64,000 nt of DNA from a virus. The DNA is taken from IMG/VR virus record IMGVR_UViG_3300027805_000008, positions 1 through 64,000 of that record; one strand, given 5' to 3'. The position numbers were made by a program, and so were the translations under genes. A model generated the notes under the pieces. The model did not search any database, was not told the origin of the DNA, and saw only the letters and a list, made by a program, of their open reading frames with translations. Every line of letters starts with the position of its first letter. Positions within the stretch are counted from its first letter, which is position 1. Below, in pieces: positions 1 through 64,000 of the stretch.

Positions 1-271
1 CTACAGTTGCGAGAACATCAGTTTCCTGATTGAATGGATTTGTGCGTAACACAAGATGAGCGTCTGAAACATCATTCCAAGATTCTGAAATGTGGTCAGT
101 CAGCGGAGATAAACGAACATTCCAGTTCGCCAACTTTGCTTCTTCAAGCATTGTTTGTGTAGTTACATCCTCATCTTGATTGAAGATTCGGTTTGCGAGA
201 TTGTGCCAAGCGGGTTTGCCACGCAAAGCAAAGGCAACATCGTTGCCATTTGTTTCTAGGTTATGAGCCAT
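1..271 (-). CDS. DUF932 phage/plasmid-like protein, N-terminal part (truncated by window)
   Basis: The 90 readable residues begin MAHNLETNGNDVAF and contain ALRGKPAWHNLANRIF. This matches the opening of the DUF932 (TIGR03299-type) phage/plasmid-like family, which is common in actinophages and conjugative plasmids and has no settled biochemical role. The gene runs off the left edge of the window. Its start is supported by a GAAAGGA ribosome site nine bases upstream and by a promoter of the repeated early class at 302-323. It is the last visible gene of the leftward early region. Family assignment is from motif recognition only. Confidence 0.75.
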   Translation of the reverse strand, partial: MAHNLETNGNDVAFALRGKPAWHNLANRIFNQDEDVTTQTMLEEAKLANWNVRLSPLTDHISESWNDVSDAHLVLRTNPFNQETDVLATV

Positions 272-301
272 AGATTTGTCCTTTCGATTAGTTGAGTTCT
301 G

Positions 302-323
302 ATTATAGCAGGGGGGACTGACA
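302..323 (-). promoter_or_regulatory. Early composite promoter, DUF932 gene
   Basis: On the minus strand this reads TGTCAGT, nine bases ending in TGC, then TATAAT, which is an extended -10 with a conserved box at about -28 to -22. It lies 31 bases upstream of the DUF932 start codon. A CRP-like palindrome is centred 67.5 bp above the -10. Confidence 0.7.
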
Positions 324-361
324 TTGTCTAGATTAGTTAGTCATTTGTCCGAATTGTCCAA

Positions 362-377
362 TGTGATCATTCTCACA
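362..377. promoter_or_regulatory. CRP/GlxR-like palindrome
   Basis: A perfect TGTGA-TCATTC-TCACA sequence. It matches the consensus of Crp/GlxR-type cAMP receptor regulators, and it sits near -74 of the promoter at 302-323. Which protein binds it is inference. Confidence 0.6.
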
Positions 378-390
378 AATTTTGGGGGAT

Positions 391-420
391 TGTGGATAAC
401 TGTCGTAAGGCTGTGGATAA
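391..420. promoter_or_regulatory. Two DnaA-box-like 9-mers
   Basis: TGTGGATAA occurs at 391-399 and again at 412-420. Its complement TTATCCACA is the consensus DnaA box. The pair lies between the CRP-like site and a hairpin. Confidence 0.5.
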
Positions 421-421
421 C

Positions 422-474
422 CCCGCAGCTATTGCGGGCCAGCTGGGGAAATGGGGCGGAATAAGATCCGCCCC
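422..474 (-). terminator. Tandem hairpins downstream of the 80-aa gene
   Basis: Two hairpins follow the stop of the gene at 481-723 in the direction of transcription. The first is GGGGCGGA/TCCGCCCC at 453-474 and the second is CCCGCA/TGCGGG at 422-438. Neither has a clear U-tract, so termination is a likely but unproven function. Confidence 0.5.
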
Positions 475-480
475 AAGACT

Positions 481-723
481 TTAGCCAAGCAATTTAGTTA
501 GTTCAGTTTTTGGTGGAAGCGACTCACGATTTATAATTAGAGCAGTTGTCTTTTTCTTTTTTAGATTATCATAAACATACGCTCTGATATTTCCGTCAAA
601 CTTACGCATATTAGAAAATACTAATTCAGTTAGGTATTCTTTATCTACACCTTGCTCTGAATAGATTGTCAAATCATTTGCCTTGTTCTCGTCATAGATT
701 TCAACACGATAACGATTTTTCAT
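481..723 (-). CDS. Small early protein, unknown (80 aa)
   Basis: I do not recognise this protein. It is 80 residues, begins MKNRYRVEIYDENK and alternates short hydrophobic and charged segments, suggesting a small soluble alpha/beta fold. A lysine run (KKKK) sits near residue 56. There are no cysteine pairs and no membrane segment. The start is supported by an AAAGGAAC ribosome site. Its -10 (TATAAT, 751-756) directly follows the hairpin that ends the next operon and lacks the TGTCAGT box of the other early promoters. It appears to be monocistronic. Confidence 0.7.
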   Translation of the reverse strand: MKNRYRVEIYDENKANDLTIYSEQGVDKEYLTELVFSNMRKFDGNIRAYVYDNLKKKKTTALIINRESLPPKTELTKLLG

Positions 724-760
724 TTTGTTCCTTTGTTAGTAGGGATATGAATTATAACAT

Positions 761-786
761 TGGGGGCTAGATTTTGTCTAGCCCCA
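761..786 (-). terminator. Hairpin ending the 60-aa gene
   Basis: GGGGCTAGA pairs with TCTAGCCCC around a short loop, just after the stop codon of the gene at 793-975. The -10 of the next gene begins within a few bases of the stem. Confidence 0.6.
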
Positions 787-792
787 CCTGTA

Positions 793-975
793 TTACTTAC
801 CGATTTTTACCATAGCATAACGCATACCTGCGCCTGTATCTAATCTTAGTTTAGTTAGATTAGGGCGAACGGCGATAATCTCTGCGATTGTGCCTGTGAT
901 ACCGCTTTTGCCTGTGGTGAATACATCGCCTTTGCGATAGAAACGACCCTTAGCAACATCTAGTATTGGAGACAT
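793..975 (-). CDS. Small KSGxxGxI-family protein (60 aa), paralogue of 1625-1774
   Basis: The start chosen is the ATG of MSPILDVAKGRF, which has a GAAAGGAA ribosome site; an upstream in-frame ATG has none. The protein contains GKSGITGTIAEI, then a basic stretch and LRLDTGAGMRYAMV. The same skeleton (KSGxxGxI, then R-V-x-LD, G, R-W/Y) recurs in the 49-aa protein at 1625-1774, so the two are paralogues, probably small SH3-like beta barrels. Function is unknown, and it is likely an early host-takeover or regulatory protein by location. Confidence 0.7.
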   Translation of the reverse strand: MSPILDVAKGRFYRKGDVFTTGKSGITGTIAEIIAVRPNLTKLRLDTGAGMRYAMVKIGK

Positions 976-1067
976 TTTATTCCTTTCGTTAGTAGGTGGG
1001 TTTGAGCAGTTTTGCGACTTACTCAGGTCGTTTGGGTTCAGGACTTTAGTTCTGCCCCCCAAATTGC

Positions 1068-1490
1068 TTATAGATAACGAGCAATAGCGTTGTATGTGGA
1101 AGTATTTACAACTTCCTCATCTGTCATTTTGAGGATACGAATTGCGTTCGTGATTTCCTCTTTCATCTCATTGTAAGAGTGAGTATGAATTACCTCAAAA
1201 TCCTTTTCAGGTTCAGCAGGGAAAGTTCCCTCTTTTGTGATAATGTCAAAATCAACATTGAGAGTGTTGTTCCAAGAACGATAGTTTGTGCGAAGGTTCT
1301 CAGCCTTTGAGAAGTTGTCAATAGCCCACTTGCCTACTTCCTTGCGCCACTTTTCCTGAGCCTTCTGAAACTTGGCTTCGTTCTCGCCTTGTGTGGCGTA
1401 GTTCTTTTCTAACTCGGCAAGGCGTGTTTCTAGTGCCTTGATTACTTTAGGTGTAGCGATTTTCACGCTAATAGATTTTCCTCTACTCAT
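1068..1490 (-). CDS. Early protein of unknown function (140 aa), coiled-coil N-terminus
   Basis: The first 70 residues are rich in K, E and A with heptad-like spacing (IKALETRLAELEKNYA, then KFQKAQEKWRKEVGKW), predicting a coiled coil. The C-terminal half contains DFEVIHTHSYNEMKEEI and is more acidic. It has no membrane segment and no recognisable enzyme motif. It has a GAAAGGGAAAACAA ribosome site and its own early-class promoter at 1523-1544. I do not recognise the family. Confidence 0.75.
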   Translation of the reverse strand: MSRGKSISVKIATPKVIKALETRLAELEKNYATQGENEAKFQKAQEKWRKEVGKWAIDNFSKAENLRTNYRSWNNTLNVDFDIITKEGTFPAEPEKDFEVIHTHSYNEMKEEITNAIRILKMTDEEVVNTSTYNAIARYL

Positions 1491-1522
1491 TTGTTTTCCC
1501 TTTCGTTTGGTTGGTTGGTTTT

Positions 1523-1544
1523 ATTGTATCAGTTGCTACTGACA
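1523..1544 (-). promoter_or_regulatory. Early composite promoter (gene 1068-1490)
   Basis: TGTCAGT, nine bases ending in TGA, then TACAAT. This is one of three copies with no CRP-like palindrome at the expected upstream distance. Confidence 0.65.
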
Positions 1545-1624
1545 TTTCACCCGAAGGTGGAGAGTTCTTACTTACGACATTGGACTAGAACACTCTCTAA
1601 ACTGTCCCTGTTTCGTTTAGTTTG

Positions 1625-1774
1625 TTAGACTTCTACTGAAGTCCAACGCTCTGACCCATCTACATCAAGTAGCACTCTCGCCACTCCGCTAGGGTGGTTA
1701 TCTACTGCCTTGATTACTCCGACTACGCCTGACTTAGCAGTTGTAATCGTCTGACCGATTTCTAGTGTTGCCAT
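1625..1774 (-). CDS. Small KSGxxGxI-family protein (49 aa)
   Basis: The product is 49 residues, starting MATLEIGQTITTAKSG and ending WTSVEV. It shares KSGxxGxI, a central basic/proline stretch and a V-x-LD-x-DG-x-RW pattern with the 60-aa protein at 793-975. The GAAAGGAAACAAA ribosome site is strong and an early-class promoter lies at 1800-1821. A small nucleic-acid- or protein-binding beta barrel is plausible from the KOW/SH3-like pattern, but this is inference. Confidence 0.7.
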   Translation of the reverse strand: MATLEIGQTITTAKSGVVGVIKAVDNHPSGVARVLLDVDGSERWTSVEV

Positions 1775-1799
1775 TTTGTTTCCTTTCGTTTAGGTGATT

Positions 1800-1821
1800 A
1801 TTATAGCGGATACTACTGACA
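1800..1821 (-). promoter_or_regulatory. Early composite promoter (gene 1625-1774)
   Basis: TGTCAGT, nine bases, then TATAAT. A perfect CRP-like palindrome is centred 67.5 bp above the -10, exactly the same spacing as at 302-323. Confidence 0.7.
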
Positions 1822-1859
1822 TTTAGTATCGCTAATCTCATTATTTGAGAAAGTTAGAG

Positions 1860-1875
1860 TGTGATACTAATCACA
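1860..1875. promoter_or_regulatory. CRP/GlxR-like palindrome
   Basis: TGTGA-TACTAA-TCACA, a perfect match. It overlaps the stop codon region of the gene at 1867-2145. Confidence 0.6.
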
Positions 1876-2145
1876 CTCAGGAAGCCACGCATCTAAGTGG
1901 TGAGCCTCGATGATAGCCGATGCTGGTGCGCTTTCCTGCCCACGCCAAGTAATTGGGGCGGGTAGTGTGATAAGTCTTTGATAGTCCTCGTCATAGTATG
2001 CGTCAATAGCATCTATACAAGGTTCGACCATTGATCGTGGAACGGGTGGATAGTGATTACTTGATAAGTGGATACCGATTTGTGTTTCCAAGTCCAAGTC
2101 TAATAAGTCATTATTAGCCAAGTCATAAGCGAGATTACTCCCCAT
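1867..2145 (-). CDS. Early protein, unknown (92 aa)
   Basis: An acidic 92-residue protein with an N-terminal aspartate/leucine-rich stretch (LANNDLLDLDLE) and a proline-rich middle (YPPVPRSMVEPC). It has no transmembrane segment and only two cysteines. It is the last gene of a three-gene operon (2625 to 1867) and overlaps the preceding gene by 11 bp, suggesting translational coupling. I do not recognise the family. Confidence 0.7.
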   Translation of the reverse strand: MGSNLAYDLANNDLLDLDLETQIGIHLSSNHYPPVPRSMVEPCIDAIDAYYDEDYQRLITLPAPITWRGQESAPASAIIEAHHLDAWLPECD

Positions 2146-2419
2146 TATTATCCTCCTCTAGGATAGTTTCTGATAGGTTGTCCATTTCATCTATTGTAGC
2201 AATAAGGTCTGACATTTCTTGCTCGGTCAATAAGATTTTAGTTACAAGGTCTGCGACTTTGCTTGATAGGGCGGCTGAATACATAAATAAGTATTTAGCA
2301 TAGACTTCATCAGGAAGTTCATTTCTGCGAGTGTGTAGTTCTCCCGCCATTCCCATTATGTCCTCATCAAAGATAGAGTTCTTGGTTGCCTCTAAGATTT
2401 CAACGGCAGTTGATAGCAT
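2135..2419 (-). CDS. Early protein, unknown (94 aa, helical acidic)
   Basis: It begins MLSTAVEILEATKNS and ends in an acidic tail (ETILEEDNNGE). Predicted almost all-helical from composition, with ALSSKVADLVTKILLTEQEM in the centre. It has the one-base stop/start overlap (TAATG) with the upstream gene at 2419-2625 and an 11-bp overlap with the downstream gene. No family recognised. Confidence 0.7.
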   Translation of the reverse strand: MLSTAVEILEATKNSIFDEDIMGMAGELHTRRNELPDEVYAKYLFMYSAALSSKVADLVTKILLTEQEMSDLIATIDEMDNLSETILEEDNNGE

Positions 2420-2625
2420 TAGTTAGCCACCTTTAGAATTGCGTATGAACCGCCTGCGTTGATTTCGTCAATAGCAGGTTGGATAGCAGGAACGATAAGG
2501 TGTTTTAGCATTCCTTCTAGCATAGCAATTTGGTCATACTTAGTTAGTTGTAGGAAGCGTTGCGCTACTGGATGGGTTTCGTCAAACTCGGTAACGAAGT
2601 TTAGAGAGTGTTCTACTTTTATCAT
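2419..2625 (-). CDS. Early protein, unknown (68 aa), first gene of operon
   Basis: A 68-residue protein beginning MIKVEHSLNFVTEFDE, with a helical middle (YDQIAMLEGMLKHLIVPAI). The GAAAGGCAACAA ribosome site and the promoter at 2655-2676 make it the first cistron of the 2625-1867 operon. Function unknown. Confidence 0.7.
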   Translation of the reverse strand: MIKVEHSLNFVTEFDETHPVAQRFLQLTKYDQIAMLEGMLKHLIVPAIQPAIDEINAGGSYAILKVAN

Positions 2626-2654
2626 TTGTTGCCTTTCGTTGTTGGTATGTGAGT

Positions 2655-2676
2655 ATTATAGCCGAAGCCACCGACA
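2655..2676 (-). promoter_or_regulatory. Early composite promoter (operon 2625-1867)
   Basis: TGTCGGT, nine bases ending in GGC, then TATAAT. The CRP-like palindrome at 2710-2725 is centred 62.5 bp above the -10. Confidence 0.7.
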
Positions 2677-2709
2677 ATTAGTAGCACCGCCTCGGCGTGT
2701 CGTAGCATT

Positions 2710-2725
2710 TGTGAGGTTTCTCACA
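2710..2725. promoter_or_regulatory. CRP/GlxR-like palindrome
   Basis: TGTGA-GGTTTC-TCACA, with perfect half sites. Followed at once by a DnaA-box-like 9-mer (2735-2743). Confidence 0.6.
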
Positions 2726-2734
2726 TTTTCAGGG

Positions 2735-2784
2735 TTATCCACAACTAAGCCGTAAGCCTGTGGAAAACCCCGCAGTTCTGCGGG
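2735..2784. promoter_or_regulatory. DnaA-box-like 9-mers plus CCCGCA hairpin
   Basis: TTATCCACA (2735-2743) and the near match TGTGGAAAA (2759-2767) are also inverted arms of one large hairpin. The CCCGCA/TGCGGG stem follows at 2769-2784. Confidence 0.5.
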
Positions 2785-2797
2785 CCTAAGCCTGGAG

Positions 2798-2914
2798 CTA
2801 TTCGCTCCAGATCTCAGGGTCCACTTCTGCTAAATATTCTTTAGCAGCTTTCTTTTCTTCGTCGTTACCAACCACGGAATTTATTAATGCATTAAAGTAC
2901 TTTAGCTCCGCCAT
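2798..2914 (-). CDS. Small acidic early protein (38 aa)
   Basis: A 38-residue product, MAELKYFNALINSVV then an acidic helix ending EIWSE. The start has a strong GGAGAAATAAAA ribosome site. It lies 13 bp after the stop of the GP88-family gene and is probably the last gene of the 3980-2798 operon. No known family. Confidence 0.65.
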   Translation of the reverse strand: MAELKYFNALINSVVGNDEEKKAAKEYLAEVDPEIWSE

Positions 2915-2927
2915 TTTTATTTCTCCT

Positions 2928-3677
2928 TTATTTTTTAGTTGCGCTAAATCTAATATCCGCTTTACCATAAACACACAATCCGCATGACACGCATGCAGAA
3001 CCGTTAGTTGAAATTAGCGGAATGCTTTTATTATTTTCAGGACACTTAGCGCCAGGCTTACCAGTTAATTCTTTCATGATACTTTCAGTCACGGCGAATG
3101 TCTTACCAAGGTAGGCCAAGCGGATACCTTGATTAAGTTTTAAATCGTGAGCAGTGTCTTTATTCTCATCATCCGTTGAATAGTAAAGAGATAGATTAGA
3201 GATATCCTTAAGAATAAGCGCTGCAGACTTTACACGTGTGTAAACCCAAAACTGCACGTCGGTGTTATTATCGATAACGGTCTTCCACGCATATGCGTAG
3301 GTATCGTTAAAGAAATCGCCGTCCCAGTGTATACGGAAGAGCATTTTAGCATTGCGCTTAACACAATCAGCCTTAAACTCTGCAATCATATCTTCAATTA
3401 GGTTAACCATTACGTGCTCATCCGCATTGCGTAGTAATTCCCAATTGTGTAAGAGAACGGCTCTTACTCCCTTGTATACCTTTTCGAGTTTTCCTGCATA
3501 GCATACGCTTTCACAAATACTAGTGGCACCAGGGCACGAGAAAGCCTTACCAGCGGGCAATCCAAAAGTGTTGGCAATTGTTGGGGTTTTTCCATTAGGG
3601 GAGACGGCATTAGCAACCTTTCGATCATTTGAACGTTTTAATTTCATGGGGGTAATTGTAGCAGTATGGTCCGACAT
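2928..3677 (-). CDS. GP88-family protein (mycobacteriophage gene-product-88-like), cysteine-rich
   Basis: The start MSDHTATITPMKLK is used because GAGG of the upstream gene's end forms its ribosome site; 249 aa result. Residues about 30-60 contain FGLPAGKAFSCPGAT, then CESVCYAGK, the signature I associate with the actinophage Gene Product 88 family. The C-terminal part has a second cysteine cluster (CPEN..., CVSCGLCVYGK) resembling metal or Fe-S ligands. The centre (FRIHWDGDFFN, FWVYTRV) looks like a TIM-barrel-type core. Biochemical role is unestablished; a metal cofactor is inferred from the seven or more cysteines. Confidence 0.7.
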   Translation of the reverse strand: MSDHTATITPMKLKRSNDRKVANAVSPNGKTPTIANTFGLPAGKAFSCPGATSICESVCYAGKLEKVYKGVRAVLLHNWELLRNADEHVMVNLIEDMIAEFKADCVKRNAKMLFRIHWDGDFFNDTYAYAWKTVIDNNTDVQFWVYTRVKSAALILKDISNLSLYYSTDDENKDTAHDLKLNQGIRLAYLGKTFAVTESIMKELTGKPGAKCPENNKSIPLISTNGSACVSCGLCVYGKADIRFSATKK

Positions 3678-3678
3678 T

Positions 3679-3888
3679 TTAGTAATCCTCATCCATACCA
3701 AAGCCAGCAGAAGCAAGGGCATCAGAATCAGCCCAACCAGTTAGTTCATAGAATTCCATTTCTTCGGAATCGTAGCATTCACCACACATATAGTCATCGC
3801 CATAAATCTCATATTCTTCTTCAGAATAGAAAGTCTCAGTAGCACCACAAATTTCATGGTTCAAGCAAGCAACAATAAAAGTATTCAT
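3679..3888 (-). CDS. Acidic zinc-ribbon-like small protein (69 aa)
   Basis: The start MNTFIVACLNHEIC has a GGGGAG ribosome site and overlaps the upstream stop by one base; a longer in-frame start upstream is inside that gene. The protein carries C-x4-C, then CGEC 24 residues later, and a strongly acidic C-terminus (GFGMDEDY). The CGECY block is shared with the 30-aa protein just upstream, so they are probably paralogous metal-binding microproteins. Confidence 0.65.
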   Translation of the reverse strand: MNTFIVACLNHEICGATETFYSEEEYEIYGDDYMCGECYDSEEMEFYELTGWADSDALASAGFGMDEDY

Positions 3889-3980
3889 TAGTAGCACTCC
3901 CCGCACATTGGATAGTAGTATTCGCCGTCATCGGTTATAAATTGGGTGGTATCTTGACCACATGAAGAACATTTGTTCAT
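3888..3980 (-). CDS. Zinc-ribbon microprotein (30 aa)
   Basis: A 30-residue product, MNKCSSCGQDTTQF then MCGECY, with two CxxC pairs 18 residues apart, a minimal zinc ribbon. An AAAGGTCAACTC ribosome site and an early-class promoter at 4010-4031 precede it, so it heads the 3980-2798 operon. It overlaps the next gene by one base (TAATG). Confidence 0.65.
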   Translation of the reverse strand: MNKCSSCGQDTTQFITDDGEYYYPMCGECY

Positions 3981-4009
3981 GAGTTGACCTTTCGTTTGTA
4001 GATATTGGA

Positions 4010-4031
4010 ATTATAGCAGGTTAGACTGACA
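4010..4031 (-). promoter_or_regulatory. Early composite promoter (operon 3980-2798)
   Basis: TGTCAGT, nine bases ending in TGC, then TATAAT. A degenerate CRP-like site is centred 56.5 bp above the -10. Confidence 0.7.
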
Positions 4032-4058
4032 TTTTCCACGCCACGCCCAAAAATCTAG

Positions 4059-4074
4059 GGTGTTTTAGATCACA
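4059..4074. promoter_or_regulatory. CRP/GlxR-like palindrome, degenerate
   Basis: GGTGT-TTTAGA-TCACA, retaining GTG-N8-CAC. The surrounding bases add an outer GGG/CCC symmetry. Confidence 0.45.
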
Positions 4075-4095
4075 CCCGTAACGACACGCCCGACT

Positions 4096-4137
4096 CCGCA
4101 GCTCTGCGGGCATCCCGCCTGTTTGTCAAGCGGGACA
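4096..4137 (-). terminator. Hairpins downstream of the 78-aa gene
   Basis: A CCGCA/TGCGG stem at 4096-4109 and an ATCCCGC/GCGGGAC stem at 4112-4136 lie just after the stop of 4146-4382 in its direction of transcription. A GACACGCC octamer (4083-4090) abuts them. Confidence 0.45.
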
Positions 4138-4145
4138 CCTTTTGT

Positions 4146-4382
4146 TTATTTAGAAATTGCTTTTTGTCTGCGAATTTCTTTTTGCAAATTCTTTAATTGC
4201 TTTTCTAAAACTAAAGTTCTAGCAGATGAGTATTTATAAATTCCCGCTTTCTTTGCTTCTGCTACATAGTAGCGGTCATACTCCAACTCGTGCTTTGCAA
4301 TTAGTTTGCGAATTGCATTGTTGCGAACAGTGCTCATAACTGTTTGATAGTTTTTAGTTCCTGATTTAATTGGCTTAGCCAT
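4146..4382 (-). CDS. Basic early protein, unknown (78 aa)
   Basis: A lysine/arginine-rich, helical protein beginning MAKPIKSGTKNYQ and ending with a basic helix (LKNLQKEIRRQK). The charge suggests nucleic-acid binding, but there is no recognisable fold signature. The ribosome site GAAAGGGAATAAG lies inside the last codons of the upstream basic 44-aa gene, so the two are coupled. It ends the 5148-4146 operon. Confidence 0.7.
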   Translation of the reverse strand: MAKPIKSGTKNYQTVMSTVRNNAIRKLIAKHELEYDRYYVAEAKKAGIYKYSSARTLVLEKQLKNLQKEIRRQKAISK

Positions 4383-4385
4383 TTC

Positions 4386-4520
4386 TTATTCCCTTTCGTT
4401 TTTATTTTTGTGTTTTAGTTTGCGTGTGTATTTCTTTTTATTGCGAACAGGTTGCGCCGCATTACTACGACGCAATTCCTGAATGCGTTTTACCTTATCT
4501 CGAAGTGAAGTTTGGAACAT
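4386..4520 (-). CDS. Very basic microprotein (44 aa)
   Basis: MFQTSLRDKVKRIQEL then a tail of K, R and N (KKKYTRKLKHK). It overlaps the end of the gene at 4495-4686 by 26 bp and ends four bases before the next start. The pI would be extreme, and RNA or DNA binding is plausible. The ribosome site is weak (GAGTGG), so the call rests mainly on tight packing and base composition. Confidence 0.5.
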   Translation of the reverse strand: MFQTSLRDKVKRIQELRRSNAAQPVRNKKKYTRKLKHKNKNERE

Positions 4521-4686
4521 TGTATCCACTCGCTTCGTGAAATCGCTTTACATCAAATCTAGGATTATCTTTCGCAAACATTTCTGCAAAATCATTTACC
4601 ATTTTAGAAAATAAAGCGGGGTGAGTTTTATTGCTCGCATACTTTAGAATTTCTGCGGTTGCTATGTAATCTTTGCGTGTCATCAT
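4495..4686 (-). CDS. MTRKDY-family small protein (63 aa), paralogue of 7470-7640
   Basis: It begins MMTRKDYIATAEILK and contains FAEMFAKDNPRFDVKRF. This family of tiny MTRKDY-starting proteins is seen in many actinophages and plasmids, with unknown role. A second copy lies at 7470-7640 with the same FA-x-MFA-x-DN-x-x-F core. The start codon overlaps the TGA of the upstream gene. Confidence 0.75.
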   Translation of the reverse strand: MMTRKDYIATAEILKYASNKTHPALFSKMVNDFAEMFAKDNPRFDVKRFHEASGYNVPNFTSR

Positions 4687-4889
4687 TTTACAACGACCTT
4701 TCTGCCTTCACGATAAAATACTTTCGTGTAGCATTTTCCGCTAGGTGTATAAAGATTTACAGTTGAGTATTCGTTAGCAAATCCCCAATCGGTGAATAGA
4801 AAAAAGTTTTCCCAAGCCCCGTATTCGTTTTCGTATTCAGCAGACCAATGCGGAGCATTAGAGTCATAAGCGCAAGTTAGTTTATACAT
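4683..4889 (-). CDS. Small early protein, unknown (68 aa)
   Basis: An aromatic-rich protein beginning MYKLTCAYDSNAPHWSAEY with WENFFLFTDWGF in the middle and a basic end (YREGRKVVVK), suggesting a small beta-sheet fold. An early-class promoter (4937-4958) and a GAAAGGGAAAACC ribosome site lie directly upstream. Not recognised. Confidence 0.7.
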   Translation of the reverse strand: MYKLTCAYDSNAPHWSAEYENEYGAWENFFLFTDWGFANEYSTVNLYTPSGKCYTKVFYREGRKVVVK

Positions 4890-5001
4890 TTAGGTTTTCC
4901 CTTTCGTTAGTTGAGCATAAGCATTTATTTATAGTTATTGTATCACCTACCACCGACAAGGTGGCAAGTGTTGAGCAATTGTCGCAGATAAAGATTTCCA
5001 T
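4882..5001 (-). CDS. Possible Cys-rich microprotein (39 aa) spanning a promoter
   Basis: An open frame of 39 codons starting MEIFICDNCSTLATL and ending KCLCSTNERENLNV, with CxxC and CxC pairs. A GGAG ribosome site lies at the end of the upstream gene and the frame overlaps the downstream start. The early-class promoter at 4937-4958 lies inside it. Either the gene and the promoter overlap, or the frame is chance or remnant coding. Confidence 0.4.
   Translation of the reverse strand: MEIFICDNCSTLATLSVVGDTITINKCLCSTNERENLNV
4937..4958 (-). promoter_or_regulatory. Early composite promoter (gene 4683-4889)
   Basis: TGTCGGT, nine bases ending in TGA, then TACAAT. No CRP-like palindrome upstream; the region there is coding. 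Confidence 0.6.
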
Positions 5002-5148
5002 TTATTTATTCTCCTGAAAAAATCCAAGAGGATTACATTGACAAGCCTCTACATCAAACATTTCTTCGTTGCCGTAGTATAGCCAGCCTTTGCCGTAGCA
5101 GGTATCACACTCTAAAATCTGAGTGTATAATTCTTTCATTCTTCCCAT
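5002..5148 (-). CDS. CxxCxGKG zinc-finger microprotein (48 aa)
   Basis: It contains ECDTCYGKGWLYYG and, 13 residues later, CQC. The CxxCxGKG signature is that of the DnaJ-type zinc finger repeat, here half a module. The start has an AAAGGAAAACTAAA ribosome site and the promoter at 5181-5202 overlaps the end of the preceding gene. A small metal-binding protein that docks to a host partner is plausible but unproven. Confidence 0.65.
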   Translation of the reverse strand: MGRMKELYTQILECDTCYGKGWLYYGNEEMFDVEACQCNPLGFFQENK

Positions 5149-5180
5149 TTTAGTTTTCCTTTCGTGTTTTGATAAATCAG

Positions 5181-5202
5181 ATTATAGCACCGACTACCGA
5201 CA
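5181..5202 (-). promoter_or_regulatory. Early composite promoter (gene 5002-5148)
   Basis: TGTCGGT, nine bases ending in TGC, then TATAAT. Ends two bases from the stop codon of the gene at 5204-5347; no palindrome upstream. Confidence 0.65.
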
Positions 5203-5203
5203 T

Positions 5204-5347
5204 TTATTCGGCTTCGGGGGTGTGGAATAAGGCTCCCTCATTTAGCAAGCCTAATTCAATGTTGAACATTTCATCGGGGGTGGCTTCGGATAAATCTACC
5301 CAGCCAGCGCCGTTTTCATTCATTCTAAAAATTTCAATGTATCCCAT
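5204..5347 (-). CDS. Acidic microprotein, unknown (47 aa)
   Basis: MGYIEIFRMNENGAGWVDL followed by an acidic helix and EGALFHTPEAE. The start follows the stop of 5350-5556 by two bases, and GTAGGTGAA at that gene's end may serve as ribosome site. Not recognised. Confidence 0.6.
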   Translation of the reverse strand: MGYIEIFRMNENGAGWVDLSEATPDEMFNIELGLLNEGALFHTPEAE

Positions 5348-5349
5348 TA

Positions 5350-5556
5350 TTATTCACCTACCTTTACTGCGATTGTTGCGAATTTATTTCGCAGACCGCC
5401 AGTTCTAATTTCGATTAGATAGGCTTCAGTATTTTCGCCATACCAAATTTCTGGGCGAGGTTCTGCTGAAACAATTTCGCCCTGAAAGTGGCGATTAGTT
5501 GAGCGATAGTTTTTCCCTACAAGTAGGCTTTCGATTGTGTATAGTTTGGTAGCCAT
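5350..5556 (-). CDS. LLVxxxYxxT-family small protein (68 aa), paralogue of 6561-6776
   Basis: It contains SLLVGKNYRSTNRHFQGEIVSAEPR and ends with KFATIAVKVGE (quoted in parts). The 71-aa protein at 6561-6776 shares LLV-x4-Y, R-x-F-x-G-x-I, A-E-x-R, E-A-x-x-I-x-x-R, LR and AT-x-AV in the same order. The spacing suggests a small beta barrel. It heads the operon driven by 5592-5613. Role unknown. Confidence 0.7.
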   Translation of the reverse strand: MATKLYTIESLLVGKNYRSTNRHFQGEIVSAEPRPEIWYGENTEAYLIEIRTGGLRNKFATIAVKVGE

Positions 5557-5591
5557 TGGCAGACCTTCTTTCGTTTGTTGTTATGTATGGA

Positions 5592-5613
5592 ATTATACAC
5601 GAACGGACTGACA
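5592..5613 (-). promoter_or_regulatory. Early composite promoter (operon 5556-5204)
   Basis: TGTCAGT, nine bases, then TATAAT. A perfect CRP-like palindrome is centred 77.5 bp above the -10. Confidence 0.7.
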
Positions 5614-5661
5614 TTTTCACATTACTAGCCAGTAAATCCAAATAGTGAGACGCTCAAGCCG

Positions 5662-5677
5662 TGTGATACTAATCACA
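5662..5677. promoter_or_regulatory. CRP/GlxR-like palindrome
   Basis: TGTGA-TACTAA-TCACA, identical to the copy at 1860-1875. A TGTC-N5-TGTC direct repeat follows at 5684-5696. Confidence 0.6.
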
Positions 5678-5705
5678 TAAAAATGTCCGATTTGTCTGTC
5701 AAGCC

Positions 5706-5805
5706 GACACGCCGCAGAATTCAGGGATTTTTATAACGAGTTCATAACGACACGCCCGACCCCGTGCCTTTGCGGGCCAGCTTGATTTTGTCAAGCCGAC
5801 ACGCC
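5706..5805. repeat. GACACGCC octamers and hairpins between early operons
   Basis: GACACGCC occurs at 5706-5713, 5749-5756 and 5798-5805. It is interleaved with a CCCG/CGGG hairpin (5761-5776) and a GCTTGA/TCAAGC hairpin (5780-5796). These follow the stop of 5814-6005 in its direction of transcription and probably include its terminator. Confidence 0.5.
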
Positions 5806-5813
5806 GTTAGTTA

Positions 5814-6005
5814 TTAAATATTTTCATTTTCTTTTATTGCATCTTCAAAATCTAACAGTGATTGGTGATACGCAACTGGATCACATTCTCGCAAAATTTG
5901 AGACGGATAAAATTTTAAGTAACCAATTTCAACAACTGGATAAGCCTCGTCTAACATTTCGTCAAACATTGTTTTAATTTCAAAAGCAGTTTCAAAATCT
6001 AACAT
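5814..6005 (-). CDS. Acidic early protein, unknown (63 aa)
   Basis: MLDFETAFEIKTMFDEML, then VVEIGYLKFYPSQIL and an acidic helical tail (LLDFEDAIKENENI). It shares its start with the upstream stop (TAATG) and closes the 6310-5814 operon. Not recognised. Confidence 0.65.
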   Translation of the reverse strand: MLDFETAFEIKTMFDEMLDEAYPVVEIGYLKFYPSQILRECDPVAYHQSLLDFEDAIKENENI

Positions 6006-6109
6006 TATTTATTTTCCTTTGAGTTAGTAGCGGATAGAATTGCGAGAGCCTCTTTTTTAGAAGCCTCTCGTTGCGCTATAACAAGCGCCTTATATTCATC
6101 AAGTTTCAT
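6005..6109 (-). CDS. QREASKKEAL-family microprotein (34 aa)
   Basis: MKLDEYKALVIAQREASKK then EALAILSATNSKENK, a single amphipathic helix. The protein at 6776-6880 is the same length and shares the block QREASKKEAL and ILSAT, so they are clear paralogues. Strict conservation between copies argues that this is really translated. It lies one gene downstream of a RKALLK-family gene in both copies. Confidence 0.7.
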   Translation of the reverse strand: MKLDEYKALVIAQREASKKEALAILSATNSKENK

Positions 6110-6310
6110 TTATTTAACCTCCAAACAATTTACGCAAAAGCATTTTGGGCTTTCGCTAATTAAGATTTTTAACAACGCTTTGCGTTGCCAAATGCTAAGA
6201 CCATAGGTGCTTTTAGCACCGCCATTATTCCAATCGTGCAAGATACGATTTTCTAACGCACCAGATATTCCTAGTGCTAATCCGATATTTGTTTTTTCTA
6301 GTGTAGTCAT
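6110..6310 (-). CDS. RKALLK-family zinc-binding-like protein (66 aa), paralogue of 6880-7035
   Basis: The start MTTLEKTNIGLAL is chosen because AAAGGTGGTC lies just upstream, as it does for the gene at 7038-7220. It contains ILHDWNNGGAKS, WQRKALLKIL and a C-terminal C-x-C-x2-C. The 51-aa protein at 6880-7035 shares NGG-x-K, S-x3-RKALLK and a terminal C-x-C. It heads its operon, under the promoter at 6345-6366. Confidence 0.7.
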   Translation of the reverse strand: MTTLEKTNIGLALGISGALENRILHDWNNGGAKSTYGLSIWQRKALLKILISESPKCFCVNCLEVK

Positions 6311-6344
6311 TTGAGACCACCTTTCTTTATTTTCTAATACTAGT

Positions 6345-6366
6345 ATTCTAGCAGGGGGGTCTGACA
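6345..6366 (-). promoter_or_regulatory. Early composite promoter (operon 6310-5814)
   Basis: TGTCAGA, nine bases ending in TGC, then TAGAAT. Two CRP-like sites lie upstream, the nearer centred 68.5 bp above the -10. Confidence 0.65.
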
Positions 6367-6405
6367 TTTACTGACCAGTAATCGGTCAAATCGGACATTT
6401 TGAAA

Positions 6406-6421
6406 TGTGTTTAGTATCACA
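6406..6421. promoter_or_regulatory. CRP/GlxR-like palindrome, one mismatch
   Basis: TGTGT-TTAGTA-TCACA. Confidence 0.5.
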
Positions 6422-6447
6422 TCATTTTTTTACGCTCAAATTCCTGG

Positions 6448-6463
6448 GGTGTTTAATATCACA
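6448..6463. promoter_or_regulatory. CRP/GlxR-like palindrome, degenerate
   Basis: GGTGT-TTAATA-TCACA, 42 bp (about four helical turns) above the previous site. Confidence 0.45.
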
Positions 6464-6471
6464 TCATAAGC

Positions 6472-6531
6472 GACACGCCCGAGCCCGCAAAAGACTGCGG
6501 GCCGATCTGAGCAAAGTCAAGCCGACACGCC
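6472..6531. repeat. GACACGCC octamers flanking a CCCGCA hairpin
   Basis: GACACGCC occurs at 6472-6479 and 6524-6531. Between them is the hairpin CCCGCA/TGCGGG (6484-6501), whose loop is identical to the copy at 7408-7425. Confidence 0.5.
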
Positions 6532-6541
6532 GTTGTGTCGG

Positions 6542-6557
6542 TATGATTTACATCACA
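6542..6557. promoter_or_regulatory. CRP/GlxR-like palindrome, one mismatch
   Basis: TATGA-TTTACA-TCACA, lying just after the stop of 6561-6776. It is about 200 bp from the nearest early promoter. Confidence 0.4.
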
Positions 6558-6560
6558 ATT

Positions 6561-6776
6561 TCAGTAATCTGAAATTCTAACGGCAACCGTAGCCCACTCA
6601 TCTCTGAGTGATCCCGTTGGGCGATAACGAATAGCAAAAGCCTCATAGCCCTCTGGTGGATAAACATCTTCACGCTTTTCTGCGTGGTTGATAATTCCAC
6701 CATTGAAACGGCGGCGTAGCGAAGTAGGCTTGTAGTATTGGTCTACAAGTAAATCAACGATTGAATAACCTCTCAT
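6561..6776 (-). CDS. LLVxxxYxxT-family small protein (71 aa)
   Basis: MRGYSIVDLLVDQYYKPTSL, then RRRFNGGIINHAEKR and EWATVAVRISDY. This is the second copy of the family at 5350-5556 with about a third of residues conserved. It ends the 7220-6561 operon and shares its first base with the upstream stop. Unknown role. Confidence 0.7.
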   Translation of the reverse strand: MRGYSIVDLLVDQYYKPTSLRRRFNGGIINHAEKREDVYPPEGYEAFAIRYRPTGSLRDEWATVAVRISDY

Positions 6777-6880
6777 TATTCACTCTCCTTTTTGATAGTA
6801 GCGGATAGGATTTCAAGCGCCTCTTTTTTAGACGCTTCACGTTGTTCAATAACGTGTTTTTTGAATTCTTCTAAATTCAT
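6776..6880 (-). CDS. QREASKKEAL-family microprotein (34 aa), second copy
   Basis: MNLEEFKKHVIEQREASKK then EALEILSATIKKESE. It is the same length as its paralogue at 6005-6109. Start and stop both overlap neighbours by one base, typical of coupled translation. The strongly conserved helix suggests a protein-binding peptide. Confidence 0.7.
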   Translation of the reverse strand: MNLEEFKKHVIEQREASKKEALEILSATIKKESE

Positions 6881-7035
6881 TATTTAGCACACTCGCAATC
6901 TTTATGAGTAGGGATAGAAAATAAATACTTTAGCAAAGCCTTACGCTCTGATAAAGAAATTTCGGGGTGAAAGTTTTTCACTCCACCGTGTTGATAATCA
7001 AACACAATTTTATTGAAAGTTTTTTCGGATAACAT
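6880..7035 (-). CDS. RKALLK-family protein (51 aa)
   Basis: The start MLSEKTFNKIVFD is used; an earlier in-frame ATG lies inside the upstream gene. It contains YQHGGVKNF, SERKALLKYLF and a C-terminal CEC. It is a shorter paralogue of 6110-6310, which ends C-x-C-x2-C. Unknown function, possibly metal binding. Confidence 0.65.
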   Translation of the reverse strand: MLSEKTFNKIVFDYQHGGVKNFHPEISLSERKALLKYLFSIPTHKDCECAK

Positions 7036-7037
7036 TA

Positions 7038-7220
7038 TTACATCACCCAACTTTCTTGAGTGTATGATAACCACTCACCAAGAGTCATCAAACCCTTGTA
7101 TTCATTACATTTTCCGCAAAAGATTTCATTTGCGTAGTCTGAGCAAAAAGCGCAGACGATTAGATTTGCCTCATCGGCACTTACATTTGAGAGAGTAATC
7201 TCTCTGATTAGTGTAGTCAT
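7038..7220 (-). CDS. Zinc-ribbon early protein (60 aa), operon head
   Basis: MTTLIREITLSNVSADEANL, then CAFC and CGKC ten residues apart, a compact zinc ribbon. The tail is aromatic (LGEWLSYTQESWVM). The upstream AAAGGTGGTCAATA matches the leader of 6110-6310. First gene of the 7220-6561 operon under the promoter at 7270-7291. Confidence 0.7.
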   Translation of the reverse strand: MTTLIREITLSNVSADEANLIVCAFCSDYANEIFCGKCNEYKGLMTLGEWLSYTQESWVM

Positions 7221-7269
7221 TATTGACCACCTTTCTTGAAATAACCTTTATTTCATCTTGATACCTAGT

Positions 7270-7291
7270 ATCCTACCACCTACCACTGACA
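7270..7291 (-). promoter_or_regulatory. Early composite promoter (operon 7220-6561)
   Basis: TGTCAGT, nine bases ending in TGG, then TAGGAT. The CRP-like site is centred 67.5 bp above the -10. Confidence 0.65.
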
Positions 7292-7329
7292 TTTTGACCC
7301 CTTTTTCGGGCGTGTCGGAAAACTATTTT

Positions 7330-7345
7330 TGTGATTTAGGTCATG
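7330..7345. promoter_or_regulatory. CRP/GlxR-like site, one good half
   Basis: TGTGA-TTTAGG-TCATG. It abuts a DnaA-box-like 9-mer at 7344-7352. Confidence 0.45.
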
Positions 7346-7425
7346 TGGATAACTTACGCTCAAATTCCAGGGGTTTTCCACACCTGTGAATAAAGCTGTG
7401 GATAACGCCCGCAAAAGACTGCGGG
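7344..7425. promoter_or_regulatory. Cluster of four DnaA-box-like 9-mers plus CCCGCA hairpin
   Basis: TGTGGATAA (7344-7352), TTTTCCACA (7374-7382), TGTGAATAA (7385-7393) and TGTGGATAA (7397-7405) precede a CCCGCA/TGCGGG hairpin (7408-7425). Two of the boxes are inverted and can pair. This is the densest such cluster in the window. Confidence 0.5.
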
Positions 7426-7469
7426 CCGAATAATTATGCATTTTCGTGAATAATTATTCGCCTTTTATT

Positions 7470-7640
7470 TTATTTATTACACGCCTCTAAAAATTTATCT
7501 GCGTTAAATTGCGAATTATCTTCCGCAAACATTGACGCAAAATCATCAACTAGATCGTGATAAGTAAACTCATCACCGATTAAATCTTTATAACTAGAAA
7601 GAATATCGGCGGTCTTTACATAGTCTTTTCGTGTCATCAT
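7470..7640 (-). CDS. MTRKDY-family small protein (56 aa), second copy
   Basis: MMTRKDYVKTADILSSYKDL, then FASMFAEDNSQFNADKFLEA. It is a paralogue of 4495-4686 with the same MMTRKDY start and FA-x-MFA-x-DN core. It is the last gene of the 8224-7470 operon, which is followed by an AATAATTATTC inverted repeat and the hairpin cluster. Unknown function. Confidence 0.7.
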   Translation of the reverse strand: MMTRKDYVKTADILSSYKDLIGDEFTYHDLVDDFASMFAEDNSQFNADKFLEACNK

Positions 7641-7641
7641 T

Positions 7642-7752
7642 TTAATTTAACCCATTTTCTTTTATGTCTTTTATTACGGCGATTAGTAGCGGGATAGTTA
7701 CCCCCGCTAATAGTAATTGAACGGCGGTAGTTAGTAAGCGATTAGTAGTCAT
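7642..7752 (-). CDS. Single-pass membrane microprotein (36 aa)
   Basis: MTTNRLLTTAVQLLLAGV then TIPLLIAVIKDIKENGLN. Residues 6-28 form one hydrophobic helix with a proline kink, followed by a charged cytoplasmic-type tail. The start overlaps the upstream stop by one base (TAATG). A membrane-targeting early protein is likely; the target is unknown. Confidence 0.6.
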   Translation of the reverse strand: MTTNRLLTTAVQLLLAGVTIPLLIAVIKDIKENGLN

Positions 7753-7889
7753 TAGTTATTCTTCTTCCATTTATAAATCTTGTAAGCAATTAGCGCAATA
7801 GTAGCGGGTATAATTACTTGCCAAGATAAAGCGATATAGCAGACATAGGTATCAAACTCTAAGCCGTAGTCATTTAGTTCTAGTGTCAT
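7752..7889 (-). CDS. Single-pass membrane microprotein (45 aa)
   Basis: MTLELNDYGLEFDTYVCY, then a hydrophobic segment (about residues 18-38, IALSWQVIIPATIALIAYKI) and a basic end YKWKKNN, consistent with an N-out/C-in single-pass protein. It is followed directly by another membrane microprotein, so the two may act together. Confidence 0.6.
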   Translation of the reverse strand: MTLELNDYGLEFDTYVCYIALSWQVIIPATIALIAYKIYKWKKNN

Positions 7890-8072
7890 TTATTTTATTC
7901 CTAACATAGTAGCGACATTATCTAATTCTTCATCTGTAAGATGGTCTAACTCAATAGCCTTAGAGAAACCGAAGAAATCTTCTTCATCTTCTTGTTCTAC
8001 TTCATCTACATCATCTAAGTGGCGATAAGCATCTGCTACATCTGCCTGAATAGTATCCCATTTAGTCATCAT
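7890..8072 (-). CDS. Strongly acidic early protein (60 aa)
   Basis: MMTKWDTIQADVADAYRHLD followed by a long run of D and E (DDVDEVEQEDEEDFFGF) and a short hydrophobic end. The charge pattern resembles DNA-mimic or charge-decoy proteins, but there is no family match. It overlaps the upstream stop by one base. Confidence 0.6.
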   Translation of the reverse strand: MMTKWDTIQADVADAYRHLDDVDEVEQEDEEDFFGFSKAIELDHLTDEELDNVATMLGIK

Positions 8073-8224
8073 TACTTTACCTCTACTCCTCTTACATTGT
8101 AGGTAAATCCCTTACCTAGTTTATTTAGTTCTTCCATTACTTTTAGTAGTTCATCTGCGCTAGTAGCCTTGTTATCTACTGATAGTAGGTTAGCGCCTTG
8201 CCATAGTGAGTATGTTATTGTCAT
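8072..8224 (-). CDS. Small early protein, unknown (50 aa)
   Basis: MTITYSLWQGANLLSVDNKA, then a helix (ADELLKVMEELNKLGKGF) and a short strand, a beta-alpha-beta pattern. It heads the 8224-7470 operon; a leader of about 100 bases separates it from the promoter at 8333-8354. GAAAGAATAGAAAATAAA precedes the ATG. Confidence 0.6.
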   Translation of the reverse strand: MTITYSLWQGANLLSVDNKATSADELLKVMEELNKLGKGFTYNVRGVEVK

Positions 8225-8332
8225 TTTATTTTCTATTCTTTCTGTTAGTAGTTATTAGTTAGTGGGTCTTATTCGCTAGGCTCACCTTTCGGATTATTTG
8301 CTAGGCTCATACCCTTATTTAGTTATGGTGTA

Positions 8333-8354
8333 ACCTTATCATAGGTTACTGACA
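8333..8354 (-). promoter_or_regulatory. Early composite promoter (operon 8224-7470)
   Basis: TGTCAGT, nine bases ending in TGA, then a weak TAAGGT. The CRP-like palindrome is centred 57.5 bp above the -10. Confidence 0.6.
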
Positions 8355-8382
8355 TTTAGGGGGATTTAGCCCCTAGTGTCGG

Positions 8383-8398
8383 TGTGAGTTACCTCACA
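8383..8398. promoter_or_regulatory. CRP/GlxR-like palindrome
   Basis: TGTGA-GTTACC-TCACA, perfect, with the TA-centred spacer of the GlxR consensus. It covers the stop codon of the gene at 8389-8541. Confidence 0.6.
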
Positions 8399-8541
8399 TT
8401 TACTAGGGCGTGTGTAGCGTAGTTACCGCCACACATTACGCATAGTGTCCAAGCGGTTACTCTACCGCAACCATTAGAACACGCCACATAGTGGCTAGGT
8501 GTATGGTAGTCGTTACGACTTTCCCAAATACGATTAGTCAT
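8389..8541 (-). CDS. Zinc-ribbon microprotein (50 aa)
   Basis: The start MTNRIWESRNDYHTPSHY has a GAAAGGCTAACTAAT ribosome site. Cysteines come as C-x3-C (CSNGC) and C-x2-C (CVMC), eight residues apart, with flanking histidines, so a small zinc ribbon is likely. The last codons lie inside a CRP-like operator. Confidence 0.65.
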   Translation of the reverse strand: MTNRIWESRNDYHTPSHYVACSNGCGRVTAWTLCVMCGGNYATHALVNVR

Positions 8542-8542
8542 A

Positions 8543-8752
8543 TTAGTTAGCCTTTCTATTAGATAGAACCCAAGCGGACTCATTAGGTGATAGATACTTA
8601 TGTGAGATTAGGTTCTCACTAGCAACCATATAGACATATGCCATACGGCTTATGTAGTTGCCATTAGATAGGCGAAAGATATTTTTATCCTTAGTGTTAC
8701 TAGAGGACATAGGGTGAGTAGGTTCTACTACTACTGATACTGAGTGAGTCAT
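8543..8752 (-). CDS. Early protein, unknown (69 aa), first leftward gene
   Basis: MTHSVSVVVEPTHPMSSSNT, then FRLSNGNYISRMAYVYMVAS and a basic end (SNRKAN). It has a GAAAGGAGTCAAA ribosome site and lies under the rightmost early promoter (8802-8823). It is the first gene of the leftward early block. No family recognised. Confidence 0.7.
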   Translation of the reverse strand: MTHSVSVVVEPTHPMSSSNTKDKNIFRLSNGNYISRMAYVYMVASENLISHKYLSPNESAWVLSNRKAN

Positions 8753-8801
8753 TTTGACTCCTTTCTTGTTACTAACCTTTAGTAACTTTCTTTATATATA
8801 A

Positions 8802-8823
8802 AGCGTAACACGGGGCACTGACA
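8802..8823 (-). promoter_or_regulatory. Early composite promoter (genes 8752-8389)
   Basis: TGTCAGT, nine bases ending in TGT, then a weak TACGCT. The CRP-like site is centred 77.5 bp above the -10. Confidence 0.6.
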
Positions 8824-8871
8824 TTTTCAAGCACCAACACTAGACAAATCGGACATTTTGAAAAAAAAGTT

Positions 8872-8887
8872 GGTGATTAGCGTCACA
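8872..8887. promoter_or_regulatory. CRP/GlxR-like palindrome, one mismatch
   Basis: GGTGA-TTAGCG-TCACA. Confidence 0.5.
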
Positions 8888-9080
8888 ATTAGCCTAATAT
8901 GGGCGCACTATATAGACAAAACGGACATTTATAAACTCTGGATCATACAAATAAAATCTCTATTAACATTTTAGTAAATCTGATATTGTGGTTGACTGAA
9001 ATATATAGTAGAATGATCACATGATAAAAAGCGGGAACCGAATATAAAGCTTTACCTAACAAGCCTTAAGTAAAGGCTAA

Positions 9081-9155
9081 GGGGATATAGCTTAATCTGG
9101 TTAAAGCATTTGTCTTATATACAAACGACTCTGGGTTCAAATCCCAGTATCCCTA
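9081..9155 (+). tRNA. tRNA-Ile (anticodon UAU)
   Basis: The acceptor stem GGGGATA/TATCCCT (one G-U pair), a D-stem GCTT/AAGC, an anticodon stem TTTGT/ACAAA with loop CTTATAT, and a T-arm CTGGG/CCCAG with TTCAAAT fold as a tRNA. The anticodon TAT reads AUA directly, instead of the usual lysidine-modified CAU. The discriminator is A and no CCA is encoded. AUA is frequent in the genes of this phage, so the tRNA probably supports its codon usage. Confidence 0.85.
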
Positions 9156-9180
9156 CTACATAAAAATATTTTTAAAACTC

Positions 9181-9210
9181 TTGACCTAGCAAATTTTATA
9201 ATGTTATACT
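9181..9210 (+). promoter_or_regulatory. Sigma70-like promoter before a putative ncRNA
   Basis: TTGACC, 18 bp, TATACT. The predicted start near 9217 falls at the base of the hairpin described at 9217-9282. Confidence 0.55.
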
Positions 9211-9216
9211 TAAGAC

Positions 9217-9282
9217 TGGTTTGTGGGGGCTTACACTGAAACTCATAATGACGGAAATGTGTAGCTTCTCTATCCTACAAAA
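9217..9282 (+). ncRNA. Putative structured small RNA
   Basis: An outer stem TTTGTGGG (9220-9227) / CCTACAAA (9274-9281) encloses an inner stem TTACAC/GTGTAG (9231-9236 with 9259-9264). There is no open frame of note and no T-arm consensus, so it is not a standard tRNA. A G-rich tract (two runs of six G at 9298-9311) follows. The promoter immediately upstream supports transcription, but the identity is unknown. Confidence 0.35.
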
Positions 9283-9409
9283 TTGATTTTAAATTTTGGG
9301 GGGTAGGGGGGCTTTCCTAAAATCTAAAAATCTGGAAATGTAATTAAAAGAAATATATATCATATATATCTTAGTTGACTAGAATATAGATAGAGTATAC
9401 AATAAAACA

Positions 9410-9517
9410 ATGGCTGCTAATAGAACTGTTACTTGTGATAAATGTGGGCGGGAGATCGAAGTAAGATCTGGATTTGCCCATGCAACACTATATAACCACT
9501 ATAGAGCATGTAAATGA
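9410..9517 (+). CDS. Zinc-finger microprotein (35 aa)
   Basis: MAANRTVTCDKCGREIEV then HATLYNHYRACK, a C-x2-C plus H-x4-H-x3-C pattern of a small zinc finger. A TTGACT, 17 bp, TACAAT promoter ends about ten bases before the ATG and there is no ribosome site, so the message may be leaderless or nearly so. Nucleic-acid binding is plausible. Confidence 0.6.
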   Translation: MAANRTVTCDKCGREIEVRSGFAHATLYNHYRACK

Positions 9518-9578
9518 AAAAAAATATTTTTTTAACATTTTGTTAAATCTAATATTGTAGTCGACTAGGATTAATATA

Positions 9579-9695
9579 ATGATTAAATGTGATTTCTGTG
9601 ATAATCAAAAGTATGTTGAAAGATTAAACAGTAAAGGTGTGCTAGAGAATTACTGTGTAAATTGTATTGATAAATTAAAAAGGCGGGAAAGCTAG
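9579..9695 (+). CDS. Zinc-ribbon microprotein (38 aa)
   Basis: MIKCDFCDNQKYVERLN then YCVNCIDKLKRRES, with two CxxC pairs 19 residues apart and a basic tail. The upstream 50 bases repeat a segment found at about 8967-9021 (ATTTTxxTAAATCTxATATTGT...GACT), so a duplicated promoter probably drives it. There is no clear ribosome site. DNA or RNA binding is inferred from charge and cysteines. Confidence 0.55.
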   Translation: MIKCDFCDNQKYVERLNSKGVLENYCVNCIDKLKRRES

Positions 9696-9751
9696 AAAAC
9701 TCTCTTGCTATAATTAAGCTATATGAGACACTCTTGTAGGTATTACCTAGG

Positions 9752-10036
9752 ATGAAGTCCGAAAAGCTCTCTATAGCCAAGCAGAAGGCTCATTTGGCTA
9801 CATATATCAGAGACCTTAAAGAAAAATCTCCTTGTAGAGACTGTGGGAAGTTTTATCCATACTATGTCATGGATTTTGACCACGTCCGTGGCAAGAAGCA
9901 TGCAAATGTTATGGAACTTATTCCCACATTGTCTAAAAAGAAGATAGATGAAGAAATTGCTAAATGTGAGATCGTATGTTCTAATTGTCATCGTATTAGG
10001 ACACATATGAGACGTATAGCTAAAAAGAGTAAATAG
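9752..10036 (+). CDS. HNH endonuclease-like protein (94 aa)
   Basis: C28-x2-C31 and C76-x2-C79 bracket FDHVRGKK (D43, H44), and the end reads CSNCHRIRTH. This is the zinc-stabilised HNH fold found in free-standing phage endonucleases of about 90-110 aa. The D-H pair and NCH motif supply the catalytic and metal residues. It lies among tRNA genes, a common site for homing-type or packaging-associated HNH genes. No terminase lies nearby, so a homing or accessory role is more likely. Confidence 0.75.
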   Translation: MKSEKLSIAKQKAHLATYIRDLKEKSPCRDCGKFYPYYVMDFDHVRGKKHANVMELIPTLSKKKIDEEIAKCEIVCSNCHRIRTHMRRIAKKSK

Positions 10037-10113
10037 TCTCTTCTATCGCCGCCGTCGCACTTTTTCGGACTCACTTTTCAATTCGCACTTTATTTAGTAT
10101 ACTTATAATATAA

Positions 10114-10186
10114 TGGACCATAGCTCAGTTGGCAGAGCGTAGAGCTGTTAACTCTAATGTCCCAGGTTCGAGCCCTGGTGGTCCAG
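10114..10186 (+). tRNA. tRNA-Asn (anticodon GUU)
   Basis: TGGACCA/TGGTCCA acceptor, TAGAG/CTCTA anticodon stem with loop CTGTTAA, and CCAGG/CCTGG T-stem with TTCGAGC. The discriminator is G, as expected for Asn. No CCA is encoded. A TATAAT lies a few bases upstream. Confidence 0.9.
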
Positions 10187-10190
10187 CAAA

Positions 10191-10263
10191 CTCTTCGTAG
10201 CTCAGAGGACAGAGCATTCGGTTTCTACCCGACTGGTCGCAGGTTCGACTCCTGCCGAAGAGA
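10191..10263 (+). tRNA. tRNA-Arg (anticodon UCU)
   Basis: CTCTTCG/CGAAGAG acceptor, TCGG/CCGA anticodon stem with loop TTTCTAC, and GCAGG/CCTGC T-stem with TTCGACT. It reads AGA, an abundant codon in this AT-rich phage and usually rare in Actinobacteria. It lies four bases after tRNA-Asn, so the two are probably cotranscribed. Confidence 0.9.
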
Positions 10264-10268
10264 CTATA

Positions 10269-11501
10269 TTATCTACTTACTTCTTCCCAATCAAGCGATG
10301 CAAAAATATTAGCATTTGCTGCACTTGCTGCTGCAACTACAGATATCTCAAACCCTTGAGGTGTAAATGTATTTCTTTCTAATTGAAATTTAAATAAAGC
10401 TTCTTTTAATATATCTATAGTTCCAGAGCTTTGATTAGATCCACTTATAAAACCAGATGCCAATATTCTACCGCCAGTAATTGATGTTGCTGTTAAATTG
10501 TATTCTAATGAGCTATCTTCTCCAGCAGAAACCCAAGTTCCTCCACTAGTAGTTCCAGAAGCAACAATTTGCCATTGATAGTTTGTATTATTTGATGCTG
10601 CCATAATAGAAAGAGCTGTTAATATTGCAATTGCATCTAGATAATTTGATTTCAATCTAATTGAAACAATTGGATAATATGTTCCAGTAACAGCAAGTAC
10701 CGTTGGAGTAGTTACTGGTGTTGCTACAGCTTGCTGCATACCGTTAAGTTCATATCCACCTTCACTAATTACAGTTGAGCAGATTTGTTTTAACGTGCTA
10801 CTTGAGGCGGTGCCTGTTAGATTTTTAATTTCATATCTTAATGGTAAAGATGCTGTGGTTATATAGGTAGAAGATATCTTATTTGCGTGGTGAAAAGAAT
10901 GACAGTGAATAAATAATCCATCAATAATGAATCCCATTCTAACGCTTCCTACTCCAAGCCATTCGAAGTCCATCCATAGAATCTGAGCCTTGGTTAAATC
11001 TAATGTTATTCCAGAAGGACCAGTTCCATCAAGTTTGTCTATATTCCACTCAGATTGAGTTTTTACAGTTTCTACAATTTCTCCAGTATTGTAACTTCTT
11101 CTGACAAAAGAAGCAGTTGATGATTCTAGCTGGAAGTAAAATCCGTTTTGAGATCCAAAATAGCCGATTCTTTGTCTAAGTCCAGATTTTGCTGGAGATA
11201 GAACAAATGTATTTAAATTTAAAAGAGACTTTCCTGGTTGATAAGAAAATACTTTAGTTGTTTCTCTTATAATTTCAGAGCCAGAGCTTGAGTCTATAGC
11301 TAGGGTTATTAGTCCTTCATTAGCGCTAAAAGACTTTGTTCCTCCGCCAGTAATTTTAGTATTCCATAAACCATTATCTTTATATCTATGAGAAGAGTCA
11401 AACATGGTTAGCGGCAAAGATGTTCTTCCTCTTCCAAAGGCATCGCCATTTGTTAATTGATTAAAATTTATTTTTCCGTTGCTTGCAGATATAAGGGTCA
11501 T
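10269..11501 (-). CDS. Virion-associated protein of an aquatic-phage family (410 aa)
   Basis: A 410-aa protein with a TGTGPSGITLDLTK segment, WMDFEWLGVGSVRMGF and FIHCHSFHHANKI in the middle. I associate these with large uncharacterised structural proteins of cyanophages and other aquatic phages. The middle looks like a beta-sandwich (concanavalin-like). It overlaps the end of the upstream gene by one base. A role as a decoration or fibre protein is inferred from family context; it lies on the strand opposite the main structural block. Confidence 0.55.
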   Translation of the reverse strand: MTLISASNGKINFNQLTNGDAFGRGRTSLPLTMFDSSHRYKDNGLWNTKITGGGTKSFSANEGLITLAIDSSSGSEIIRETTKVFSYQPGKSLLNLNTFVLSPAKSGLRQRIGYFGSQNGFYFQLESSTASFVRRSYNTGEIVETVKTQSEWNIDKLDGTGPSGITLDLTKAQILWMDFEWLGVGSVRMGFIIDGLFIHCHSFHHANKISSTYITTASLPLRYEIKNLTGTASSSTLKQICSTVISEGGYELNGMQQAVATPVTTPTVLAVTGTYYPIVSIRLKSNYLDAIAILTALSIMAASNNTNYQWQIVASGTTSGGTWVSAGEDSSLEYNLTATSITGGRILASGFISGSNQSSGTIDILKEALFKFQLERNTFTPQGFEISVVAAASAANANIFASLDWEEVSR

Positions 11502-11767
11502 TAGTCTTCAACCACCAATATTGCTATTCTTGAAGGAACAAAAGATACTGCGTATATTTCTTCATAAGCTGCTAGCTCGATACTTAAAGTTTGTTCTGGT
11601 AAAAGTCTAAATCCATAATCATCTGTAGAGACACTAGAATTTCCTATAAAAATATTCACATCGCATACATTTTGAAAGATTACAGAAGAGCGTGATCGTA
11701 ACACATTCCAGTTAGTTAAATGTGTTGGAGATGACGATACATCTATTGTTTTATGTTTTAAGGTCAT
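11501..11767 (-). CDS. Small virion-type beta protein (88 aa), leaderless start
   Basis: MTLKHKTIDVSSSPTHL, then VIFQNVCDVNIFIGNSSVS and a strand-rich end. The profile resembles small phage proteins that accompany tail or capsid decoration genes. TATAAT sits exactly six bases before the ATG with no ribosome site, so the transcript is probably leaderless. It is coupled to the 410-aa gene by a TAATG overlap. Confidence 0.6.
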   Translation of the reverse strand: MTLKHKTIDVSSSPTHLTNWNVLRSRSSVIFQNVCDVNIFIGNSSVSTDDYGFRLLPEQTLSIELAAYEEIYAVSFVPSRIAILVVED

Positions 11768-11773
11768 TACTAC

Positions 11774-11779
11774 ATTATA
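11774..11779 (-). promoter_or_regulatory. -10 element for leaderless mRNA
   Basis: TATAAT followed by six bases and ATG (gene 11501-11767). Confidence 0.5.
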
Positions 11780-11787
11780 CCGCTAAA

Positions 11788-11827
11788 AAGGACAAAACCC
11801 AATCAGAGGCGGATCCGATTGGGTTCT
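11788..11827 (-). terminator. Rho-independent terminator
   Basis: In the leftward direction, AACCCAATC pairs with GATTGGGTT, followed by TTTTGTCCTTTTT. It ends the 12856-11925 operon and abuts the promoter of the next gene. Confidence 0.8.
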
Positions 11828-11924
11828 GCTGATCTTGCGATCATGTACTGGGAGCAAATTTTGGTGGGATGCTACAACCAGCACATATAGAGTATAAAAT
11901 ACTCTATATTTAAAGTCAAGCTTT

Positions 11925-12227
11925 TTAATCCCATAAGTGTTCTTGTTTTGGATCAAATCTCCATACAGATTCTTTGTATTTAACATTTTCAGTTAAGTCA
12001 TACAGAATATCCATAAGCATTTTACACTCATCATGTTTCCAAGATAAGTTACACTGTCCATCTTCTACGTTAAGACACTTGTTTAAATATGACTCAATTT
12101 TTTCTACCATCCACTTTAAAGCTTCAGTGGCTTTAGATACATCTTCGTAAACGTTTTTTTCGGCCCTATTCATTTTATAGGCTATTTGGTCAGCATATAT
12201 TTTTTTCACCATTCTCCTATCGGACAT
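11925..12227 (-). CDS. Small protein, unknown (100 aa)
   Basis: A mostly helical protein with KNVYEDVSKATEALKWMVEK and a conserved-looking end DPKQEHLWD. The longest frame starts MSDRRMVKK, but an AGGAG sits inside it, so a downstream GTG (codon 7) is an alternative start. It overlaps the upstream gene by 22 bp and is the last gene before a strong terminator. Not recognised. Confidence 0.6.
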   Translation of the reverse strand: MSDRRMVKKIYADQIAYKMNRAEKNVYEDVSKATEALKWMVEKIESYLNKCLNVEDGQCNLSWKHDECKMLMDILYDLTENVKYKESVWRFDPKQEHLWD

Positions 12228-12370
12228 GAAGAATTTTTTTCTTTTAACATATCAAAAATTTTTTTCTCTTCGACCAGGCATTCCTGATCTGTTTCCATGT
12301 ATAGACTGCAATTTTCGCATACAGAAATAACTTGTTTATAAAAATTTATATTATTATTTTGATCCATCAT
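12206..12370 (-). CDS. Small Cys-containing protein, unknown (54 aa)
   Basis: MMDQNNNINFYKQVISV, then CENC and a helical, lysine-rich part, ending SSCPIGEW. The start is an ATGATG lying 17 bp inside the upstream gene, whose last codons encode a different frame. It has four cysteines, so a metal site is possible. Unknown function. Confidence 0.55.
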   Translation of the reverse strand: MMDQNNNINFYKQVISVCENCSLYMETDQECLVEEKKIFDMLKEKNSSCPIGEW

Positions 12371-12575
12371 TGTCTTCATAGCCTGGAGTAAATGACGGGG
12401 CTGGACCCAGCAGGTAGCCTTGATTATGATATTCAACCATTTTTGATACATCTTCTGGACCCACAAGTTTATTTGCTATAAGTGTAAGTAGATCATAAAT
12501 TCTATGTAGCATAATATAATTGACCATAGGTAAATTATCTTCTAAATTTTGTGGCTGTTCATTATTTTCAGTCAT
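12354..12575 (-). CDS. Small helical protein, unknown (73 aa)
   Basis: MTENNEQPQNLEDNLPMVNY, then IMLHRIYDLLTLIANKLVG and a glycine/proline-rich end. The central hydrophobic helix is interrupted by charges, so it is not clearly a membrane segment. It overlaps both neighbours in this compact leftward operon. Not recognised. Confidence 0.55.
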   Translation of the reverse strand: MTENNEQPQNLEDNLPMVNYIMLHRIYDLLTLIANKLVGPEDVSKMVEYHNQGYLLGPAPSFTPGYEDNDGSK

Positions 12576-12684
12576 TTGGTCTTCCTAAGTCTTCCCAAAA
12601 CTTTTCACGCCCCATAGCGTCAGTTTCTTTTATTGTTCCGCCATCAGTTTCTATATGATTCAACCGATCTTTTGAGTTCTCCAT
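12568..12684 (-). CDS. Small charged protein (38 aa)
   Basis: MENSKDRLNHIETDGGTI then MGREKFWEDLGRPND. It overlaps the downstream start by 8 bp and the upstream gene by 41 bp. Overlap size and lack of a clear ribosome site lower confidence, but its frame fills the gap between two better genes. Confidence 0.45.
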   Translation of the reverse strand: MENSKDRLNHIETDGGTIKETDAMGREKFWEDLGRPND

Positions 12685-12856
12685 AAGATTCCAATCCCAT
12701 ATTATTTTTATACTGACAAGATAAACAGTATAGATAAATTATACCTTCGTTTGTTTCGTTACACATTAAAGGGCCTTGATCCATAGGACATTCAAGTCTA
12801 GGAACAAGGCCCTTCTCTGCGAGCAAAAGGTACTCAGACACGTACTGTATCTTCAT
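12644..12856 (-). CDS. Zinc-ribbon-like protein (70 aa)
   Basis: LECPMDQGPLMC and, 13 residues later, YCLSCQYKN give C-x7-C ... C-x2-C, a zinc-ribbon-like set. It begins MKIQYVSEYLLLAEKG after a GAAAGGAAGGTAC ribosome site. The gene follows the lysin gene by 12 bp and may be cotranscribed with it. Function unknown. Confidence 0.6.
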   Translation of the reverse strand: MKIQYVSEYLLLAEKGLVPRLECPMDQGPLMCNETNEGIIYLYCLSCQYKNNMGLESYGELKRSVESYRN

Positions 12857-12868
12857 GTACCTTCCTTT

Positions 12869-13423
12869 CTAATTTTTGAATTCTGCTAGGAATTCTCTAT
12901 ATCTTGCCCCATTAAGGGAAGACCATGATGACCAATCGATTCCGCCTTTAGTCATATAATACGTTATCTCTGCGTTAATTACTGGATCAAACAATAAAAT
13001 GTTTGACTTTAGATCAAATTTTTCTTTACGATCAATGCCGAGTTCACCCAACATATTAATCTGAAAAATTCCGTAGGAACTGTCTCCAGTTTTCCTGTTA
13101 CCATTGTAAGCCATAGGCCTTGAATTGGATTCTGACTTAGCAATAGCCCAAGCCTGTTTAAGGGCTTTTCCTTCAAAGCCAACAGCTGATAGAAGTTCTT
13201 TTAGTTCTTCGTCTGTTAGCATCTCAGAAGGCTTGTACACAGTAGTGCTGTACTTCTCTAAGGTTTCTTTCTTTAGTTGTACTGTTGATTTCACAGGTGT
13301 TTCTACCTGCAATGCTTGAGTTGCTGTTGGTCCAGGCTGGACAGTAAATAAAAATAATGTTATCATTCCTATATACGACCAGTTATGAGCAACATCGCTC
13401 AAACGTTGTTTTACTTTCTCCAT
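12869..13423 (-). CDS. Membrane-anchored lytic transglycosylase / lysozyme-like endolysin
   Basis: The domain QAWAIAKSESNSRP with SSYGIFQINM is the transglycosylase (lysozyme-like) fold; the Glu in AKSES is the probable catalytic acid and YGIFQIN is the usual substrate-groove motif. Residues about 15-30 (SYIGMITLFLFTV) form a signal-anchor-like segment, followed by a T/V/K-rich linker, so the enzyme may be exported before acting on peptidoglycan. The ATG eight bases after AAGGAGG is chosen over one two bases after it. 184 aa. Confidence 0.75.
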   Translation of the reverse strand: MEKVKQRLSDVAHNWSYIGMITLFLFTVQPGPTATQALQVETPVKSTVQLKKETLEKYSTTVYKPSEMLTDEELKELLSAVGFEGKALKQAWAIAKSESNSRPMAYNGNRKTGDSSYGIFQINMLGELGIDRKEKFDLKSNILLFDPVINAEITYYMTKGGIDWSSWSSLNGARYREFLAEFKN

Positions 13424-13457
13424 TGGCATTTCCTCCTTTAGAGATAACGAACTATAA

Positions 13458-13486
13458 TAATAACATTACTTGGCAGTAGGTGTCAA
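13458..13486 (-). promoter_or_regulatory. Sigma70-type promoter for the lysin gene
   Basis: TTGACA, 17 bp, TTATTA. The perfect -35 contrasts with the early promoters, which have none. Confidence 0.65.
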
Positions 13487-13507
13487 GCCAGTCAACCAGA
13501 AACTAAT

Positions 13508-14500
13508 ATGAATATATCACTATATATACCAAGATCAGGCCTAAACCCAGCAGTAGGCTTTGGTTATGCAGCACAACATATGGTTAAATCTTTACAAAGC
13601 TTAGGACATTCTGTTAGCTGGTCAAATCCAAATGCACAACTACAATTAAATTTTACACAACCACATTTGTATAAGAGACACAAAAATCAATATCAGATTG
13701 GTTATACTCCTTGGGAATCAACTGGAATGCGAAGAGACTGGGTCGATACATTAAATGATTGCGACGAAGTCTGGGCAACGTCTACTTGGAATGCTGATGT
13801 GTATAAAGAGAATGGCGTAGATAAAGATATAACTATTTACCCGCATGGTATAGAAGAAGTTTGGACTCCTTATAAAAGGCTTGTTGGAAATACGTTTAAG
13901 TTTTTGCATGTTGGGGAGCCATCTCCAAGAAAAAGCGGGCAGTTAGTTGTTGATACCTTTATCAAACTATTCGGTAATAACCCAAAGTATCATCTAACAG
14001 TTAAAGCTCATCATAGTTCTACTATAAGAATATATGATAAGTATATGCGTTTAGTTTCTCCGACAGATGTATATAGTAATATAACTATAGTTACAGATGA
14101 ATATGAGATTGAGCAGTTGGTTAATTTATACCACCGTCATCATTGTTTGATTTATCCAACCTGGGGAGAAGGATTTGGTTTTATTCCAGCACAAGCCCTA
14201 GCATCTGGAATGCCTACAATAACGACATTCCCCTGGGCGGAGTATAAAGAATTTATTGGTCCGCTAAAGCTAAAGTCTACACTTACAACTGAGACTTTGC
14301 CTAAAGCAGTTGGTGATGCCCATGTTGGTCAGATGTTTAAACCAGATGAAAATCATTTAGCAGAACAAATGTTAGATGTTGTTGATAATTTTAAAGCATA
14401 TGCAGGATACTATTTTTCTCAGTCGCCTGAAATACATGAAAAGTTCAATTGGATTAAGTTGACTAAGAATGCGTTTAGTCATTTAGAGGAAAAATTTTAA
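13508..14500 (+). CDS. GT4-family glycosyltransferase
   Basis: A 330-aa GT-B fold protein. Residues 8-20 (PRSGLNPAVGFGY) form the acceptor loop, FLHVGEPSPRKSG (132-144) is the donor-side strand and loop, and YPTWGEGFGFIP (216-227) is the nucleotide-sugar signature. The GT4 E-x7-E motif starts at E221, but the second Glu is Gln (Q229), which may alter activity. It probably glycosylates a virion protein or a host surface component. The gene stands alone ahead of nrdJ. Confidence 0.8.
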   Translation: MNISLYIPRSGLNPAVGFGYAAQHMVKSLQSLGHSVSWSNPNAQLQLNFTQPHLYKRHKNQYQIGYTPWESTGMRRDWVDTLNDCDEVWATSTWNADVYKENGVDKDITIYPHGIEEVWTPYKRLVGNTFKFLHVGEPSPRKSGQLVVDTFIKLFGNNPKYHLTVKAHHSSTIRIYDKYMRLVSPTDVYSNITIVTDEYEIEQLVNLYHRHHCLIYPTWGEGFGFIPAQALASGMPTITTFPWAEYKEFIGPLKLKSTLTTETLPKAVGDAHVGQMFKPDENHLAEQMLDVVDNFKAYAGYYFSQSPEIHEKFNWIKLTKNAFSHLEEKF

Positions 14501-14592
14501 TACCCCTTCCCCTTTATATTAAAGTTTGGTAGAATTAGACTTCAACTAAAAATTATATAACCGCAAGGCGGAGAAAAGGTGTTATTTTAAAA

Positions 14593-16527
14593 ATGTCAAA
14601 AACTATTGCAAACCCATACGAAAACTTTATTGCTCTGTCTCGCTATGCTAGATGGATTCCAGAAGAAGGCCGACGTGAGACATGGGGAGAGACAGTAGAT
14701 AGATATTTTTCTTTCATGATTGATCACCTAAAAGAAAACTATAATTATATTCCAACTGAAAAGCTTGTTGCGGAATTAAAAGAGGCTGTATTCAATAGGA
14801 ATGTTATGCCATCAATGCGAGCAGTAATGACTTCTGGAGCAGCATTAGATAGAGATCACGTAGCTGGATATAACTGTTCATTTGTTCCAGTAGATAACCC
14901 TCGTTCATTTGATGAGACAATGTATATTCTTATGTGTGGAACAGGTGTTGGCTTCTCTGTTGAATATAAATATGTTAACAAGCTTCCTGCCGTCCCAGAG
15001 TCACTAGAAAAGTCAGATACAGTAATTGTTGTAGAAGATTCAAAGCAGGGATGGGCAAAGGCTTATCGTGAACTCTTGGCTTTGCTATGGACAGGACATA
15101 TTCCAGCAATCGATGTATCTAAAGTTCGTCCAGCAGGAGCAAGACTTAAAACAATGGGTGGACGTTCATCTGGACCGCAACCACTTGTTAATCTTTTTGA
15201 TTTTACAATTGCAAAGTTTAAGAATGCAGTAGGTCGTCAACTAAAGCCTATTGAGGCACACGACATTATGTGTAAGATTGGTGAAGTGGTAGTTGTCGGC
15301 GGAGTAAGACGTTCTGCCATGATTTCTCTTTCTAATATTAACGATATTGAAATGGCAGCAGCCAAGTCTGGTAACTGGTGGGAAAATAATACCCAACGTG
15401 CACTTTCAAATAATTCAGTGGCATATTCTCGTAAGCCACAAATGGAGCAGTTTATTGCAGAATGGAAGAATCTGTATGATTCAAAATCGGGAGAACGAGG
15501 TATATACAACGTGGCCGCAGCTCAAGCCCAAGCAGCCAAGTATGGAAGAAGAGATCCAGATATACACTATGGAACTAACCCTTGTTCAGAGATTATTCTA
15601 CGTCCTTACCAGTTTTGTAACCTTTCAGAAGTCGTACTACGTGAAAATGATACAAAGAAAGATATTGAACGTAAAGTAGAACTTGCTACAATTCTTGGAA
15701 CATGGCAGTCCACTCTAACAGATTTTAAATATCTTCGTAAAATTTGGAAAGACAACACAGAAGAAGAGCGTCTGCTTGGGGTGTCTTTGACTGGACAATT
15801 TGGACACAAGTTTATGTCAGGTAAAGAAGATCTTGTTTCACTAGAAGCTTTTTTAATGACTCTTAGAGAATCAGCAAGAGCAAAGAATAAAGATGAGGCT
15901 GGGAAAATTGGGATTCCAGAGTCTGCCGCTATTACATGCGTAAAGCCATCTGGAACAGTATCTCAATTGGTCGGGGTGTCTTCAGGAATGCATGCTTGGC
16001 ATTCTCCATATTATATTCGTACAGTACGTGGCTCAAAAGGAGATCCAATTTCTACATTTTTGAAAGAAGTTGGAATTCCCGTAGAAGATGATGTAATGAA
16101 GCCAAACGATACATATGTATTCTCATTTCCAGTTAAAGCACCAGAAGGTGCAATTGTTAGAAATGATTTAACCGCTATTGAGCATCTAAATATTTGGTTG
16201 GTTTATCAACGTGCATGGTGTGAGCATAAACCATCTATTACAGTTTCTGTAAAAGAAGATGAGTGGATGGAAGTTGGGGCCTGGGTATATAAGCATTTTG
16301 ATGAGGTGTCTGGAATTTCATTCCTTCCTCATTCAGATCACTCATATAAGCAGGCGCCGTATCAAGAAGTCACAAAAGAAGAATACGAGGCGCTCCTTGC
16401 AAAAATGCCAAATGATATTCGCTGGGAAGACTTATCTTTTTATGAAACAGAAGATGGAACTTCAACAAATGCCACTCTAGCCTGTACTTCAGACGGAAAT
16501 TGCGAGATTGTAGACATTTCCGCTTAA
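14593..16527 (+). CDS. nrdJ: Adenosylcobalamin-dependent (class II) ribonucleoside-triphosphate reductase
   Basis: 644 aa, matching the monomeric B12-dependent RTPR (Lactobacillus leichmannii type), which is about 740 aa. Seen: C95 (GYNCSF), the radical site N-P-C331-S-E333, C342 (FCNLSE), the phosphate loop PSGTVSQLVGVSS and a C-terminal CTSDGNC redox pair. It makes deoxynucleotides for replication and needs host B12 rather than oxygen or iron. It is about 100 aa shorter than the bacterial enzyme. A TAGAAT -10 lies about 60 bp upstream; there is no room for a cobalamin riboswitch. Confidence 0.9.
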   Translation: MSKTIANPYENFIALSRYARWIPEEGRRETWGETVDRYFSFMIDHLKENYNYIPTEKLVAELKEAVFNRNVMPSMRAVMTSGAALDRDHVAGYNCSFVPVDNPRSFDETMYILMCGTGVGFSVEYKYVNKLPAVPESLEKSDTVIVVEDSKQGWAKAYRELLALLWTGHIPAIDVSKVRPAGARLKTMGGRSSGPQPLVNLFDFTIAKFKNAVGRQLKPIEAHDIMCKIGEVVVVGGVRRSAMISLSNINDIEMAAAKSGNWWENNTQRALSNNSVAYSRKPQMEQFIAEWKNLYDSKSGERGIYNVAAAQAQAAKYGRRDPDIHYGTNPCSEIILRPYQFCNLSEVVLRENDTKKDIERKVELATILGTWQSTLTDFKYLRKIWKDNTEEERLLGVSLTGQFGHKFMSGKEDLVSLEAFLMTLRESARAKNKDEAGKIGIPESAAITCVKPSGTVSQLVGVSSGMHAWHSPYYIRTVRGSKGDPISTFLKEVGIPVEDDVMKPNDTYVFSFPVKAPEGAIVRNDLTAIEHLNIWLVYQRAWCEHKPSITVSVKEDEWMEVGAWVYKHFDEVSGISFLPHSDHSYKQAPYQEVTKEEYEALLAKMPNDIRWEDLSFYETEDGTSTNATLACTSDGNCEIVDISA

Positions 16528-16539
16528 AGGGTATATAAT
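16511..16539 (+). promoter_or_regulatory. Promoter before the holin-like gene
   Basis: TAGACA, 17 bp, TATAAT, overlapping the end of nrdJ. The leader can form a CTGGGC/GCCCAG hairpin just before the ribosome site. Confidence 0.5.
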
Positions 16540-16598
16540 AAATATTGGGGTAACTCCCAAAATTCCTGGGCATAAGGCCCAGAAATAAGGAGGATCTT

Positions 16599-16823
16599 AT
16601 GAAACAAGATCTTAACAATGATGGAAAGGTAACTATGCAAGAGAAAATTCTAGCAGCGTTAGCAAGCTATGGTCGTCACTTTTTGGGTGCAGCCATTGCT
16701 CTTTACATGACTGGAAATACTGACCCAGGAGACTTAATCAAGGGTGGTATTGCAGCCATTTTGCCAGTAATTCTTAAAGCGCTTAATACTAATGAGCCAG
16801 CTTTTGGATTTACTAAGAAGTAA
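16599..16823 (+). CDS. Holin-like membrane protein with EF-hand-like N-terminus (74 aa)
   Basis: DLNNDGKVTMQEK (residues 4-16) looks like an EF-hand/dockerin calcium loop. Two hydrophobic segments follow: LGAAIALYM (about 29-37) and GGIAAILPVILKAL (about 49-62). Small actinophage membrane proteins with this layout are often called holins. An AAGGAGG ribosome site and a hairpin leader precede it, and a terminator follows. It is not adjacent to the lysin, so holin function is inferred from shape only. Confidence 0.55.
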   Translation: MKQDLNNDGKVTMQEKILAALASYGRHFLGAAIALYMTGNTDPGDLIKGGIAAILPVILKALNTNEPAFGFTKK

Positions 16824-16845
16824 ATTTAACAAGTAATTAGGATGG

Positions 16846-16882
16846 CTCCTATGCTAAAATGAGCATAGGAGTTTTCCTATTT
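16846..16882 (+). terminator. Rho-independent terminator
   Basis: CTCCTATGCT (16846-16855) pairs with AGCATAGGAG (16862-16871), followed by TTTTCCTATTT. It ends the nrdJ-to-holin unit just before the tail-fibre genes. Confidence 0.8.
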
Positions 16883-16896
16883 AGGAGATTTAGCAA

Positions 16897-17244
16897 ATGG
16901 CAGGACAAAGAAATTTTGAAGTAGATCAAAATACTACTTTTACTTTTACAGTTGAATATAAGGACAATGACGGTGACCCTATTGTGCTTACTAACTGTTC
17001 TGCAAAAATGCAGGTTCGTGATACAAAGGGTGGCAGCAAATTAGCCTTTTCTCTTACTTCTCCATCTGGCGGAATAATTATTGATGAGCCTAATGGAAAA
17101 TTGACTATTAAGATGACTCCAACTCAAACAAATAAATTATTTTATCCAAAGTCTTCGTATGACATTATGTTGACTGATAGCAATCTAAATAAAACAAAAT
17201 TGCTTGAAGGATTTATTAGTCTAAGTAGATCGGTAACATTATAA
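16897..17244 (+). CDS. Tail/baseplate Ig-like adaptor protein (115 aa)
   Basis: The frame MAGQRNFEVDQNTTFTFTVEY, CSAKMQVRDTKGGS and KLLEGFISLSRSV follows the pattern of small beta-sandwich phage proteins (BppU-N/Ig-like: sensor strand, AKMQVR, LEG, final strands) that join fibres to the baseplate. The start has a good AGGAG site. It opens the fibre gene cluster, and its TAATG overlap couples it to the next gene. Confidence 0.65.
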   Translation: MAGQRNFEVDQNTTFTFTVEYKDNDGDPIVLTNCSAKMQVRDTKGGSKLAFSLTSPSGGIIIDEPNGKLTIKMTPTQTNKLFYPKSSYDIMLTDSNLNKTKLLEGFISLSRSVTL

Positions 17245-17708
17245 TGCCTATTACAAATAATAATAATAATCCTACGGTTGTAGTAACAGAACAGGTAAAC
17301 AAGGTTCTTGTTGCCTCCCCTGGTCCACAGGGTCCCCGTGGAAAAACTATTTTAAATGGCAATGGTGCCCCAGCAGACAATTTGGGATTTGATGGAGACT
17401 TTTATTATGACAAAGAAACAACAAGATTTTATGGACCAAAGCCACTAGATGGCTCTTGGGCTGGAGCAAACAACTTCCTTTTAAACAGGGAATATTTCCT
17501 TGATTTCTCTTGGGAAATGGCTCAGTTGGTAGGCCCAGTAAATGGGGTTTATTCTATTGAAATTGATCATGGGCTAGGATTTCATCCAAACGTCACGGTA
17601 AAAACAAGTGGCGGAGATATATTAGAAACAGGAATAGACTATAATAGTATTAATAAAATAACACTGATAATGGCTCAACCATTCTCAGGGACAGCATATC
17701 TGTCTTAG
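17244..17708 (+). CDS. Tail-fibre protein with collagen-like segment (154 aa)
   Basis: The segment SPGPQGPRGK is a short Gly-X-Y collagen-like repeat, followed by GDFYYDKETTRFYGPK, a motif (GDFYY/IYYN...) that recurs in the next two genes. The C-terminal part is beta-rich with a putative receptor-binding end. It is one of several serial fibre subunits. Trimerisation through the collagen-like segment is inferred. Confidence 0.65.
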   Translation: MPITNNNNNPTVVVTEQVNKVLVASPGPQGPRGKTILNGNGAPADNLGFDGDFYYDKETTRFYGPKPLDGSWAGANNFLLNREYFLDFSWEMAQLVGPVNGVYSIEIDHGLGFHPNVTVKTSGGDILETGIDYNSINKITLIMAQPFSGTAYLS

Positions 17709-17721
17709 AGGAGCAAAGTAA

Positions 17722-18903
17722 ATGGCAAGAAAATTTGTAGTTAGTATTGATCTTAACAGAAATGAACTTATCAATGCTAAAATTCACAACTTACCTGCGG
17801 CCCCAACACTATATACACTTGGTCAGATTTACTACAATACAACTGATAACAAGATGTATTACTACAATGGGCTGGAAGCACCTAATGGTCCATGGATGCC
17901 AATGTCTGGCTCCGAAGAGGTTATTCAAGATGTAATCTATAGCACTCTTCAAGAGGGCGAGGGCATAGATCTTTCCTATAATGATCCAGCAGGAACTTTA
18001 ACTATATCAGTAGAAGATGCTAGCACATCAAATAAAGGTGCCGCATCATTTAATTCAGATGACTTTAATGTAAACACTGGACATGTAGAACTTGAAGACA
18101 CAGTTGTAAAATCTGTAACAACAGATTCTGGCGCACTAACTCCTTCATCACACGGAATATCAATTCTAGGCGGAGAAGGAATTGATGTAACCCATACTGG
18201 AACATCAATTACTGTAGCTGGAGAAGATGCATCTACAACAAATAAAGGTGTGGCTTCTTTTGCAACAGCAGACTTTAATGTAACATCTGGCGCAGTATCG
18301 ATCAAAAACGTAGACCTTGGCTCACAAACCACTGGTAATTACGTTGCCACTATTGCTGGAACAGAAAATGAAATTACAGTAAGTGGTTCTGGATCAGAAA
18401 CCGCAGCAGTAACAATAGGATTACCAGATAACGTAACTATCACAAATAACTTAAATGTTGGTGGAGACCTAAACGTATCTGGATCAATTAACTCTGTTAA
18501 TACCACTCAAGTTAATATATCTGATAACTATATTAACCTTAACAGCGATATGCCAGAAGAGAATACTCCTTCTGTAGATGCTGGAATTAAAGTCCATCGT
18601 GGAATAGAAGCAGATGTTGACATAAAATGGAATGAAACGTCAAATGAGTGGCAACTAACAAATGATGGATCAAACTACTATGGAATAACAAGAAAGTTTT
18701 CTAGTGTACTTTCAACTTCAGCAACAACATATATGGTTGCTCATAACTTAAATACTAGAGATGTTGTTGTTCAGATATACGAAACTGGATCTCCATATGC
18801 TCAAATAGAAGCAGATGTTGAGCACACTAACTTAAATGAAATTACAATAAAGTTTGCAGTTGCTCCTTCAGCAGGAGAATATAGGGTGGTTGTAACAGGA
18901 TAA
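17722..18903 (+). CDS. Tail-fibre protein with tandem EDAST repeats (393 aa)
   Basis: Residues 97-130 and 167-200 form two copies of a VEDASTSNKGAASF-like repeat with a DFNV-x-x-G-x-V tail, a module of phage fibres. The N-terminal IYYNTTDNKMYYYNG motif matches the next gene. The end (YMVAHNLNTRDVVVQIYETG) resembles the C-terminal receptor-binding end of fibres. It probably trimerises. Confidence 0.65.
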   Translation: MARKFVVSIDLNRNELINAKIHNLPAAPTLYTLGQIYYNTTDNKMYYYNGLEAPNGPWMPMSGSEEVIQDVIYSTLQEGEGIDLSYNDPAGTLTISVEDASTSNKGAASFNSDDFNVNTGHVELEDTVVKSVTTDSGALTPSSHGISILGGEGIDVTHTGTSITVAGEDASTTNKGVASFATADFNVTSGAVSIKNVDLGSQTTGNYVATIAGTENEITVSGSGSETAAVTIGLPDNVTITNNLNVGGDLNVSGSINSVNTTQVNISDNYINLNSDMPEENTPSVDAGIKVHRGIEADVDIKWNETSNEWQLTNDGSNYYGITRKFSSVLSTSATTYMVAHNLNTRDVVVQIYETGSPYAQIEADVEHTNLNEITIKFAVAPSAGEYRVVVTG

Positions 18904-19265
18904 TGGCAATTAAATATAAGGTCCCTTTAAATTTAGCTGGAATAGCAACAGATCCATCTAATCAACCAATTGGAAGTATTTACTATAATACTGTAAGCAA
19001 TAAGATAAGAGTATTGACAGATATTGGATGGCAAAATGCATCTGTAGATTTAACTGCAGCTGGAAATACTTCTTACTACTCACCCCTTGCCCCTTCTGAT
19101 GTTCAGGGCACAGACGGAGATGTTTACTTTGACACACAAACTTTAACAGTTTATAGAAAGCTAAATGGAACATGGGGATCTGGAACAGAAGTAAACGTTT
19201 ACGTAAAGGCAGAAGTTGATCAATTAATTTCAGATGTGGAGGCTTTAGCTCTTGCTGGGCTATAA
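18903..19265 (+). CDS. Tail-fibre protein (120 aa)
   Basis: MAIKYKVPLNLAGIATDPS with SIYYNTVSNKIRVLTD and VYFDTQTLTVYRKLNGTWG. The short G-x-IYYN ... G-x-VYFD segments repeat the motif of 17244 and 17722. It is coupled to the previous gene (TAATG) and likely serves as a linker subunit of the same fibre. Confidence 0.55.
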   Translation: MAIKYKVPLNLAGIATDPSNQPIGSIYYNTVSNKIRVLTDIGWQNASVDLTAAGNTSYYSPLAPSDVQGTDGDVYFDTQTLTVYRKLNGTWGSGTEVNVYVKAEVDQLISDVEALALAGL

Positions 19266-19271
19266 AATAAT

Positions 19272-20435
19272 ATGACACTAAATTTTTCTAATATTGAATC
19301 TGTAATATCAAACCGAATAGGTGCTTTAACAGTTACAGTTACCGCCGCATCTTCAAACGGAACAACCGTAACATATATTGCAAATAACAATTTTTCTGCT
19401 GGCCAATCAGTTAGTATAACTGGTCTTTCAACCGCAGCTTTTAATTTACAAAATGTAAGTATAGCTTCTGCAAACACAACACAGTTTACGGTAACAAGCT
19501 CTGCAACTGGAACAGCTGTTACTGGAGCAAGTGGCTCAGCCGTTATCAATATTGATACGAAGGAACTGCTTTTGCAGATGAAAGCAATTGAGTCTGCAAC
19601 AACAAACCTATCACTTGGCAAAGTTGTTTCAGAAGGTATTTTTCAGCAAGCTTCTCTTACATCAATTGCAAATCAGATAAATGCAGATATTGCAGATTTT
19701 CAAGATGACATTCAAAGTCTTTATGACGCAATAAATAATGCTGGAAATGTTACTGTTGGATCAACACAAACAATTACTGGTCAAAAAACAATAACTTCTC
19801 CAATTCTTACTGGAACACCAACGGCTCCAACTGCAGCTGCTGGAACAAATACAACACAAATAGCAACCACAGCCTTCGTAATATCTGAAGTCTCTACTGG
19901 TATATCTAATTTAATAGCTTCTTCACCTGCTCTATTAAATACATTACAAGAATTAGCGGCAGCTATAAATAATGATCCAACATTTTTTACTACAGTTGCT
20001 AATGGACTATCTACAAAAGCACCAATTAATAGTCCAACGTTTACAGGAACAGTAACACTACCTTCTGGAACATCTGGTGCAAATTTAATTAATATTCCAA
20101 ATTCTGCTTTAACTAACTCGTCTATGACGATAAATGGAACATCAATTTCTTTAGGAGGCAGCGGAAGCACATATCCAAACCAGACCTCAAATTCTGGCAA
20201 ATTTTTAACCACGGATGGCTCATCTGCAGCTTGGGGAACACCATTTTATCAGGTTATAGAGCAAGACAATACTCCAACTGTAAGCCAAAGACTTAAGTTG
20301 AATTTTGTCGGGGCTACCGTTACAGATGACTTGACTAATAACCGCACAACAGTTACAATTAATTCATCTGGGGGCATGAGCGGGTATGCTCTCGTCAAAC
20401 AAGTTGAAGCAATAACAGGAATACAAATTCTATAG
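19272..20435 (+). CDS. Tail-fibre protein (387 aa)
   Basis: Residues about 15-100 carry the module VTYIANNNFSAGQSVSITGL, TTQFTVTSSATGTAVTGASGSA (in parts), widespread in phage fibres. A second part has SPILTGTPTAPTAAAGTNTTQIATTAFV, the phage fibre repeat of the GTPTAP/TAFV type. It is Ser/Thr/Asn/Ala-rich with no lysine clusters, as expected for a surface fibre. Confidence 0.65.
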   Translation: MTLNFSNIESVISNRIGALTVTVTAASSNGTTVTYIANNNFSAGQSVSITGLSTAAFNLQNVSIASANTTQFTVTSSATGTAVTGASGSAVINIDTKELLLQMKAIESATTNLSLGKVVSEGIFQQASLTSIANQINADIADFQDDIQSLYDAINNAGNVTVGSTQTITGQKTITSPILTGTPTAPTAAAGTNTTQIATTAFVISEVSTGISNLIASSPALLNTLQELAAAINNDPTFFTTVANGLSTKAPINSPTFTGTVTLPSGTSGANLINIPNSALTNSSMTINGTSISLGGSGSTYPNQTSNSGKFLTTDGSSAAWGTPFYQVIEQDNTPTVSQRLKLNFVGATVTDDLTNNRTTVTINSSGGMSGYALVKQVEAITGIQIL

Positions 20436-20450
20436 GAATAGGGGTACAAT

Positions 20451-21824
20451 ATGCCAAATTATACTAGTTTATCATCACAGATAGACGCAGTTAAATCAGA
20501 AATTACTGCTAGTTTAGCAGCAAGCGTTTATAGCGCTCAGGATTTAGTTTTCGTTGCTTCAGCACTTAAAACATTAGGCGGAATGCTAGGAGTCGATGAC
20601 ATTGTTCAGGCTTCTGCAGATGCACAAGATTCACTCTCTGGACTAGTTTCAGATATTTTAGACGGTTCAGCTCCAGCAGTTGCTGGTCAACTTTATGTAG
20701 GAGATGCTCCACAAGCATGGAATACATCAGCAGATCTTACAAACCCAGTAGCAGTTTTCAGATATGATTCTGGTACAAATGATTCATCTTTTGCTCAGGT
20801 AGCATTTAATAATGATGACCCAACTTCTTCAACAGATATAATTGTTTACTCTTCTAACGGTAACGATACATCTGGTTGGACAGGTATGGGTATGACAGGA
20901 AATGCATTTGACGATGCAACATTTGGAATTACTGGTCCACATGATGGATATATTTTTACATCAGCAAAGGCTCCTTTAACAGCAACAATTACTAATAAGG
21001 GCCTAGCATCAAACGTTGCTACAATTACAACTTCGGCAGCACATGGATTTACAACTGGAAAAACTGTAAAAATCGAAGGTGTTGATTCAACATTTAACGG
21101 AACTTATGAGATTACAGGAACTCCAACAACAGTAACATTTACATACGCAAAAACTGCTTCTCCAGTTTCAACTACATCAGCAAGCGGATCAGCAACGATG
21201 TACTTTGGAAAAGGAAATTTGGTATTAGCAACAGACAGCACTGGTTCAGAAAATGCAATTATTATTGCAGCTGGAGGATATGCCTCTGGAGATACACAGG
21301 TTGCAATTGTTCCAAATGTCAGCGTTCACGTTGAAATTCCAACCCCATCAGTAAGCCCATCAACTGGAGCAGTTACTGTTGTGGGTGGAGTAGGAATTAA
21401 TGGTGATCTTAATATTGCTGGAGATGTTAATATTAACGGTACAATCTCATTTGCAGGAGGCGGAACCACAGTTGTTTCTGAGAATCTTGCAGTCACAGAT
21501 CCAGCAATTTTCGTAGCAAATGGAAACACTGGAAACCTAGTAGACCTATCATTTGTAGGAACATATACAGTGGGTGGAAATACTAAGTATACAGCACTAT
21601 CTAAGGATGCAACAGACGGAGTTTGGAAGCTTGCTTCTAATATAACAACTCAGCCAACCACTACAATTAACTATGCAGAAGCTGGCGTAACTCTAGATAG
21701 ATTGCAACTAGATCAAGTAATAATTAATTCAGCACCAACAATAAATTCTCATGCAACAACAAAACAATATGTAGATGCTCAAGAGTGGAACAATACAGTT
21801 CTAAGCTTAGCATTAGCAATATAA
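20451..21824 (+). CDS. Tail-fibre protein (457 aa)
   Basis: The N-terminus is a helical adaptor (SLSSQIDAVKSEITASLAAS), then beta-rich repeats including GKTVKIEGVDSTFNGTYEI with TFTYAKTASPVSTT, the same module as in the preceding gene. A GVGINGDLNIAGDVNINGTI beta-helix stretch follows. The end ATTKQYVDAQEWNNTV is typical of fibre C-termini. Confidence 0.65.
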   Translation: MPNYTSLSSQIDAVKSEITASLAASVYSAQDLVFVASALKTLGGMLGVDDIVQASADAQDSLSGLVSDILDGSAPAVAGQLYVGDAPQAWNTSADLTNPVAVFRYDSGTNDSSFAQVAFNNDDPTSSTDIIVYSSNGNDTSGWTGMGMTGNAFDDATFGITGPHDGYIFTSAKAPLTATITNKGLASNVATITTSAAHGFTTGKTVKIEGVDSTFNGTYEITGTPTTVTFTYAKTASPVSTTSASGSATMYFGKGNLVLATDSTGSENAIIIAAGGYASGDTQVAIVPNVSVHVEIPTPSVSPSTGAVTVVGGVGINGDLNIAGDVNINGTISFAGGGTTVVSENLAVTDPAIFVANGNTGNLVDLSFVGTYTVGGNTKYTALSKDATDGVWKLASNITTQPTTTINYAEAGVTLDRLQLDQVIINSAPTINSHATTKQYVDAQEWNNTVLSLALAI

Positions 21825-21846
21825 ATAAGGCTAACGGAGGTAAAAA

Positions 21847-22155
21847 ATGCCAACTAATAACATGAAAAGACTCTCGAGAGGGTCTTTGACAACATCAGAA
21901 ACAACACTGTATACAACACCATCAGGTGGACAGGCAGTTGTTACTAATATTGTTTTAACAAATACAACTAGCTCTGCTATTACAGCAACAATAAAGCTTG
22001 GTACACACGAAGTTCTAAATGCATCTTCCGTTGCTGCTAATGGAGTCCTAGCATTCGATCTTCGCCAAACACTGGAGAGTGCAGAAGCTATTTCTGGATT
22101 TGCTTCAGCTGTGGGCTTAAAAGCACACATTTCTGGCGTGGAGGTAACAGCATAA
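21847..22155 (+). CDS. Small virion protein (102 aa)
   Basis: SETTLYTTPSGGQAVVTNIV, NTTSSAITATIKLGTH and a compact beta pattern match a small phage structural family found beside fibres. It has a CGGAGG ribosome site. It is likely a fibre or tail-tip accessory protein. Confidence 0.55.
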   Translation: MPTNNMKRLSRGSLTTSETTLYTTPSGGQAVVTNIVLTNTTSSAITATIKLGTHEVLNASSVAANGVLAFDLRQTLESAEAISGFASAVGLKAHISGVEVTA

Positions 22156-22156
22156 A

Positions 22157-24889
22157 ATGGGTATCTTAACATTAAATAATCAGTCGGGAGAATCTGCAGC
22201 TGGTAGTATTCTATATAGCTTTACACCAGAAGCAGGCGCAGAGTACACCACACCACTTTGCACCGAAGACGCTATCTATAAATTTGCTGTAAACTTTACA
22301 GACACAGAATCAAATAACGGCGTGGTAATTGAAATTTATGCTGTTGGAAACAATACTGTTCCAGTTAGCACAATTTCACTATTTTCAGATGAACCATACG
22401 CATTCCCATCCCCTATTGGAAAAATTCGTGTGCTTTCTGCTGGAAACTCAAGTGCAGGAAACTATCGTGACGATAGAACGACTTTAACAATATCACGTAG
22501 CGTAAAGGTAGCACCAAATAGAACATCAACAAATAACGATGGATTTGGAGATATCTTTGTTCACGTAGAAGCTCACAATGACTGGACAGAAAGCGGATCA
22601 ACTAGATCTGGTTATGGCTGGGGAGATACTCGACGTTGGCAGGGATGGTCTTATAACTGGAACTACACTGGCGTATATAGAATTGCTCGCTCTGGTGAGC
22701 AGGCATCTATTAGATGGCAATATAAGCCACACACTTCACAGACATGGCAGAACCTTGCTAATTTCCCATCAGACCCAGAACTTGGATCATCTACTAGATT
22801 TACTCAGGGGGAAATCTACGATACAGAAAACTTTACTTACGTAATTTTCCGTTGCGATACTACAACTACTTCACAAACAGTATCTAATACTGTAGATAAT
22901 ACGACAGTATATAGTGGAAATTTTAACGTATATTTAGCACGTTATAACAAGAGCGGTAACACATGGAACATGCTTGGAGCATATGCTATAACAACTTATG
23001 GTAACCCATCATTTACAGTGGGACCACGTAAGTTCTTTATCGCACAGGATAACTCAGGAATCTCTTACTTGTTCCCATACGGAACATCAAATGAGAGAAC
23101 TTCTAATACATTCTTTAGATATAATCTAACAACTGGAGCTAGAAGCCAGGCATCAGATGCCGCTAATCCATGGAATGACGGCGCCTTTATTGGTACTGGA
23201 CTTACAGGAAGCACATCAGCATTCTTTGCTAGCCCAACAAATACTGGAGTTACTGGAGCAGATACCTCTACAAGAGATTATGTTTCATATAATCCTCTAA
23301 CAAATACATGGACAGTTGTTGCTGCTCCATCAAGAGTTGGAGAAGCTTCTGCTTATAACAGAGGTGGAACTCCGTTTAGATATAGTTCAAATGAGGTCGG
23401 CCTTATTGGACGTAGAACATATACTACAAACAACGTGGCTCCTTCATCAACAGATAGATATTATGGACGTAGACTATGGACTTATAATGTATCAACAGCA
23501 ACATGGACAGATAGATCAGCAGATCTAGGAGATTTTTATCCTCATATCATGAGACCATCTGATTCAGTAGTTAATGATATGAGAGCATTCCAGCCACAAT
23601 CTTCTGATTGGGATGGAAGATTCTTAACATTCCTTCCTGGAGATTCTCAAACCTCAAGAGGAAATTATCAGTATGTAAATACTAAGAGACCAAGAAGAGT
23701 TGAAATTATTGGTCAAACTGGTCGTCCACGAGGTGAAATGTCAGTAGGATCAATTTCTTTAATGGCATTTGGACACATTGGTGACTATAACTCAACACCT
23801 AGAACTCATGTAAATACAAATTCATCAACTACTTATGCTGGTATAACATTTGAATCGCCAGTAACTGGTGGTTGGGAAATTGTATATCTAGATGGAACAG
23901 TAAAATATGGTCCTTCTAAGTTCCACCCAACAAATGTAATTTATGATACAAATCGTAATAAGTATTTTGTTGCTGGATGGCAACAGGCTCTTTCAAAGTG
24001 GGTTTCTACAACAAACGCAGATAGAGTAGAGCGCACTTCATACGTAGTCGATGAAAAAACTGGTGAGTTTATTGAACAAAGCACCGATTTTTATGGAAAT
24101 ACTACAAGCCCAGGAAACATTCAAGTTGTTTCAGCTGGTCTAGCACTAACATCAGGATCACACTTTATTCGTAGACAGGATGCAAACAACTGGTTCCTAA
24201 CGAACCTTGTTGGTGGCTATGCCGCTCAGGGCAGTGGATATCCTTATCAGGGAAATGCTGACTATAGATGGGATTCTGTAACACCATACTCAGATAACCA
24301 ACCATCAGCTAGAACACTTACTCACCCAGACAACAATGGTGTAAACCATCAAATCGTTGCATGGGGAAATGGACCAAGAAACGTTCTTGGAATTCCAGAA
24401 GGAACACTATGGTGGAATGGAAGAATTCTTAGACAATACTCTTTCAGAACTCCACAAGCTCCTTTCACAGCACTTCAGACTGGATGGAGAATTATTTATA
24501 CAGCTCCAGAACCAGGAATGCAGACTGGTGGAGCATATTATGGAACACCACACATCTGGAGAGACAAGAACTTCGCAATTTGCCCAGGATCAAACCAAGA
24601 CAAGTACTATGTCTTTGACCTAAACAATTTGTATACTCGTGAGCCAAAGATTATTTCAGCTCACCTTCCAATTGAGACAGCTGCAACACCAGCATATACC
24701 CCAGCAAGCTCAGCAACAATATCATCTAACTCAATTAACTATATGAGCAACCGAGCATGTATTGCTGGAGTAGAAATTATTTATGGTGGAATAGATGTTG
24801 ACGGAGTTAGAACTGCTTGGTATAATGATAACATCTATTTAGTAAAGGATCCATCACCAGCTGCTTCAGTTGCGAATGATGCGAACTAA
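22157..24889 (+). CDS. Large tail-fibre/adhesin with Kelch-like repeats (910 aa)
   Basis: A beta-rich, Tyr/Trp/Asn-rich protein. Segments such as NKSGNTWNMLGAYAITTYG and YNPLTNTWTVVAAPSR look like Kelch-type propeller blades (residues about 250-480). The size and position suggest the main receptor-binding or fibre-shaft protein of this locus. It has no membrane segments and no recognised enzymatic triad. Confidence 0.6.
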   Translation: MGILTLNNQSGESAAGSILYSFTPEAGAEYTTPLCTEDAIYKFAVNFTDTESNNGVVIEIYAVGNNTVPVSTISLFSDEPYAFPSPIGKIRVLSAGNSSAGNYRDDRTTLTISRSVKVAPNRTSTNNDGFGDIFVHVEAHNDWTESGSTRSGYGWGDTRRWQGWSYNWNYTGVYRIARSGEQASIRWQYKPHTSQTWQNLANFPSDPELGSSTRFTQGEIYDTENFTYVIFRCDTTTTSQTVSNTVDNTTVYSGNFNVYLARYNKSGNTWNMLGAYAITTYGNPSFTVGPRKFFIAQDNSGISYLFPYGTSNERTSNTFFRYNLTTGARSQASDAANPWNDGAFIGTGLTGSTSAFFASPTNTGVTGADTSTRDYVSYNPLTNTWTVVAAPSRVGEASAYNRGGTPFRYSSNEVGLIGRRTYTTNNVAPSSTDRYYGRRLWTYNVSTATWTDRSADLGDFYPHIMRPSDSVVNDMRAFQPQSSDWDGRFLTFLPGDSQTSRGNYQYVNTKRPRRVEIIGQTGRPRGEMSVGSISLMAFGHIGDYNSTPRTHVNTNSSTTYAGITFESPVTGGWEIVYLDGTVKYGPSKFHPTNVIYDTNRNKYFVAGWQQALSKWVSTTNADRVERTSYVVDEKTGEFIEQSTDFYGNTTSPGNIQVVSAGLALTSGSHFIRRQDANNWFLTNLVGGYAAQGSGYPYQGNADYRWDSVTPYSDNQPSARTLTHPDNNGVNHQIVAWGNGPRNVLGIPEGTLWWNGRILRQYSFRTPQAPFTALQTGWRIIYTAPEPGMQTGGAYYGTPHIWRDKNFAICPGSNQDKYYVFDLNNLYTREPKIISAHLPIETAATPAYTPASSATISSNSINYMSNRACIAGVEIIYGGIDVDGVRTAWYNDNIYLVKDPSPAASVANDAN

Positions 24890-24903
24890 CAGGGAGATAA
24901 AAA

Positions 24904-25203
24904 ATGACACTAACATATGAGATAAACGATGATAACTCTGTAACTATTCTAAATGATGGTTCTGTATTTTTGGTTCAGTCAGATGATCCAAGAGTAGAAG
25001 GATGGGACGCATTCGAATCAGAAGCGTCTGCTCGTGAATGGGCAGAAGAGGCTATTGAGCGTTATGAGTCAGAAATCGCTGCTAACGCAGCAGCCCTTGA
25101 AGAGGGAAGAGACGAAAAAGAAGCAATGCTAGCTGAAGTCCAAGAAACAAACGGACAGCTTCTGGTAGAAATTCTTTCCGAAGAAACACCCTCTGAAGAA
25201 TAA
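24904..25203 (+). CDS. Acidic coiled-coil tail-accessory protein (99 aa)
   Basis: The first half is beta (SVTILNDGSVFLVQSDD) and the second is a highly acidic helix (AREWAEEAIERYESEIAANA) ending EETPSEE. Small acidic proteins at the end of a fibre operon often act in fibre assembly, so a chaperone role is possible. A strong terminator follows. Confidence 0.5.
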   Translation: MTLTYEINDDNSVTILNDGSVFLVQSDDPRVEGWDAFESEASAREWAEEAIERYESEIAANAAALEEGRDEKEAMLAEVQETNGQLLVEILSEETPSEE

Positions 25204-25220
25204 AAAGTTAGATTAAAAAT

Positions 25221-25252
25221 ATATGGGCAGGCTCATGGCCTGCCCATATTTA
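25221..25252 (+). terminator. Terminator after the fibre operon
   Basis: A 12-bp stem (ATATGGGCAGGC/GCCTGCCCATAT) with loop about TCATG is followed by TTTATC. It ends the unit at 25203. Confidence 0.8.
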
Positions 25253-25273
25253 TCGAGAAAAGGCATTTTATAA

Positions 25274-25951
25274 ATGAAAAAAGTAGTGGTAGCCGTAACA
25301 GAAAAAACAAATAAATTCAATAAAAATTTTACAATGTCTTTACTATCAACGGTAAAAGAATGTTTTGATAACGATATAGAGCTATTTTTCGATTTTTCTG
25401 GCGAAGAGATAACAGAATACATGAGTAAAAATCTTGTATGTAATCGTGTTTTAAATTCTGAAAAAATAGATGGTGTAGTTTTTCTAGACCCTAATCTTCA
25501 ATGGGAGCCAAAAACTCTTATAGATATAATTAATCATGAAGAAGATATTGTCTCTGGTGTATATCCGCTTCCTGATCCTAATCAGGAAAAATATGTAGTA
25601 TCACTCAAAGAGGGATATGATGTTAATGCAAAGTATATAGATTCTAATAGACTGCAACCAGGGGCATGCTACGTGTCAAAAGAGGCCCTTGTAAAAATAT
25701 CTGAAATTTGTAAATTTTATGGAGATAAAGAATTCTTTTTCTTTTTCATGCCCGATTTTGTAGATGGGGTATATATTACATCAGATGACGCATTCTTCGG
25801 ACTAGCATCTAAATTAGACATTAAATTAAATTTAAATCCACATTCTTCATTTATTAATACTGGAGAAGTACATTATTCTGGAGATTTCTTAAAAACTATT
25901 TCTAATAATTGGGTAGAAGACAGTTTTACCGAAGAGAATATAATTAAATAA
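25274..25951 (+). CDS. Glycosyltransferase-like protein (225 aa)
   Basis: DGVVFLDPNLQWEPKTLIDI, EDIVSGVYPLPDPNQ, and TSDDAFFGLASKLDI follow the profile of GT-A-type phage proteins. The D-x-D-like FLDPN and the SDD motif would hold the metal and donor. Positioned between the fibre genes and the LamG protein, it may decorate a tail protein. The family is inferred from motif shape, and the activity is unproven. Confidence 0.55.
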   Translation: MKKVVVAVTEKTNKFNKNFTMSLLSTVKECFDNDIELFFDFSGEEITEYMSKNLVCNRVLNSEKIDGVVFLDPNLQWEPKTLIDIINHEEDIVSGVYPLPDPNQEKYVVSLKEGYDVNAKYIDSNRLQPGACYVSKEALVKISEICKFYGDKEFFFFFMPDFVDGVYITSDDAFFGLASKLDIKLNLNPHSSFINTGEVHYSGDFLKTISNNWVEDSFTEENIIK

Positions 25952-25969
25952 AGTAAGTCTAAGGGGTGG

Positions 25970-25975
25970 TATAAT
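25970..25975 (+). promoter_or_regulatory. Extended -10 for leaderless mRNA
   Basis: TGG-TATAAT, then six bases, then the ATG of 25982-27727. Confidence 0.5.
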
Positions 25976-25981
25976 AAAATT

Positions 25982-27727
25982 ATGTCTTACTATCTTAAGG
26001 TTATAAAAGATCATCCTATAGGGTTTTGGCCACTAGATGAATCTTCTGGTACAGTTGCGGTAGATATTTCTGGCTGTAGCAATAACGCTACCTATATCGG
26101 ATCCCCTGCTGCAAATATGCTTCCAATAATTCCAGGCGGAGATTCTGGAACTAAGATAACTAATATTTCATATATAACACTTCCAACATCAAAAGATTTT
26201 TATGGCTCATCTGTTTCAAATGGCTTAGCAAATAAGTATTCTTCAGACAATGACTTTACATTAGAGTTATGGGTTAGCCAATCTATTCAGTCATCTGGAG
26301 TTACTACACTACTTGCAGATATTACAGATGGAATAGGTATATACTGGGAAAACGGCGACATTATATTTAAAATCTCCAATTCCGAACAGGTTAGATGGGC
26401 AGTAACATACAGCAAAAAGGCAATGCATGTTGTTGGAGTATACTCTGTAAATTCTATTAGACTATATATTGACGGAACTCAGGTTGCATTTAAGACAATA
26501 GATTCTAGCTTTAAGTTTACAAACACAGCATTTGATTTACAAATTGGTCCAACTTCTAGCGTAAACGATTCATTTATAGTAGATGCCCCAGCAGTATATA
26601 GATATGGGCTAAATGCAACAGCAATTACTAGACATTATAATGATGCAAATTATTATATACAGCCAATCCATGTTGTTAATCCAGAAGACGGAATACTATT
26701 TTCTTGCTCAGATAGAGCTAAAAATATAGACTTTGGATATACATATGGAGTAAATGCTCTATGGGAAGACTTTGTAGATTCAAATACTTACTATGACGAT
26801 AAGGGTAAATATATAGGTTTTATTCCAACCACAGCCTCCGAGTCAAAGTCATTTGTGATAAACGATTTTCTATTTATCCCTATGGAATCAAATCTAACAG
26901 ATTCTAAAATTGAGTGGCGAAATGAATTAGGAATATCAGTAGAAACTAGTGTTGACGGAACAAACTACTTATCTTGCGTAAATGGAGAAGCAATTCCTCA
27001 GTATAAAAAAGGAAGCTTTGGAATAACTGGCCTTCTATATATTAGAATTACTATGAGCACTACAAATGCTAGCAAGTTCCTGCCAAGACTTTCATATTTC
27101 TCAATTAGATTTTACAGTCAATCTAGAATATACGCAGATAATCATAATAGCTATATTGAGTCTAACAATCAGTTTGCAGTAGGGTCTTTAAACTATTCCC
27201 CGCTTCTAAGACATTATAATAATGGAATTAGACCTAATTCAGGATATGGGTTTAATATCAATACTGGATTAAATATAAATACTGTAGAAATGTTTTTTAC
27301 TCCTAAAACAACTGGAGCAAATACTTTATTCTATGATCCAGTTACTAGCACTAAGTATGCCTGGAATGGGTCTGGAACGGTCTCTAAGGCCTCTATAAGC
27401 AAAGTTTACGTCAATGGGGTAGACAAGACCTCACAGACAAATATAAGCAATTTCCTGGTGGCTGGAGAGCCTCATCATATAGTACTAGTTTTATCTTCTT
27501 CTGTTTCTGGCAACATTCAGTTTAATTATGAAACTTCAGGAGGACCAGATAATTTATACAACAATATAGGAATATATAATAGGACTCTCACTCAAGCCGA
27601 CGTAGATACCCACTTTGACCTATATTGTGGAAGACCTGCTTCTACAACCACTGATCCAGTAATTGACCTGACAGAATTGTCTCCAATATATTATGATAAT
27701 GACTGGATTGTGTTACAAAGTACGTAA
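25982..27727 (+). CDS. LamG/concanavalin-domain minor tail protein (581 aa)
   Basis: Residues about 1-220 are a LamG-type jelly roll (PIGFWPLDESSGTVAVDISG, FTLELWVSQS, IRLYIDGTQVAF). A second sandwich of similar type lies at about 425-560 (LNINTVEMFFTP). Such proteins are common actinophage minor tail proteins that bind host glycans. TATAAT lies six bases before the ATG and no ribosome site is present, so it is probably leaderless. Confidence 0.75.
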   Translation: MSYYLKVIKDHPIGFWPLDESSGTVAVDISGCSNNATYIGSPAANMLPIIPGGDSGTKITNISYITLPTSKDFYGSSVSNGLANKYSSDNDFTLELWVSQSIQSSGVTTLLADITDGIGIYWENGDIIFKISNSEQVRWAVTYSKKAMHVVGVYSVNSIRLYIDGTQVAFKTIDSSFKFTNTAFDLQIGPTSSVNDSFIVDAPAVYRYGLNATAITRHYNDANYYIQPIHVVNPEDGILFSCSDRAKNIDFGYTYGVNALWEDFVDSNTYYDDKGKYIGFIPTTASESKSFVINDFLFIPMESNLTDSKIEWRNELGISVETSVDGTNYLSCVNGEAIPQYKKGSFGITGLLYIRITMSTTNASKFLPRLSYFSIRFYSQSRIYADNHNSYIESNNQFAVGSLNYSPLLRHYNNGIRPNSGYGFNINTGLNINTVEMFFTPKTTGANTLFYDPVTSTKYAWNGSGTVSKASISKVYVNGVDKTSQTNISNFLVAGEPHHIVLVLSSSVSGNIQFNYETSGGPDNLYNNIGIYNRTLTQADVDTHFDLYCGRPASTTTDPVIDLTELSPIYYDNDWIVLQST

Positions 27728-27790
27728 TTCTGTCAATTTGGGTGACAAAAAGCTGGACTTAAACCATAAAGAATGGTAAAATTAAACTCT

Positions 27791-28135
27791 ATGGACATTA
27801 ACAAAATAAATACAAAGGTGTTAGATGAAGAATCTACCCTAGGCATATATGTCTGGGAAATGCCCGATGGTAGGTGGATTGGAGACGATGATGGAAACTT
27901 TCTTTCAGTCACGTCGAAAAAAGGAAATAGATCCAGAGTCGATGCTTTGGCTAGAGAGGTTCGCTCATACGGTATTTATGAGGGGCAGCCTAAATTCCTT
28001 TCTGCCAGACGCAAAATCACAGATGAAGAGTTTGCAGAACAAGAACAAAGACTTAAGTGGGGACTAGTTCCAGATCCTTTGGATATTGGAAACTATAAAG
28101 ACGAAATTAAAAATTTGAGGGCTCAGGGACAATAA
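27791..28135 (+). CDS. Small protein preceding the portal (114 aa)
   Basis: The start MDINKINTKVLDEEST is preferred because TAAAAT lies eight bases upstream (TGGACT, 17 bp, TAAAAT) and no ribosome site exists. The protein has MPDGRWIGDDDGNFLSV and a basic middle. It overlaps the portal start by a base. A packaging or portal-accessory role is inferred only from position. Confidence 0.55.
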   Translation: MDINKINTKVLDEESTLGIYVWEMPDGRWIGDDDGNFLSVTSKKGNRSRVDALAREVRSYGIYEGQPKFLSARRKITDEEFAEQEQRLKWGLVPDPLDIGNYKDEIKNLRAQGQ

Positions 28136-29718
28136 TGATTAGATACGAAGAAGATAATGATTCTCAAGATATAGCAATATCTAATGTTGCAGACTGGATG
28201 AAGTTTAATACTCCAATGCAATCTACAAGCAATGATCCATTTAAAATTGAAGGCGAAGAGATAGCAAAGGTATCTGGCCTCGGCGCATCATTTAGAAGAA
28301 AAATGAATCGTGATCTTCAAAAGAGATTCCAGGGAATCGAAGGAACAGAGACTCAGCAGAACTTACTTGCACAAGCAATTACTGGATATGCAATGTTTGA
28401 TCTTATCGAGCCTCCATATAATTTAGATTATCTTTCAACTATTTATGAAATTTCACCATACAACTATGCAGCAATTAATGCAAAGGTTTCAAATATTGTT
28501 GGCCTAGGCCACGATTTTGTTGAGACAAGAAAAACACAAGAAGCATTTGATAATATAACAGATGATAAATCACTAGATCGTGCACGTAGAAAATTAAATA
28601 GACTTCGTCAAGATTTATATGATTGGCTAGAAGAGTGCAATGAAGAGGAAACGTTTACAGAAACATTGATTAAAGCCTATACAGATGTAGAGGCAACAGG
28701 AAATGGCTATATTGAAATAGGCAGAACATCAGCTGGAAAGATTGGCTATATCGGACATATACCAGCAAAGACAATGCGTGTTCGCCGCCTTCGTGATGGA
28801 TTTATTCAATTGCTATACGGTAAGGCTGTATTTTTCCGTAACTTTGGAGATCAAGAAACAGAGAATCCAATTGCAGGCGGACTAGATAGACCAAATGAAA
28901 TTATTCACCTTAAGAAGTACACCCCAACGAATAACTATTACGGAATCCCAGATATCGTTGCTTCATCAAACGCTATGGCTGGTAACGAGTTTGCTGGCAA
29001 GTATAACCTTGACTATTTTGAAAATAAGGCTGTCCCTAGATATATTATTACAGTAAAGGGAGCAAAGCTTTCTACAGAGTCAGAGCGCAAATTGCTTGAA
29101 TTTTTTCAGGTTGGCCTAAGAGGTAAGAATCACAGATCTTTATATATTCCACTTCCACCAGATTCACCAGACTCAAAGGTTGAGTTTAAGATGGAGCCAA
29201 TTGAGGCAGGAACTCAAGAGTCTTCATTTAACGTATATCGTAAATCTAATAGAGACGAAATTCTTTTATCTCATCGTGTCCCAATTAATAAAATCGGAAC
29301 TCCTGAAGGAGTTAATTTGGCAGTGGCAAGAGATGCAGATAAAACATTTAGAGAGCAAGTTTGTCGTCCAGCTCAAATGAATTTAGAGAAAAAATTGAAT
29401 AAAATTATTGAAGAAATGACAGATGCCCTTCTTCTTAAATTTAATGAGCTTACTTTGACCGACGAGGATACTCGCTCAAAAATTGATGAAAGATATTTAA
29501 GAATGCAGGTACTTACCCCTAATGAGGTTAGAATTAGAATGGGAATGGTTCCTCTAGATGGTGGAGATAAAGTTGTTGAATTGAAGCCACAGCAGCAAGC
29601 AGAGGTTAGGGCACAGGCAGGAAAAACCAGAAATAGAGACTCCGAAAGGTCTGCAAATTCACCAGATATTTCAGGGGAGGGTAGAAATACCCAAGGCGAC
29701 GGAAGGCAAGTCGACTAG
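28135..29718 (+). CDS. Portal protein
   Basis: 527 aa with the phage portal fold (Phage_portal, PBSX/HK97-like): EPPYNLDYLSTIYEISPYN and AAINAKVSNIVGLG at the N-terminus, NEIIHLKKYTPTNNYYGIP in the clip region, and ARDADKTFREQVCRPAQ near the wing. A dodecameric ring at one capsid vertex is expected. The last about 40 residues are hydrophilic and probably disordered. The gene starts the head module without an adjacent terminase. Confidence 0.85.
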   Translation: MIRYEEDNDSQDIAISNVADWMKFNTPMQSTSNDPFKIEGEEIAKVSGLGASFRRKMNRDLQKRFQGIEGTETQQNLLAQAITGYAMFDLIEPPYNLDYLSTIYEISPYNYAAINAKVSNIVGLGHDFVETRKTQEAFDNITDDKSLDRARRKLNRLRQDLYDWLEECNEEETFTETLIKAYTDVEATGNGYIEIGRTSAGKIGYIGHIPAKTMRVRRLRDGFIQLLYGKAVFFRNFGDQETENPIAGGLDRPNEIIHLKKYTPTNNYYGIPDIVASSNAMAGNEFAGKYNLDYFENKAVPRYIITVKGAKLSTESERKLLEFFQVGLRGKNHRSLYIPLPPDSPDSKVEFKMEPIEAGTQESSFNVYRKSNRDEILLSHRVPINKIGTPEGVNLAVARDADKTFREQVCRPAQMNLEKKLNKIIEEMTDALLLKFNELTLTDEDTRSKIDERYLRMQVLTPNEVRIRMGMVPLDGGDKVVELKPQQQAEVRAQAGKTRNRDSERSANSPDISGEGRNTQGDGRQVD

Positions 29719-29771
29719 CCCTACTCAACCATTATTTGCCTTATATACAATAACGTTATAAAATTAAGCAT

Positions 29772-31100
29772 ATGAATATTGAGAAATCTCTTTGGTCTTC
29801 GCATGGCGACAACATTACGTTGTCCGTGCCTTTTACCAAAGTTAACCGTGAAAAAAGAACAGTCTCAGGATTTGCAACTCTAGATAATCTTGACCAGACT
29901 GGTGACGTTGTTACTGCAGATGCAAGCATTAAAGCGTTTGAAAATTTTCGTGGAAATATTCGTGAGATGCATGGATCAAATGCAGTTGGCAAAATGGTTT
30001 CATTTAAGCCAGAAACATTTTATGATCCTACTACAAAAGAATTTTATAATGGAGTGTATGTTGATGCATACATCTCAAAGGGCGCACAGGATACTTGGGA
30101 AAAGATTCTTGATGGAACTTTAGCAGGATTTTCAATTGGCGGAAAGATTATAGATTCAGAAAACGAAGTTAACAAGTCAACTGGTAAGCCAGTTAGATTT
30201 ATTAAAGAATACTCATTGATGGAGCTATCAGTAGTTGATTCTCCAGCAAACGAGCTATGCAACATTTTGTCTGTTCAAAAAATGAACGGTCAGCTAGTAT
30301 TTAAAGGAATGGCAACAGAAGTTGTAGCAGAAAATATTTTTTATTGTGCAGATAGCGATTCGGTATTTGTATCAACAGAATCATCATATGATTCTCCAGT
30401 TACAGGTAAGCCTGCGACACTAATTGGGTGGGTTGAATCAAACGATGTTAACAAAGCAAAAGAGATAGATAAGATTCTTGATTTACATAAAAAGTCAAGA
30501 TTGTCGATGCCTGAAACACAAATTGCAAAACAGGCAGACATAGAAGGAGGTAAAGAAGTGTCAGATAATACAGAAAACGTAGTTGCAGAAGATGCAGTAG
30601 CACCAGAAGCAGCCGTAGAAGACACAGCAGTAGATGCTCCCGTTGAGGAAGCACCAGCTGTTGAAGAAGCTCCTGCAGATGCAGTAGCAGACGCTTCTGC
30701 CGAAACTCTAGAAAAAGCAGCCGACGTATCAGAAGTTATGGTTGATGAACCTGATTTTGCAAAGATGCTTGGCGATCTTAAAGGCTTTTTCTCAGAAACA
30801 CTAAATAAGGCTTCAGAAGCAAATGCTGCTCAAGTTTCAGCTATTAAAGAAACAGTTGAAACATTTAGCAAGAGCGTTGATGGCCGTATTTCAGAATTGG
30901 CAGAACAGCATACAGCACTTTCAAAGGCTGTAGAAGATATCAAGAACACGATTGATGGCGTAGAAAAGCGTGTCGATGCAGTAGAATCAGAGACTGCAAT
31001 TAAGAAGTCCTCGGACCTTGGCGGGTCTCAGGAAGTAACAATCAAAAAATCAAAGTGGAACGGTTCTTTCCTCGGTTCCGTAAATGAAATTTTTAACTAA
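29772..31100 (+). CDS. Prohead protease fused to a scaffold-like domain (442 aa)
   Basis: Residues 1-170 are the HK97-type prohead serine protease: REMHGSNAVGK (H67) and LAGFSIGG (S121) supply catalytic residues, and LMELSVVDSPANE the family block. Residues about 245-430 are acidic, Ala/Val-rich, then coiled-coil (EDIKNTIDGVEKRVDAVESE), as expected for scaffolding. The C-terminal piece would be cleaved during maturation. TATAAA lies nine bases before the ATG. Confidence 0.85.
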   Translation: MNIEKSLWSSHGDNITLSVPFTKVNREKRTVSGFATLDNLDQTGDVVTADASIKAFENFRGNIREMHGSNAVGKMVSFKPETFYDPTTKEFYNGVYVDAYISKGAQDTWEKILDGTLAGFSIGGKIIDSENEVNKSTGKPVRFIKEYSLMELSVVDSPANELCNILSVQKMNGQLVFKGMATEVVAENIFYCADSDSVFVSTESSYDSPVTGKPATLIGWVESNDVNKAKEIDKILDLHKKSRLSMPETQIAKQADIEGGKEVSDNTENVVAEDAVAPEAAVEDTAVDAPVEEAPAVEEAPADAVADASAETLEKAADVSEVMVDEPDFAKMLGDLKGFFSETLNKASEANAAQVSAIKETVETFSKSVDGRISELAEQHTALSKAVEDIKNTIDGVEKRVDAVESETAIKKSSDLGGSQEVTIKKSKWNGSFLGSVNEIFN

Positions 31101-31122
31101 AAAAGGTAGGTGAAAATATAAA

Positions 31123-32175
31123 ATGAGTAATGAACTATTAGAAAAGACTATTGCTGCAGGTACAACTGCAACAGGTACTTTTGCTTCCACTACAGGTGGA
31201 ACAGGCGTACACCGTGCATCCGAAAACGGAAACGGTGGTCTACTAAACGCAGAACAGTCAGCTCGCTTCCTAGACTACATGTTCGATGCTACCGTAATTG
31301 GTAAAGTCGCACGTACCGTCCGAATGAGAGCAGATACTACTGAGATTGATCGTATGTCAGTTGGCGAGAAGCTTATGAAGCTTGCTACTGAAGGAGACGA
31401 CACAGCAGGTAACAGCGCTGTCACTTTCTCGAAGATCTCTCTTACAACAAAGAAGCTTCGTCTAGATTGGGAGCTTTCAACAGAATCTCTAGAAGATAAT
31501 ATTGAAGGTGCTGATCTCGAAGATCATATTGCCAGAATGATGGCAACACAAGCAGGTAACGATATTGAAGATGTAATCCTTAATGGAAATACATCACTAT
31601 CATCAGATAACCTATATAAGGCATTTGATGGTGTTGTAAAGAAGGCTAAGGCTAACGGTCACGTTGTCGATGCTGCTGGTGCAGGAGTTTCTCGTGCTGT
31701 ATTCAATTCAGCTCTTAAGGCTCTTCCACGTAAGTACAAGCAACGTCGTGCAGACCTTCGCTTCTTGGCAGGTTCAAACCTAATCCAAGACTTCCTATAT
31801 GCTAACAGCATTGGAACAAACAACACAATTCCACAGGATATCGCTTCAAGCGTAATCCGTGGACAAGGCGTACAGCCTCTAGGTGGTCCAGCAGGTTATG
31901 TGGCTCCATTCGCATTTGGTATTCCAATTGTCGAAGTTCCACTACTTCCTGAAGCACAAGATGGCGATTACACAGGTGAGACTGGTAATCACGGAGATAT
32001 CCACTTGACATTCCCAAATAACGTAGTTATTGGTATCAAGCGTGATGTAACTGTTTACCGTTTCTTCTGGCCACGTAAGGACTCAATTGAGTACACAATG
32101 TATACTCGTGTTGGCGTCCAGATCGAGCAAGCAGACGCTTGGGTCGTTGTAAAGAACGTTAAGGTCGCTTCCTAA
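31123..32175 (+). CDS. Major capsid protein, HK97-like (350 aa)
   Basis: RMRADTTEIDRMSVGEK, LDWELSTESLEDNIEGADLE and ARMMATQAGNDIEDVILNG are typical of the HK97-fold capsid. The E-loop and spine-helix order fits. VIGIKRDVTVYRFFWP gives the C-terminal A-domain. A rich AAAAGGTAGGTG ribosome site and a strong downstream terminator fit a highly expressed gene. Confidence 0.9.
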   Translation: MSNELLEKTIAAGTTATGTFASTTGGTGVHRASENGNGGLLNAEQSARFLDYMFDATVIGKVARTVRMRADTTEIDRMSVGEKLMKLATEGDDTAGNSAVTFSKISLTTKKLRLDWELSTESLEDNIEGADLEDHIARMMATQAGNDIEDVILNGNTSLSSDNLYKAFDGVVKKAKANGHVVDAAGAGVSRAVFNSALKALPRKYKQRRADLRFLAGSNLIQDFLYANSIGTNNTIPQDIASSVIRGQGVQPLGGPAGYVAPFAFGIPIVEVPLLPEAQDGDYTGETGNHGDIHLTFPNNVVIGIKRDVTVYRFFWPRKDSIEYTMYTRVGVQIEQADAWVVVKNVKVAS

Positions 32176-32199
32176 TTACTAGGATTTAGATCCCAGAAT

Positions 32200-32230
32200 A
32201 GCCCCCTAAATTAATTTTTGGGGGGCTTTT
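32200..32230 (+). terminator. Terminator after the capsid gene
   Basis: AGCCCCC/GGGGGGCT stem followed by TTTTCATTTT. A new TGC-TATAAT extended -10 lies 20 bases downstream. Confidence 0.85.
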
Positions 32231-32249
32231 CATTTTAATTTACTAATGC

Positions 32250-32255
32250 TATAAT
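32250..32255 (+). promoter_or_regulatory. Extended -10 promoter for the neck operon
   Basis: TGC-TATAAT, lacking the TGTCAGT box of the early promoters. It likely drives genes from 32283 onward. Confidence 0.5.
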
Positions 32256-32282
32256 TGTTTAGAGTAGAAATAGGAGATTTAT

Positions 32283-32684
32283 ATGTCATTTGAGACATTA
32301 AAGGTATCTGAGTTAAAAAAGATTGCAGAAGATTTTGCAGTTGATACAGATGGGCTAAAAAATAAAGCCGATGTTATTGCGGCCCTCGCAGAAGAAGGCG
32401 TAACTTGGTCTGTATATAACAAGACCATTGAAAAGATGGAAGAAGACGCAGAAGATATGTCAGTAGAAGTCTTGCCAAAGTTTGATCCAAAGGCGGAGCA
32501 GCCAGAGAATACAGTGCTAGTTAGAATGACTAGAGCTAATTTTAGATACGATATACTAGGATTTACATTTACAAAAGATCATCCTTTCGTAGCAATGCAT
32601 AAAGATGATGCTCAAAAAATTTTTGATAAGGAGGAGGGCTTTAGATTAGCAACTCCAAAGGAAGTCCAGGAGTACTACAACTAA
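32283..32684 (+). CDS. HeH/SAP-domain head protein (133 aa)
   Basis: LKVSELKKIAEDFAVDTDGL followed by NKADVIAALAEEGV (residues 6-40) is the HeH/SAP helix-extension-helix. The C-terminal part is globular (RMTRANFRYDILGFTF). Such proteins lie beside the capsid gene in actinophages. A role in capsid decoration or DNA contact is inferred. Confidence 0.6.
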   Translation: MSFETLKVSELKKIAEDFAVDTDGLKNKADVIAALAEEGVTWSVYNKTIEKMEEDAEDMSVEVLPKFDPKAEQPENTVLVRMTRANFRYDILGFTFTKDHPFVAMHKDDAQKIFDKEEGFRLATPKEVQEYYN

Positions 32685-32698
32685 TCTACGCCTTTTAA

Positions 32699-33679
32699 AT
32701 GGCAGAGATATTAATAAATTCACAGTCCCCAATAACACATAATGTTTTTTGGAATGGGGATATAGTAGAACCAAGCTCGCTTCCAGTAGTAAAATTATTT
32801 GATGTTACTACTGATCCAGCAATTAGTCCTGCCATCAACCCTACACAAATTCTTGCAGTTCTTAATTCTATTGCAGACGAAAATAATCCTGGCTCATATA
32901 TAGTATATATACCGTATTCTTATACTAGCAGAAATAGAACTTTAAGACTTCAGTGGGAATATCAGGTTAATGGTACAAACGTTGCAAGGGCAGACGAGGT
33001 TTTTGTAGTAACCCCTTATGTAGACTTTAATCATGTTCAAGATTTGGGATTTAGCACTGACTCATCTGATCCAAATTATAAATCATATAAAGAATTGATT
33101 AAAGCAGAAAAGTATGCAAGAAAACAAATAGAGCAGCATACTGGCCAAAAGTTTTACCTGTACGATGATGTTGCTGTAGCTTATGGACATGGCTCAGACA
33201 TACTGCCACTTTCCTCAAAAATTTATCAAATTCATGAGCTTTATGCCCAAGACATTTTGTTATTAGACAATATTAATGAAATTAATAACTGGAACTATCC
33301 AGTTGAAATTTCAGAAAGCGGATATGGAATAAAGATTAATAGGGCTGGGCTATTAGACAATACTGTATACACTGCAAATGGGATGGTTCCTCCAAGCATT
33401 AATGATTCTTCTGGAGTATTCCAGTCTGGAGTCACATATAAAATTCAGGGAAGATTTGGCTGGGAAAAAGTTCCAGACAACGTTGAGCTTGCCGCAATAG
33501 AGCTTATGAAAGACTATTTCTCTAAGGACACAATGTGGAGAAATAAGTATGTCAAAACAATATCTACATTCGATTGGGATTTTGAATATACTGGAGATGC
33601 ATATACTGGTACAGGAAATGCATATGCCGACAGCCTATTGGCAGATTATGTCTTAACAACAAAAGTAGAGATTATATAA
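32699..33679 (+). CDS. Head-to-tail connector / adaptor protein (326 aa)
   Basis: The middle (KSYKELIKAEKYARKQIEQHTGQKFY) is the helical gp6/gp15-like connector signature. N-terminal beta strands and C-terminal ELAAIELMKDYFSKDTMWRNKY follow. It probably binds the portal as a ring of 12. The order after the capsid gene and before the stopper supports the call. Confidence 0.7.
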   Translation: MAEILINSQSPITHNVFWNGDIVEPSSLPVVKLFDVTTDPAISPAINPTQILAVLNSIADENNPGSYIVYIPYSYTSRNRTLRLQWEYQVNGTNVARADEVFVVTPYVDFNHVQDLGFSTDSSDPNYKSYKELIKAEKYARKQIEQHTGQKFYLYDDVAVAYGHGSDILPLSSKIYQIHELYAQDILLLDNINEINNWNYPVEISESGYGIKINRAGLLDNTVYTANGMVPPSINDSSGVFQSGVTYKIQGRFGWEKVPDNVELAAIELMKDYFSKDTMWRNKYVKTISTFDWDFEYTGDAYTGTGNAYADSLLADYVLTTKVEII

Positions 33680-34107
33680 TGAATAGCATCGTAGACTCTG
33701 TCTTGTCTATGAATTTAGATGTTTATAGGCAATATGAAATTCAAGATCCAGATACTGGTGCAATCGTAAGAGAATGGAATTACTATAAAACTATTCCATG
33801 TCATGCCAAAGGAGTTATTAGCAATTCAGCTACAACTCGTTCTAGCGACAAGCAAATATTTTCAAATAAATATTTAAATGATCAAATTATTCAAGTAAGA
33901 ACTGCAGAAAAATTAACAGCAAGAGAAAAAGTAACAAATATAAGAGATGTTGAAGGAAACACTATTTGGAATGAAATTAATTATCCAAATGAAACTCCTA
34001 CAGTATTTGAGGTAATGGGAACTACACCAATTACAGACCCATTTGGCCGTGTTATAGCCTATAACTCATCAATGAAGAGATCGGAGAACCAGCAAATTGG
34101 ACAATAG
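33679..34107 (+). CDS. Head-closure / stopper protein (142 aa)
   Basis: LDVYRQYEIQDPDTGAIVREW and CHAKGVISNSATTRSSDKQIF resemble gp16/stopper-like proteins at the neck. The gene is coupled to the adaptor by a one-base overlap and precedes the tail-completion proteins in the standard order. Assignment is mainly positional. Confidence 0.55.
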   Translation: MNSIVDSVLSMNLDVYRQYEIQDPDTGAIVREWNYYKTIPCHAKGVISNSATTRSSDKQIFSNKYLNDQIIQVRTAEKLTAREKVTNIRDVEGNTIWNEINYPNETPTVFEVMGTTPITDPFGRVIAYNSSMKRSENQQIGQ

Positions 34108-34879
34108 CGGATTACTGGTTCAAGCATCAAGCGGACTCGAAAGAATGATGTATGCAAATCAAAATGGGCCACTGAAGGATAGCACTGTATCTCAAATATC
34201 CGCATTTGTGTATTATGAAGCAGCTGTAATATCTAAGCTTACAACAAATGCTCAGTTTAAAGCAGCATTTACAAAAATTATGTTTGATCAAATAGAGTCA
34301 GATTTTGGCAACTACATAGATGCTCTGGCAAGATCAAAACCAAAATCTTTACATCATGTTTATGAATGGAAAAAGGCTGGTAATAAATCAGCAAGGCTTT
34401 TTAAATTAAATAAAGTTTCTGAAGATGGACTCTCGTTTAAAATCAACTACACCTTGCTACCATCAAAATCTTTAGTACCATCAAATAATAGTAAGCGTCG
34501 TCATGTTTTTGCAAATAAAGCTGCTGTTATGGAAGAAGGCAAGCCTTTGGTTATTAGACCTAAAAATTCAGAGCGCCTAGTTTTTGAATATGAGGGAGAG
34601 ACTGTATTTATGCCTAAAGGAAAATCGGTTACAGTTAAAAGACCAGGTGGATCTGGATCAACAAATCAATTTAATTTAGCTCATTCAAGATTCTTCAGCG
34701 GTAGATTAGTTAATGAATCTATTAAGAAGTCTGGATTTCAAAGAATATTTAATTCTAGTATGACCAAAGCATTAAGAGTTCCTTCTGATATAAAGACAGT
34801 TAAGTATTCTTTTTCAGCTAATACTATTAGGTCTCAAGCAGATGCAGCTCTAGCAGCATCATTTGGAGGTGTAATGTGA
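34097..34879 (+). CDS. Tail-completion / neck protein (260 aa)
   Basis: It starts at TTG (MDNSGLLVQASS) overlapping the stopper by 11 bp. Basic in the middle (KPKSLHHVYEWKKAGNKSAR) and with a FVYYEAAVISKLTTNAQF helix, it matches neck proteins between head closure and tail terminator in length and place. No strong family signature is visible. Confidence 0.5.
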   Translation: MDNSGLLVQASSGLERMMYANQNGPLKDSTVSQISAFVYYEAAVISKLTTNAQFKAAFTKIMFDQIESDFGNYIDALARSKPKSLHHVYEWKKAGNKSARLFKLNKVSEDGLSFKINYTLLPSKSLVPSNNSKRRHVFANKAAVMEEGKPLVIRPKNSERLVFEYEGETVFMPKGKSVTVKRPGGSGSTNQFNLAHSRFFSGRLVNESIKKSGFQRIFNSSMTKALRVPSDIKTVKYSFSANTIRSQADAALAASFGGVM

Positions 34880-35388
34880 CAGCAAACTATAAACTAGACG
34901 CAATGCTTGAGCTCAGAAAGTACCTTTGGAAAGAGCTTTATACAAGAAATATTTTTGACGAGGACGATTATTGGAGCGATAATCTAAATGAAAATATAAT
35001 CCCAATAATTCCAGTTCAGCAGGCTGCAGAAATGAATCAGTTCTTGAGCGGCAAGAAGCATATGGTATATGACAAGATAGGAATGTCTTATGAAGACAAC
35101 TGGCTAATTTGTTGCGAGCAGGTCATGTTTACAGTATATTCAACATCTGTGGCTGATATAAATGAGATTAGAAACTATATGACAGACGAGTTTAGAAGAA
35201 TGGACGAGTCTGCTAGGGATATAAATAAATGGGTTGATCTTTCAGATAAGTTTAAATTTCATACATTATGGGTTGCAGACATATCCCCTACTGCCCCATC
35301 TGAAGAATTACAGGGATTCTTCTCCTCGGAAATCATACTCGAGATAAAGTATTCTAGAATTACAGACTCCCAGGGCAGGTTCCTGTAG
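34876..35388 (+). CDS. Tail-terminator-like protein (170 aa)
   Basis: It starts with GTG inside the previous stop region (ATGTGA overlap). MLELRKYLWKELYTRNIFDED and DNWLICCEQVMFTVYST resemble tail-terminator rings. Position between the neck gene and the tail tube supports it. The call is positional. Confidence 0.55.
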   Translation: MTANYKLDAMLELRKYLWKELYTRNIFDEDDYWSDNLNENIIPIIPVQQAAEMNQFLSGKKHMVYDKIGMSYEDNWLICCEQVMFTVYSTSVADINEIRNYMTDEFRRMDESARDINKWVDLSDKFKFHTLWVADISPTAPSEELQGFFSSEIILEIKYSRITDSQGRFL

Positions 35389-35509
35389 GGTTTGCCTTTT
35401 TACCCTCAATGGAATACAATTAGACCAAGAGGAAAGAGGCCTAGCCAGCCAGATTTAATTTTGATTTACAATTTAATAACTCAAGAATTCCAGGAGGTGG
35501 AAACACAAT

Positions 35510-36232
35510 ATGGCACAAAACGCAGGTAATGCTAAAAACATTCTCGTAGGTGCATCTCCGTTGTTTATTTCGAATATCGATTCAACAACATCAGGATACG
35601 CAACATATGAGAACTCAGAGCCAGGTACAACTAATGCAGGAGCATTTGCTACAGGAACATCCTATACAAATACACTTAACGCAATTGAAACTGGTACATT
35701 TTACTACAGAAACGTAGGATTTACAAACAACGGTTTGCAAATTACATATAACCCAACATATGATTCAGTAACAGTGGATCAGCTTCTTGATACAGCTAAG
35801 CTGTTCAAGTCTGCTATGGAGGTTATGATCGCAACTGAAATGTCAGAAGGTACACTAGAAAACGTTCTAGTTATTTTCGGTCAGCCAGACGATCCAACTA
35901 ACAATACCGCAATCTCACAGAATAATACAATTATTTCAACAGGTACAGGTACTTCAAAGAAAGACACACTAGGTATCGCAGCAGGTGCTCTTGGTATTGC
36001 ACCAACAGAGCGTCAGCTCATTGCAGTTGGTCAAGCACCAACTACAGCGGGTGCTCAGACAGAGCGTGTATATTATGCACGTCGTGTTTTGTCAGTGCAG
36101 CAATCAGCTTTCACATTGGCAAGATCAGCCCCAACCACATTCCCAGTAACATTCCGTCTTCTTCCAACCGCTATGAGCGGCTACGAAGGACAAGAGTACG
36201 GTAAGATTATTGACCGTGTATTGGTAGTTTAA
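35510..36232 (+). CDS. Major tail tube protein (240 aa)
   Basis: GFTNNGLQITYNPTYDSVTVD with the insertion TNAGAFATGTSYTNTLNA and SAPTTFPVTFRLLPTAMSGY gives the tail-tube beta sandwich. A strong AGGAGG ribosome site and a downstream terminator fit the abundant tail tube. It is the last gene of the neck unit. Confidence 0.8.
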   Translation: MAQNAGNAKNILVGASPLFISNIDSTTSGYATYENSEPGTTNAGAFATGTSYTNTLNAIETGTFYYRNVGFTNNGLQITYNPTYDSVTVDQLLDTAKLFKSAMEVMIATEMSEGTLENVLVIFGQPDDPTNNTAISQNNTIISTGTGTSKKDTLGIAAGALGIAPTERQLIAVGQAPTTAGAQTERVYYARRVLSVQQSAFTLARSAPTTFPVTFRLLPTAMSGYEGQEYGKIIDRVLVV

Positions 36233-36255
36233 TAATTTAATAATTATTCTACAGG

Positions 36256-36279
36256 GCCCCCAAGAAATTGGGGGCTTTT
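36256..36279 (+). terminator. Terminator after the tail tube gene
   Basis: GCCCCCAA/TTGGGGGC stem with a GAAA loop, followed by TTTTG. Two TATAAT sites follow (36295-36300 and 36307-36312), apparent promoters for the chaperone and tape-measure unit. Confidence 0.8.
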
Positions 36280-36341
36280 GTGGTTGTGTTAGTATATAAT
36301 TTTTAGTATAATGATTTAGACTAGATCCTAGGAGGATTAAA

Positions 36342-36674
36342 TTGGCAACAACAGTATATAGCGTAGAAGAGGTTCAGTTACAAAACGGTCAGACCGTAAA
36401 GCTAAAGCCTCTATCAATTAAAGAACTTCGTAAGTTCATGATAGCAATAAAGAAAACAGCAGAATCTCAAACAGAGGATGAGACATTAAACATCCTAATA
36501 GATGCATGTGCAATTGCACTAGAAAAGCAGCTACCAGAATTAGTAGCGGATAGAGAAGCGTTTGAAGATGCTATCGATGTACCAACTATGAATCGCATTC
36601 TTGAAGTTTGCGGAGGGATTAAGCTTGACGACCCAAACCTACTAGCGGCAGCGGTTCTGGCTGGTCAGAACTAG
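36342..36674 (+). CDS. Tail assembly chaperone, short form (110 aa)
   Basis: It starts at TTG (CTAGGAGGATTAAAT TTG) and reads MATTVYSVEEVQLQNGQTV with IDVPTMNRILEVCGGIKLDD at the end. This is the gpG-like chaperone that coats the tape measure during assembly. It ends at a TAG just after a slippery heptamer at 36632-36638, so most ribosomes stop here and a minority continue into the gpT-like extension. Confidence 0.75.
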   Translation: MATTVYSVEEVQLQNGQTVKLKPLSIKELRKFMIAIKKTAESQTEDETLNILIDACAIALEKQLPELVADREAFEDAIDVPTMNRILEVCGGIKLDDPNLLAAAVLAGQN

Positions 36675-37006
36675 ACTTAGCCGCTTTAGAGGGTGAAATT
36701 TTTTTACTAGGACATTGGAAAAATTACGATGATCTAGAAGAAAATTTATCAATGCCAGAGCTTATAAATACTTTACAGGCTTTAAAGAAAAAAGATCACG
36801 AAGATAAAAAGTTCTTTGCTTCTTTAAAGGGAGTAGAGATAGGTGAATACGAAGATGATAAAAAAGGAGGCCCTAGTTTCGAAGACATTCAGTTGAGAGC
36901 AGCAGGAATAGGTGCAACTAGCAACGATGTTGTTTCGCTACAAGGAAATTTCGCAGCGCAAGCTGGATTTGGAATTGGAGCGGGACTAGGATACTCTAGG
37001 GAGTAG
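36342..37006 (+). CDS. Tail assembly chaperone, -1 frameshift fusion (221 aa)
   Basis: The heptamer C-CCA-AAC (36632-36638) is a classical X-XXY-YYZ slippery site in frame with the upstream chaperone. The -1 frame opens at 36629 and reads on without a stop to 37006, continuing SGSGWSELDLAALEGEIFLLGHWKN (in parts), ELINTLQALKKKDHEDKK and GPSFEDIQLRAAG. The resulting gpG-gpT-like fusion is a hallmark of siphovirus tail assembly. The join is 36342-36638 plus 36638-37006. Confidence 0.8.
36632..36638 (+). other. Programmed -1 frameshift slippery site
   Basis: CCCAAAC in the frame C-CCA-AAC, 12 codons before the short-form stop. Confidence 0.8.
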
Positions 37007-37016
37007 TTTGATATAA

Positions 37017-40000
37017 ATGGCTGACGAAACAATCAGTACCAAGATAGTCGCTAATGCCGACTTCTCATCCCTTATTGCCGATGTGCATAAGGTTACCGCC
37101 AGCCTATCAAAATTACAAGAACAATTAGCTAACTCTAATAAGATGATGGCAAATCAAATTGCTGTCATGAACAGATCATTTGCAGACACACTAAGAAGTA
37201 CAGGACAATTCTCCACACACTTTGTAAGCCTACAATCAGATGTAGAAAAATTTGGTAAAAATCTAGATGGCGGAAAACTAAAGTTAAATCAATATTTTAA
37301 TACTTTTAGGGATCATGCTAGAACATCTGGCGGACTTATAAGAGAATTAGCAAAGCAACAAGTAGCCCTTCAGAACTCAGTATTACAACCGCTAGGCAGA
37401 AACGCACAAGGACTTATGCAGTTCAATGTGCATGTTCCAAGAGGGCTAGATGAAGTAAAAAATAAAACAGCAATAGTAAGACAAGAATTGCAAATTATGA
37501 ATAAGGTTATTCAGGATGGTGCTGGACAACTTATTAATTGGGGTAAAAATACTCAGTGGGCAGGCCGTCAGTTAACAGTCGGTTTAACCGTACCACTTGT
37601 AGCCTTTGGAGCACAAGCTGCAAAAGCATTTAGAGAAGCAGATCAAGAGTTAGTTCGTTTAACTAAGGTTTACGGAGATGTTGCAGGAACATCAGCAGCA
37701 GAATTAGGTAGAGTTAGACAAGAAGTTACTTCTACTGCAAAAGAAATTTCTGCAGCGATGGGTGTTTCATTTAAAGAAACTATTGGTCTTGCAGCAGATA
37801 TTGCGGCTACTGGTAAAACTGGAGATGAGTTACTAGGGTCAATTAAAGAGACCACAAGACTTGCAGTACTTGGAGAAGTAGACAGACAAGAAGCTATGAA
37901 GGCCACACTTGCAATTCAGTCAGCATTTAAGCAAAATACAGATCAACTTTCAGAGTCTATTAACTTCCTTAACGCAGTTGAAAACCAAACTTCAACTACT
38001 CTAAATGACCTTGTAGAAGCAATTCCAAAAGCTGGTCCAGTAATTCAAGGTTTGGGAGGAAGCGTACAAGACTTAGCGCTTTACCTTACAGCTATGCGTG
38101 AAGGCGGAATTAACGCATCAGAAGGAGCTAACGCATTAAAGTCAGCTCTCGCATCTTTAATTAACCCAACAGATGTTGCTGTAGGAAAGTTTCAATCATT
38201 AGGAATAGATCTTTTAGGAATAGTAAATAACAATGCTGGTAATTTAACTGGAACATTAATGGAATTACAAGGGGCTCTAGATAACCTAGATCCACTTCAA
38301 AAACAACAAGCAATCGAGCAGCTATTTGGAAAATTTCAGTTTTCAAGACTAAATGCTTTATTTGAAAATTTAGGTAGACAGGGAAGTCAAACGCTTCAGG
38401 TTTTAGATTTAATGAAGGCTTCTACTGGGGAATTAGCAACTGTAGCAGATCGAGAATTAGCAGCAGTAACCGAGTCGGCTTCTGGTAAGTATCGCAGGGC
38501 AATAGAAAGCTTAAGAGCATCTTTAGCTACAGTAGGAGAACAATTCCTTCAAATTAATACGGTTCTTATTCAGGTTATTGATAAGATTGTACAGTTTGCT
38601 AATAATTTGCCAGGCCCAGTAAAACAAATACTTGCATTAGCTGGAGGATTTACAGCAATCATAGGTCCAGTAATTATGTTAACTGGTGTACTTGCTAACT
38701 TCTTTGGGTATTTGTTAAAGGGCGCATTCCATATGAAGGCATTCTTTAAGGGTGGCGAAGGATGGAAATATTTAACTCCAGAAATGTTAGCAGCAGAAAA
38801 AGCTGGCAGGCTAGTTGAGCAATCATTTTACGATGACGCAAAAGCTGCAGCTGTACTACAGCAAGCGCTTAGAAATTTATTAGATGAATTTGCTATTCTA
38901 GAACAAAAAGCTAAAATAGGGTCAATGTCAATAAATCCAGCAGTATCAACAATGGCTGGAAGCATGATAGTGGGCGGACAGAGAGTGGTTAATCCCTCAC
39001 ACCCACTTGCGGGAGAACAGGGAACAAGAGCAAGTTCTCACATGGTTCCAAGAGCTGGTATGACGGAAGCTCAAAGACTGCAACAAACAATGTTTGGAAT
39101 GGTTCCAGGATCAATCCCAGTAAATCAGAAAATTGGTCAGAACCCACAAATTTATATGAACGAACCTCTTCCAAATGTTCCTGGACTTACAACGGTTAAT
39201 GGGGTATCTACAGGCATTGTTTCTGGAGAAGCTGCAAGATGGCATGCAATGATGGCTACACTTGGAATGCAGTCAAAGGCGGAAATTGAAACTTTAAAGA
39301 AAACAATTGTGGCTACTGGAACTGTAAGCAAAGAATTTATGATGCAGTTTGATGATATTCTTCCTGTTGTTTCAAGACTTACAGATAATGCAGCAAGAGA
39401 ATCTGCAATGATTGTCGCAGAACTTCGTGCAGGAAAAATGACTGTAGAAGCTGCTAGGGCAAAAATTGTAGCTCTTAATTTGCAAACAGAACAAATGATT
39501 GCTTCTTCTGTTCAATCACAAGCACTGGCTATGGGCAGAACAATTAATCCAACAATGGTTCCAACATTAAATCAACCAGTAGTTGATGCTACTGGAAAAT
39601 CAAATATGAGAGAGTTGTTTAAAAAGGGTAAAACAAGAGATTTCATTAATCGTATTGCTGGAGTATTGGGTGTAAGAACATCAGGTGCTGGGTACAATGT
39701 TGAAACCACAATTCCTAAAAAATTTAATAGAGGAAATATAGTTCCAGGATCTGGAAATACAGATACAGTTCCAGCAATGCTTACACCTGGAGAGTTTGTT
39801 GTTAATAAGCAAGCAACTCAGCAAAATAGGCCATTACTAGAAGCAATCAACAATAGTACATTGGGTGGGCAAGCAACTCCTGGAAGATCAAATTACGGTC
39901 CAATTAATCCAGGACTAATGGCAAATGTCTCAAGGCTATACACAAGGACTGGAAATTTTGCACGTAGGTGGTTCTGGGATACAAGCACTGGATCAAGTCT

Positions 40001-43000
40001 TTCTGGGCAGAGAGACTCACTTGTCAGATCAATAAGAAAAAGACCAATACTAAATAAGAGCGGTGTTCCTTATTCTGAAGCAGAATTAAGAAAAGCTCCT
40101 AAAGAAGAAATTCAAGCATTATGGGCTAACTATGATAGAGGACATGTAGCTCCACACAGGTCTATAGGCGGAACAGATAACTACTTTGCCCCAGGAATAT
40201 TAATGCCTATGTTTAGAGGATCCAATAGGTCAATGATCTCTGCAGGAGATCCAATAGCAATTGCAAAAAGTTTAGAAAATCAATCAATTCATCCAACAGT
40301 ATTTTTAGATGAAGCAGCCGAAGCATTTGGTTATGTTGCTGGTTCAAAAACAGATGCAGCTTATGAAGCATTGATAAAAGGATTATATAAGAGAGGTGCT
40401 AAGAAATTTGATCCTAGATCAGGTGATTCATTTGAAAAGTTTGCGTTTGAAACAATATCTCCGTTTTTACAAAATATTAAAAATAGCTCTGGGGCAAATC
40501 TATTAGATGATCTTTCAAGAATTGGAACAGTAAGAGGAACTCAGGCAAATAGATCTTCTGGTGGACGTTCTGGAACTGGTTCAATAGCACCGTTTGCCGT
40601 AGCAGATGACTATTTCACACTAAACATGAATACTGGCGGAATGGTTCCATCACCAAATGGACAAAAGTATAATATGGGCGGAATGGTTCAGGGTTACAAT
40701 AGAGGCGGAATGGTAGCTGGACTACTTGGAGCTTCAGCAGTCGGTCTTGGCGGACAGATGCTAGGAAATGCAGTAGGCGGAGGACTTGGGTCAGCTATTA
40801 CAATGGGCTCCTATCTTGCAAGTAGTATGATAGGATTTGGTGGAATGGGTGGTAGAGGAGATCAAAAGGGTCCAGGTTTTGTTGGAAGACAAATGCAAAA
40901 AATTGATCCACAAGGTAATTTAACTAAGCCAATTGGACCATTAAATAACTTATCTGATGCAACTAAAAAGCTCTCAGGAAATCTGGGTGGGGTAAGCAGA
41001 ATGTTTGGCCCATTATTAAGAGGCTTCACAACTTTACTAAGACTAACAAGCCCGCTTGGAATAGCAATTACTGGAGTAACTGCTGCAATTGGATTTTTTG
41101 TAAAGGCTCAAAAAGAAAAAGCAAAAGCTTTAGAAACAGGTAGACAAGCATTCGGTATGGATGCTGCTGCTGCAGAAAAAGCAGGATTCAAATATACAGA
41201 TTATAACGCTAAAATAAAGGTAGCAATTGAAGATGCTAAGGCATTAAAAGAAAGAAATATGATGATTTACGAAAGCATGACAAAGGCTAACGTTCCAATC
41301 AACATGACAATTGAACAATACAAAAAGCTTAAAGAACAAGTAAAGTCAACAATGGGAAGTTACATAGACCTATTTGATCAAACAGATAGAAAAGATGTTG
41401 GCAATGTTGCTGTTCAGTTAAAGGCACAATTTATGGCAGCTGGAGATTCTGCAGAGGTTGCTACTGCTAAAATATTTACAATGATTAAGCAGTCTGAAAA
41501 TGCTAATATGGCTGCGTCAGCAATTAGCTCTAATGCCTTCCAAAGCATTCAAAATATGGAACAGGCTTCTGCTCAAACAGTAAAAACATTTGAAGCAGCA
41601 ATGAAAACTGGAGATGCTGAATCGCAAGCCAGGGCTTTGCACAGCACATTTATGGCAATGGATGCTACTCTAGAAGAAACCATTAGAAAGCAAAAAGAGC
41701 TAGGGGATTCAGGAAAAGCTAATGCAGAGCAGGTCGGCAGTGCAATAGAACAGAAGCTTGCAAGTATTAATAAGTCTTTTGGCACTCAGGCAAACCTATC
41801 AAAAGATGTTATTAGTGAACTAGGTAAAACAGATCCTCTATTAGCGGAGATGTTAAATAGCACAGATACTCTTTCTAGTGCATGGGCTAAATACAGATTA
41901 ATTCTTCAGGGTGCTGCTACCGATCTTGAGAATATGACTGGAGAAGCAGCAATCGCTGCGCTTTCTTTAAATGAAATAGTGAAGGCTCAAGTTCAACTAA
42001 ACCCAGCTGTTGCTGCTGCAAATAAATCATATGCTGGTATGACTGCTAGAATTAAAGAACTTGAAAAGGCACAAAGAGGCCAGTCTGTTAAAGCTCAATA
42101 TAATGCTAAAGAAGAATCAGCTAGACTGCAAAAACAAATTGCAGAAATTAAAAAGGCTGCTCAAGAAAAAATTGATGGAATTCGCAAAGCAACTGAAGCA
42201 GAAAATACTCAGCTAGAAATTCAAAAAGCTCAACTAAGAGCTCAGCAAATGTTGATCCAGGGCAATATGTCTGGATACGCTGAAGAGCAAATGACAATTG
42301 AGCAGTTAATGAATGAGGCTAATCGTAAAGATGCAGAAGAAGCAATTATCGCTAAGGCAGAAATTGATATTAAGCCTCTTCAGGATGCACTTGATGCTAT
42401 AGCAGACAAGAATGACAAAGCTGCAAAGAAGGCGGCACTTGCAGGAGAGAGCTTATCAGATCTTAGAACCAAGGCAAGCGATTACAATACTAAGCTTCAG
42501 GAGTATACACAAAATCTAAACACTACAATGTTTAAGTATTTGACAGACATTAACTTTAAAAATACTCCAGAGTATGAAGCAGCAATAAAAGCCTTAGACA
42601 ATCTTGGCCAAAAGCTAGGAATTAAAACTCCAGCGAAGGATGTTGTTTCAGAAATTACTAACGCATTAAAAAATGGAATTAACGCAGAAAACGTAACTCT
42701 TTATGCCGAAAAGGTTCAAGAAGGACAAAGAAGAGACTACACTAATAATTTAAAAAATATGACAGAAACCATTAAAAGGGGAGGCGGAGACGTAACAAAA
42801 ATTTATGATCCAAATACTCAAGAATTAACTCCACAAGCTAGAAGCGCTCTTATTAAGGGAGATGAGTTAATGCCTGGTGATACATTTACAGATAGTCAGG
42901 GAAGACCGTATAAGGTAACTAGAAAATTTGGTCCTGGACATGGAGCAGAATCAACAGGAGACCGAACTGTAAAAACAACACCGTCAATGTCGGCAAAAAG

Positions 43001-43307
43001 ATTTTTGGGTGGAAGAGTTGTGCCAGGAATTCCTTATACAATTAATGATGGTAAGAAAACAGAGGGGGTAGTGTTTGATTATCCAGGAATGATTAAACCA
43101 AATATTGAAACAGCCTTTAATATTCCTAATGGAACTAAATATAACGGAATGGGCGGATCTACTACTTCAAATAGCAGTAACGTATATAATATAGAGATTG
43201 CTCTAAACGGAACAAACGTCACAGCAGATGATGTTATAAACAGAATGAAACGAGAGATGGCTTTGATTAATGCTAAAGAAGGAATAAGTAGAAGGGTTGG
43301 TGCATAA
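37017..43307 (+). CDS. Tape measure protein (2096 aa)
   Basis: The longest gene, directly after the frameshifted chaperones. Residues about 1-180 are coiled coil; residues about 190-560 match the TP901-type tail tape measure (VGLTVPLVAFGAQAAKAFREAD). Hydrophobic segments lie near 535-570 and 1340-1365. NTDTVPAMLTPGEFVV (about 908-925) is the common tape-measure glycine/DTVP block. At about 1.5 angstrom per residue the tail would be roughly 310 nm long (inference). An extra unfamiliar domain at about 1000-1190 is noted separately. Confidence 0.9.
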   Translation: MADETISTKIVANADFSSLIADVHKVTASLSKLQEQLANSNKMMANQIAVMNRSFADTLRSTGQFSTHFVSLQSDVEKFGKNLDGGKLKLNQYFNTFRDHARTSGGLIRELAKQQVALQNSVLQPLGRNAQGLMQFNVHVPRGLDEVKNKTAIVRQELQIMNKVIQDGAGQLINWGKNTQWAGRQLTVGLTVPLVAFGAQAAKAFREADQELVRLTKVYGDVAGTSAAELGRVRQEVTSTAKEISAAMGVSFKETIGLAADIAATGKTGDELLGSIKETTRLAVLGEVDRQEAMKATLAIQSAFKQNTDQLSESINFLNAVENQTSTTLNDLVEAIPKAGPVIQGLGGSVQDLALYLTAMREGGINASEGANALKSALASLINPTDVAVGKFQSLGIDLLGIVNNNAGNLTGTLMELQGALDNLDPLQKQQAIEQLFGKFQFSRLNALFENLGRQGSQTLQVLDLMKASTGELATVADRELAAVTESASGKYRRAIESLRASLATVGEQFLQINTVLIQVIDKIVQFANNLPGPVKQILALAGGFTAIIGPVIMLTGVLANFFGYLLKGAFHMKAFFKGGEGWKYLTPEMLAAEKAGRLVEQSFYDDAKAAAVLQQALRNLLDEFAILEQKAKIGSMSINPAVSTMAGSMIVGGQRVVNPSHPLAGEQGTRASSHMVPRAGMTEAQRLQQTMFGMVPGSIPVNQKIGQNPQIYMNEPLPNVPGLTTVNGVSTGIVSGEAARWHAMMATLGMQSKAEIETLKKTIVATGTVSKEFMMQFDDILPVVSRLTDNAARESAMIVAELRAGKMTVEAARAKIVALNLQTEQMIASSVQSQALAMGRTINPTMVPTLNQPVVDATGKSNMRELFKKGKTRDFINRIAGVLGVRTSGAGYNVETTIPKKFNRGNIVPGSGNTDTVPAMLTPGEFVVNKQATQQNRPLLEAINNSTLGGQATPGRSNYGPINPGLMANVSRLYTRTGNFARRWFWDTSTGSSLSGQRDSLVRSIRKRPILNKSGVPYSEAELRKAPKEEIQALWANYDRGHVAPHRSIGGTDNYFAPGILMPMFRGSNRSMISAGDPIAIAKSLENQSIHPTVFLDEAAEAFGYVAGSKTDAAYEALIKGLYKRGAKKFDPRSGDSFEKFAFETISPFLQNIKNSSGANLLDDLSRIGTVRGTQANRSSGGRSGTGSIAPFAVADDYFTLNMNTGGMVPSPNGQKYNMGGMVQGYNRGGMVAGLLGASAVGLGGQMLGNAVGGGLGSAITMGSYLASSMIGFGGMGGRGDQKGPGFVGRQMQKIDPQGNLTKPIGPLNNLSDATKKLSGNLGGVSRMFGPLLRGFTTLLRLTSPLGIAITGVTAAIGFFVKAQKEKAKALETGRQAFGMDAAAAEKAGFKYTDYNAKIKVAIEDAKALKERNMMIYESMTKANVPINMTIEQYKKLKEQVKSTMGSYIDLFDQTDRKDVGNVAVQLKAQFMAAGDSAEVATAKIFTMIKQSENANMAASAISSNAFQSIQNMEQASAQTVKTFEAAMKTGDAESQARALHSTFMAMDATLEETIRKQKELGDSGKANAEQVGSAIEQKLASINKSFGTQANLSKDVISELGKTDPLLAEMLNSTDTLSSAWAKYRLILQGAATDLENMTGEAAIAALSLNEIVKAQVQLNPAVAAANKSYAGMTARIKELEKAQRGQSVKAQYNAKEESARLQKQIAEIKKAAQEKIDGIRKATEAENTQLEIQKAQLRAQQMLIQGNMSGYAEEQMTIEQLMNEANRKDAEEAIIAKAEIDIKPLQDALDAIADKNDKAAKKAALAGESLSDLRTKASDYNTKLQEYTQNLNTTMFKYLTDINFKNTPEYEAAIKALDNLGQKLGIKTPAKDVVSEITNALKNGINAENVTLYAEKVQEGQRRDYTNNLKNMTETIKRGGGDVTKIYDPNTQELTPQARSALIKGDELMPGDTFTDSQGRPYKVTRKFGPGHGAESTGDRTVKTTPSMSAKRFLGGRVVPGIPYTINDGKKTEGVVFDYPGMIKPNIETAFNIPNGTKYNGMGGSTTSNSSNVYNIEIALNGTNVTADDVINRMKREMALINAKEGISRRVGA

Positions 43308-43309
43308 TA

Positions 43310-43813
43310 ATGTCTATGTATTTACCCAGAGGTTCGGTTTTAAATGTAGAAGCAAAAGATCTTCTTGCCACACCGCAAGGTGCTGTAAAGGTTTGGAATA
43401 AAATTACCGAGCATAATAGATCAGATATTAGTATTTCTATAGAAAGAATTGAAAGATCAGTTAGAACATCTAATGGAACACTAAGAAAAAATCACATTGC
43501 TGATAAAAGAAGATTCTCAATGTCATGGACAATGCTTCCTTCTTATAGAAATTTAACAGTGGATGGTGGATGGGGAGCAGAAGATTTAAGATCTTTTTAC
43601 TTAAGCGACGACGGTAAAAAAGAATTTAATATTAGAATTAACTTGGCAAAGAGCGGAACAGATACATCCTCATCTGGTGCTTTATATACGCCAACTATGG
43701 CAAATACATCATCAGAATTATATACCGTAGTATTTGGAGGCTGTAATTTTTCAGTTGTAAAACGTGGTCTACAGCCACACTGGAATGTTTCTATTGAACT
43801 GGAAGAAGTATAA
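43310..43813 (+). CDS. Distal tail-like minor tail protein (167 aa)
   Basis: ISIERIERSVRTSNGTLRKN with a final GLQPHWNVSIELEEV. The strand pattern and position right after the tape measure match the distal tail protein that closes the tail tube. The gene overlaps the next one by a base. Confidence 0.6.
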   Translation: MSMYLPRGSVLNVEAKDLLATPQGAVKVWNKITEHNRSDISISIERIERSVRTSNGTLRKNHIADKRRFSMSWTMLPSYRNLTVDGGWGAEDLRSFYLSDDGKKEFNIRINLAKSGTDTSSSGALYTPTMANTSSELYTVVFGGCNFSVVKRGLQPHWNVSIELEEV

Positions 43814-46800
43814 TGATTTCATCTCCAACGGTTAAAACTTTACTAGAAGAAAATACCACAATCCAAACTAATGTGGGCTGTACTATCGAATACAATATGA
43901 ATTCAATGGTGGATAATATTTCTGTCACTGGAACAGATTATGTTAGATCAGATGGGGCTAAGCCTTATCAAAAACTTTTTCCAGCATCTTCTGTGGTTAA
44001 GCCATTTAGACCTTTAGGGGCTGGAGTCAAGTATGGAATATTTGGAGACGTATCTTTAAATACTTGGAAAGATCCTAAAAAGATAGAATACCCATTAAAT
44101 TTTAGAACTTATTATCCTGGAACAGAAACCTATTATAAGTATTGGGTATCTCAAAAAGGTGTTGGAGCAAATATAGCAATATCATACCCGCAAGCGGTTT
44201 TAACAAATAAAATTGTTGTTAGATTTGAAATATCTCACTCTATTCCTGCAACATGGACTGTGTATAAACAAGGAGATATAGTTCTTGCAACAGGCACAAG
44301 TGCTGCTATAAAACCCTTTACAACTAATGGAATAAAAAACTATGACGCTGGAACACTAACTCTTTATTATAATGGCACGGCATGGGTAACTACAGAGCCT
44401 ACAGCAATTGCAACACCAGTATCTATAACAGGATTAAAGCTAGTAACATCAGGTGTTAATACGCCTATTAGGACGGCCCCTGAAATTAGCGGTTCTCATG
44501 TTGCAGTAATTGAGATTTCCCCTAGATGGGTAGCTGATTTAACAGATCATATAGTTGGATTTTCTATAAATCAAGAATCTTCTACCAGCGCAGACGACAT
44601 TTTGCCAGTGGGAAAAGTTTCTGCTAACTCTTTATCTATGGATTTAGTTTCATATGAATCTTCTAGAAAAATTATTACATATGAAAAGGGCACGGCATTT
44701 GACTCTTCTAAATTATATATGTATAAGTCAGCAGAACTAAAGCCATATATAAAAGTTTATTATTCGGGAGCCCCATATACAGATTCAAATGGACAGCACG
44801 AGAGAGTCAAGCAGGGAGCTTTTTATATTGATAACTGGAGCACATCAGAGTTTGGAGATATTTCTTTAGACGCACTAGACGGGGCAAAGTACTTGCAAGA
44901 CATATCTTGCCCTGGAATGGTTTCAAAAGATTCTACTACAGTAGGAATTATTAGAAGGCTTTTAGACAATGTTGGATTTACAAATTATAATATAAACTAT
45001 AAAACTAATATTCTTACTGGAGCAATTACAGATACCTCTATTATAAGTCCCTTTTACTGGTGGACAGATGATGGAGAAAGTGTATGGAATGCAATCCAAG
45101 AGCTATGTAGAGACTCTCAAATGGTTGCAACATTCGATGAAAATAATATTTTACAGTTTTACACAAGAGACTACCTATTCTCTCAATCAACAGCTCATTG
45201 GAATTTTAAGTATTCAAAAGATGGAAATATTCTTCCTAATATAATTTCTTTTCAAAAAAGAGACCTTCCAGCAGTTAACCAAGTAAAAGTTTTATGGAGT
45301 CCAGTAACATCTAGCCAGCTCATTGGAGATGGACAGCCATTGTGGAAATCTGGATCAGCGTATTTAGGCGCATACTCTTTGGTAACAGATATCCCGTCTA
45401 GTACCAACGGCGGTGGTGCTGGAACAACAATTAGCTTAGTGCCAATAACAGTTAATCAAGACGTTAAACAAATTATATATAACTATGCTGGTTATTTGGT
45501 AATAGATTCTGAAATAATAGAGTATGATGCAATTGAGTATCAATATGTAAATCAACAATTAACTAGAACAAATATTTGGATCACCCAGTTCTCAGATTTG
45601 CAAAAAATTGCTAATGATATAACTACCTCGTTGCCAGCTAATCTAGCAATTGGGCAAACTGGAAGAATTCGAATAAAATCTAGAGGAGCATTTGGAACAA
45701 GCGCAGCTGCTCATGCAAGGACTGGTTCCGTAACTGGCTGGAATGGATTTGAGAATACCTTTAGGGCTAGCTCTGAAAATTTACAAGGTACAAGTACTCC
45801 ATCAAGTGTTTCTCATGAACCTGCCGCAGTTCCAGATATACTGTCTGTTCCTCCAACAGCTGAAGAAGAAAAGGTTGGAACGAAGCTTGTTCAAAAATCT
45901 TTATTTCAAATAACATCTAGCGGAGATCCTAGCCAAAAAAATAAGTACTCTGTTTGTGTAAAAAATATGGGAATAGCTAATTCTGGAAACTACTATAATT
46001 TTGGCACTGGATTATTTTTTAAAGGAACTAAAGATAATACTAGGGCATCTGGCGGAATTGGATTTTTTACAAGTCCAAATGGATTAGATGGCTACTATAT
46101 TAAACTAGAAACAACTAGCAATCTGGCAGATAGCGGATCAGATAGGCCATTATCAATTTTTAAAGTTAAAAATGGAGTTATTACTCCTTTACAAGATAGT
46201 CAGGAAAAAGGTAGCAATAAATCATTAGCATATTTAGCGCAAGGAATTTCTTATAAGGTAGATATGCGTATAAAAATTGAAAGTTCTGTTGTTGCGATAG
46301 ACGTTTTTATTAATAACTTTAGAATAACAGCAGTTGATGCAACAGATACAATTTCTCCAACAAATAATATTGCATTATTTTCAAATGCTAACTCAACATT
46401 TTTTGATTATGTATATTCTATTCCTCTAAACGAAGATCAATATAAAGATGGAATCATTGGAAGTCAGTATTCTGGAAGATTTGGATCAACAACTTTAGAC
46501 TTTTTATATGGAGATAAACTATCCAGTGGATTTGAAAACAGTGGAATCCCTGGAGGAGCCATTGACGAATTTGGAACGGTTGCTAGAGAGCTGCTAAAAG
46601 TAAATATTAAATATGACTCTAGGCCAGCTTTTCCAATAATTACCAGCCTAGGATTAAATCAATTCGTAGAGATGATTGGATATAGGCTCAATTCCTTCGG
46701 AGCAGAAGTATATGTTTTAAATAATGCTGGAACATTTATTCCCTTAGACGATTCTAGATTTGCCTCATTTAGTGTAATTGGTAATACACTAGTTCAGTCT

Positions 46801-47121
46801 GGTCAAAATGAATACTTAGATAAAACAATAAATGAGTTTACAGTCCCAGAGCAGGTAACATTTGAGTCTGTCTGGATTCAAAAAGAATCTGATGCTAAAA
46901 GCCTCTCTGATTGGATTAAGGCACAGTGGTCAAAAAAACAATCTGTATGTGAGCTAGAAATTTTCTCAAACCCCTTGATTTCTGTAGGAGATATTGTTAC
47001 AATTAACTACCCATCTAATAGTCTAGATGGAACACAAAAGTTTATAGTATCTAGCATTAATAATTCATTTGACGGGGGGCTAAGTACCAAAATAACAACT
47101 AGATCTATTTATAGTTCATAA
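43813..47121 (+). CDS. Tail hub / baseplate protein (1102 aa)
   Basis: A large tail-tip protein. The N-terminal half has hub-like elements (SVWNAIQELCRDSQMVATFDE), while residues about 690-860 form a jelly-roll insertion (FFKGTKDNTRASGGIGFFTS, YKVDMRIKIESSVVAIDV). The end (NPLISVGDIVTINYPSN) is typical of siphovirus tail-associated proteins. It probably anchors the fibres of 47138-56493. Confidence 0.7.
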   Translation: MISSPTVKTLLEENTTIQTNVGCTIEYNMNSMVDNISVTGTDYVRSDGAKPYQKLFPASSVVKPFRPLGAGVKYGIFGDVSLNTWKDPKKIEYPLNFRTYYPGTETYYKYWVSQKGVGANIAISYPQAVLTNKIVVRFEISHSIPATWTVYKQGDIVLATGTSAAIKPFTTNGIKNYDAGTLTLYYNGTAWVTTEPTAIATPVSITGLKLVTSGVNTPIRTAPEISGSHVAVIEISPRWVADLTDHIVGFSINQESSTSADDILPVGKVSANSLSMDLVSYESSRKIITYEKGTAFDSSKLYMYKSAELKPYIKVYYSGAPYTDSNGQHERVKQGAFYIDNWSTSEFGDISLDALDGAKYLQDISCPGMVSKDSTTVGIIRRLLDNVGFTNYNINYKTNILTGAITDTSIISPFYWWTDDGESVWNAIQELCRDSQMVATFDENNILQFYTRDYLFSQSTAHWNFKYSKDGNILPNIISFQKRDLPAVNQVKVLWSPVTSSQLIGDGQPLWKSGSAYLGAYSLVTDIPSSTNGGGAGTTISLVPITVNQDVKQIIYNYAGYLVIDSEIIEYDAIEYQYVNQQLTRTNIWITQFSDLQKIANDITTSLPANLAIGQTGRIRIKSRGAFGTSAAAHARTGSVTGWNGFENTFRASSENLQGTSTPSSVSHEPAAVPDILSVPPTAEEEKVGTKLVQKSLFQITSSGDPSQKNKYSVCVKNMGIANSGNYYNFGTGLFFKGTKDNTRASGGIGFFTSPNGLDGYYIKLETTSNLADSGSDRPLSIFKVKNGVITPLQDSQEKGSNKSLAYLAQGISYKVDMRIKIESSVVAIDVFINNFRITAVDATDTISPTNNIALFSNANSTFFDYVYSIPLNEDQYKDGIIGSQYSGRFGSTTLDFLYGDKLSSGFENSGIPGGAIDEFGTVARELLKVNIKYDSRPAFPIITSLGLNQFVEMIGYRLNSFGAEVYVLNNAGTFIPLDDSRFASFSVIGNTLVQSGQNEYLDKTINEFTVPEQVTFESVWIQKESDAKSLSDWIKAQWSKKQSVCELEIFSNPLISVGDIVTINYPSNSLDGTQKFIVSSINNSFDGGLSTKITTRSIYSS

Positions 47122-47125
47122 ATGG

Positions 47126-47131
47126 TATAAT
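47126..47131 (+). promoter_or_regulatory. Extended -10 for leaderless mRNA
   Basis: TGG-TATAAT, six bases, then ATG of 47138-47545. Confidence 0.5.
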
Positions 47132-47137
47132 GAAAAA

Positions 47138-47545
47138 ATGGCATCATCAGATAAGAAAAAGCCTTCCGCAAGCAGTCAGCCAAATAGTGCTGCCCTGGTT
47201 ACAGTAGCTGGGTCAGAGCTAGATTTTTATACAAATTCAAATTATTTAGCCTATGAGCTACCTCAATATGCAGCAGCACAAAGGCTAGGCAAGCTAGGTA
47301 GCGATGATTTAGATGATGATTTAAGAGGAGATCCAGAAGAAGAAACGGGATCAGATGATGATGATACTGGTGATGAGGGAACTAAACAAAAAAATACTAG
47401 ACCAAGCCTTTCTGATATTGAGATAGTCTCAAACGAAGTAGTTTTTGATTCAGCAAATAATCCTACTGCAAAAGTAGTCTTTAAGGTTAAGAATAGTAGT
47501 GGTAAAGAATTAATGGCAGTGAATGTCAGAGTGGAGAAAAAATGA
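47138..47545 (+). CDS. Acidic, mostly disordered tail protein (135 aa)
   Basis: The middle is disordered and acidic (DDLDDDLRGDPEEETGSDDD), with a short beta C-terminal domain (ASDIEIVSNEVVFDS-like strand, then VFKVKNSSGKELMAVNV). TATAAT lies six bases before the ATG with no ribosome site, so it appears leaderless. It overlaps the next gene by four bases. A linker or assembly function is plausible. Confidence 0.6.
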   Translation: MASSDKKKPSASSQPNSAALVTVAGSELDFYTNSNYLAYELPQYAAAQRLGKLGSDDLDDDLRGDPEEETGSDDDDTGDEGTKQKNTRPSLSDIEIVSNEVVFDSANNPTAKVVFKVKNSSGKELMAVNVRVEKK

Positions 47546-48468
47546 TAACTAAGTTTGGTAAAAGATTTTTAACAAGCTATTTAGCTGGCAGCGAGTCGTT
47601 TTTAAATAAGGAGCTAGCATTTGGTATTGGTTCTACTGCTCCCAATTTAAAGGGAAATGATACAAGGCTAGAATTTGAATTTTATAGAATACCAGTAGAG
47701 TTATCAAGTTTTAATATTTTGCAAAGCGGGGTAGATATAGACGGAGACCCAGTATTTAATTACTTTGTGACATACAAATCAACAATTCCACAAGACATAT
47801 CTGGTGTTATTTCTGAAATAGGTCTGTACCCTGGTGGTAGACAGTCTTTCAATAACTTTGACAGTAAGTTTATAACATCATTTACAAATGAGTTTAACTG
47901 GTTTGATGGATCAGTTAATCCTACTTCTCAGGCAAATACTCAAGATTCTAATGGAGCGTATACCTTTTTGTCAAAGGTAAGTGATAGCATGATACGGGTA
48001 GATGTTGCATCTGGGCAAACAAAAGAATATATTAATACACTTATATCGGATGATATATCTGGATATAGCATAAATGACACAATATCTATTGCGTATAAAA
48101 AAGCGGATAATAATGTTTCTAAGATTAGAGTAAAGTTTTATAGTTCTGATTTAGCGTATTACTATGTAGACTTTACACCACAATCTGGAACAGGAGATAA
48201 GATTCAAACCCTGTCTCTAAGCAATCTTTTTTCAAACTATACAGCTTCTCCAAATTTACCAGACCCGTCATCAATAATAAAAATTGGAGTTGCAACAACA
48301 GCAACTGGCGGCGCCACAACAGTCTATTTTGATGCCATTAGAATAAACGATGAAGACACATTTGATCCAGGCTATGGGCTAATTAGTAGATCTATTTTAT
48401 CAACCCCATTAATTAAAAAACCTGGTAGACCAGTAGATATAGAATATAAATTACAGTTGGATTTTTAA
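47542..48468 (+). CDS. Minor tail protein (308 aa)
   Basis: ITKFGKRFLTSYLAGSESF and LAFGIGSTAP open the protein; a jelly-roll segment (residues about 100-270, FNWFDGSVNPTSQ to YFDAIRINDE) follows. It resembles actinophage minor tail proteins in length and position. Its role at the tail tip is inferred. Confidence 0.6.
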   Translation: MITKFGKRFLTSYLAGSESFLNKELAFGIGSTAPNLKGNDTRLEFEFYRIPVELSSFNILQSGVDIDGDPVFNYFVTYKSTIPQDISGVISEIGLYPGGRQSFNNFDSKFITSFTNEFNWFDGSVNPTSQANTQDSNGAYTFLSKVSDSMIRVDVASGQTKEYINTLISDDISGYSINDTISIAYKKADNNVSKIRVKFYSSDLAYYYVDFTPQSGTGDKIQTLSLSNLFSNYTASPNLPDPSSIIKIGVATTATGGATTVYFDAIRINDEDTFDPGYGLISRSILSTPLIKKPGRPVDIEYKLQLDF

Positions 48469-51441
48469 ATGGGAGCATTAGACGCAGCTAATTGGGAAAA
48501 GTGGTACGGTAGTGGTGCCAACTATCCTGATGATCTAAATAAAGATAATAAGGTAAAAACTGGTCAAGACTATTTTACAATACCAGTTGTTAATTTAAAA
48601 ATTGACTCTCCTTATTCTTTTAATTTTCAATGGAAATATCCAGATGGAACTGTTGGCCCATGGTCAGATGGACTATCTTTAACAACAGCTGATATTCCAG
48701 CATTAACTGTTCCTAAATTTTTAAATACAGATTTAAGTTATTTTAATGGACAATTAATTATTACATGGAATGGCCAAGATGCAAATGGTCAAGCATACAC
48801 TAAGGCATTCGACAGAGTAAATGTATATATAAAAGATGAGACCATAATTGGTTCACCCTACAGACTTGTTGGATTTTTAAAGTCTGCTGGAACCATAAGA
48901 GTTGCTGTGCCACCAAGAGCGCATAGCGTGAAGTTAACAGTAGTTTCGATAGACGGATCTGAATCCGATTTTAGTACAGCACAATTTGAAACTCCTAAAT
49001 TAATTCCAAATACACTGCCAACTACAGTCACTGGTTCATGGGTTGGTACAAACTTCAGTGTTGCTTTTAATCACAACCCCGCAGAAGAATTTTTTAGCTA
49101 TTATAAAGTTACACTTACTGCTGGTGGAACCTCAAAAGTATTTGACTTAGCCGCAGTTCCAGGAACTTCATCTCAATCATTTACGCTTAGCCTATCTCAA
49201 AATAGAGCAGCATTTGGAGTTCCTCAAACATCATTTAGTGGATCAGTAAAAACTGTTAATATATATGGCAATGAAGGATCTGAAGTTACGTTTTCTGCAG
49301 TATCTTATGTTAACGCACTGCCAGCAGCTACAATTGTAGCAACTCCAATTAGTAATGGGTATAGCGTTTCATATACAAGTCCAGCGGATGCAACATTTAA
49401 TACAATTGAAATTGAAGAAGTTGAATCTTCTAGTTCTACAGCACCTACAACTGGATTTACAAAAATATTTTCTGGATCAAGCAATCCAGCAGTTGTTATT
49501 GTTCCAAATACAAATAAACGATGGGTTAGAGCAAGATTTTCTGACAATATTGGAAGCTATGGAGTATATGGAGCAGCCGTAGCCGTTACCCCAACAAGTC
49601 CTGTAGTTGTTGATAATGATGGGCCACCAGATGTTGACTCCGTAACAACTTCAGGTGGATTAGATACCAGTGGAACAGTAGGCTTTAATGGATACGCAGA
49701 TATATCTTGGCCTGCCGTAACAACTGGCGGAATTCGTGGATACAGAATTAGATATAAGGCAACAACCTCTTCAGTATACTCTTATGCAGACTCACCTGGT
49801 TCTGGAACATCATATAAATTAACAGGCTTAGGTGCTGGACTAGTATATGAAGTAGCCGTTGCCACATATGACGAGTATAACAATACCTCTTCTAATTATG
49901 TTGCTGGTTCTAATGTTACTGTAGGCGGAACACCGTATATTGCAAGTACAGTAGATGTTACTGGATACTTTAAGGCAAAAGCAAATCCTACAGATTTAGA
50001 TAGCACAGCATTTAAATTTGGATACGGAGTAGATACAGGCAAAAGAGGACTTGTATTTAATCCAAATAACTATTGGTATATAGATTCTAATCAATCTGCA
50101 TCATTAAAAGTCGGCGGAGCAACAACAAATTACATTGAGTGGAATGGTGCATCCTTTGTCATAGATGGAGATCTAAGGGCTAAAAAGGGATCATTTAGTG
50201 GAAACGTTAATATAGCAAGTGGTGCTTCTTTATATAGTGGAACACTAACTGGCAATACTGTTACAGCTACTGGAGACACTGGTGGATCTTTATCTGGTGC
50301 TGGATATATATTAAATTCTTCTGGGCTTACCTTTAGCTCATCATCTGTTTCTGGAATTACAACAATAGATGCAACTACTGGCCGATTAACAACTGCTAGC
50401 GCAAATATTGGTGGATGGGATGTAACGTCAAGCACAATTAACAAAACTTCTGGCAGTGGAACAGTAACTATTGATTCTTCAAATGCTCAAATAAGAGTTT
50501 CAAGTCCAACGTATACAGCTGGTATAGCTACTCCAAATACTAATGCTGCAACCGACATTGTATTTTGGGCTGGTGGAGCAAGAGATACAAATGCTAATTT
50601 CTATGTAAGGGCAGACGGAACAGTTGTCATGAAATCAGCTGTTATTACTGGATATGCATCTGATGCAACACTAGATACGTTAGCTAAAAAAGATATGAGC
50701 AACGTAACTACTATCGATGGTGGTAAAATAACTACTGGGCAAATTAAATCATCGAATCATGTAGTTGGAACAGTTGCACAGCTTCCATTTTCAGGAGCAG
50801 GAACTTTAATTGATCTATCAAATGGCTCTATAATTTCTCCTCAATTTTACCTAAATGGATCAACTGGAACGGCAAGCTTTAAGGGAACATTATCTGCTGG
50901 AATTTCAATTGACACCCCAACAATTACTGCGGGAACAATTACTGGAGCTACGGTCACAGTAACTGCTGCAATTACATCTTCTGGTTTACCTAGCACAAGC
51001 GATAGCTCACTATCTGAATCAAATGATACAAACCAAGATGGATCTACTAGTTACGTTGGAAATACTACATTCAATCCGATACTAACATTACAAAACGGCA
51101 AAATATCATCAAACAGTATAATGAGAATAGAGGGGTCTAGCTATACTGAAATTTTATCTGGAGGAACTCAGTCTGCAATGTTTGATTCAACTAGATCTGC
51201 GTTAAATTTTACAACTGGACTCTATCTTGGAAATCCCGCAACATCTTCTTCTGCAAACGTACAGAATCATAGCACTCCATATATAACTGTAGATGCTAGA
51301 ATGCGTTTGAGAAAAGGTGCTCCACTTTTATATCCAGGCGGAACTGCTGGAGCATATATTAGAAACATTTACATTAAACAAACAACAAGTACACCTGCCG
51401 CAACAACGGGGCATGTAGGCGACGTTTTTATTACATACTAG
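48469..51441 (+). CDS. Minor tail protein with FN3 and fibre repeats (990 aa)
   Basis: Residues about 60-450 contain Ig/FN3-like modules (FSYYKVTLTAGGTSKVF, TGGIRGYRIRYKATTSSVYSY). The second half is a Ser/Thr-rich shaft with KTSGSGTVTIDSSNAQIRV and PQFYLNGSTGTASFKGTLSA, the self-trimerising region of phage fibres. The gene starts six bases after the previous stop. It is probably a central fibre or tail-tip host-binding protein. Confidence 0.65.
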   Translation: MGALDAANWEKWYGSGANYPDDLNKDNKVKTGQDYFTIPVVNLKIDSPYSFNFQWKYPDGTVGPWSDGLSLTTADIPALTVPKFLNTDLSYFNGQLIITWNGQDANGQAYTKAFDRVNVYIKDETIIGSPYRLVGFLKSAGTIRVAVPPRAHSVKLTVVSIDGSESDFSTAQFETPKLIPNTLPTTVTGSWVGTNFSVAFNHNPAEEFFSYYKVTLTAGGTSKVFDLAAVPGTSSQSFTLSLSQNRAAFGVPQTSFSGSVKTVNIYGNEGSEVTFSAVSYVNALPAATIVATPISNGYSVSYTSPADATFNTIEIEEVESSSSTAPTTGFTKIFSGSSNPAVVIVPNTNKRWVRARFSDNIGSYGVYGAAVAVTPTSPVVVDNDGPPDVDSVTTSGGLDTSGTVGFNGYADISWPAVTTGGIRGYRIRYKATTSSVYSYADSPGSGTSYKLTGLGAGLVYEVAVATYDEYNNTSSNYVAGSNVTVGGTPYIASTVDVTGYFKAKANPTDLDSTAFKFGYGVDTGKRGLVFNPNNYWYIDSNQSASLKVGGATTNYIEWNGASFVIDGDLRAKKGSFSGNVNIASGASLYSGTLTGNTVTATGDTGGSLSGAGYILNSSGLTFSSSSVSGITTIDATTGRLTTASANIGGWDVTSSTINKTSGSGTVTIDSSNAQIRVSSPTYTAGIATPNTNAATDIVFWAGGARDTNANFYVRADGTVVMKSAVITGYASDATLDTLAKKDMSNVTTIDGGKITTGQIKSSNHVVGTVAQLPFSGAGTLIDLSNGSIISPQFYLNGSTGTASFKGTLSAGISIDTPTITAGTITGATVTVTAAITSSGLPSTSDSSLSESNDTNQDGSTSYVGNTTFNPILTLQNGKISSNSIMRIEGSSYTEILSGGTQSAMFDSTRSALNFTTGLYLGNPATSSSANVQNHSTPYITVDARMRLRKGAPLLYPGGTAGAYIRNIYIKQTTSTPAATTGHVGDVFITY

Positions 51442-51449
51442 GAATATAG

Positions 51450-54400
51450 ATGCCAATATACGCTAAGATAGGAAGCAGCACTTGGTCAACAAATGCCAAA
51501 AAGGTATGGGTTAAAGCAAGTGACGGTTGGAAGTCTGCCACAAGATTATTTGCAAAGACAGTTGCTGGTTGGGTTCAAATGTGGCCTGGAGATGCTCCAG
51601 CATCAAGCTTAACAGATCCAATTGATATAAGGCTTACTGGATACAATGGTCCAAGGGCAAGCAGTCCAGAATATATAAATACAGTGTTATATGGTAATGA
51701 TGGAACTATTACTGGCGCAACACCGATTACTGTAAATTCAAGAAGAATGAAAATATCTGAAGACAATACTGGAAATACGACTAGATATCAGCTAGAGACA
51801 ACAGATGTTTATAACTTAACCAGCAACTCTGAGACAAATATTGGTTTTAAAAGATTTATGGCTGATGGATGGTGGTTGTTTTACGAGCTTGTTGCCTCTA
51901 ACGTATGGTCTCCATTTCCTCCAGGAACTACTTTATATTCTCCAGCAATTAAAATCATAAAGCAGGCTCCAACATTTAGCGCAAACTCGCCGTCTTTATC
52001 GCAAGATTACTCAACATCAAATCCATTTTTTTCTTTAAGCTTTTCATTCAGCGACACTTGGTGGAAGTCAGCAGATCTTTCTAGGTCTTATATTAGGTGG
52101 TGGAGAAATACATCTAAGACTCCTGGCGGAACAGAAATAAAAACTACATATATACAAGATATATCTGGACTTTCAACTACTAGAAGTGGCGGGCAGTATG
52201 AAGAATATGACGGTCAAGGGACAACAGTAAGTGGGAATGATTATCACTCAGAGATCGGCGGTATTCCAGCAGGCCAATATATAATAGCTCAAGTTGTTTT
52301 AATTAATTCATACACTGATCACTATGGAGGATTCGTTTCTGCTTTTGTTTCTACAGGAGACAAACCATCAATAACAAGCCTTACAGTTACAGATGATAAC
52401 GGTAATGGCGTTGTTGATAATCAATCTCCTCCTAGAATTATGTCAGATGGTTGGTTAAACTTTACTGCAACTGTATCAGATGCATTGTCATCTACCTATT
52501 ATTTATTAGAGCCTAGAATGTATAACTGGGTAAATGGAAATACATATGAGTTTAATACGGCTAACATAATAGGAAGCACTTCATGGCCGACTGACCTTGG
52601 CCCATCATCTGTTTCATTAAATGGAACTACAGCAACTGTAACATGGAGAATATATATTGAGCCAACTACTATTTATAATATTGGAACTCCAACATATTCT
52701 GGTGGACAAGCCAGATGGCAATTTGAATTTAGAGTAAGTGCACGAGCATCTTCAACTTCAACAAATGCATCAGCTTCTTATTTTACTGGAATCGCATCTT
52801 TGGGTGCAGATACTGTATATATGCAGGGGCTAGATGTTCCAGCCATGGTTAATGTTCATCCGTCTTCAGCAATGACATTGAATGTAAGCACAACAACACC
52901 AACTTTTGGATCTTCTGTAACATTTTCTGGAACAACAGTAGGATATCCAACATCTACATATTCTTCTTTTCCAAGAAGATACCTTATAGATTATGGTGAT
53001 GGAACAAATAGCGGTTGGCAATTTTTTTCAACTGGAACAAGCAATCCAAGTTTTTCAGGAATAACTAAAACATATTCTAATTCAGGAACCTATATAGCTA
53101 CATTAAAATGGGAGCCTCAAGGAGATCCATCAAGAAGTACTAGATCTAGAGTTATTACTATGGGGGCAAATCTTGCTCCTCCTACAAGTACATCAATAGT
53201 ATCTGTAAACAGATTAACAGATACTGAAACTAGAGTTATAGTTTCTTCTTCTGGTGGAAGCGGACCATACTATCAAATGTATTGGCAGTCTGGATCTACA
53301 GCCCCATCAACTACAAATTATGACGCAGCATCTACAACAAGCACAGTAACAGAAGACTTTAGTTTTGCAAATGGAATTACCTATTATTTTTATATTAGAT
53401 CTTCTTCAGAAAATTTAGGAAACACAATTACAGGAGGAACAGCTACTGGTGGAACATATAGTAATTATGGGCCAACAACAGGGGCAGCATCCTATACGTT
53501 TGCCCAACCAACTGGAAGCGTTAGCGTTTCTCCATCATCTGGAACTGCAGGAACTACACAATTTACAGCAAATCCTTCAGTAAGCTCAGCTCCTACTGCA
53601 AATATATCATATCAATGGCAATTTTTTGAAAGTGCTACAATTGGATGGGTTGCAATATCTGGAGCTACATCTTCAACTTATACACCACCATCAAATTATG
53701 TTTCTTTATATGGGGCTTCTTTAAGGTGTCAAATAACTGCAAATAACGGCGTTGGAACCACTCTTACAACAGCATCTTCAACCGTAACTGTTGCTGCAGC
53801 AGCAACAAAACTTACTACCCCAACAAATGTTTCTGCATCAGATACTAGAACTGACGGAATTCAAGTCTCTTGGACAAATGTTTCAAATGCTGCAACATAT
53901 GGAGTCTGGTGGGGAGGAGCCCCCAGTTATGATAGTAGCCCAGATTTTGGTGGACCAAATAATAATGGCGGGGTATCTATTACGTCTTCACCATTTTTAG
54001 ATACTGCAGCTCCAGTAGGATCAAGAACATATTACGTTCAGGCTTTTCCTTCAACAGGTTCTACTACATTTTTAAAATCAGACTGGTCTGCTGGAGATTC
54101 TGGAACAAGGCTTGAAGCGCTAGCAAAACTTGCAACACCTACTGGAGTTAATGCATCAGATACTAGAACTGACGGGGTAAACGTTACATGGAATGCAGTT
54201 AGCGGTGCTGCATATTATGGAGTCTGGTATGGAGGAGCTCCAGGTTACGACTCTAGTCCAGATTTTGGTGGACCAAATAATCCTACTTTAATTACTGGAA
54301 CATCCTATCTTGATACGGCCATTGGTGCTGGAGTAACAAGAGACTATTATGTCCAGGCGTTTCGTTCTGGAAATCCAACAGGAACAAAGTCTGATTGGGG

Positions 54401-55046
54401 TGGTCCTAATTCTGGAACAAGGCTGGCCTTAGTAAGTATTCCATCTGGTGGATCGGTAACGCTAAATGGAGGAAATACTGTTGGAAGTATAATAACTGCA
54501 TCTACAAGCGGTTGGAGCGGTTCCCCTACATCATATGACGTGTATATAACAACAGCATTGTCTCCAAATACTCCTACTTCTGGAAGCTCTCGTGTTGCTT
54601 CAAGCGGTGGTGGAACATCGGCCTCGTATTCCATTACATCTGGAGATGCAGTTTCTCCAGTTAACGTATTTAGAGCATTTGCAACAGCAAGCAATAGCGC
54701 TGGAACATCTGGAACTGTTCAGTCTTCAAACACAATCACTACTCAGGCGGCTGTAACGGGAACAGCTCCTTCAACTCCAACTGGATTGAGTAATTCATAT
54801 TCATCTGGACCATCATGGACTGGATCTTGGTCTGCGTCAAGTGGTACGGCGACGATTACATATTTCTGGACACTATACCAGTCTTCTTCTAATGGAGGAG
54901 CAATTACTGCAACGGCAAGCGGAAATACAACTGGAACATCTTTTACAAGATCAATGTCAAGCGCAAACGGACTTTGGGCATACTTTACAGTATTTGCAAG
55001 CAACTCGTTTGGCACATCTGGAACGGCTACATCCCCATGGGCATAA
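51450..55046 (+). CDS. Large tail protein with PKD and duplicated FN3 modules (1198 aa)
   Basis: Residues about 1-40 contain KVWVKASDGWKSATRLFAKT. A PKD-like domain (YLIDYGDGTNSGWQFFSTG) occurs at about 510-530. Two FN3-like modules are almost identical: SASDTRTDGIQVSWTNV (about residue 792) and NASDTRTDGVNVTWNAV (about 899), each followed by a Y-D-S-S-P-D-F-G-G-P-N-N block. The recent duplication suggests length variation of a receptor-binding stalk. Confidence 0.65.
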   Translation: MPIYAKIGSSTWSTNAKKVWVKASDGWKSATRLFAKTVAGWVQMWPGDAPASSLTDPIDIRLTGYNGPRASSPEYINTVLYGNDGTITGATPITVNSRRMKISEDNTGNTTRYQLETTDVYNLTSNSETNIGFKRFMADGWWLFYELVASNVWSPFPPGTTLYSPAIKIIKQAPTFSANSPSLSQDYSTSNPFFSLSFSFSDTWWKSADLSRSYIRWWRNTSKTPGGTEIKTTYIQDISGLSTTRSGGQYEEYDGQGTTVSGNDYHSEIGGIPAGQYIIAQVVLINSYTDHYGGFVSAFVSTGDKPSITSLTVTDDNGNGVVDNQSPPRIMSDGWLNFTATVSDALSSTYYLLEPRMYNWVNGNTYEFNTANIIGSTSWPTDLGPSSVSLNGTTATVTWRIYIEPTTIYNIGTPTYSGGQARWQFEFRVSARASSTSTNASASYFTGIASLGADTVYMQGLDVPAMVNVHPSSAMTLNVSTTTPTFGSSVTFSGTTVGYPTSTYSSFPRRYLIDYGDGTNSGWQFFSTGTSNPSFSGITKTYSNSGTYIATLKWEPQGDPSRSTRSRVITMGANLAPPTSTSIVSVNRLTDTETRVIVSSSGGSGPYYQMYWQSGSTAPSTTNYDAASTTSTVTEDFSFANGITYYFYIRSSSENLGNTITGGTATGGTYSNYGPTTGAASYTFAQPTGSVSVSPSSGTAGTTQFTANPSVSSAPTANISYQWQFFESATIGWVAISGATSSTYTPPSNYVSLYGASLRCQITANNGVGTTLTTASSTVTVAAAATKLTTPTNVSASDTRTDGIQVSWTNVSNAATYGVWWGGAPSYDSSPDFGGPNNNGGVSITSSPFLDTAAPVGSRTYYVQAFPSTGSTTFLKSDWSAGDSGTRLEALAKLATPTGVNASDTRTDGVNVTWNAVSGAAYYGVWYGGAPGYDSSPDFGGPNNPTLITGTSYLDTAIGAGVTRDYYVQAFRSGNPTGTKSDWGGPNSGTRLALVSIPSGGSVTLNGGNTVGSIITASTSGWSGSPTSYDVYITTALSPNTPTSGSSRVASSGGGTSASYSITSGDAVSPVNVFRAFATASNSAGTSGTVQSSNTITTQAAVTGTAPSTPTGLSNSYSSGPSWTGSWSASSGTATITYFWTLYQSSSNGGAITATASGNTTGTSFTRSMSSANGLWAYFTVFASNSFGTSGTATSPWA

Positions 55047-55246
55047 CTTTAGAAGAAAAAATTGATATTATTAATAATAGAATTGATAATATGAATATCC
55101 ATATAGAAATTCTTGAGCGTGATATTGCTAGTAATCCAAACGATGACGTTGAGGGTAAAAGGCCCAGGATAGAAGTTTTGAATGACTTTTACCTTAAAAG
55201 ATCACTTATGCTGCAAGAAAGGGAAGCCTTGACTAATCAAGGTTAA
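55037..55246 (+). CDS. Small coiled-coil tail protein (69 aa), paralogue of 55275-55505
   Basis: The start MGITLEEKIDIINNRIDNMN overlaps the end of the previous gene by 10 bp. It shares the pattern EEK-x-x-I-N/V-x-I, a central acidic-proline gap and REAL/RDSL with 55275-55505. Predicted a short coiled coil. It may be a fibre accessory or tail chaperone. Confidence 0.6.
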   Translation: MGITLEEKIDIINNRIDNMNIHIEILERDIASNPNDDVEGKRPRIEVLNDFYLKRSLMLQEREALTNQG

Positions 55247-55274
55247 ATGATATAATTATGAAAGGAGGTAGATT

Positions 55275-55505
55275 ATGACTATTGAATTAACAAATGAAGA
55301 AAAGTTGAGTATTGTTAATCAGCATATCAAGTCTATAGATTATAGCATTTATGGACTACAGCTAGATTTGATGGAAGCTCAAGCACTTGATACCCCAGAT
55401 CCAATACAGATCTCGTCTGTTAGTGGAAGAATTACTTCTGCTAACGCTAGAAGATCCGTACTTGTCACTGAAAGAGATTCTTTGACACCTGAAACAGAAG
55501 AGTAA
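55275..55505 (+). CDS. Small coiled-coil tail protein (76 aa)
   Basis: MTIELTNEEKLSIVNQHIKS and ARRSVLVTERDSLTPETEE repeat the skeleton of 55037-55246. A ribosome site AAAGGAGGTAG and a TATAAT (55251-55256) precede it. The paired genes probably arose by duplication. Confidence 0.6.
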   Translation: MTIELTNEEKLSIVNQHIKSIDYSIYGLQLDLMEAQALDTPDPIQISSVSGRITSANARRSVLVTERDSLTPETEE

Positions 55506-55509
55506 ATAA

Positions 55510-55713
55510 ATGGCAGATAAGGCTCAGTTAGTAATAACAGCATTACAGCAAAGAATCGGCGAAATTGTTTCTAATTACGAAACTCAAATTGCAATTTTAC
55601 GTGCAGACTATACAAATGCTATGGAGCAGTTGAATAATAAAGAAAGAGAAGCGGATGCTAAAGTTGAAGCGGCAGAAGCCTATTCAGAAAAACTTAATAA
55701 CCTTACCGACTAA
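55510..55713 (+). CDS. Coiled-coil microprotein (67 aa)
   Basis: A continuous amphipathic helix, QQRIGEIVSNYETQIAILRA to NKEREADAKVEAAEAYSEK, predicting a parallel coiled coil. It starts four bases after the previous stop. A role in tail assembly or fibre trimerisation is plausible. Confidence 0.55.
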   Translation: MADKAQLVITALQQRIGEIVSNYETQIAILRADYTNAMEQLNNKEREADAKVEAAEAYSEKLNNLTD

Positions 55714-56059
55714 TTTCCCTTCAGGTATTGCTGTTAAAACAGATAAAGATACCTATTGGATTAAAGACGGTAAAAGGTACAGGCTAATTTCAGATAGGGC
55801 CGCCCAGTCTTGGTGTTTTACTACGGTATTAGCAACTGAGGCGGCATTATCGGGAATTAAATTGGCTGGTAAGCTAGGCTTCAGAGACGGTACCTTGATC
55901 AAGAATGTTGCTGATGGTAAAATGTATTTATTGTCACAAAATAAACTAAGACACATTGTTGACCCAGATTCTTTTAATAAGTATGGTTTAGATAGGTCAA
56001 AAATGATTGAGGTTTCAGAAAAAGAAATTTCAGCACATGATTTAGGAGAAAGTATATAA
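55655..56059 (+). CDS. Tail protein with KDG/YLI-type repeats (134 aa)
   Basis: The frame starts MLKLKRQKPIQKN, overlapping the previous gene by 59 bp; the start is uncertain because no clear ribosome site exists. Two blocks, TDKDTYWIKDGKRYRLISD and NVADGKMYLLSQNKLRHIVD, are repeats of a small beta unit resembling bacterial surface repeats. It is coupled to the next gene by a one-base overlap. Confidence 0.5.
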   Translation: MLKLKRQKPIQKNLITLPTNFPSGIAVKTDKDTYWIKDGKRYRLISDRAAQSWCFTTVLATEAALSGIKLAGKLGFRDGTLIKNVADGKMYLLSQNKLRHIVDPDSFNKYGLDRSKMIEVSEKEISAHDLGESI

Positions 56060-56493
56060 TGAGCGACACATTTAACGATGGAGATCCAATAGATGCAACA
56101 CTATTACAAAAATTAAAAACAGATGTTGCTAAGGCTACTGCATTGGCTGGAGCAAAAGTTAGTGCTGGTTCAAACATTAATGTTGGCGATCTTACAGATA
56201 GGAGTGCAGGAGATATCACAACCCCTACATTTTTTGGAGGAAAAACGTCTTCTCAAAAAGTAATTAAGGGTATTCGTTCTACATTCAATATTGATTATTC
56301 AGGTGCTAAATTTTCTGGCAAGCCTTCCGCAATAACACTAACAGCTATTTCTAAGGATGGACTTGCGGATATAAATGAACCATCTATAATTAGTGGATCT
56401 GTTACACAGACTGGTGCAGAGGCACAAATATGGGGTGCTGGAGATCCTAAAACCATAACATTGTTTTTTATAGCAGTACAAAATCAAAATTAA
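56059..56493 (+). CDS. Tail protein, fibre tip (144 aa)
   Basis: The first half is a helix and strand (MSDTFNDGDPIDATLLQKLK) and the second a beta sandwich ending LFFIAVQNQN. The segment DGDPIDA ... LL is common in phage tail-tip proteins. It is the last structural gene before the replication block. Confidence 0.55.
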   Translation: MSDTFNDGDPIDATLLQKLKTDVAKATALAGAKVSAGSNINVGDLTDRSAGDITTPTFFGGKTSSQKVIKGIRSTFNIDYSGAKFSGKPSAITLTAISKDGLADINEPSIISGSVTQTGAEAQIWGAGDPKTITLFFIAVQNQN

Positions 56494-56497
56494 TCTA

Positions 56498-56525
56498 TTG
56501 ACAATCTAATTCTATATGCTACAAT
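56498..56525 (+). promoter_or_regulatory. Promoter TTGACA/TACAAT
   Basis: TTGACA, 16 bp, TACAAT. It lies immediately upstream of an intrinsic terminator, so transcripts would end within about 30 bases unless antitermination occurs. Confidence 0.6.
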
Positions 56526-56539
56526 TTAGATAATATCAA

Positions 56540-56564
56540 GGTCACGACTCCGTGACCCTTTTTT
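56540..56564 (+). terminator. Terminator between structural and replication blocks
   Basis: GGTCACG/CGTGACC stem with loop ACTC, then C and six T. It sits 46 bases after the last tail gene. Confidence 0.8.
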
Positions 56565-56579
56565 ACGCAGGGAAGTTAA

Positions 56580-57380
56580 ATGACAAACGATTTAAAATGG
56601 ATGTTGTCATCCGATCAGCAATTCCCTTATCAAGATGATAAGATGATTGCGCTATGGTTTAAAGTTATGAAGTGGTTTAAGCCAGATGTGGTAGATTATC
56701 TAGGTGATACTGACGACCAAGCTTGCTATAGCAAATATACGGAAGGAAGATCTGCAGAATTTCTTCAACTTCATAAAGATGACAGTCGTGATTTAATTGT
56801 TCCAATGATGCGTCATGAGGCAAAAGGTGCGAGAGATTTTTATGCAAAGACTCGTGAGATGCTTCCAGATGCACAATTATTTTCAGCATTAGGAAACCAC
56901 GATATACGAATCTTTGATTACATAGATAAAAAGCTTCCAGATTATGCAAAGGATGTTACTCCAGAGTCGCTATGGTCTTTAGATTCATTGGGTTACGAGT
57001 ATATTTATTATGACTCATTGCCTAAACGCCGATTTGGAGATGTTCACGTACATCACGGAATTTCTATTGCAGCAACGGGATCTGTTCGTAAGGATATGGA
57101 AGACCTACAGGTATCACTTATTAGAGGCCACTCACACAGAATTGCTTCCCATATGGTAACATATGAACTTAGAAACGGTGGCGAAGGAGAAACTCTTCGT
57201 GGTTATGAGATAGGACACATGTGTGATGAAAAGGGTCCAGGAATGAAGTATACTCAGCATCATGATTGGCAAAAGGGATTTGCTATTGCACATATTGTAA
57301 ATGACTATCCACATATTCAGATGATTCATATTGCTCCAGACTACTCTTGCGTTGTAGATGGGAAGACATTCTCGATATGA
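56580..57380 (+). CDS. Metallophosphoesterase (266 aa)
   Basis: Calcineurin-like signature: SSDQQF (D12), LGDTDD (G42-D43), GNHD (105-108), HHG (158-160) and GHSH (183-186). These supply the two-metal site; the usual first DxH is DxQ here (D12-Q13-Q14), which may change metal binding. Substrates in phages range from nucleotides to RNA or DNA ends. It is the first gene of the replication block. Confidence 0.8.
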   Translation: MTNDLKWMLSSDQQFPYQDDKMIALWFKVMKWFKPDVVDYLGDTDDQACYSKYTEGRSAEFLQLHKDDSRDLIVPMMRHEAKGARDFYAKTREMLPDAQLFSALGNHDIRIFDYIDKKLPDYAKDVTPESLWSLDSLGYEYIYYDSLPKRRFGDVHVHHGISIAATGSVRKDMEDLQVSLIRGHSHRIASHMVTYELRNGGEGETLRGYEIGHMCDEKGPGMKYTQHHDWQKGFAIAHIVNDYPHIQMIHIAPDYSCVVDGKTFSI

Positions 57381-57565
57381 TGAAATGTGGAAGGTGTAAC
57401 GGAAGAGTCTTTATTGATAGAGTATTCTCTCAAAAACTACACACAGAATTGTTTTGCATCCTATGCGGAAAGCGTTGGATGATCAATAAAGAAACGAATG
57501 CATTCGGTAAATGGCTAGAGAAAACAGACAGCGACTACGCAAAAAATTCGTCTATTTCTTCTTAA
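57377..57565 (+). CDS. Zinc-ribbon protein (62 aa)
   Basis: MMKCGRCNGRVFIDRVF, then CILCGKRW; two CxxC pairs 22 residues apart. The start overlaps the previous stop (ATATGATG). A basic middle suggests nucleic-acid binding. It is a small regulator or replication accessory by position. Confidence 0.6.
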   Translation: MMKCGRCNGRVFIDRVFSQKLHTELFCILCGKRWMINKETNAFGKWLEKTDSDYAKNSSISS

Positions 57566-57993
57566 ATGGTAAGGTACATAAAGTACTAAAGCTATCTAGA
57601 GCTAAAGACGAAGTTATAGCATGGTGCTATCCCGACAAAAAAAGATTAATGTATTCTTATTCTCAGGTAGACAAGGGCATGGAGCGAGCATATAGTGTTG
57701 TAGAGGCTAGTAAGATATTAGGCAGGCATAGGGTAACAATTGAAGAATATATTTTACAGGGTAAAATAAAACAGCCACAAAAAGTATATCCAATTAGTAA
57801 TCCAGACAGCACCTGGTCTAAATATATGTTGAGCGAATCGGACATTTTGGACATTCATCAATTTATTATTGATGCTGGACATATTAGAGATTTGCCATCA
57901 AGATCAGAATTGCAGGCTATTCTCAAACACAATTTAATATTGTATACTAAGACAGAAGATGGAAAATTTGTACCTGTATGGAAGGCGGAATAA
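57511..57993 (+). CDS. Helix-turn-helix (MerR/excisionase-like) protein (160 aa)
   Basis: Residues 60-100 contain AYSVVEASKILGRHRVTIEE and GKIKQPQKVYPISNP, the helix-turn-helix plus wing of MerR/excisionase-type DNA-binding proteins. The N-terminal 50 residues are basic. A regulator of phage genes or a replication initiator is plausible. It overlaps the previous gene by 55 bp. Confidence 0.65.
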   Translation: MARENRQRLRKKFVYFFLNGKVHKVLKLSRAKDEVIAWCYPDKKRLMYSYSQVDKGMERAYSVVEASKILGRHRVTIEEYILQGKIKQPQKVYPISNPDSTWSKYMLSESDILDIHQFIIDAGHIRDLPSRSELQAILKHNLILYTKTEDGKFVPVWKAE

Positions 57994-58199
57994 TGTCAGA
58001 AACAAGAGTAAAGGTGGACCTATCGTTCACACGCAATTTAGGAAACTACGAAAGTATTAAGATCGGTATTGGCGTGGAAGATGATGTTCGTAGTGGAGAG
58101 AATGTTGATGCTGCTACTGAAAGAGTATATGCTTTTGTTGAGAGTAAGCTAATTGAGAAAACTCGTGAGGTTGAAGAGGAATTAAAACGTGGCAAGTGA
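57993..58199 (+). CDS. Small replication-region protein (68 aa)
   Basis: MSETRVKVDLSFTRNLGNYE, then an acidic helix (ATERVYAFVESKLIEKT). The N-terminus is beta and the rest helix. It overlaps the stop of the HTH gene (TAATG). I do not recognise it with certainty; it lies between the regulator and the helicase. Confidence 0.6.
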   Translation: MSETRVKVDLSFTRNLGNYESIKIGIGVEDDVRSGENVDAATERVYAFVESKLIEKTREVEEELKRGK

Positions 58200-58509
58200 G
58201 AAAGAGCCATATGTTTTAATTGGTCTATACGAAAATCTTTATAACGAAAAGTATGGAAGAAAACCACGCATAAATAAATTTCGTGAGAAATGGGCTATGC
58301 AGGATGTTATTGACAGCGTAGGTTTTGACAAAGCCAGGGATCTTTTGGTATATTATTTTAAGACAACGAAGTCTGGTCATCCACTTAACTTTTTTTTCTA
58401 TAACTTTGATAAAATGGATTACGCAAAAACAGAACGTGAAAAAGATGAGAAGCATCGTCGATTGCTACTTAAAGCAACGAAAGAATTAGTTGAAGGCGGG
58501 AACGAGTGA
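58189..58509 (+). CDS. Replication-region protein before helicase (106 aa)
   Basis: It starts at GTG (GTGGCAAGTGAG). A helical, strongly charged protein with RKPRINKFREKWAMQDVIDS and a basic end. Its place immediately before the helicase suggests a loader-type role, but no family is seen. It overlaps both neighbours by a few bases. Confidence 0.55.
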   Translation: MASEKEPYVLIGLYENLYNEKYGRKPRINKFREKWAMQDVIDSVGFDKARDLLVYYFKTTKSGHPLNFFFYNFDKMDYAKTEREKDEKHRRLLLKATKELVEGGNE

Positions 58510-59750
58510 ATACAGAAGCAGAATTAATCTCAGCAGTATGCAAGAATAAGGATATTAGCACACTCCTTGCAGACAATGTTGATGAAATATTCACATCTCA
58601 CAAAGATATTTGGGATTCATTAAAGTCTTATTATTATAAGTTTAAGGCAGTTCCAGAAGTTGGAATCCTTATGGAAAGATTTAAAGATTTTGATCCAGTT
58701 GAAACAAAGGGTGAGACTGGTTATTATTTAGATAAACTTAAGAATGAATATCTAACTGGAAGACTAAAGAATATTATTCTGCAAAGTGGATCTGCTCTAA
58801 GAGAAGATGCAGCTTCTAGAGTATTGGGTGACTTGCAGGCAAAGCTTTCACAGCTTTCAAAGTTTACCAATAACGTACGTGACGTAGATATTACTGATAT
58901 CGAATTAGCGGAAAAGCATTTCTTGGCCGTTAAAGAGCGTTCTAATATTATGGGTGGCGCTCCAGGAATTCTAACAGGCTTCGACGCTATCGATAAGGCA
59001 TATCCTACAGGAATGGCACCTGGACACCTTATTGTGGCTATTGGTTGGCCAGGACGTGGTAAAACATGGTTCACATCGTATCTTGCTTGTAAGGCCTGGG
59101 AGCAAGGGTTTAAGCCCATGATTGTATCTCTTGAAATGTCACCAGAGAATATGCGTGACCGTATTTACACAATGATGGGCTCTGGTCTATTTCGTGCCTC
59201 GGACTTCGCAAGAGGCGATGTTAACGTTGATACCTTTAGGTCATGGGGTCAGAAAAGATTTGAAAACAAAAATGGATTCATTCTAGTATCTAACGAAGGT
59301 ATGGGTGAAGTTAACGCTAATACTGTTCAGGCAAAGATAGATCAGCATAAACCAGACCTAGTAATCCTTGATTATCATCAGCTATTTTCAGATAATAAGA
59401 GAAGCTCTGGCGCAACTGAGCGCAACATGAATGTGTCTCGTGAATTTAAAATGCTAGCCATGACAAATAACATTCCAGTGATTGATATTACTGCAGCAAC
59501 AATGGATGACATTACCGATCAGGATGCTCCGCCCATGCTGTCTCAGGTTGCTTGGTCAAAAGCAATTGAATATGATGCAGATATGGCAATTGCAATTCAT
59601 AAGTATACAGATACTAATATGATTGAAGTTGTTAGTAGAAAGAATCGTCATGGTCAGGATTTTAATGTGTTCTTAGATTGGGATATCAACAGGGGTATCA
59701 TCAAAGAGATTTATGAGAATCCGTTTGCTAATGACGCATCGAAAAATTAA
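58506..59750 (+). CDS. dnaB: DnaB-like replicative helicase (414 aa)
   Basis: It starts at GTG. The Walker A motif is GWPGRGKT (180-187), Walker B is LVILD (285-289), and HKPDLVILDYHQL with NRHG near the end matches RecA-core DnaB family helicases. The N-terminal 140 residues form the collar domain. It unwinds the replication fork as a ring. The size is slightly short of bacterial DnaB (about 450-470). Confidence 0.85.
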   Translation: MNTEAELISAVCKNKDISTLLADNVDEIFTSHKDIWDSLKSYYYKFKAVPEVGILMERFKDFDPVETKGETGYYLDKLKNEYLTGRLKNIILQSGSALREDAASRVLGDLQAKLSQLSKFTNNVRDVDITDIELAEKHFLAVKERSNIMGGAPGILTGFDAIDKAYPTGMAPGHLIVAIGWPGRGKTWFTSYLACKAWEQGFKPMIVSLEMSPENMRDRIYTMMGSGLFRASDFARGDVNVDTFRSWGQKRFENKNGFILVSNEGMGEVNANTVQAKIDQHKPDLVILDYHQLFSDNKRSSGATERNMNVSREFKMLAMTNNIPVIDITAATMDDITDQDAPPMLSQVAWSKAIEYDADMAIAIHKYTDTNMIEVVSRKNRHGQDFNVFLDWDINRGIIKEIYENPFANDASKN

Positions 59751-60033
59751 AAGATTTCAAATCGATGTAGAGTTTCAAGATAATGCTCAGTTAATTAGTT
59801 TGAGACCACAGTATGAGAATTTACTGGTTCAGGACATGAGAGGTAAAGGCTACGTCAGAGTACTTGACATAGACCCAGCTTTTTCGGTAGAATTTACGGG
59901 CGAGACATGGAAGTTCTTGATGAGCATTCATGGTGTTTATGTGGGAAAGAAGAAAGCATGGCAATTAGAGGGTATAACACAAGGGAAGTCGATACCACGC
60001 ACTACACGCCAACGCACATCAAGTCGATCCTAA
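59731..60033 (+). CDS. Small protein between helicase and primase (100 aa)
   Basis: The start MTHRKIKRFQIDVEFQDN is used. The N-terminal half is beta-rich, and the C-terminal tail is basic (TTRQRTSSRS). It overlaps the helicase end by 20 bp and the primase start by 76 bp. Possibly a primase-associated protein; unknown. Confidence 0.5.
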   Translation: MTHRKIKRFQIDVEFQDNAQLISLRPQYENLLVQDMRGKGYVRVLDIDPAFSVEFTGETWKFLMSIHGVYVGKKKAWQLEGITQGKSIPRTTRQRTSSRS

Positions 60034-60956
60034 AATCTATAGGACTTGAAATTGTTGGTGAGACTGGTAATGACTTTCTATGCTACTGCCCATTTCATTC
60101 CAATAGGCATACATCTAGTTTTAGCGTAAGTCGTGAAAAGGGGGCATTTATATGCTTTAATCCTTCATGCGGTGAGGCTGGAACTTTACAGGAGCTTGTA
60201 AAGCGTGTTATGAACAAGAACGAGTTTGAAGCAATGAGGTTTATTGCAACAAAAGAGGCTGAGTCACTAGAGAACTTTGACTCATTGCTTTCAGATGCCA
60301 TGGAAGAAAAACCAGTATTTGAAGAATTTTCTTTAGACATATTAAATAAACTAAGTAAAGAATTGTTATCTACAGAAGAAGGAAAGTCTTATTTTAAATC
60401 TAGAGGTATCGAAGAAGAGTCTATGAGACACTTTGATTTAGGATACTCTAAGAATATGGGAATGGTTACAGTTCCAGTTCACAGCCCAGACGGAATGCCA
60501 ATAGGAATTGTTGGCAGATCAATTGAAGGTAAGTCTTTTAAAAATAGCACCAATTTGCCAAAGAGCAAAACATTATTTAATATTCATCGTGCTAAAAAAA
60601 TTGGTAACCATGTTATAGTTGTGGAGTCTAGCTTTGATGCAATCCGTGTGCATCAGGCTGGATTTCCAAATGTAGTTGCTACACTTGGTGGTTTTCTTTC
60701 CACAGAGCAGCAAAATCTTTTAAATAGACACTTTAATAAAATAACTGTTATGACTGATGCTGACCAAGCTGGTAGAGAATTAGGCAAAAGCATAGTAAAT
60801 AAATTAAGGTTCAAAGACCTCTTGTGGGCTTCGTACGAATATGGTAAGATATATCCTCATGATGCAAAAGATGTTGGCGACATGACCGATGAGGAAATAA
60901 AAACCTGCATTAAAAATTCTGTATCCGACATAGAATACAGATCTTGGAACTCGTGA
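59958..60956 (+). CDS. dnaG: DnaG-like DNA primase (332 aa)
   Basis: The start MAIRGYNTREVDTTHY is used. The N-terminus has a zinc finger of CHC2 type: C44-x2-H47 and C66-x4-C71. The core has the Toprim domain: VVESSFDA, TLGGFLSTEQ and TDADQAG supply the acidic metal-binding residues. It makes RNA primers for the replisome with the neighbouring helicase. There is no C-terminal helicase-binding extension beyond about 40 residues. Confidence 0.85.
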   Translation: MAIRGYNTREVDTTHYTPTHIKSILKSIGLEIVGETGNDFLCYCPFHSNRHTSSFSVSREKGAFICFNPSCGEAGTLQELVKRVMNKNEFEAMRFIATKEAESLENFDSLLSDAMEEKPVFEEFSLDILNKLSKELLSTEEGKSYFKSRGIEEESMRHFDLGYSKNMGMVTVPVHSPDGMPIGIVGRSIEGKSFKNSTNLPKSKTLFNIHRAKKIGNHVIVVESSFDAIRVHQAGFPNVVATLGGFLSTEQQNLLNRHFNKITVMTDADQAGRELGKSIVNKLRFKDLLWASYEYGKIYPHDAKDVGDMTDEEIKTCIKNSVSDIEYRSWNS

Positions 60957-61008
60957 TATAATAAAAAATACAGATGGATTTATACCATCAACTATAAAGG
61001 AGATATAA

Positions 61009-61680
61009 ATGAGTATAGTAAAGGGTCTAAAAGACCTCAACAAGGCACTAGATAAGCCTACCTATAGCGGTGGCGATGAGAACAAGGGTCGTTGGCTAAA
61101 GATTGAAGACGGCGAAAGCGTAAAGATCAGATTCCTACAGGAACTTGATCCAGACTCACCAACATATAATGACAAGCTTGGATGCGGATTTATTGCATTA
61201 GAGCACACAAACCCAAAGGACTACCGTCGTAAGGCTCTAGATACAATGGAGACTGAGGGCCGTGATTGGGCAAACGAACAACACCGTAAGGATCCAAAGG
61301 CTGGCTGGAAAGCCAGAACACGCCTCTACATCAACGTCTTGGTGGACGATGGTAAAGAGGAGCCATACGTAGCAATTCTTTCACAAGGAACAAGCGGTAA
61401 AACAATTACTCCTACCCTAATTGAATACGCTGGTGAAATGGGAAGCATCACAAACCTAATGTGGAGAATCAAGCGTAACGGTTCAAAAACAGATACAAGT
61501 TATACAATTATTCCATTAGGAAAAGACGAAGCTCCATTTGATTTTTCAGGACTAGAATTGTATGATCTTGAAAAGACTGCAGTTCGTCATGTTCCATATG
61601 CAGAGCAAGAAGCTTTTTATATGGGAGAAAATGGTAATACAGAAGAGTCTTCTGCTTCATCTAGCAGCGTAGACTGGTAA
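61009..61680 (+). CDS. Single-stranded DNA-binding protein (223 aa)
   Basis: KGLKDLNKALDKPTYSGGDE, an OB-like central domain (TRLYINVLVDDGKEEPYVAIL) and an acidic, flexible end (EESSASSSSVDW) give a phage SSB. Its place between primase and polymerase supports the call. A TATAAT lies about 50 bp upstream and AAAGGAG precedes the ATG. Confidence 0.75.
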   Translation: MSIVKGLKDLNKALDKPTYSGGDENKGRWLKIEDGESVKIRFLQELDPDSPTYNDKLGCGFIALEHTNPKDYRRKALDTMETEGRDWANEQHRKDPKAGWKARTRLYINVLVDDGKEEPYVAILSQGTSGKTITPTLIEYAGEMGSITNLMWRIKRNGSKTDTSYTIIPLGKDEAPFDFSGLELYDLEKTAVRHVPYAEQEAFYMGENGNTEESSASSSSVDW

Positions 61681-61704
61681 TATAAAGTTAAAGGCGGAGA
61701 GTTA

Positions 61705-64000
61705 ATGTCATTCACACATTTACATGTGCATTCTTACTATTCATTAATGGATGGTCTTAACTCTCCTGCCGAACTTGTAAAAGCAGCGAAAGATGCTGGC
61801 CAAACAGCATTGGCAATAACAGATCACGGAACATTATCTTCGCACCGTGAAATGCAGATTGCGTGTAAGGAGCAGGGCATCAAACCCATCCTTGGAGTAG
61901 AAGCGTATATATCCCCGACAGATAGGTTTGATCGCTCCTCTAAAACAGATAAGTCTATTCAAGCTTACAATCATATTATTTTATTAGCAAAGAATAAAAA
62001 AGGCCTTGAGAATATAAATATTTTGCAAGAGCTTGCTTGGAATGAAGGCTTTTATCATAAGCCACGTATTGATAGAGAGGTATTAAAAGAATATGCAGAA
62101 GGCATTATTGTCCTTTCTGGTTGCCTTAACGGACTTATTTCTAAGGCTATTGAGAAGGGCGAATTTTCAGAAGCCAAGCTTATACTCAAAGATTTTAGTA
62201 ACACTTTTGGAAAAGACTTTTATATTGAGGTGCAGTCTCATAATCCGCATGAAATAAATTCTAAGCTTTTAGAGTTAGCGGATGAACTTAAAATTAAGGC
62301 GGTGGCAACAGGAGATGCTCACTTTGCTAAAGAAGAAGATCGTATATTAGAAGAGGCTATGCTTATTCTATCAACATCCCCTAAGTCTGATAAAGAAGCA
62401 GACTTTGATATGTCTAGGAATATTAAAGATATGTTAGATAGATTTAACTATCTTTATCCAGACAGAAAGATCTCATTTGCAGACTATAATTTATTCATTC
62501 AGACTAGAGATGAAATTGAGGCTGACTTTAATAAGGCTGGAATTACTCGCAAGGATATCTATGAGAATACAATGGAGATAGCCGATAAAATTGGAGAATA
62601 CGACTTTAACAGTGGATTAGACCTGCTCCCTGTCCCTAAGACCAATGCTGATAAAAAGCTTTCTGAAATGGCCTTAGAAGGCCTTAAAAGGCTAAACCTG
62701 TCAGGGGATAAGGTCTACCTAGACAGACTTGAAGAGGAGTTATCTGTAATTAAAGATAAGTCGTTTGCCTCATATTTTCTAGTTGTTGGAGACATGATTA
62801 ATTGGGCCAAGGAAAATAATATTATGGTTGGTCCAGGACGTGGATCTGCCGCTGGATCTTTAGTTTGCTATACATTGGGTATCACGGATGTGGATCCAAT
62901 TAAATATGACCTTCTATTCTTCCGTTTTATTAACCCAGAACGTAATGACTTTCCTGATATAGACACGGACTTTGAAGACCGCCGTCGTAAAGAAGTTAAA
63001 GATTATTTAAAGAAAAAGTTTAAGCACGTTGCATCTATTTCAACATACACATACTTCAAGGATAAAGGTGTAATTCGTGATGCTGCTCGTGTATTCATGG
63101 TGCCGTTGTCTGATGTTAATCGTGCAATGAAATCAATCGATACGTTTGAAGACTTTATGGATTCTCCAAATACAAAAGAATTTAGAATGAAATACCCAGA
63201 AGTCGTCTGGCTTGCAGAAAGATTGCGTGGCAAGATTCGAAGCGTAGGCGTACATGCTGCGGGAGTTGTTGTAGCTAAAGATGACATTCGTAAGTTTGCT
63301 CCAGTAGAATCTCGTGCAGATGCTAGTGATGATGTGTCAGGTAGAATTCCAGTCGTTGCATACGACATGGATACGGTTGCAGATATAGGTCTTATTAAAC
63401 TAGATGCACTAGGACTTAAGACCTTATCTGTGATATCAGATACATTAAAGTCTATTAAGGATCGAAGCGGGAAGCAAATTAATCTTTCCAGCCTTCCTTT
63501 AGACGACCCTAAAGTTTATAAGACACTAAGCGAAGGATATACAAAGGGAGTGTTCCAGGCAGAAGCAACTCCATATACTAACCTATTGATTAAAATGGGA
63601 GTAAGCGTATTTGAAGATCTTGCTGCATCAAATGCATTGGTAAGACCAGGAGCTATGAATACTGTGGGAGCATCTTACATTAAACGTAAGCATGGCCAAG
63701 AAGCTGTTCAGTACATCCACCCAATCATGAAGCCTTTTACAGAAAATACATACGGTGTTATTATATATCAAGAGCAGGTTATGCAGGCTTGTGTACACTT
63801 AGGCGGAATGTCTTGGTCAGAGGCTGATAAAGTCCGAAAGATTATTGGAAAGAAGAAAGATGCAAAAGAATTTGACGAGTTCAAAGATAGGTTTATTATT
63901 GGGGCTTCAAAACACATTTCTAAGAAGCAAGCCGAAACCTTATGGCATACTTTCGAGGCTCATGCTGGCTATTCTTTTAACCGCTCTCATGCTGTTGCTT
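61705..64000 (+). CDS. dnaE: DNA polymerase III alpha subunit-like (DnaE), N-terminal 765 residues
   Basis: The gene begins MSFTHLHVHSYYSLMDG, the start of the PHP domain, with ITDHG and VGDH-like blocks (AVATGDAHF). The palm holds VGPGRGSAAGSLVCYTLG and PDIDTDFED (about 417-425), which carry the catalytic aspartates. The ORF runs past the window edge. This replicates phage DNA and gives a DnaE-type, rather than PolA or PolB, replisome. A ribosome site AAGGCGGAGAG is present. Confidence 0.9.
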   Translation, partial: MSFTHLHVHSYYSLMDGLNSPAELVKAAKDAGQTALAITDHGTLSSHREMQIACKEQGIKPILGVEAYISPTDRFDRSSKTDKSIQAYNHIILLAKNKKGLENINILQELAWNEGFYHKPRIDREVLKEYAEGIIVLSGCLNGLISKAIEKGEFSEAKLILKDFSNTFGKDFYIEVQSHNPHEINSKLLELADELKIKAVATGDAHFAKEEDRILEEAMLILSTSPKSDKEADFDMSRNIKDMLDRFNYLYPDRKISFADYNLFIQTRDEIEADFNKAGITRKDIYENTMEIADKIGEYDFNSGLDLLPVPKTNADKKLSEMALEGLKRLNLSGDKVYLDRLEEELSVIKDKSFASYFLVVGDMINWAKENNIMVGPGRGSAAGSLVCYTLGITDVDPIKYDLLFFRFINPERNDFPDIDTDFEDRRRKEVKDYLKKKFKHVASISTYTYFKDKGVIRDAARVFMVPLSDVNRAMKSIDTFEDFMDSPNTKEFRMKYPEVVWLAERLRGKIRSVGVHAAGVVVAKDDIRKFAPVESRADASDDVSGRIPVVAYDMDTVADIGLIKLDALGLKTLSVISDTLKSIKDRSGKQINLSSLPLDDPKVYKTLSEGYTKGVFQAEATPYTNLLIKMGVSVFEDLAASNALVRPGAMNTVGASYIKRKHGQEAVQYIHPIMKPFTENTYGVIIYQEQVMQACVHLGGMSWSEADKVRKIIGKKKDAKEFDEFKDRFIIGASKHISKKQAETLWHTFEAHAGYSFNRSHAVA

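Follow-up and report, generated by a model that had tools for sequence, protein, structure and literature searches.

Most bacteria read the isoleucine codon AUA with a tRNA whose CAU anticodon is modified with lysidine, although exceptions with a UAU anticodon have been described in both bacteria and phages. Lysidine is not formed at U34, and a tRNA with the anticodon UAU therefore needs no TilS. The DNA analyzed here, a stretch of 64,000 nucleotides (the window) from a 91,329-base virus contig (G000), raises the question of what such a gene does in a phage. The sequence-only reading had placed a tRNA-Ile with a UAU anticodon at positions 9081-9155, had rightly set it beside the usual CAU system, and had proposed that the phage frees itself from TilS-limited tRNA in its host.

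The tRNA-Ile(UAU) gene and its fold

ARAGORN and Infernal call the same tRNA at 9081-9155 on the plus strand, with the same anticodon, UAU. Infernal scores it at 73.2 bits with the Rfam tRNA model (RF00005), against a gathering score of 29 (E 4e-14), which makes it a member of the tRNA family. The acceptor stem is GGGGAUA/UAUCCCU (with G1-U72), the D-stem is GCUU/AAGC, and the T-arm is CUGGG-UUCAAAU-CCCAG. The core positions U8-A14, A15-U48, G18 and G19, the T-loop UUCAAAU, and the discriminator A73 can also be read from the letters. The anticodon loop of seven nucleotides (CUUAUAU) is closed by a 5-bp stem (UUUGU/ACAAA), and the anticodon is thus not shifted. No CCA is encoded, and the base following A73 is C in all 46 contigs that contain an exact 27-mer of the tRNA core.

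The predicted minimum-energy fold of the unmodified transcript alone differs from the exact cloverleaf, as can be expected of tRNAs rich in A and U. Covariation is the stronger evidence for the cloverleaf. The family comprises 84 genes in 83 virus contigs (the window's own gene included), all with the loop CUUAUAU, and 21 distinct sequences. Among these 21, 437 of 441 pair cells (99.1%) are standard, and the four non-standard cells all lie at the outermost pair of the anticodon stem. Five pairs change on both sides, giving 28 such cells compared with 6.1 in shuffles, and the signal is abolished when the pairing partners are shifted. The covarying pairs are found in the acceptor and T-stems, while the D-stem, the T-loop and A73 are invariant. 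The two programs, the all-UAU homologues and the covariation together bear out the original call and rule out a shifted anticodon or a pseudogene.

All 84 genes have UAU at positions 34-36 and A37 within the seven-nucleotide loop, as in the TilS-independent Ile3 (UAU) class, and two further features of this class, A73 and U12-A23, are invariant in the 21 distinct homologues. The minor isoleucine determinants of the E. coli type, C4-G69 and C29-G41, do not define the anticodon class, and the window has G4-C69 and U29-A41 in their place. Position 4-69 is G4-C69 in 16 of the 21 homologues and C4-G69 in four, and U29-A41 is found in every one. Position 38 of the window tRNA is U. Phage-encoded tRNA-Ile(UAU) is already known, and 9081-9155 is a well-conserved further case.

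A conserved family, its leader and its neighbors

The UAU anticodon recurs in searches of different design. A pattern in which positions 34-38 were free and the remainder of the arm was constrained returned the identical 46 loci, 46/46 with UAU. A pattern containing leader letters only, and no tRNA letters, found 68 viral places. In 63 of these, tRNA-Ile(UAU) follows immediately 3' (63/63 UAU), with the full leader CGAATACGCTA(A/G)TCCCT(A/T) directly 5' of the gene, as at L302:2048-2064 and L126:1027-1043; the five places with no adjoining tRNA-Ile(UAU) are L311, L315, L325, L331 and L340. In 32 of the 46 tRNA-chosen contigs, CGAATACGCTA (at most one mismatch) begins 18, 19 or 22 bases 5' of the tRNA. 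Our search of the literature on phage UAU tRNAs found no description of this conserved family, its leader, or its possible repeated origin.

The gene is accessory. Thirteen long records picked for tRNA-Ile(UAU) carry exactly one copy each (59 tRNAs classified), and 0 of 18 records picked by their capsid protease gene carry one (eight of them yielded the 25 tRNAs classified; several are fragments). The protease was matched in 10 of the 13 tRNA-chosen records, and in 16 of 19 searched overall, a set that also took in G000 and five tRNA-less records. Since the protease is found in tRNA-chosen records, the tRNA-bearing and tRNA-less groups are one clade. Among 80 loci reached via a neighboring virion gene, apparently a mixture of many phage lineages, 72 show no tRNA.

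In the copies read, small upstream ORFs of different kinds finish within the leader, with CGA AUA CGC stop. The phage seldom uses CGA or CGC (1.6 and 1.8 per 1,000 codons), and the leader is therefore more likely constrained in its nucleotides than in a peptide. The window has a broken form (9039-9080), interrupted after CGAATA. An 8-codon ORF at 9021-9047 on the plus strand (MIKSGNRI and stop) holds part of the leader element, which is cut short by a replacement segment at 9045-9080 on the same strand. This segment takes the position where the leader normally ends with CGCTA(A/G)TCCCT(A/T), is found in the window and in L127, and is predicted to form a hairpin with the stem AGCCUU/AAGGCU. In many relatives, the equivalent ORF runs on as ...CGA AUA CGC UAA and abuts the tRNA. 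At L093:8798, a hydrophobic micro-ORF seems to enter the tRNA and to terminate at a UAG within the 5' end of the gene, which would make the mRNA and the tRNA overlap.

Other short elements surround the gene. The motif T(A/G)GT(T/C)GACT occurs at 8989, 9372 and 9558, shortly 5' of the micro-ORFs 9021-9047, 9410-9517 and 9579-9695; it has seven matches in the window compared with 3.1 expected and is possibly a phage promoter or operator. A sigma-70 scan near the tRNA gave only a weak match (9/12) at 8980-9009. The micro-ORF 9579-9695 (plus strand) encodes a 38-aa zinc-ribbon-like microprotein with two CxxC pairs, resembling an ORF that in many relatives directly precedes the tRNA; here it lies downstream.

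An HNH endonuclease gene (9752-10036, plus strand; PHROGs HNH endonuclease E 7e-22) lies between the two tRNA sites and may help tRNA genes to move. In many tRNA copies, TCCCTA stands at both ends (leader end and tRNA end) as a short direct repeat. These features, together with the fixed leader, would fit a gene kept as DNA, for recombination or integration, or an RNA that is processed and left uncharged; Tomikawa, in 2018, is said to have found the UAU tRNA of L. plantarum uncharged. We regard such a relic or non-coding role as highly improbable, because compensatory changes maintain the cloverleaf around an unvarying anticodon, which argues for use as a tRNA.

G000 encodes only four tRNAs. 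tRNA-Asn(GUU) at 10114-10186 and tRNA-Arg(UCU), which reads AGA/AGG, at 10191-10263 are both on the plus strand and are called by ARAGORN and Infernal. The AGA-reading tRNA that had been described as a neighbor of tRNA-Ile thus exists, but it lies 1.0 kb downstream, beside tRNA-Asn(GUU), rather than next to it. The fourth tRNA, with the anticodon CAU, is outside the window at 73680-73753. In its family, the anticodon arm is near-invariant and the acceptor stem is variable. The TilS determinants of tRNA-Ile2(CAU) are C4-G69 and C5-G68. The tRNA at 73680 has both, and both are kept in only 6 of 14 related CAU tRNAs (its own included; one unlike CAU tRNA of G086 was left out). Its annotated close matches are tRNA-Met, the best with 85% identity over 80% of the query. 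It appears more like elongator Met and is called Met here, with Ile2 as a possible alternative. A PstS-like phosphate-binding protein (PHROG E 8e-34) is encoded at 74185-75222 of G000, and Cpn10, Hsp20, thioredoxin and MazG are encoded elsewhere in this genome.

The phage, its host and AUA codon use

G000 is Stanwilliamsviridae-like, as judged from gene order and core proteins. It shares with the Streptomyces phage Annadreamy (Stanwilliamsviridae) the order of glycosyltransferase, RNR, portal, protease, capsid, helicase, primase, SSB and DnaE, and its RNR and protease are 67% and 45% identical to those of Streptomyces phages. At the DNA level, the first 25 kb had no match among 50,697 phage records. 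WhiB, which serves to assign phages to Actinobacteria according to the text available of PMC6802176, is present in G000 and in 11 of the 21 records searched (G000 counted). Kinship to the Streptomyces phages and WhiB together indicate that the host is probably an actinobacterium. The phage has a GC content of 38%, and low-GC lineages occur among freshwater Actinobacteria, as described in the same source (PMC6802176). We infer a freshwater host from this GC content and from kinship to low-GC actinophages described from fresh water. A scan of genome contigs for PstS gave one match, a Bdellovibrionales MAG; WhiB was found in none of 58 genomes drawn as its relatives.

AUA makes up 457 of the 1,537 isoleucine codons (29.7%; 19.3 per 1,000 codons) in ORFs of at least 100 aa, and AGA makes up 460 of the 832 arginine codons, in line with the sequence-only reading that both are common in these genes. 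A TilS gene was found neither in G000 nor in 20 related records (0/21).

A host without TilS might itself read AUA with a UAU tRNA, like Bifidobacterium, in which case the phage would match its host and escape nothing. In the text available of PMC8450103, tRNA-Ile(UAU) replaces CAU in 17 bacterial genomes, including that of the actinobacterium Bifidobacterium, and the low-GC freshwater Actinobacteria of PMC6802176 make an unusual AUA system conceivable. Against this, an exact 23-mer of the tRNA was found in 0 of 84,980 bacterial and archaeal genomes, a search that a diverged host UAU tRNA would escape. Streptomyces has CAU and TilS, as do mycobacteria. For the latter, a survey of 244 mycobacteria describes 12 with a UAU tRNA, plausibly from phages, beside CAU and TilS (PMC6582537, PMC9569102, as far as their available text goes). 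Altogether, we consider host matching very unlikely.

Codon use also bears on the proposed escape from TilS. In capsid-region stretches, AUA accounts for 25.3-40.1% of isoleucine codons in ten records with the gene and for 23.1-35.2% in five records without it in their sequenced part; two of the latter, G063 and G065, have almost the same values and could represent a single phage. The share is 19.9-37.0% in seven further fragments in which tRNA-Ile(UAU) was not seen. In Annadreamy, AUA is only 1.2% of isoleucine codons, and yet a tRNA-Ile(UAU) is annotated. Because the shares are similar with and without the gene, and because of Annadreamy, AUA demand is a poor explanation of the gene in the family as a whole, and codon demand as its sole cause is unsupported by this comparison. 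Escape from TilS-limited tRNA is therefore possible but unproven. A real phage tRNA with no need for TilS, heavy use of AUA, and the lack of a TilS match in the 21 records stand on its side, but as a cause it is not supported: the tRNA-less relatives use AUA nearly as much, Annadreamy has the gene with AUA rare, and nothing shows a limiting TilS-made tRNA in the host.

The case of Annadreamy, where demand alone is insufficient, would suit a different role, in which the tRNA stands in for host tRNAs lost to cleavage or decay in the infected cell and its altered loop (U34, U38) evades an anticodon nuclease. The Streptomyces relatives encode many tRNAs, Ile(UAU) and Ile(GAU) among them, along with RNA ligase and polynucleotide kinase. 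However, this 91-kb phage record has only four tRNAs, and we know of no host nuclease that cuts tRNA-Ile here. Nuclease evasion is in print as a hypothesis for mycobacteriophages, although a mention of Ile was not found in the available text of that source (PMC10264068). We consider this role unlikely for 9081-9155.

Origin and function of UAU tRNAs in phages

Annadreamy and Yaboi, both Streptomyces phages of the Stanwilliamsviridae, have annotated tRNA-Ile(tat) genes with the same anticodon, and Annadreamy shares gene order with G000. However, their UAU tRNAs are only 61.3% identical to that of 9081-9155 and lie within large tRNA sets, and AUA is rare in Annadreamy. The crAss-like phage cr85_1, whose host we take to belong to another phylum, also encodes a tRNA-Ile(UAU), identified by its anticodon, but this gene is 62.7% identical and lies in a large tRNA array. 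None of these is the nearest relative. The closest non-UAU tRNAs compared are phage tRNA-Ile(GAU), with 74.7, 72.0 (two) and 70.7% identity; the GAU loci came from searches favoring the D-arm of 9081-9155, and three of them are included purely to illustrate phage tRNA-Ile(GAU). The best match, in L344, has an identical D-arm and 5' half of the anticodon arm. A crAss-like tRNA-Lys (72.0%) and a tRNA-Ala of Yaboi (72%) come close, and the best CAU tRNA reaches 64%. The gene probably descends from a tRNA-Ile1-type gene that changed at position 34, an origin to which the comparison points weakly since a tRNA-Ala scores nearly as high. The UAU tRNAs of Annadreamy and Yaboi apparently have separate origins from it, and several independent origins of phage UAU tRNAs fit the low identities, although 75-base genes give weak trees.

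UAU tRNAs are also found in cellular systems. In Mycoplasma mobile, in Bifidobacterium and in the tilS bypass of Bacillus subtilis, AUA is likewise read by a U34 tRNA without lysidine, but these genes are cellular, and M. mobile has changes in IleRS and the ribosome. Fabret (2011) is said to have found that B. subtilis survives the loss of TilS when it recruits a tRNA gene. The UAU tRNA of M. mobile depends on the changed IleRS for charging and failed on E. coli ribosomes (PMC4014445), and the IleRS of lactic acid bacteria has been studied for acceptance of a UAU tRNA (a title cited in PMC9976931). M. mucogenicum, which has TilS, also expresses a tRNA-Ile(TAT) that plausibly came from a phage (PMC6582537); the mycobacterial genes, compared with 9081-9155 by description only, are of the same type but chromosomal. 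Among L. curvatus prophages, one of ten Ile tRNAs has UAU (PMC10688831), and phage MIJ3 takes the opposite path by encoding a TilS homologue (PMC6892783). For these sources, too, the statements hold for their available text.

We think it fairly probable that 9081-9155 encodes a functional tRNA-Ile (the type also named tRNA-Ile3) that reads AUA without lysidine and adds to or insures AUA decoding for a Stanwilliamsviridae-like phage whose host is a freshwater bacterium, probably an actinobacterium. U34 can pair with A3, with no lysidine needed. The tRNA would be transcribed together with the short upstream ORFs and then trimmed, and the host would add CCA. Host IleRS may charge it with isoleucine, and it would read AUA by U34-A3 pairing, supplementing or insuring decoding during translation of the AT-rich phage genome. 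The fold with its covariation, the all-UAU loci, the invariant D-stem, T-loop and A73, the frequency of AUA and the 21 records with no TilS found argue for a working tRNA, as do the expressed M. mucogenicum tRNA and the reported B. subtilis bypass. Counted against it, the need of M. mobile for a changed IleRS and the reportedly uncharged L. plantarum tRNA indicate that charging by a bacterial IleRS is not guaranteed; the absence of C4-G69 and C29-G41, U38, and the accessory status of the gene also weigh on this side.

For the window, the outcome is mainly the confirmation of a correct tRNA call. For the family, the 21 distinct sequences from 83 virus contigs are a clean natural set for asking how a UAU tRNA is accepted by bacterial IleRS and ribosomes; work on this question has so far concerned Mycoplasma, lactic acid bacteria and B. 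subtilis. There is perhaps a slim chance that phages gained lysidine-free AUA tRNAs repeatedly since the TilS-dependent AUA decoding of their hosts is unreliable in infection, and that the leader's CGA AUA CGC stop, which holds the tRNA's own codon, lets tRNA supply feed back on its own operon. Should phages have gained UAU tRNAs more than once although TilS is retained in their hosts, the decoding of AUA may be a point of weakness during infection.
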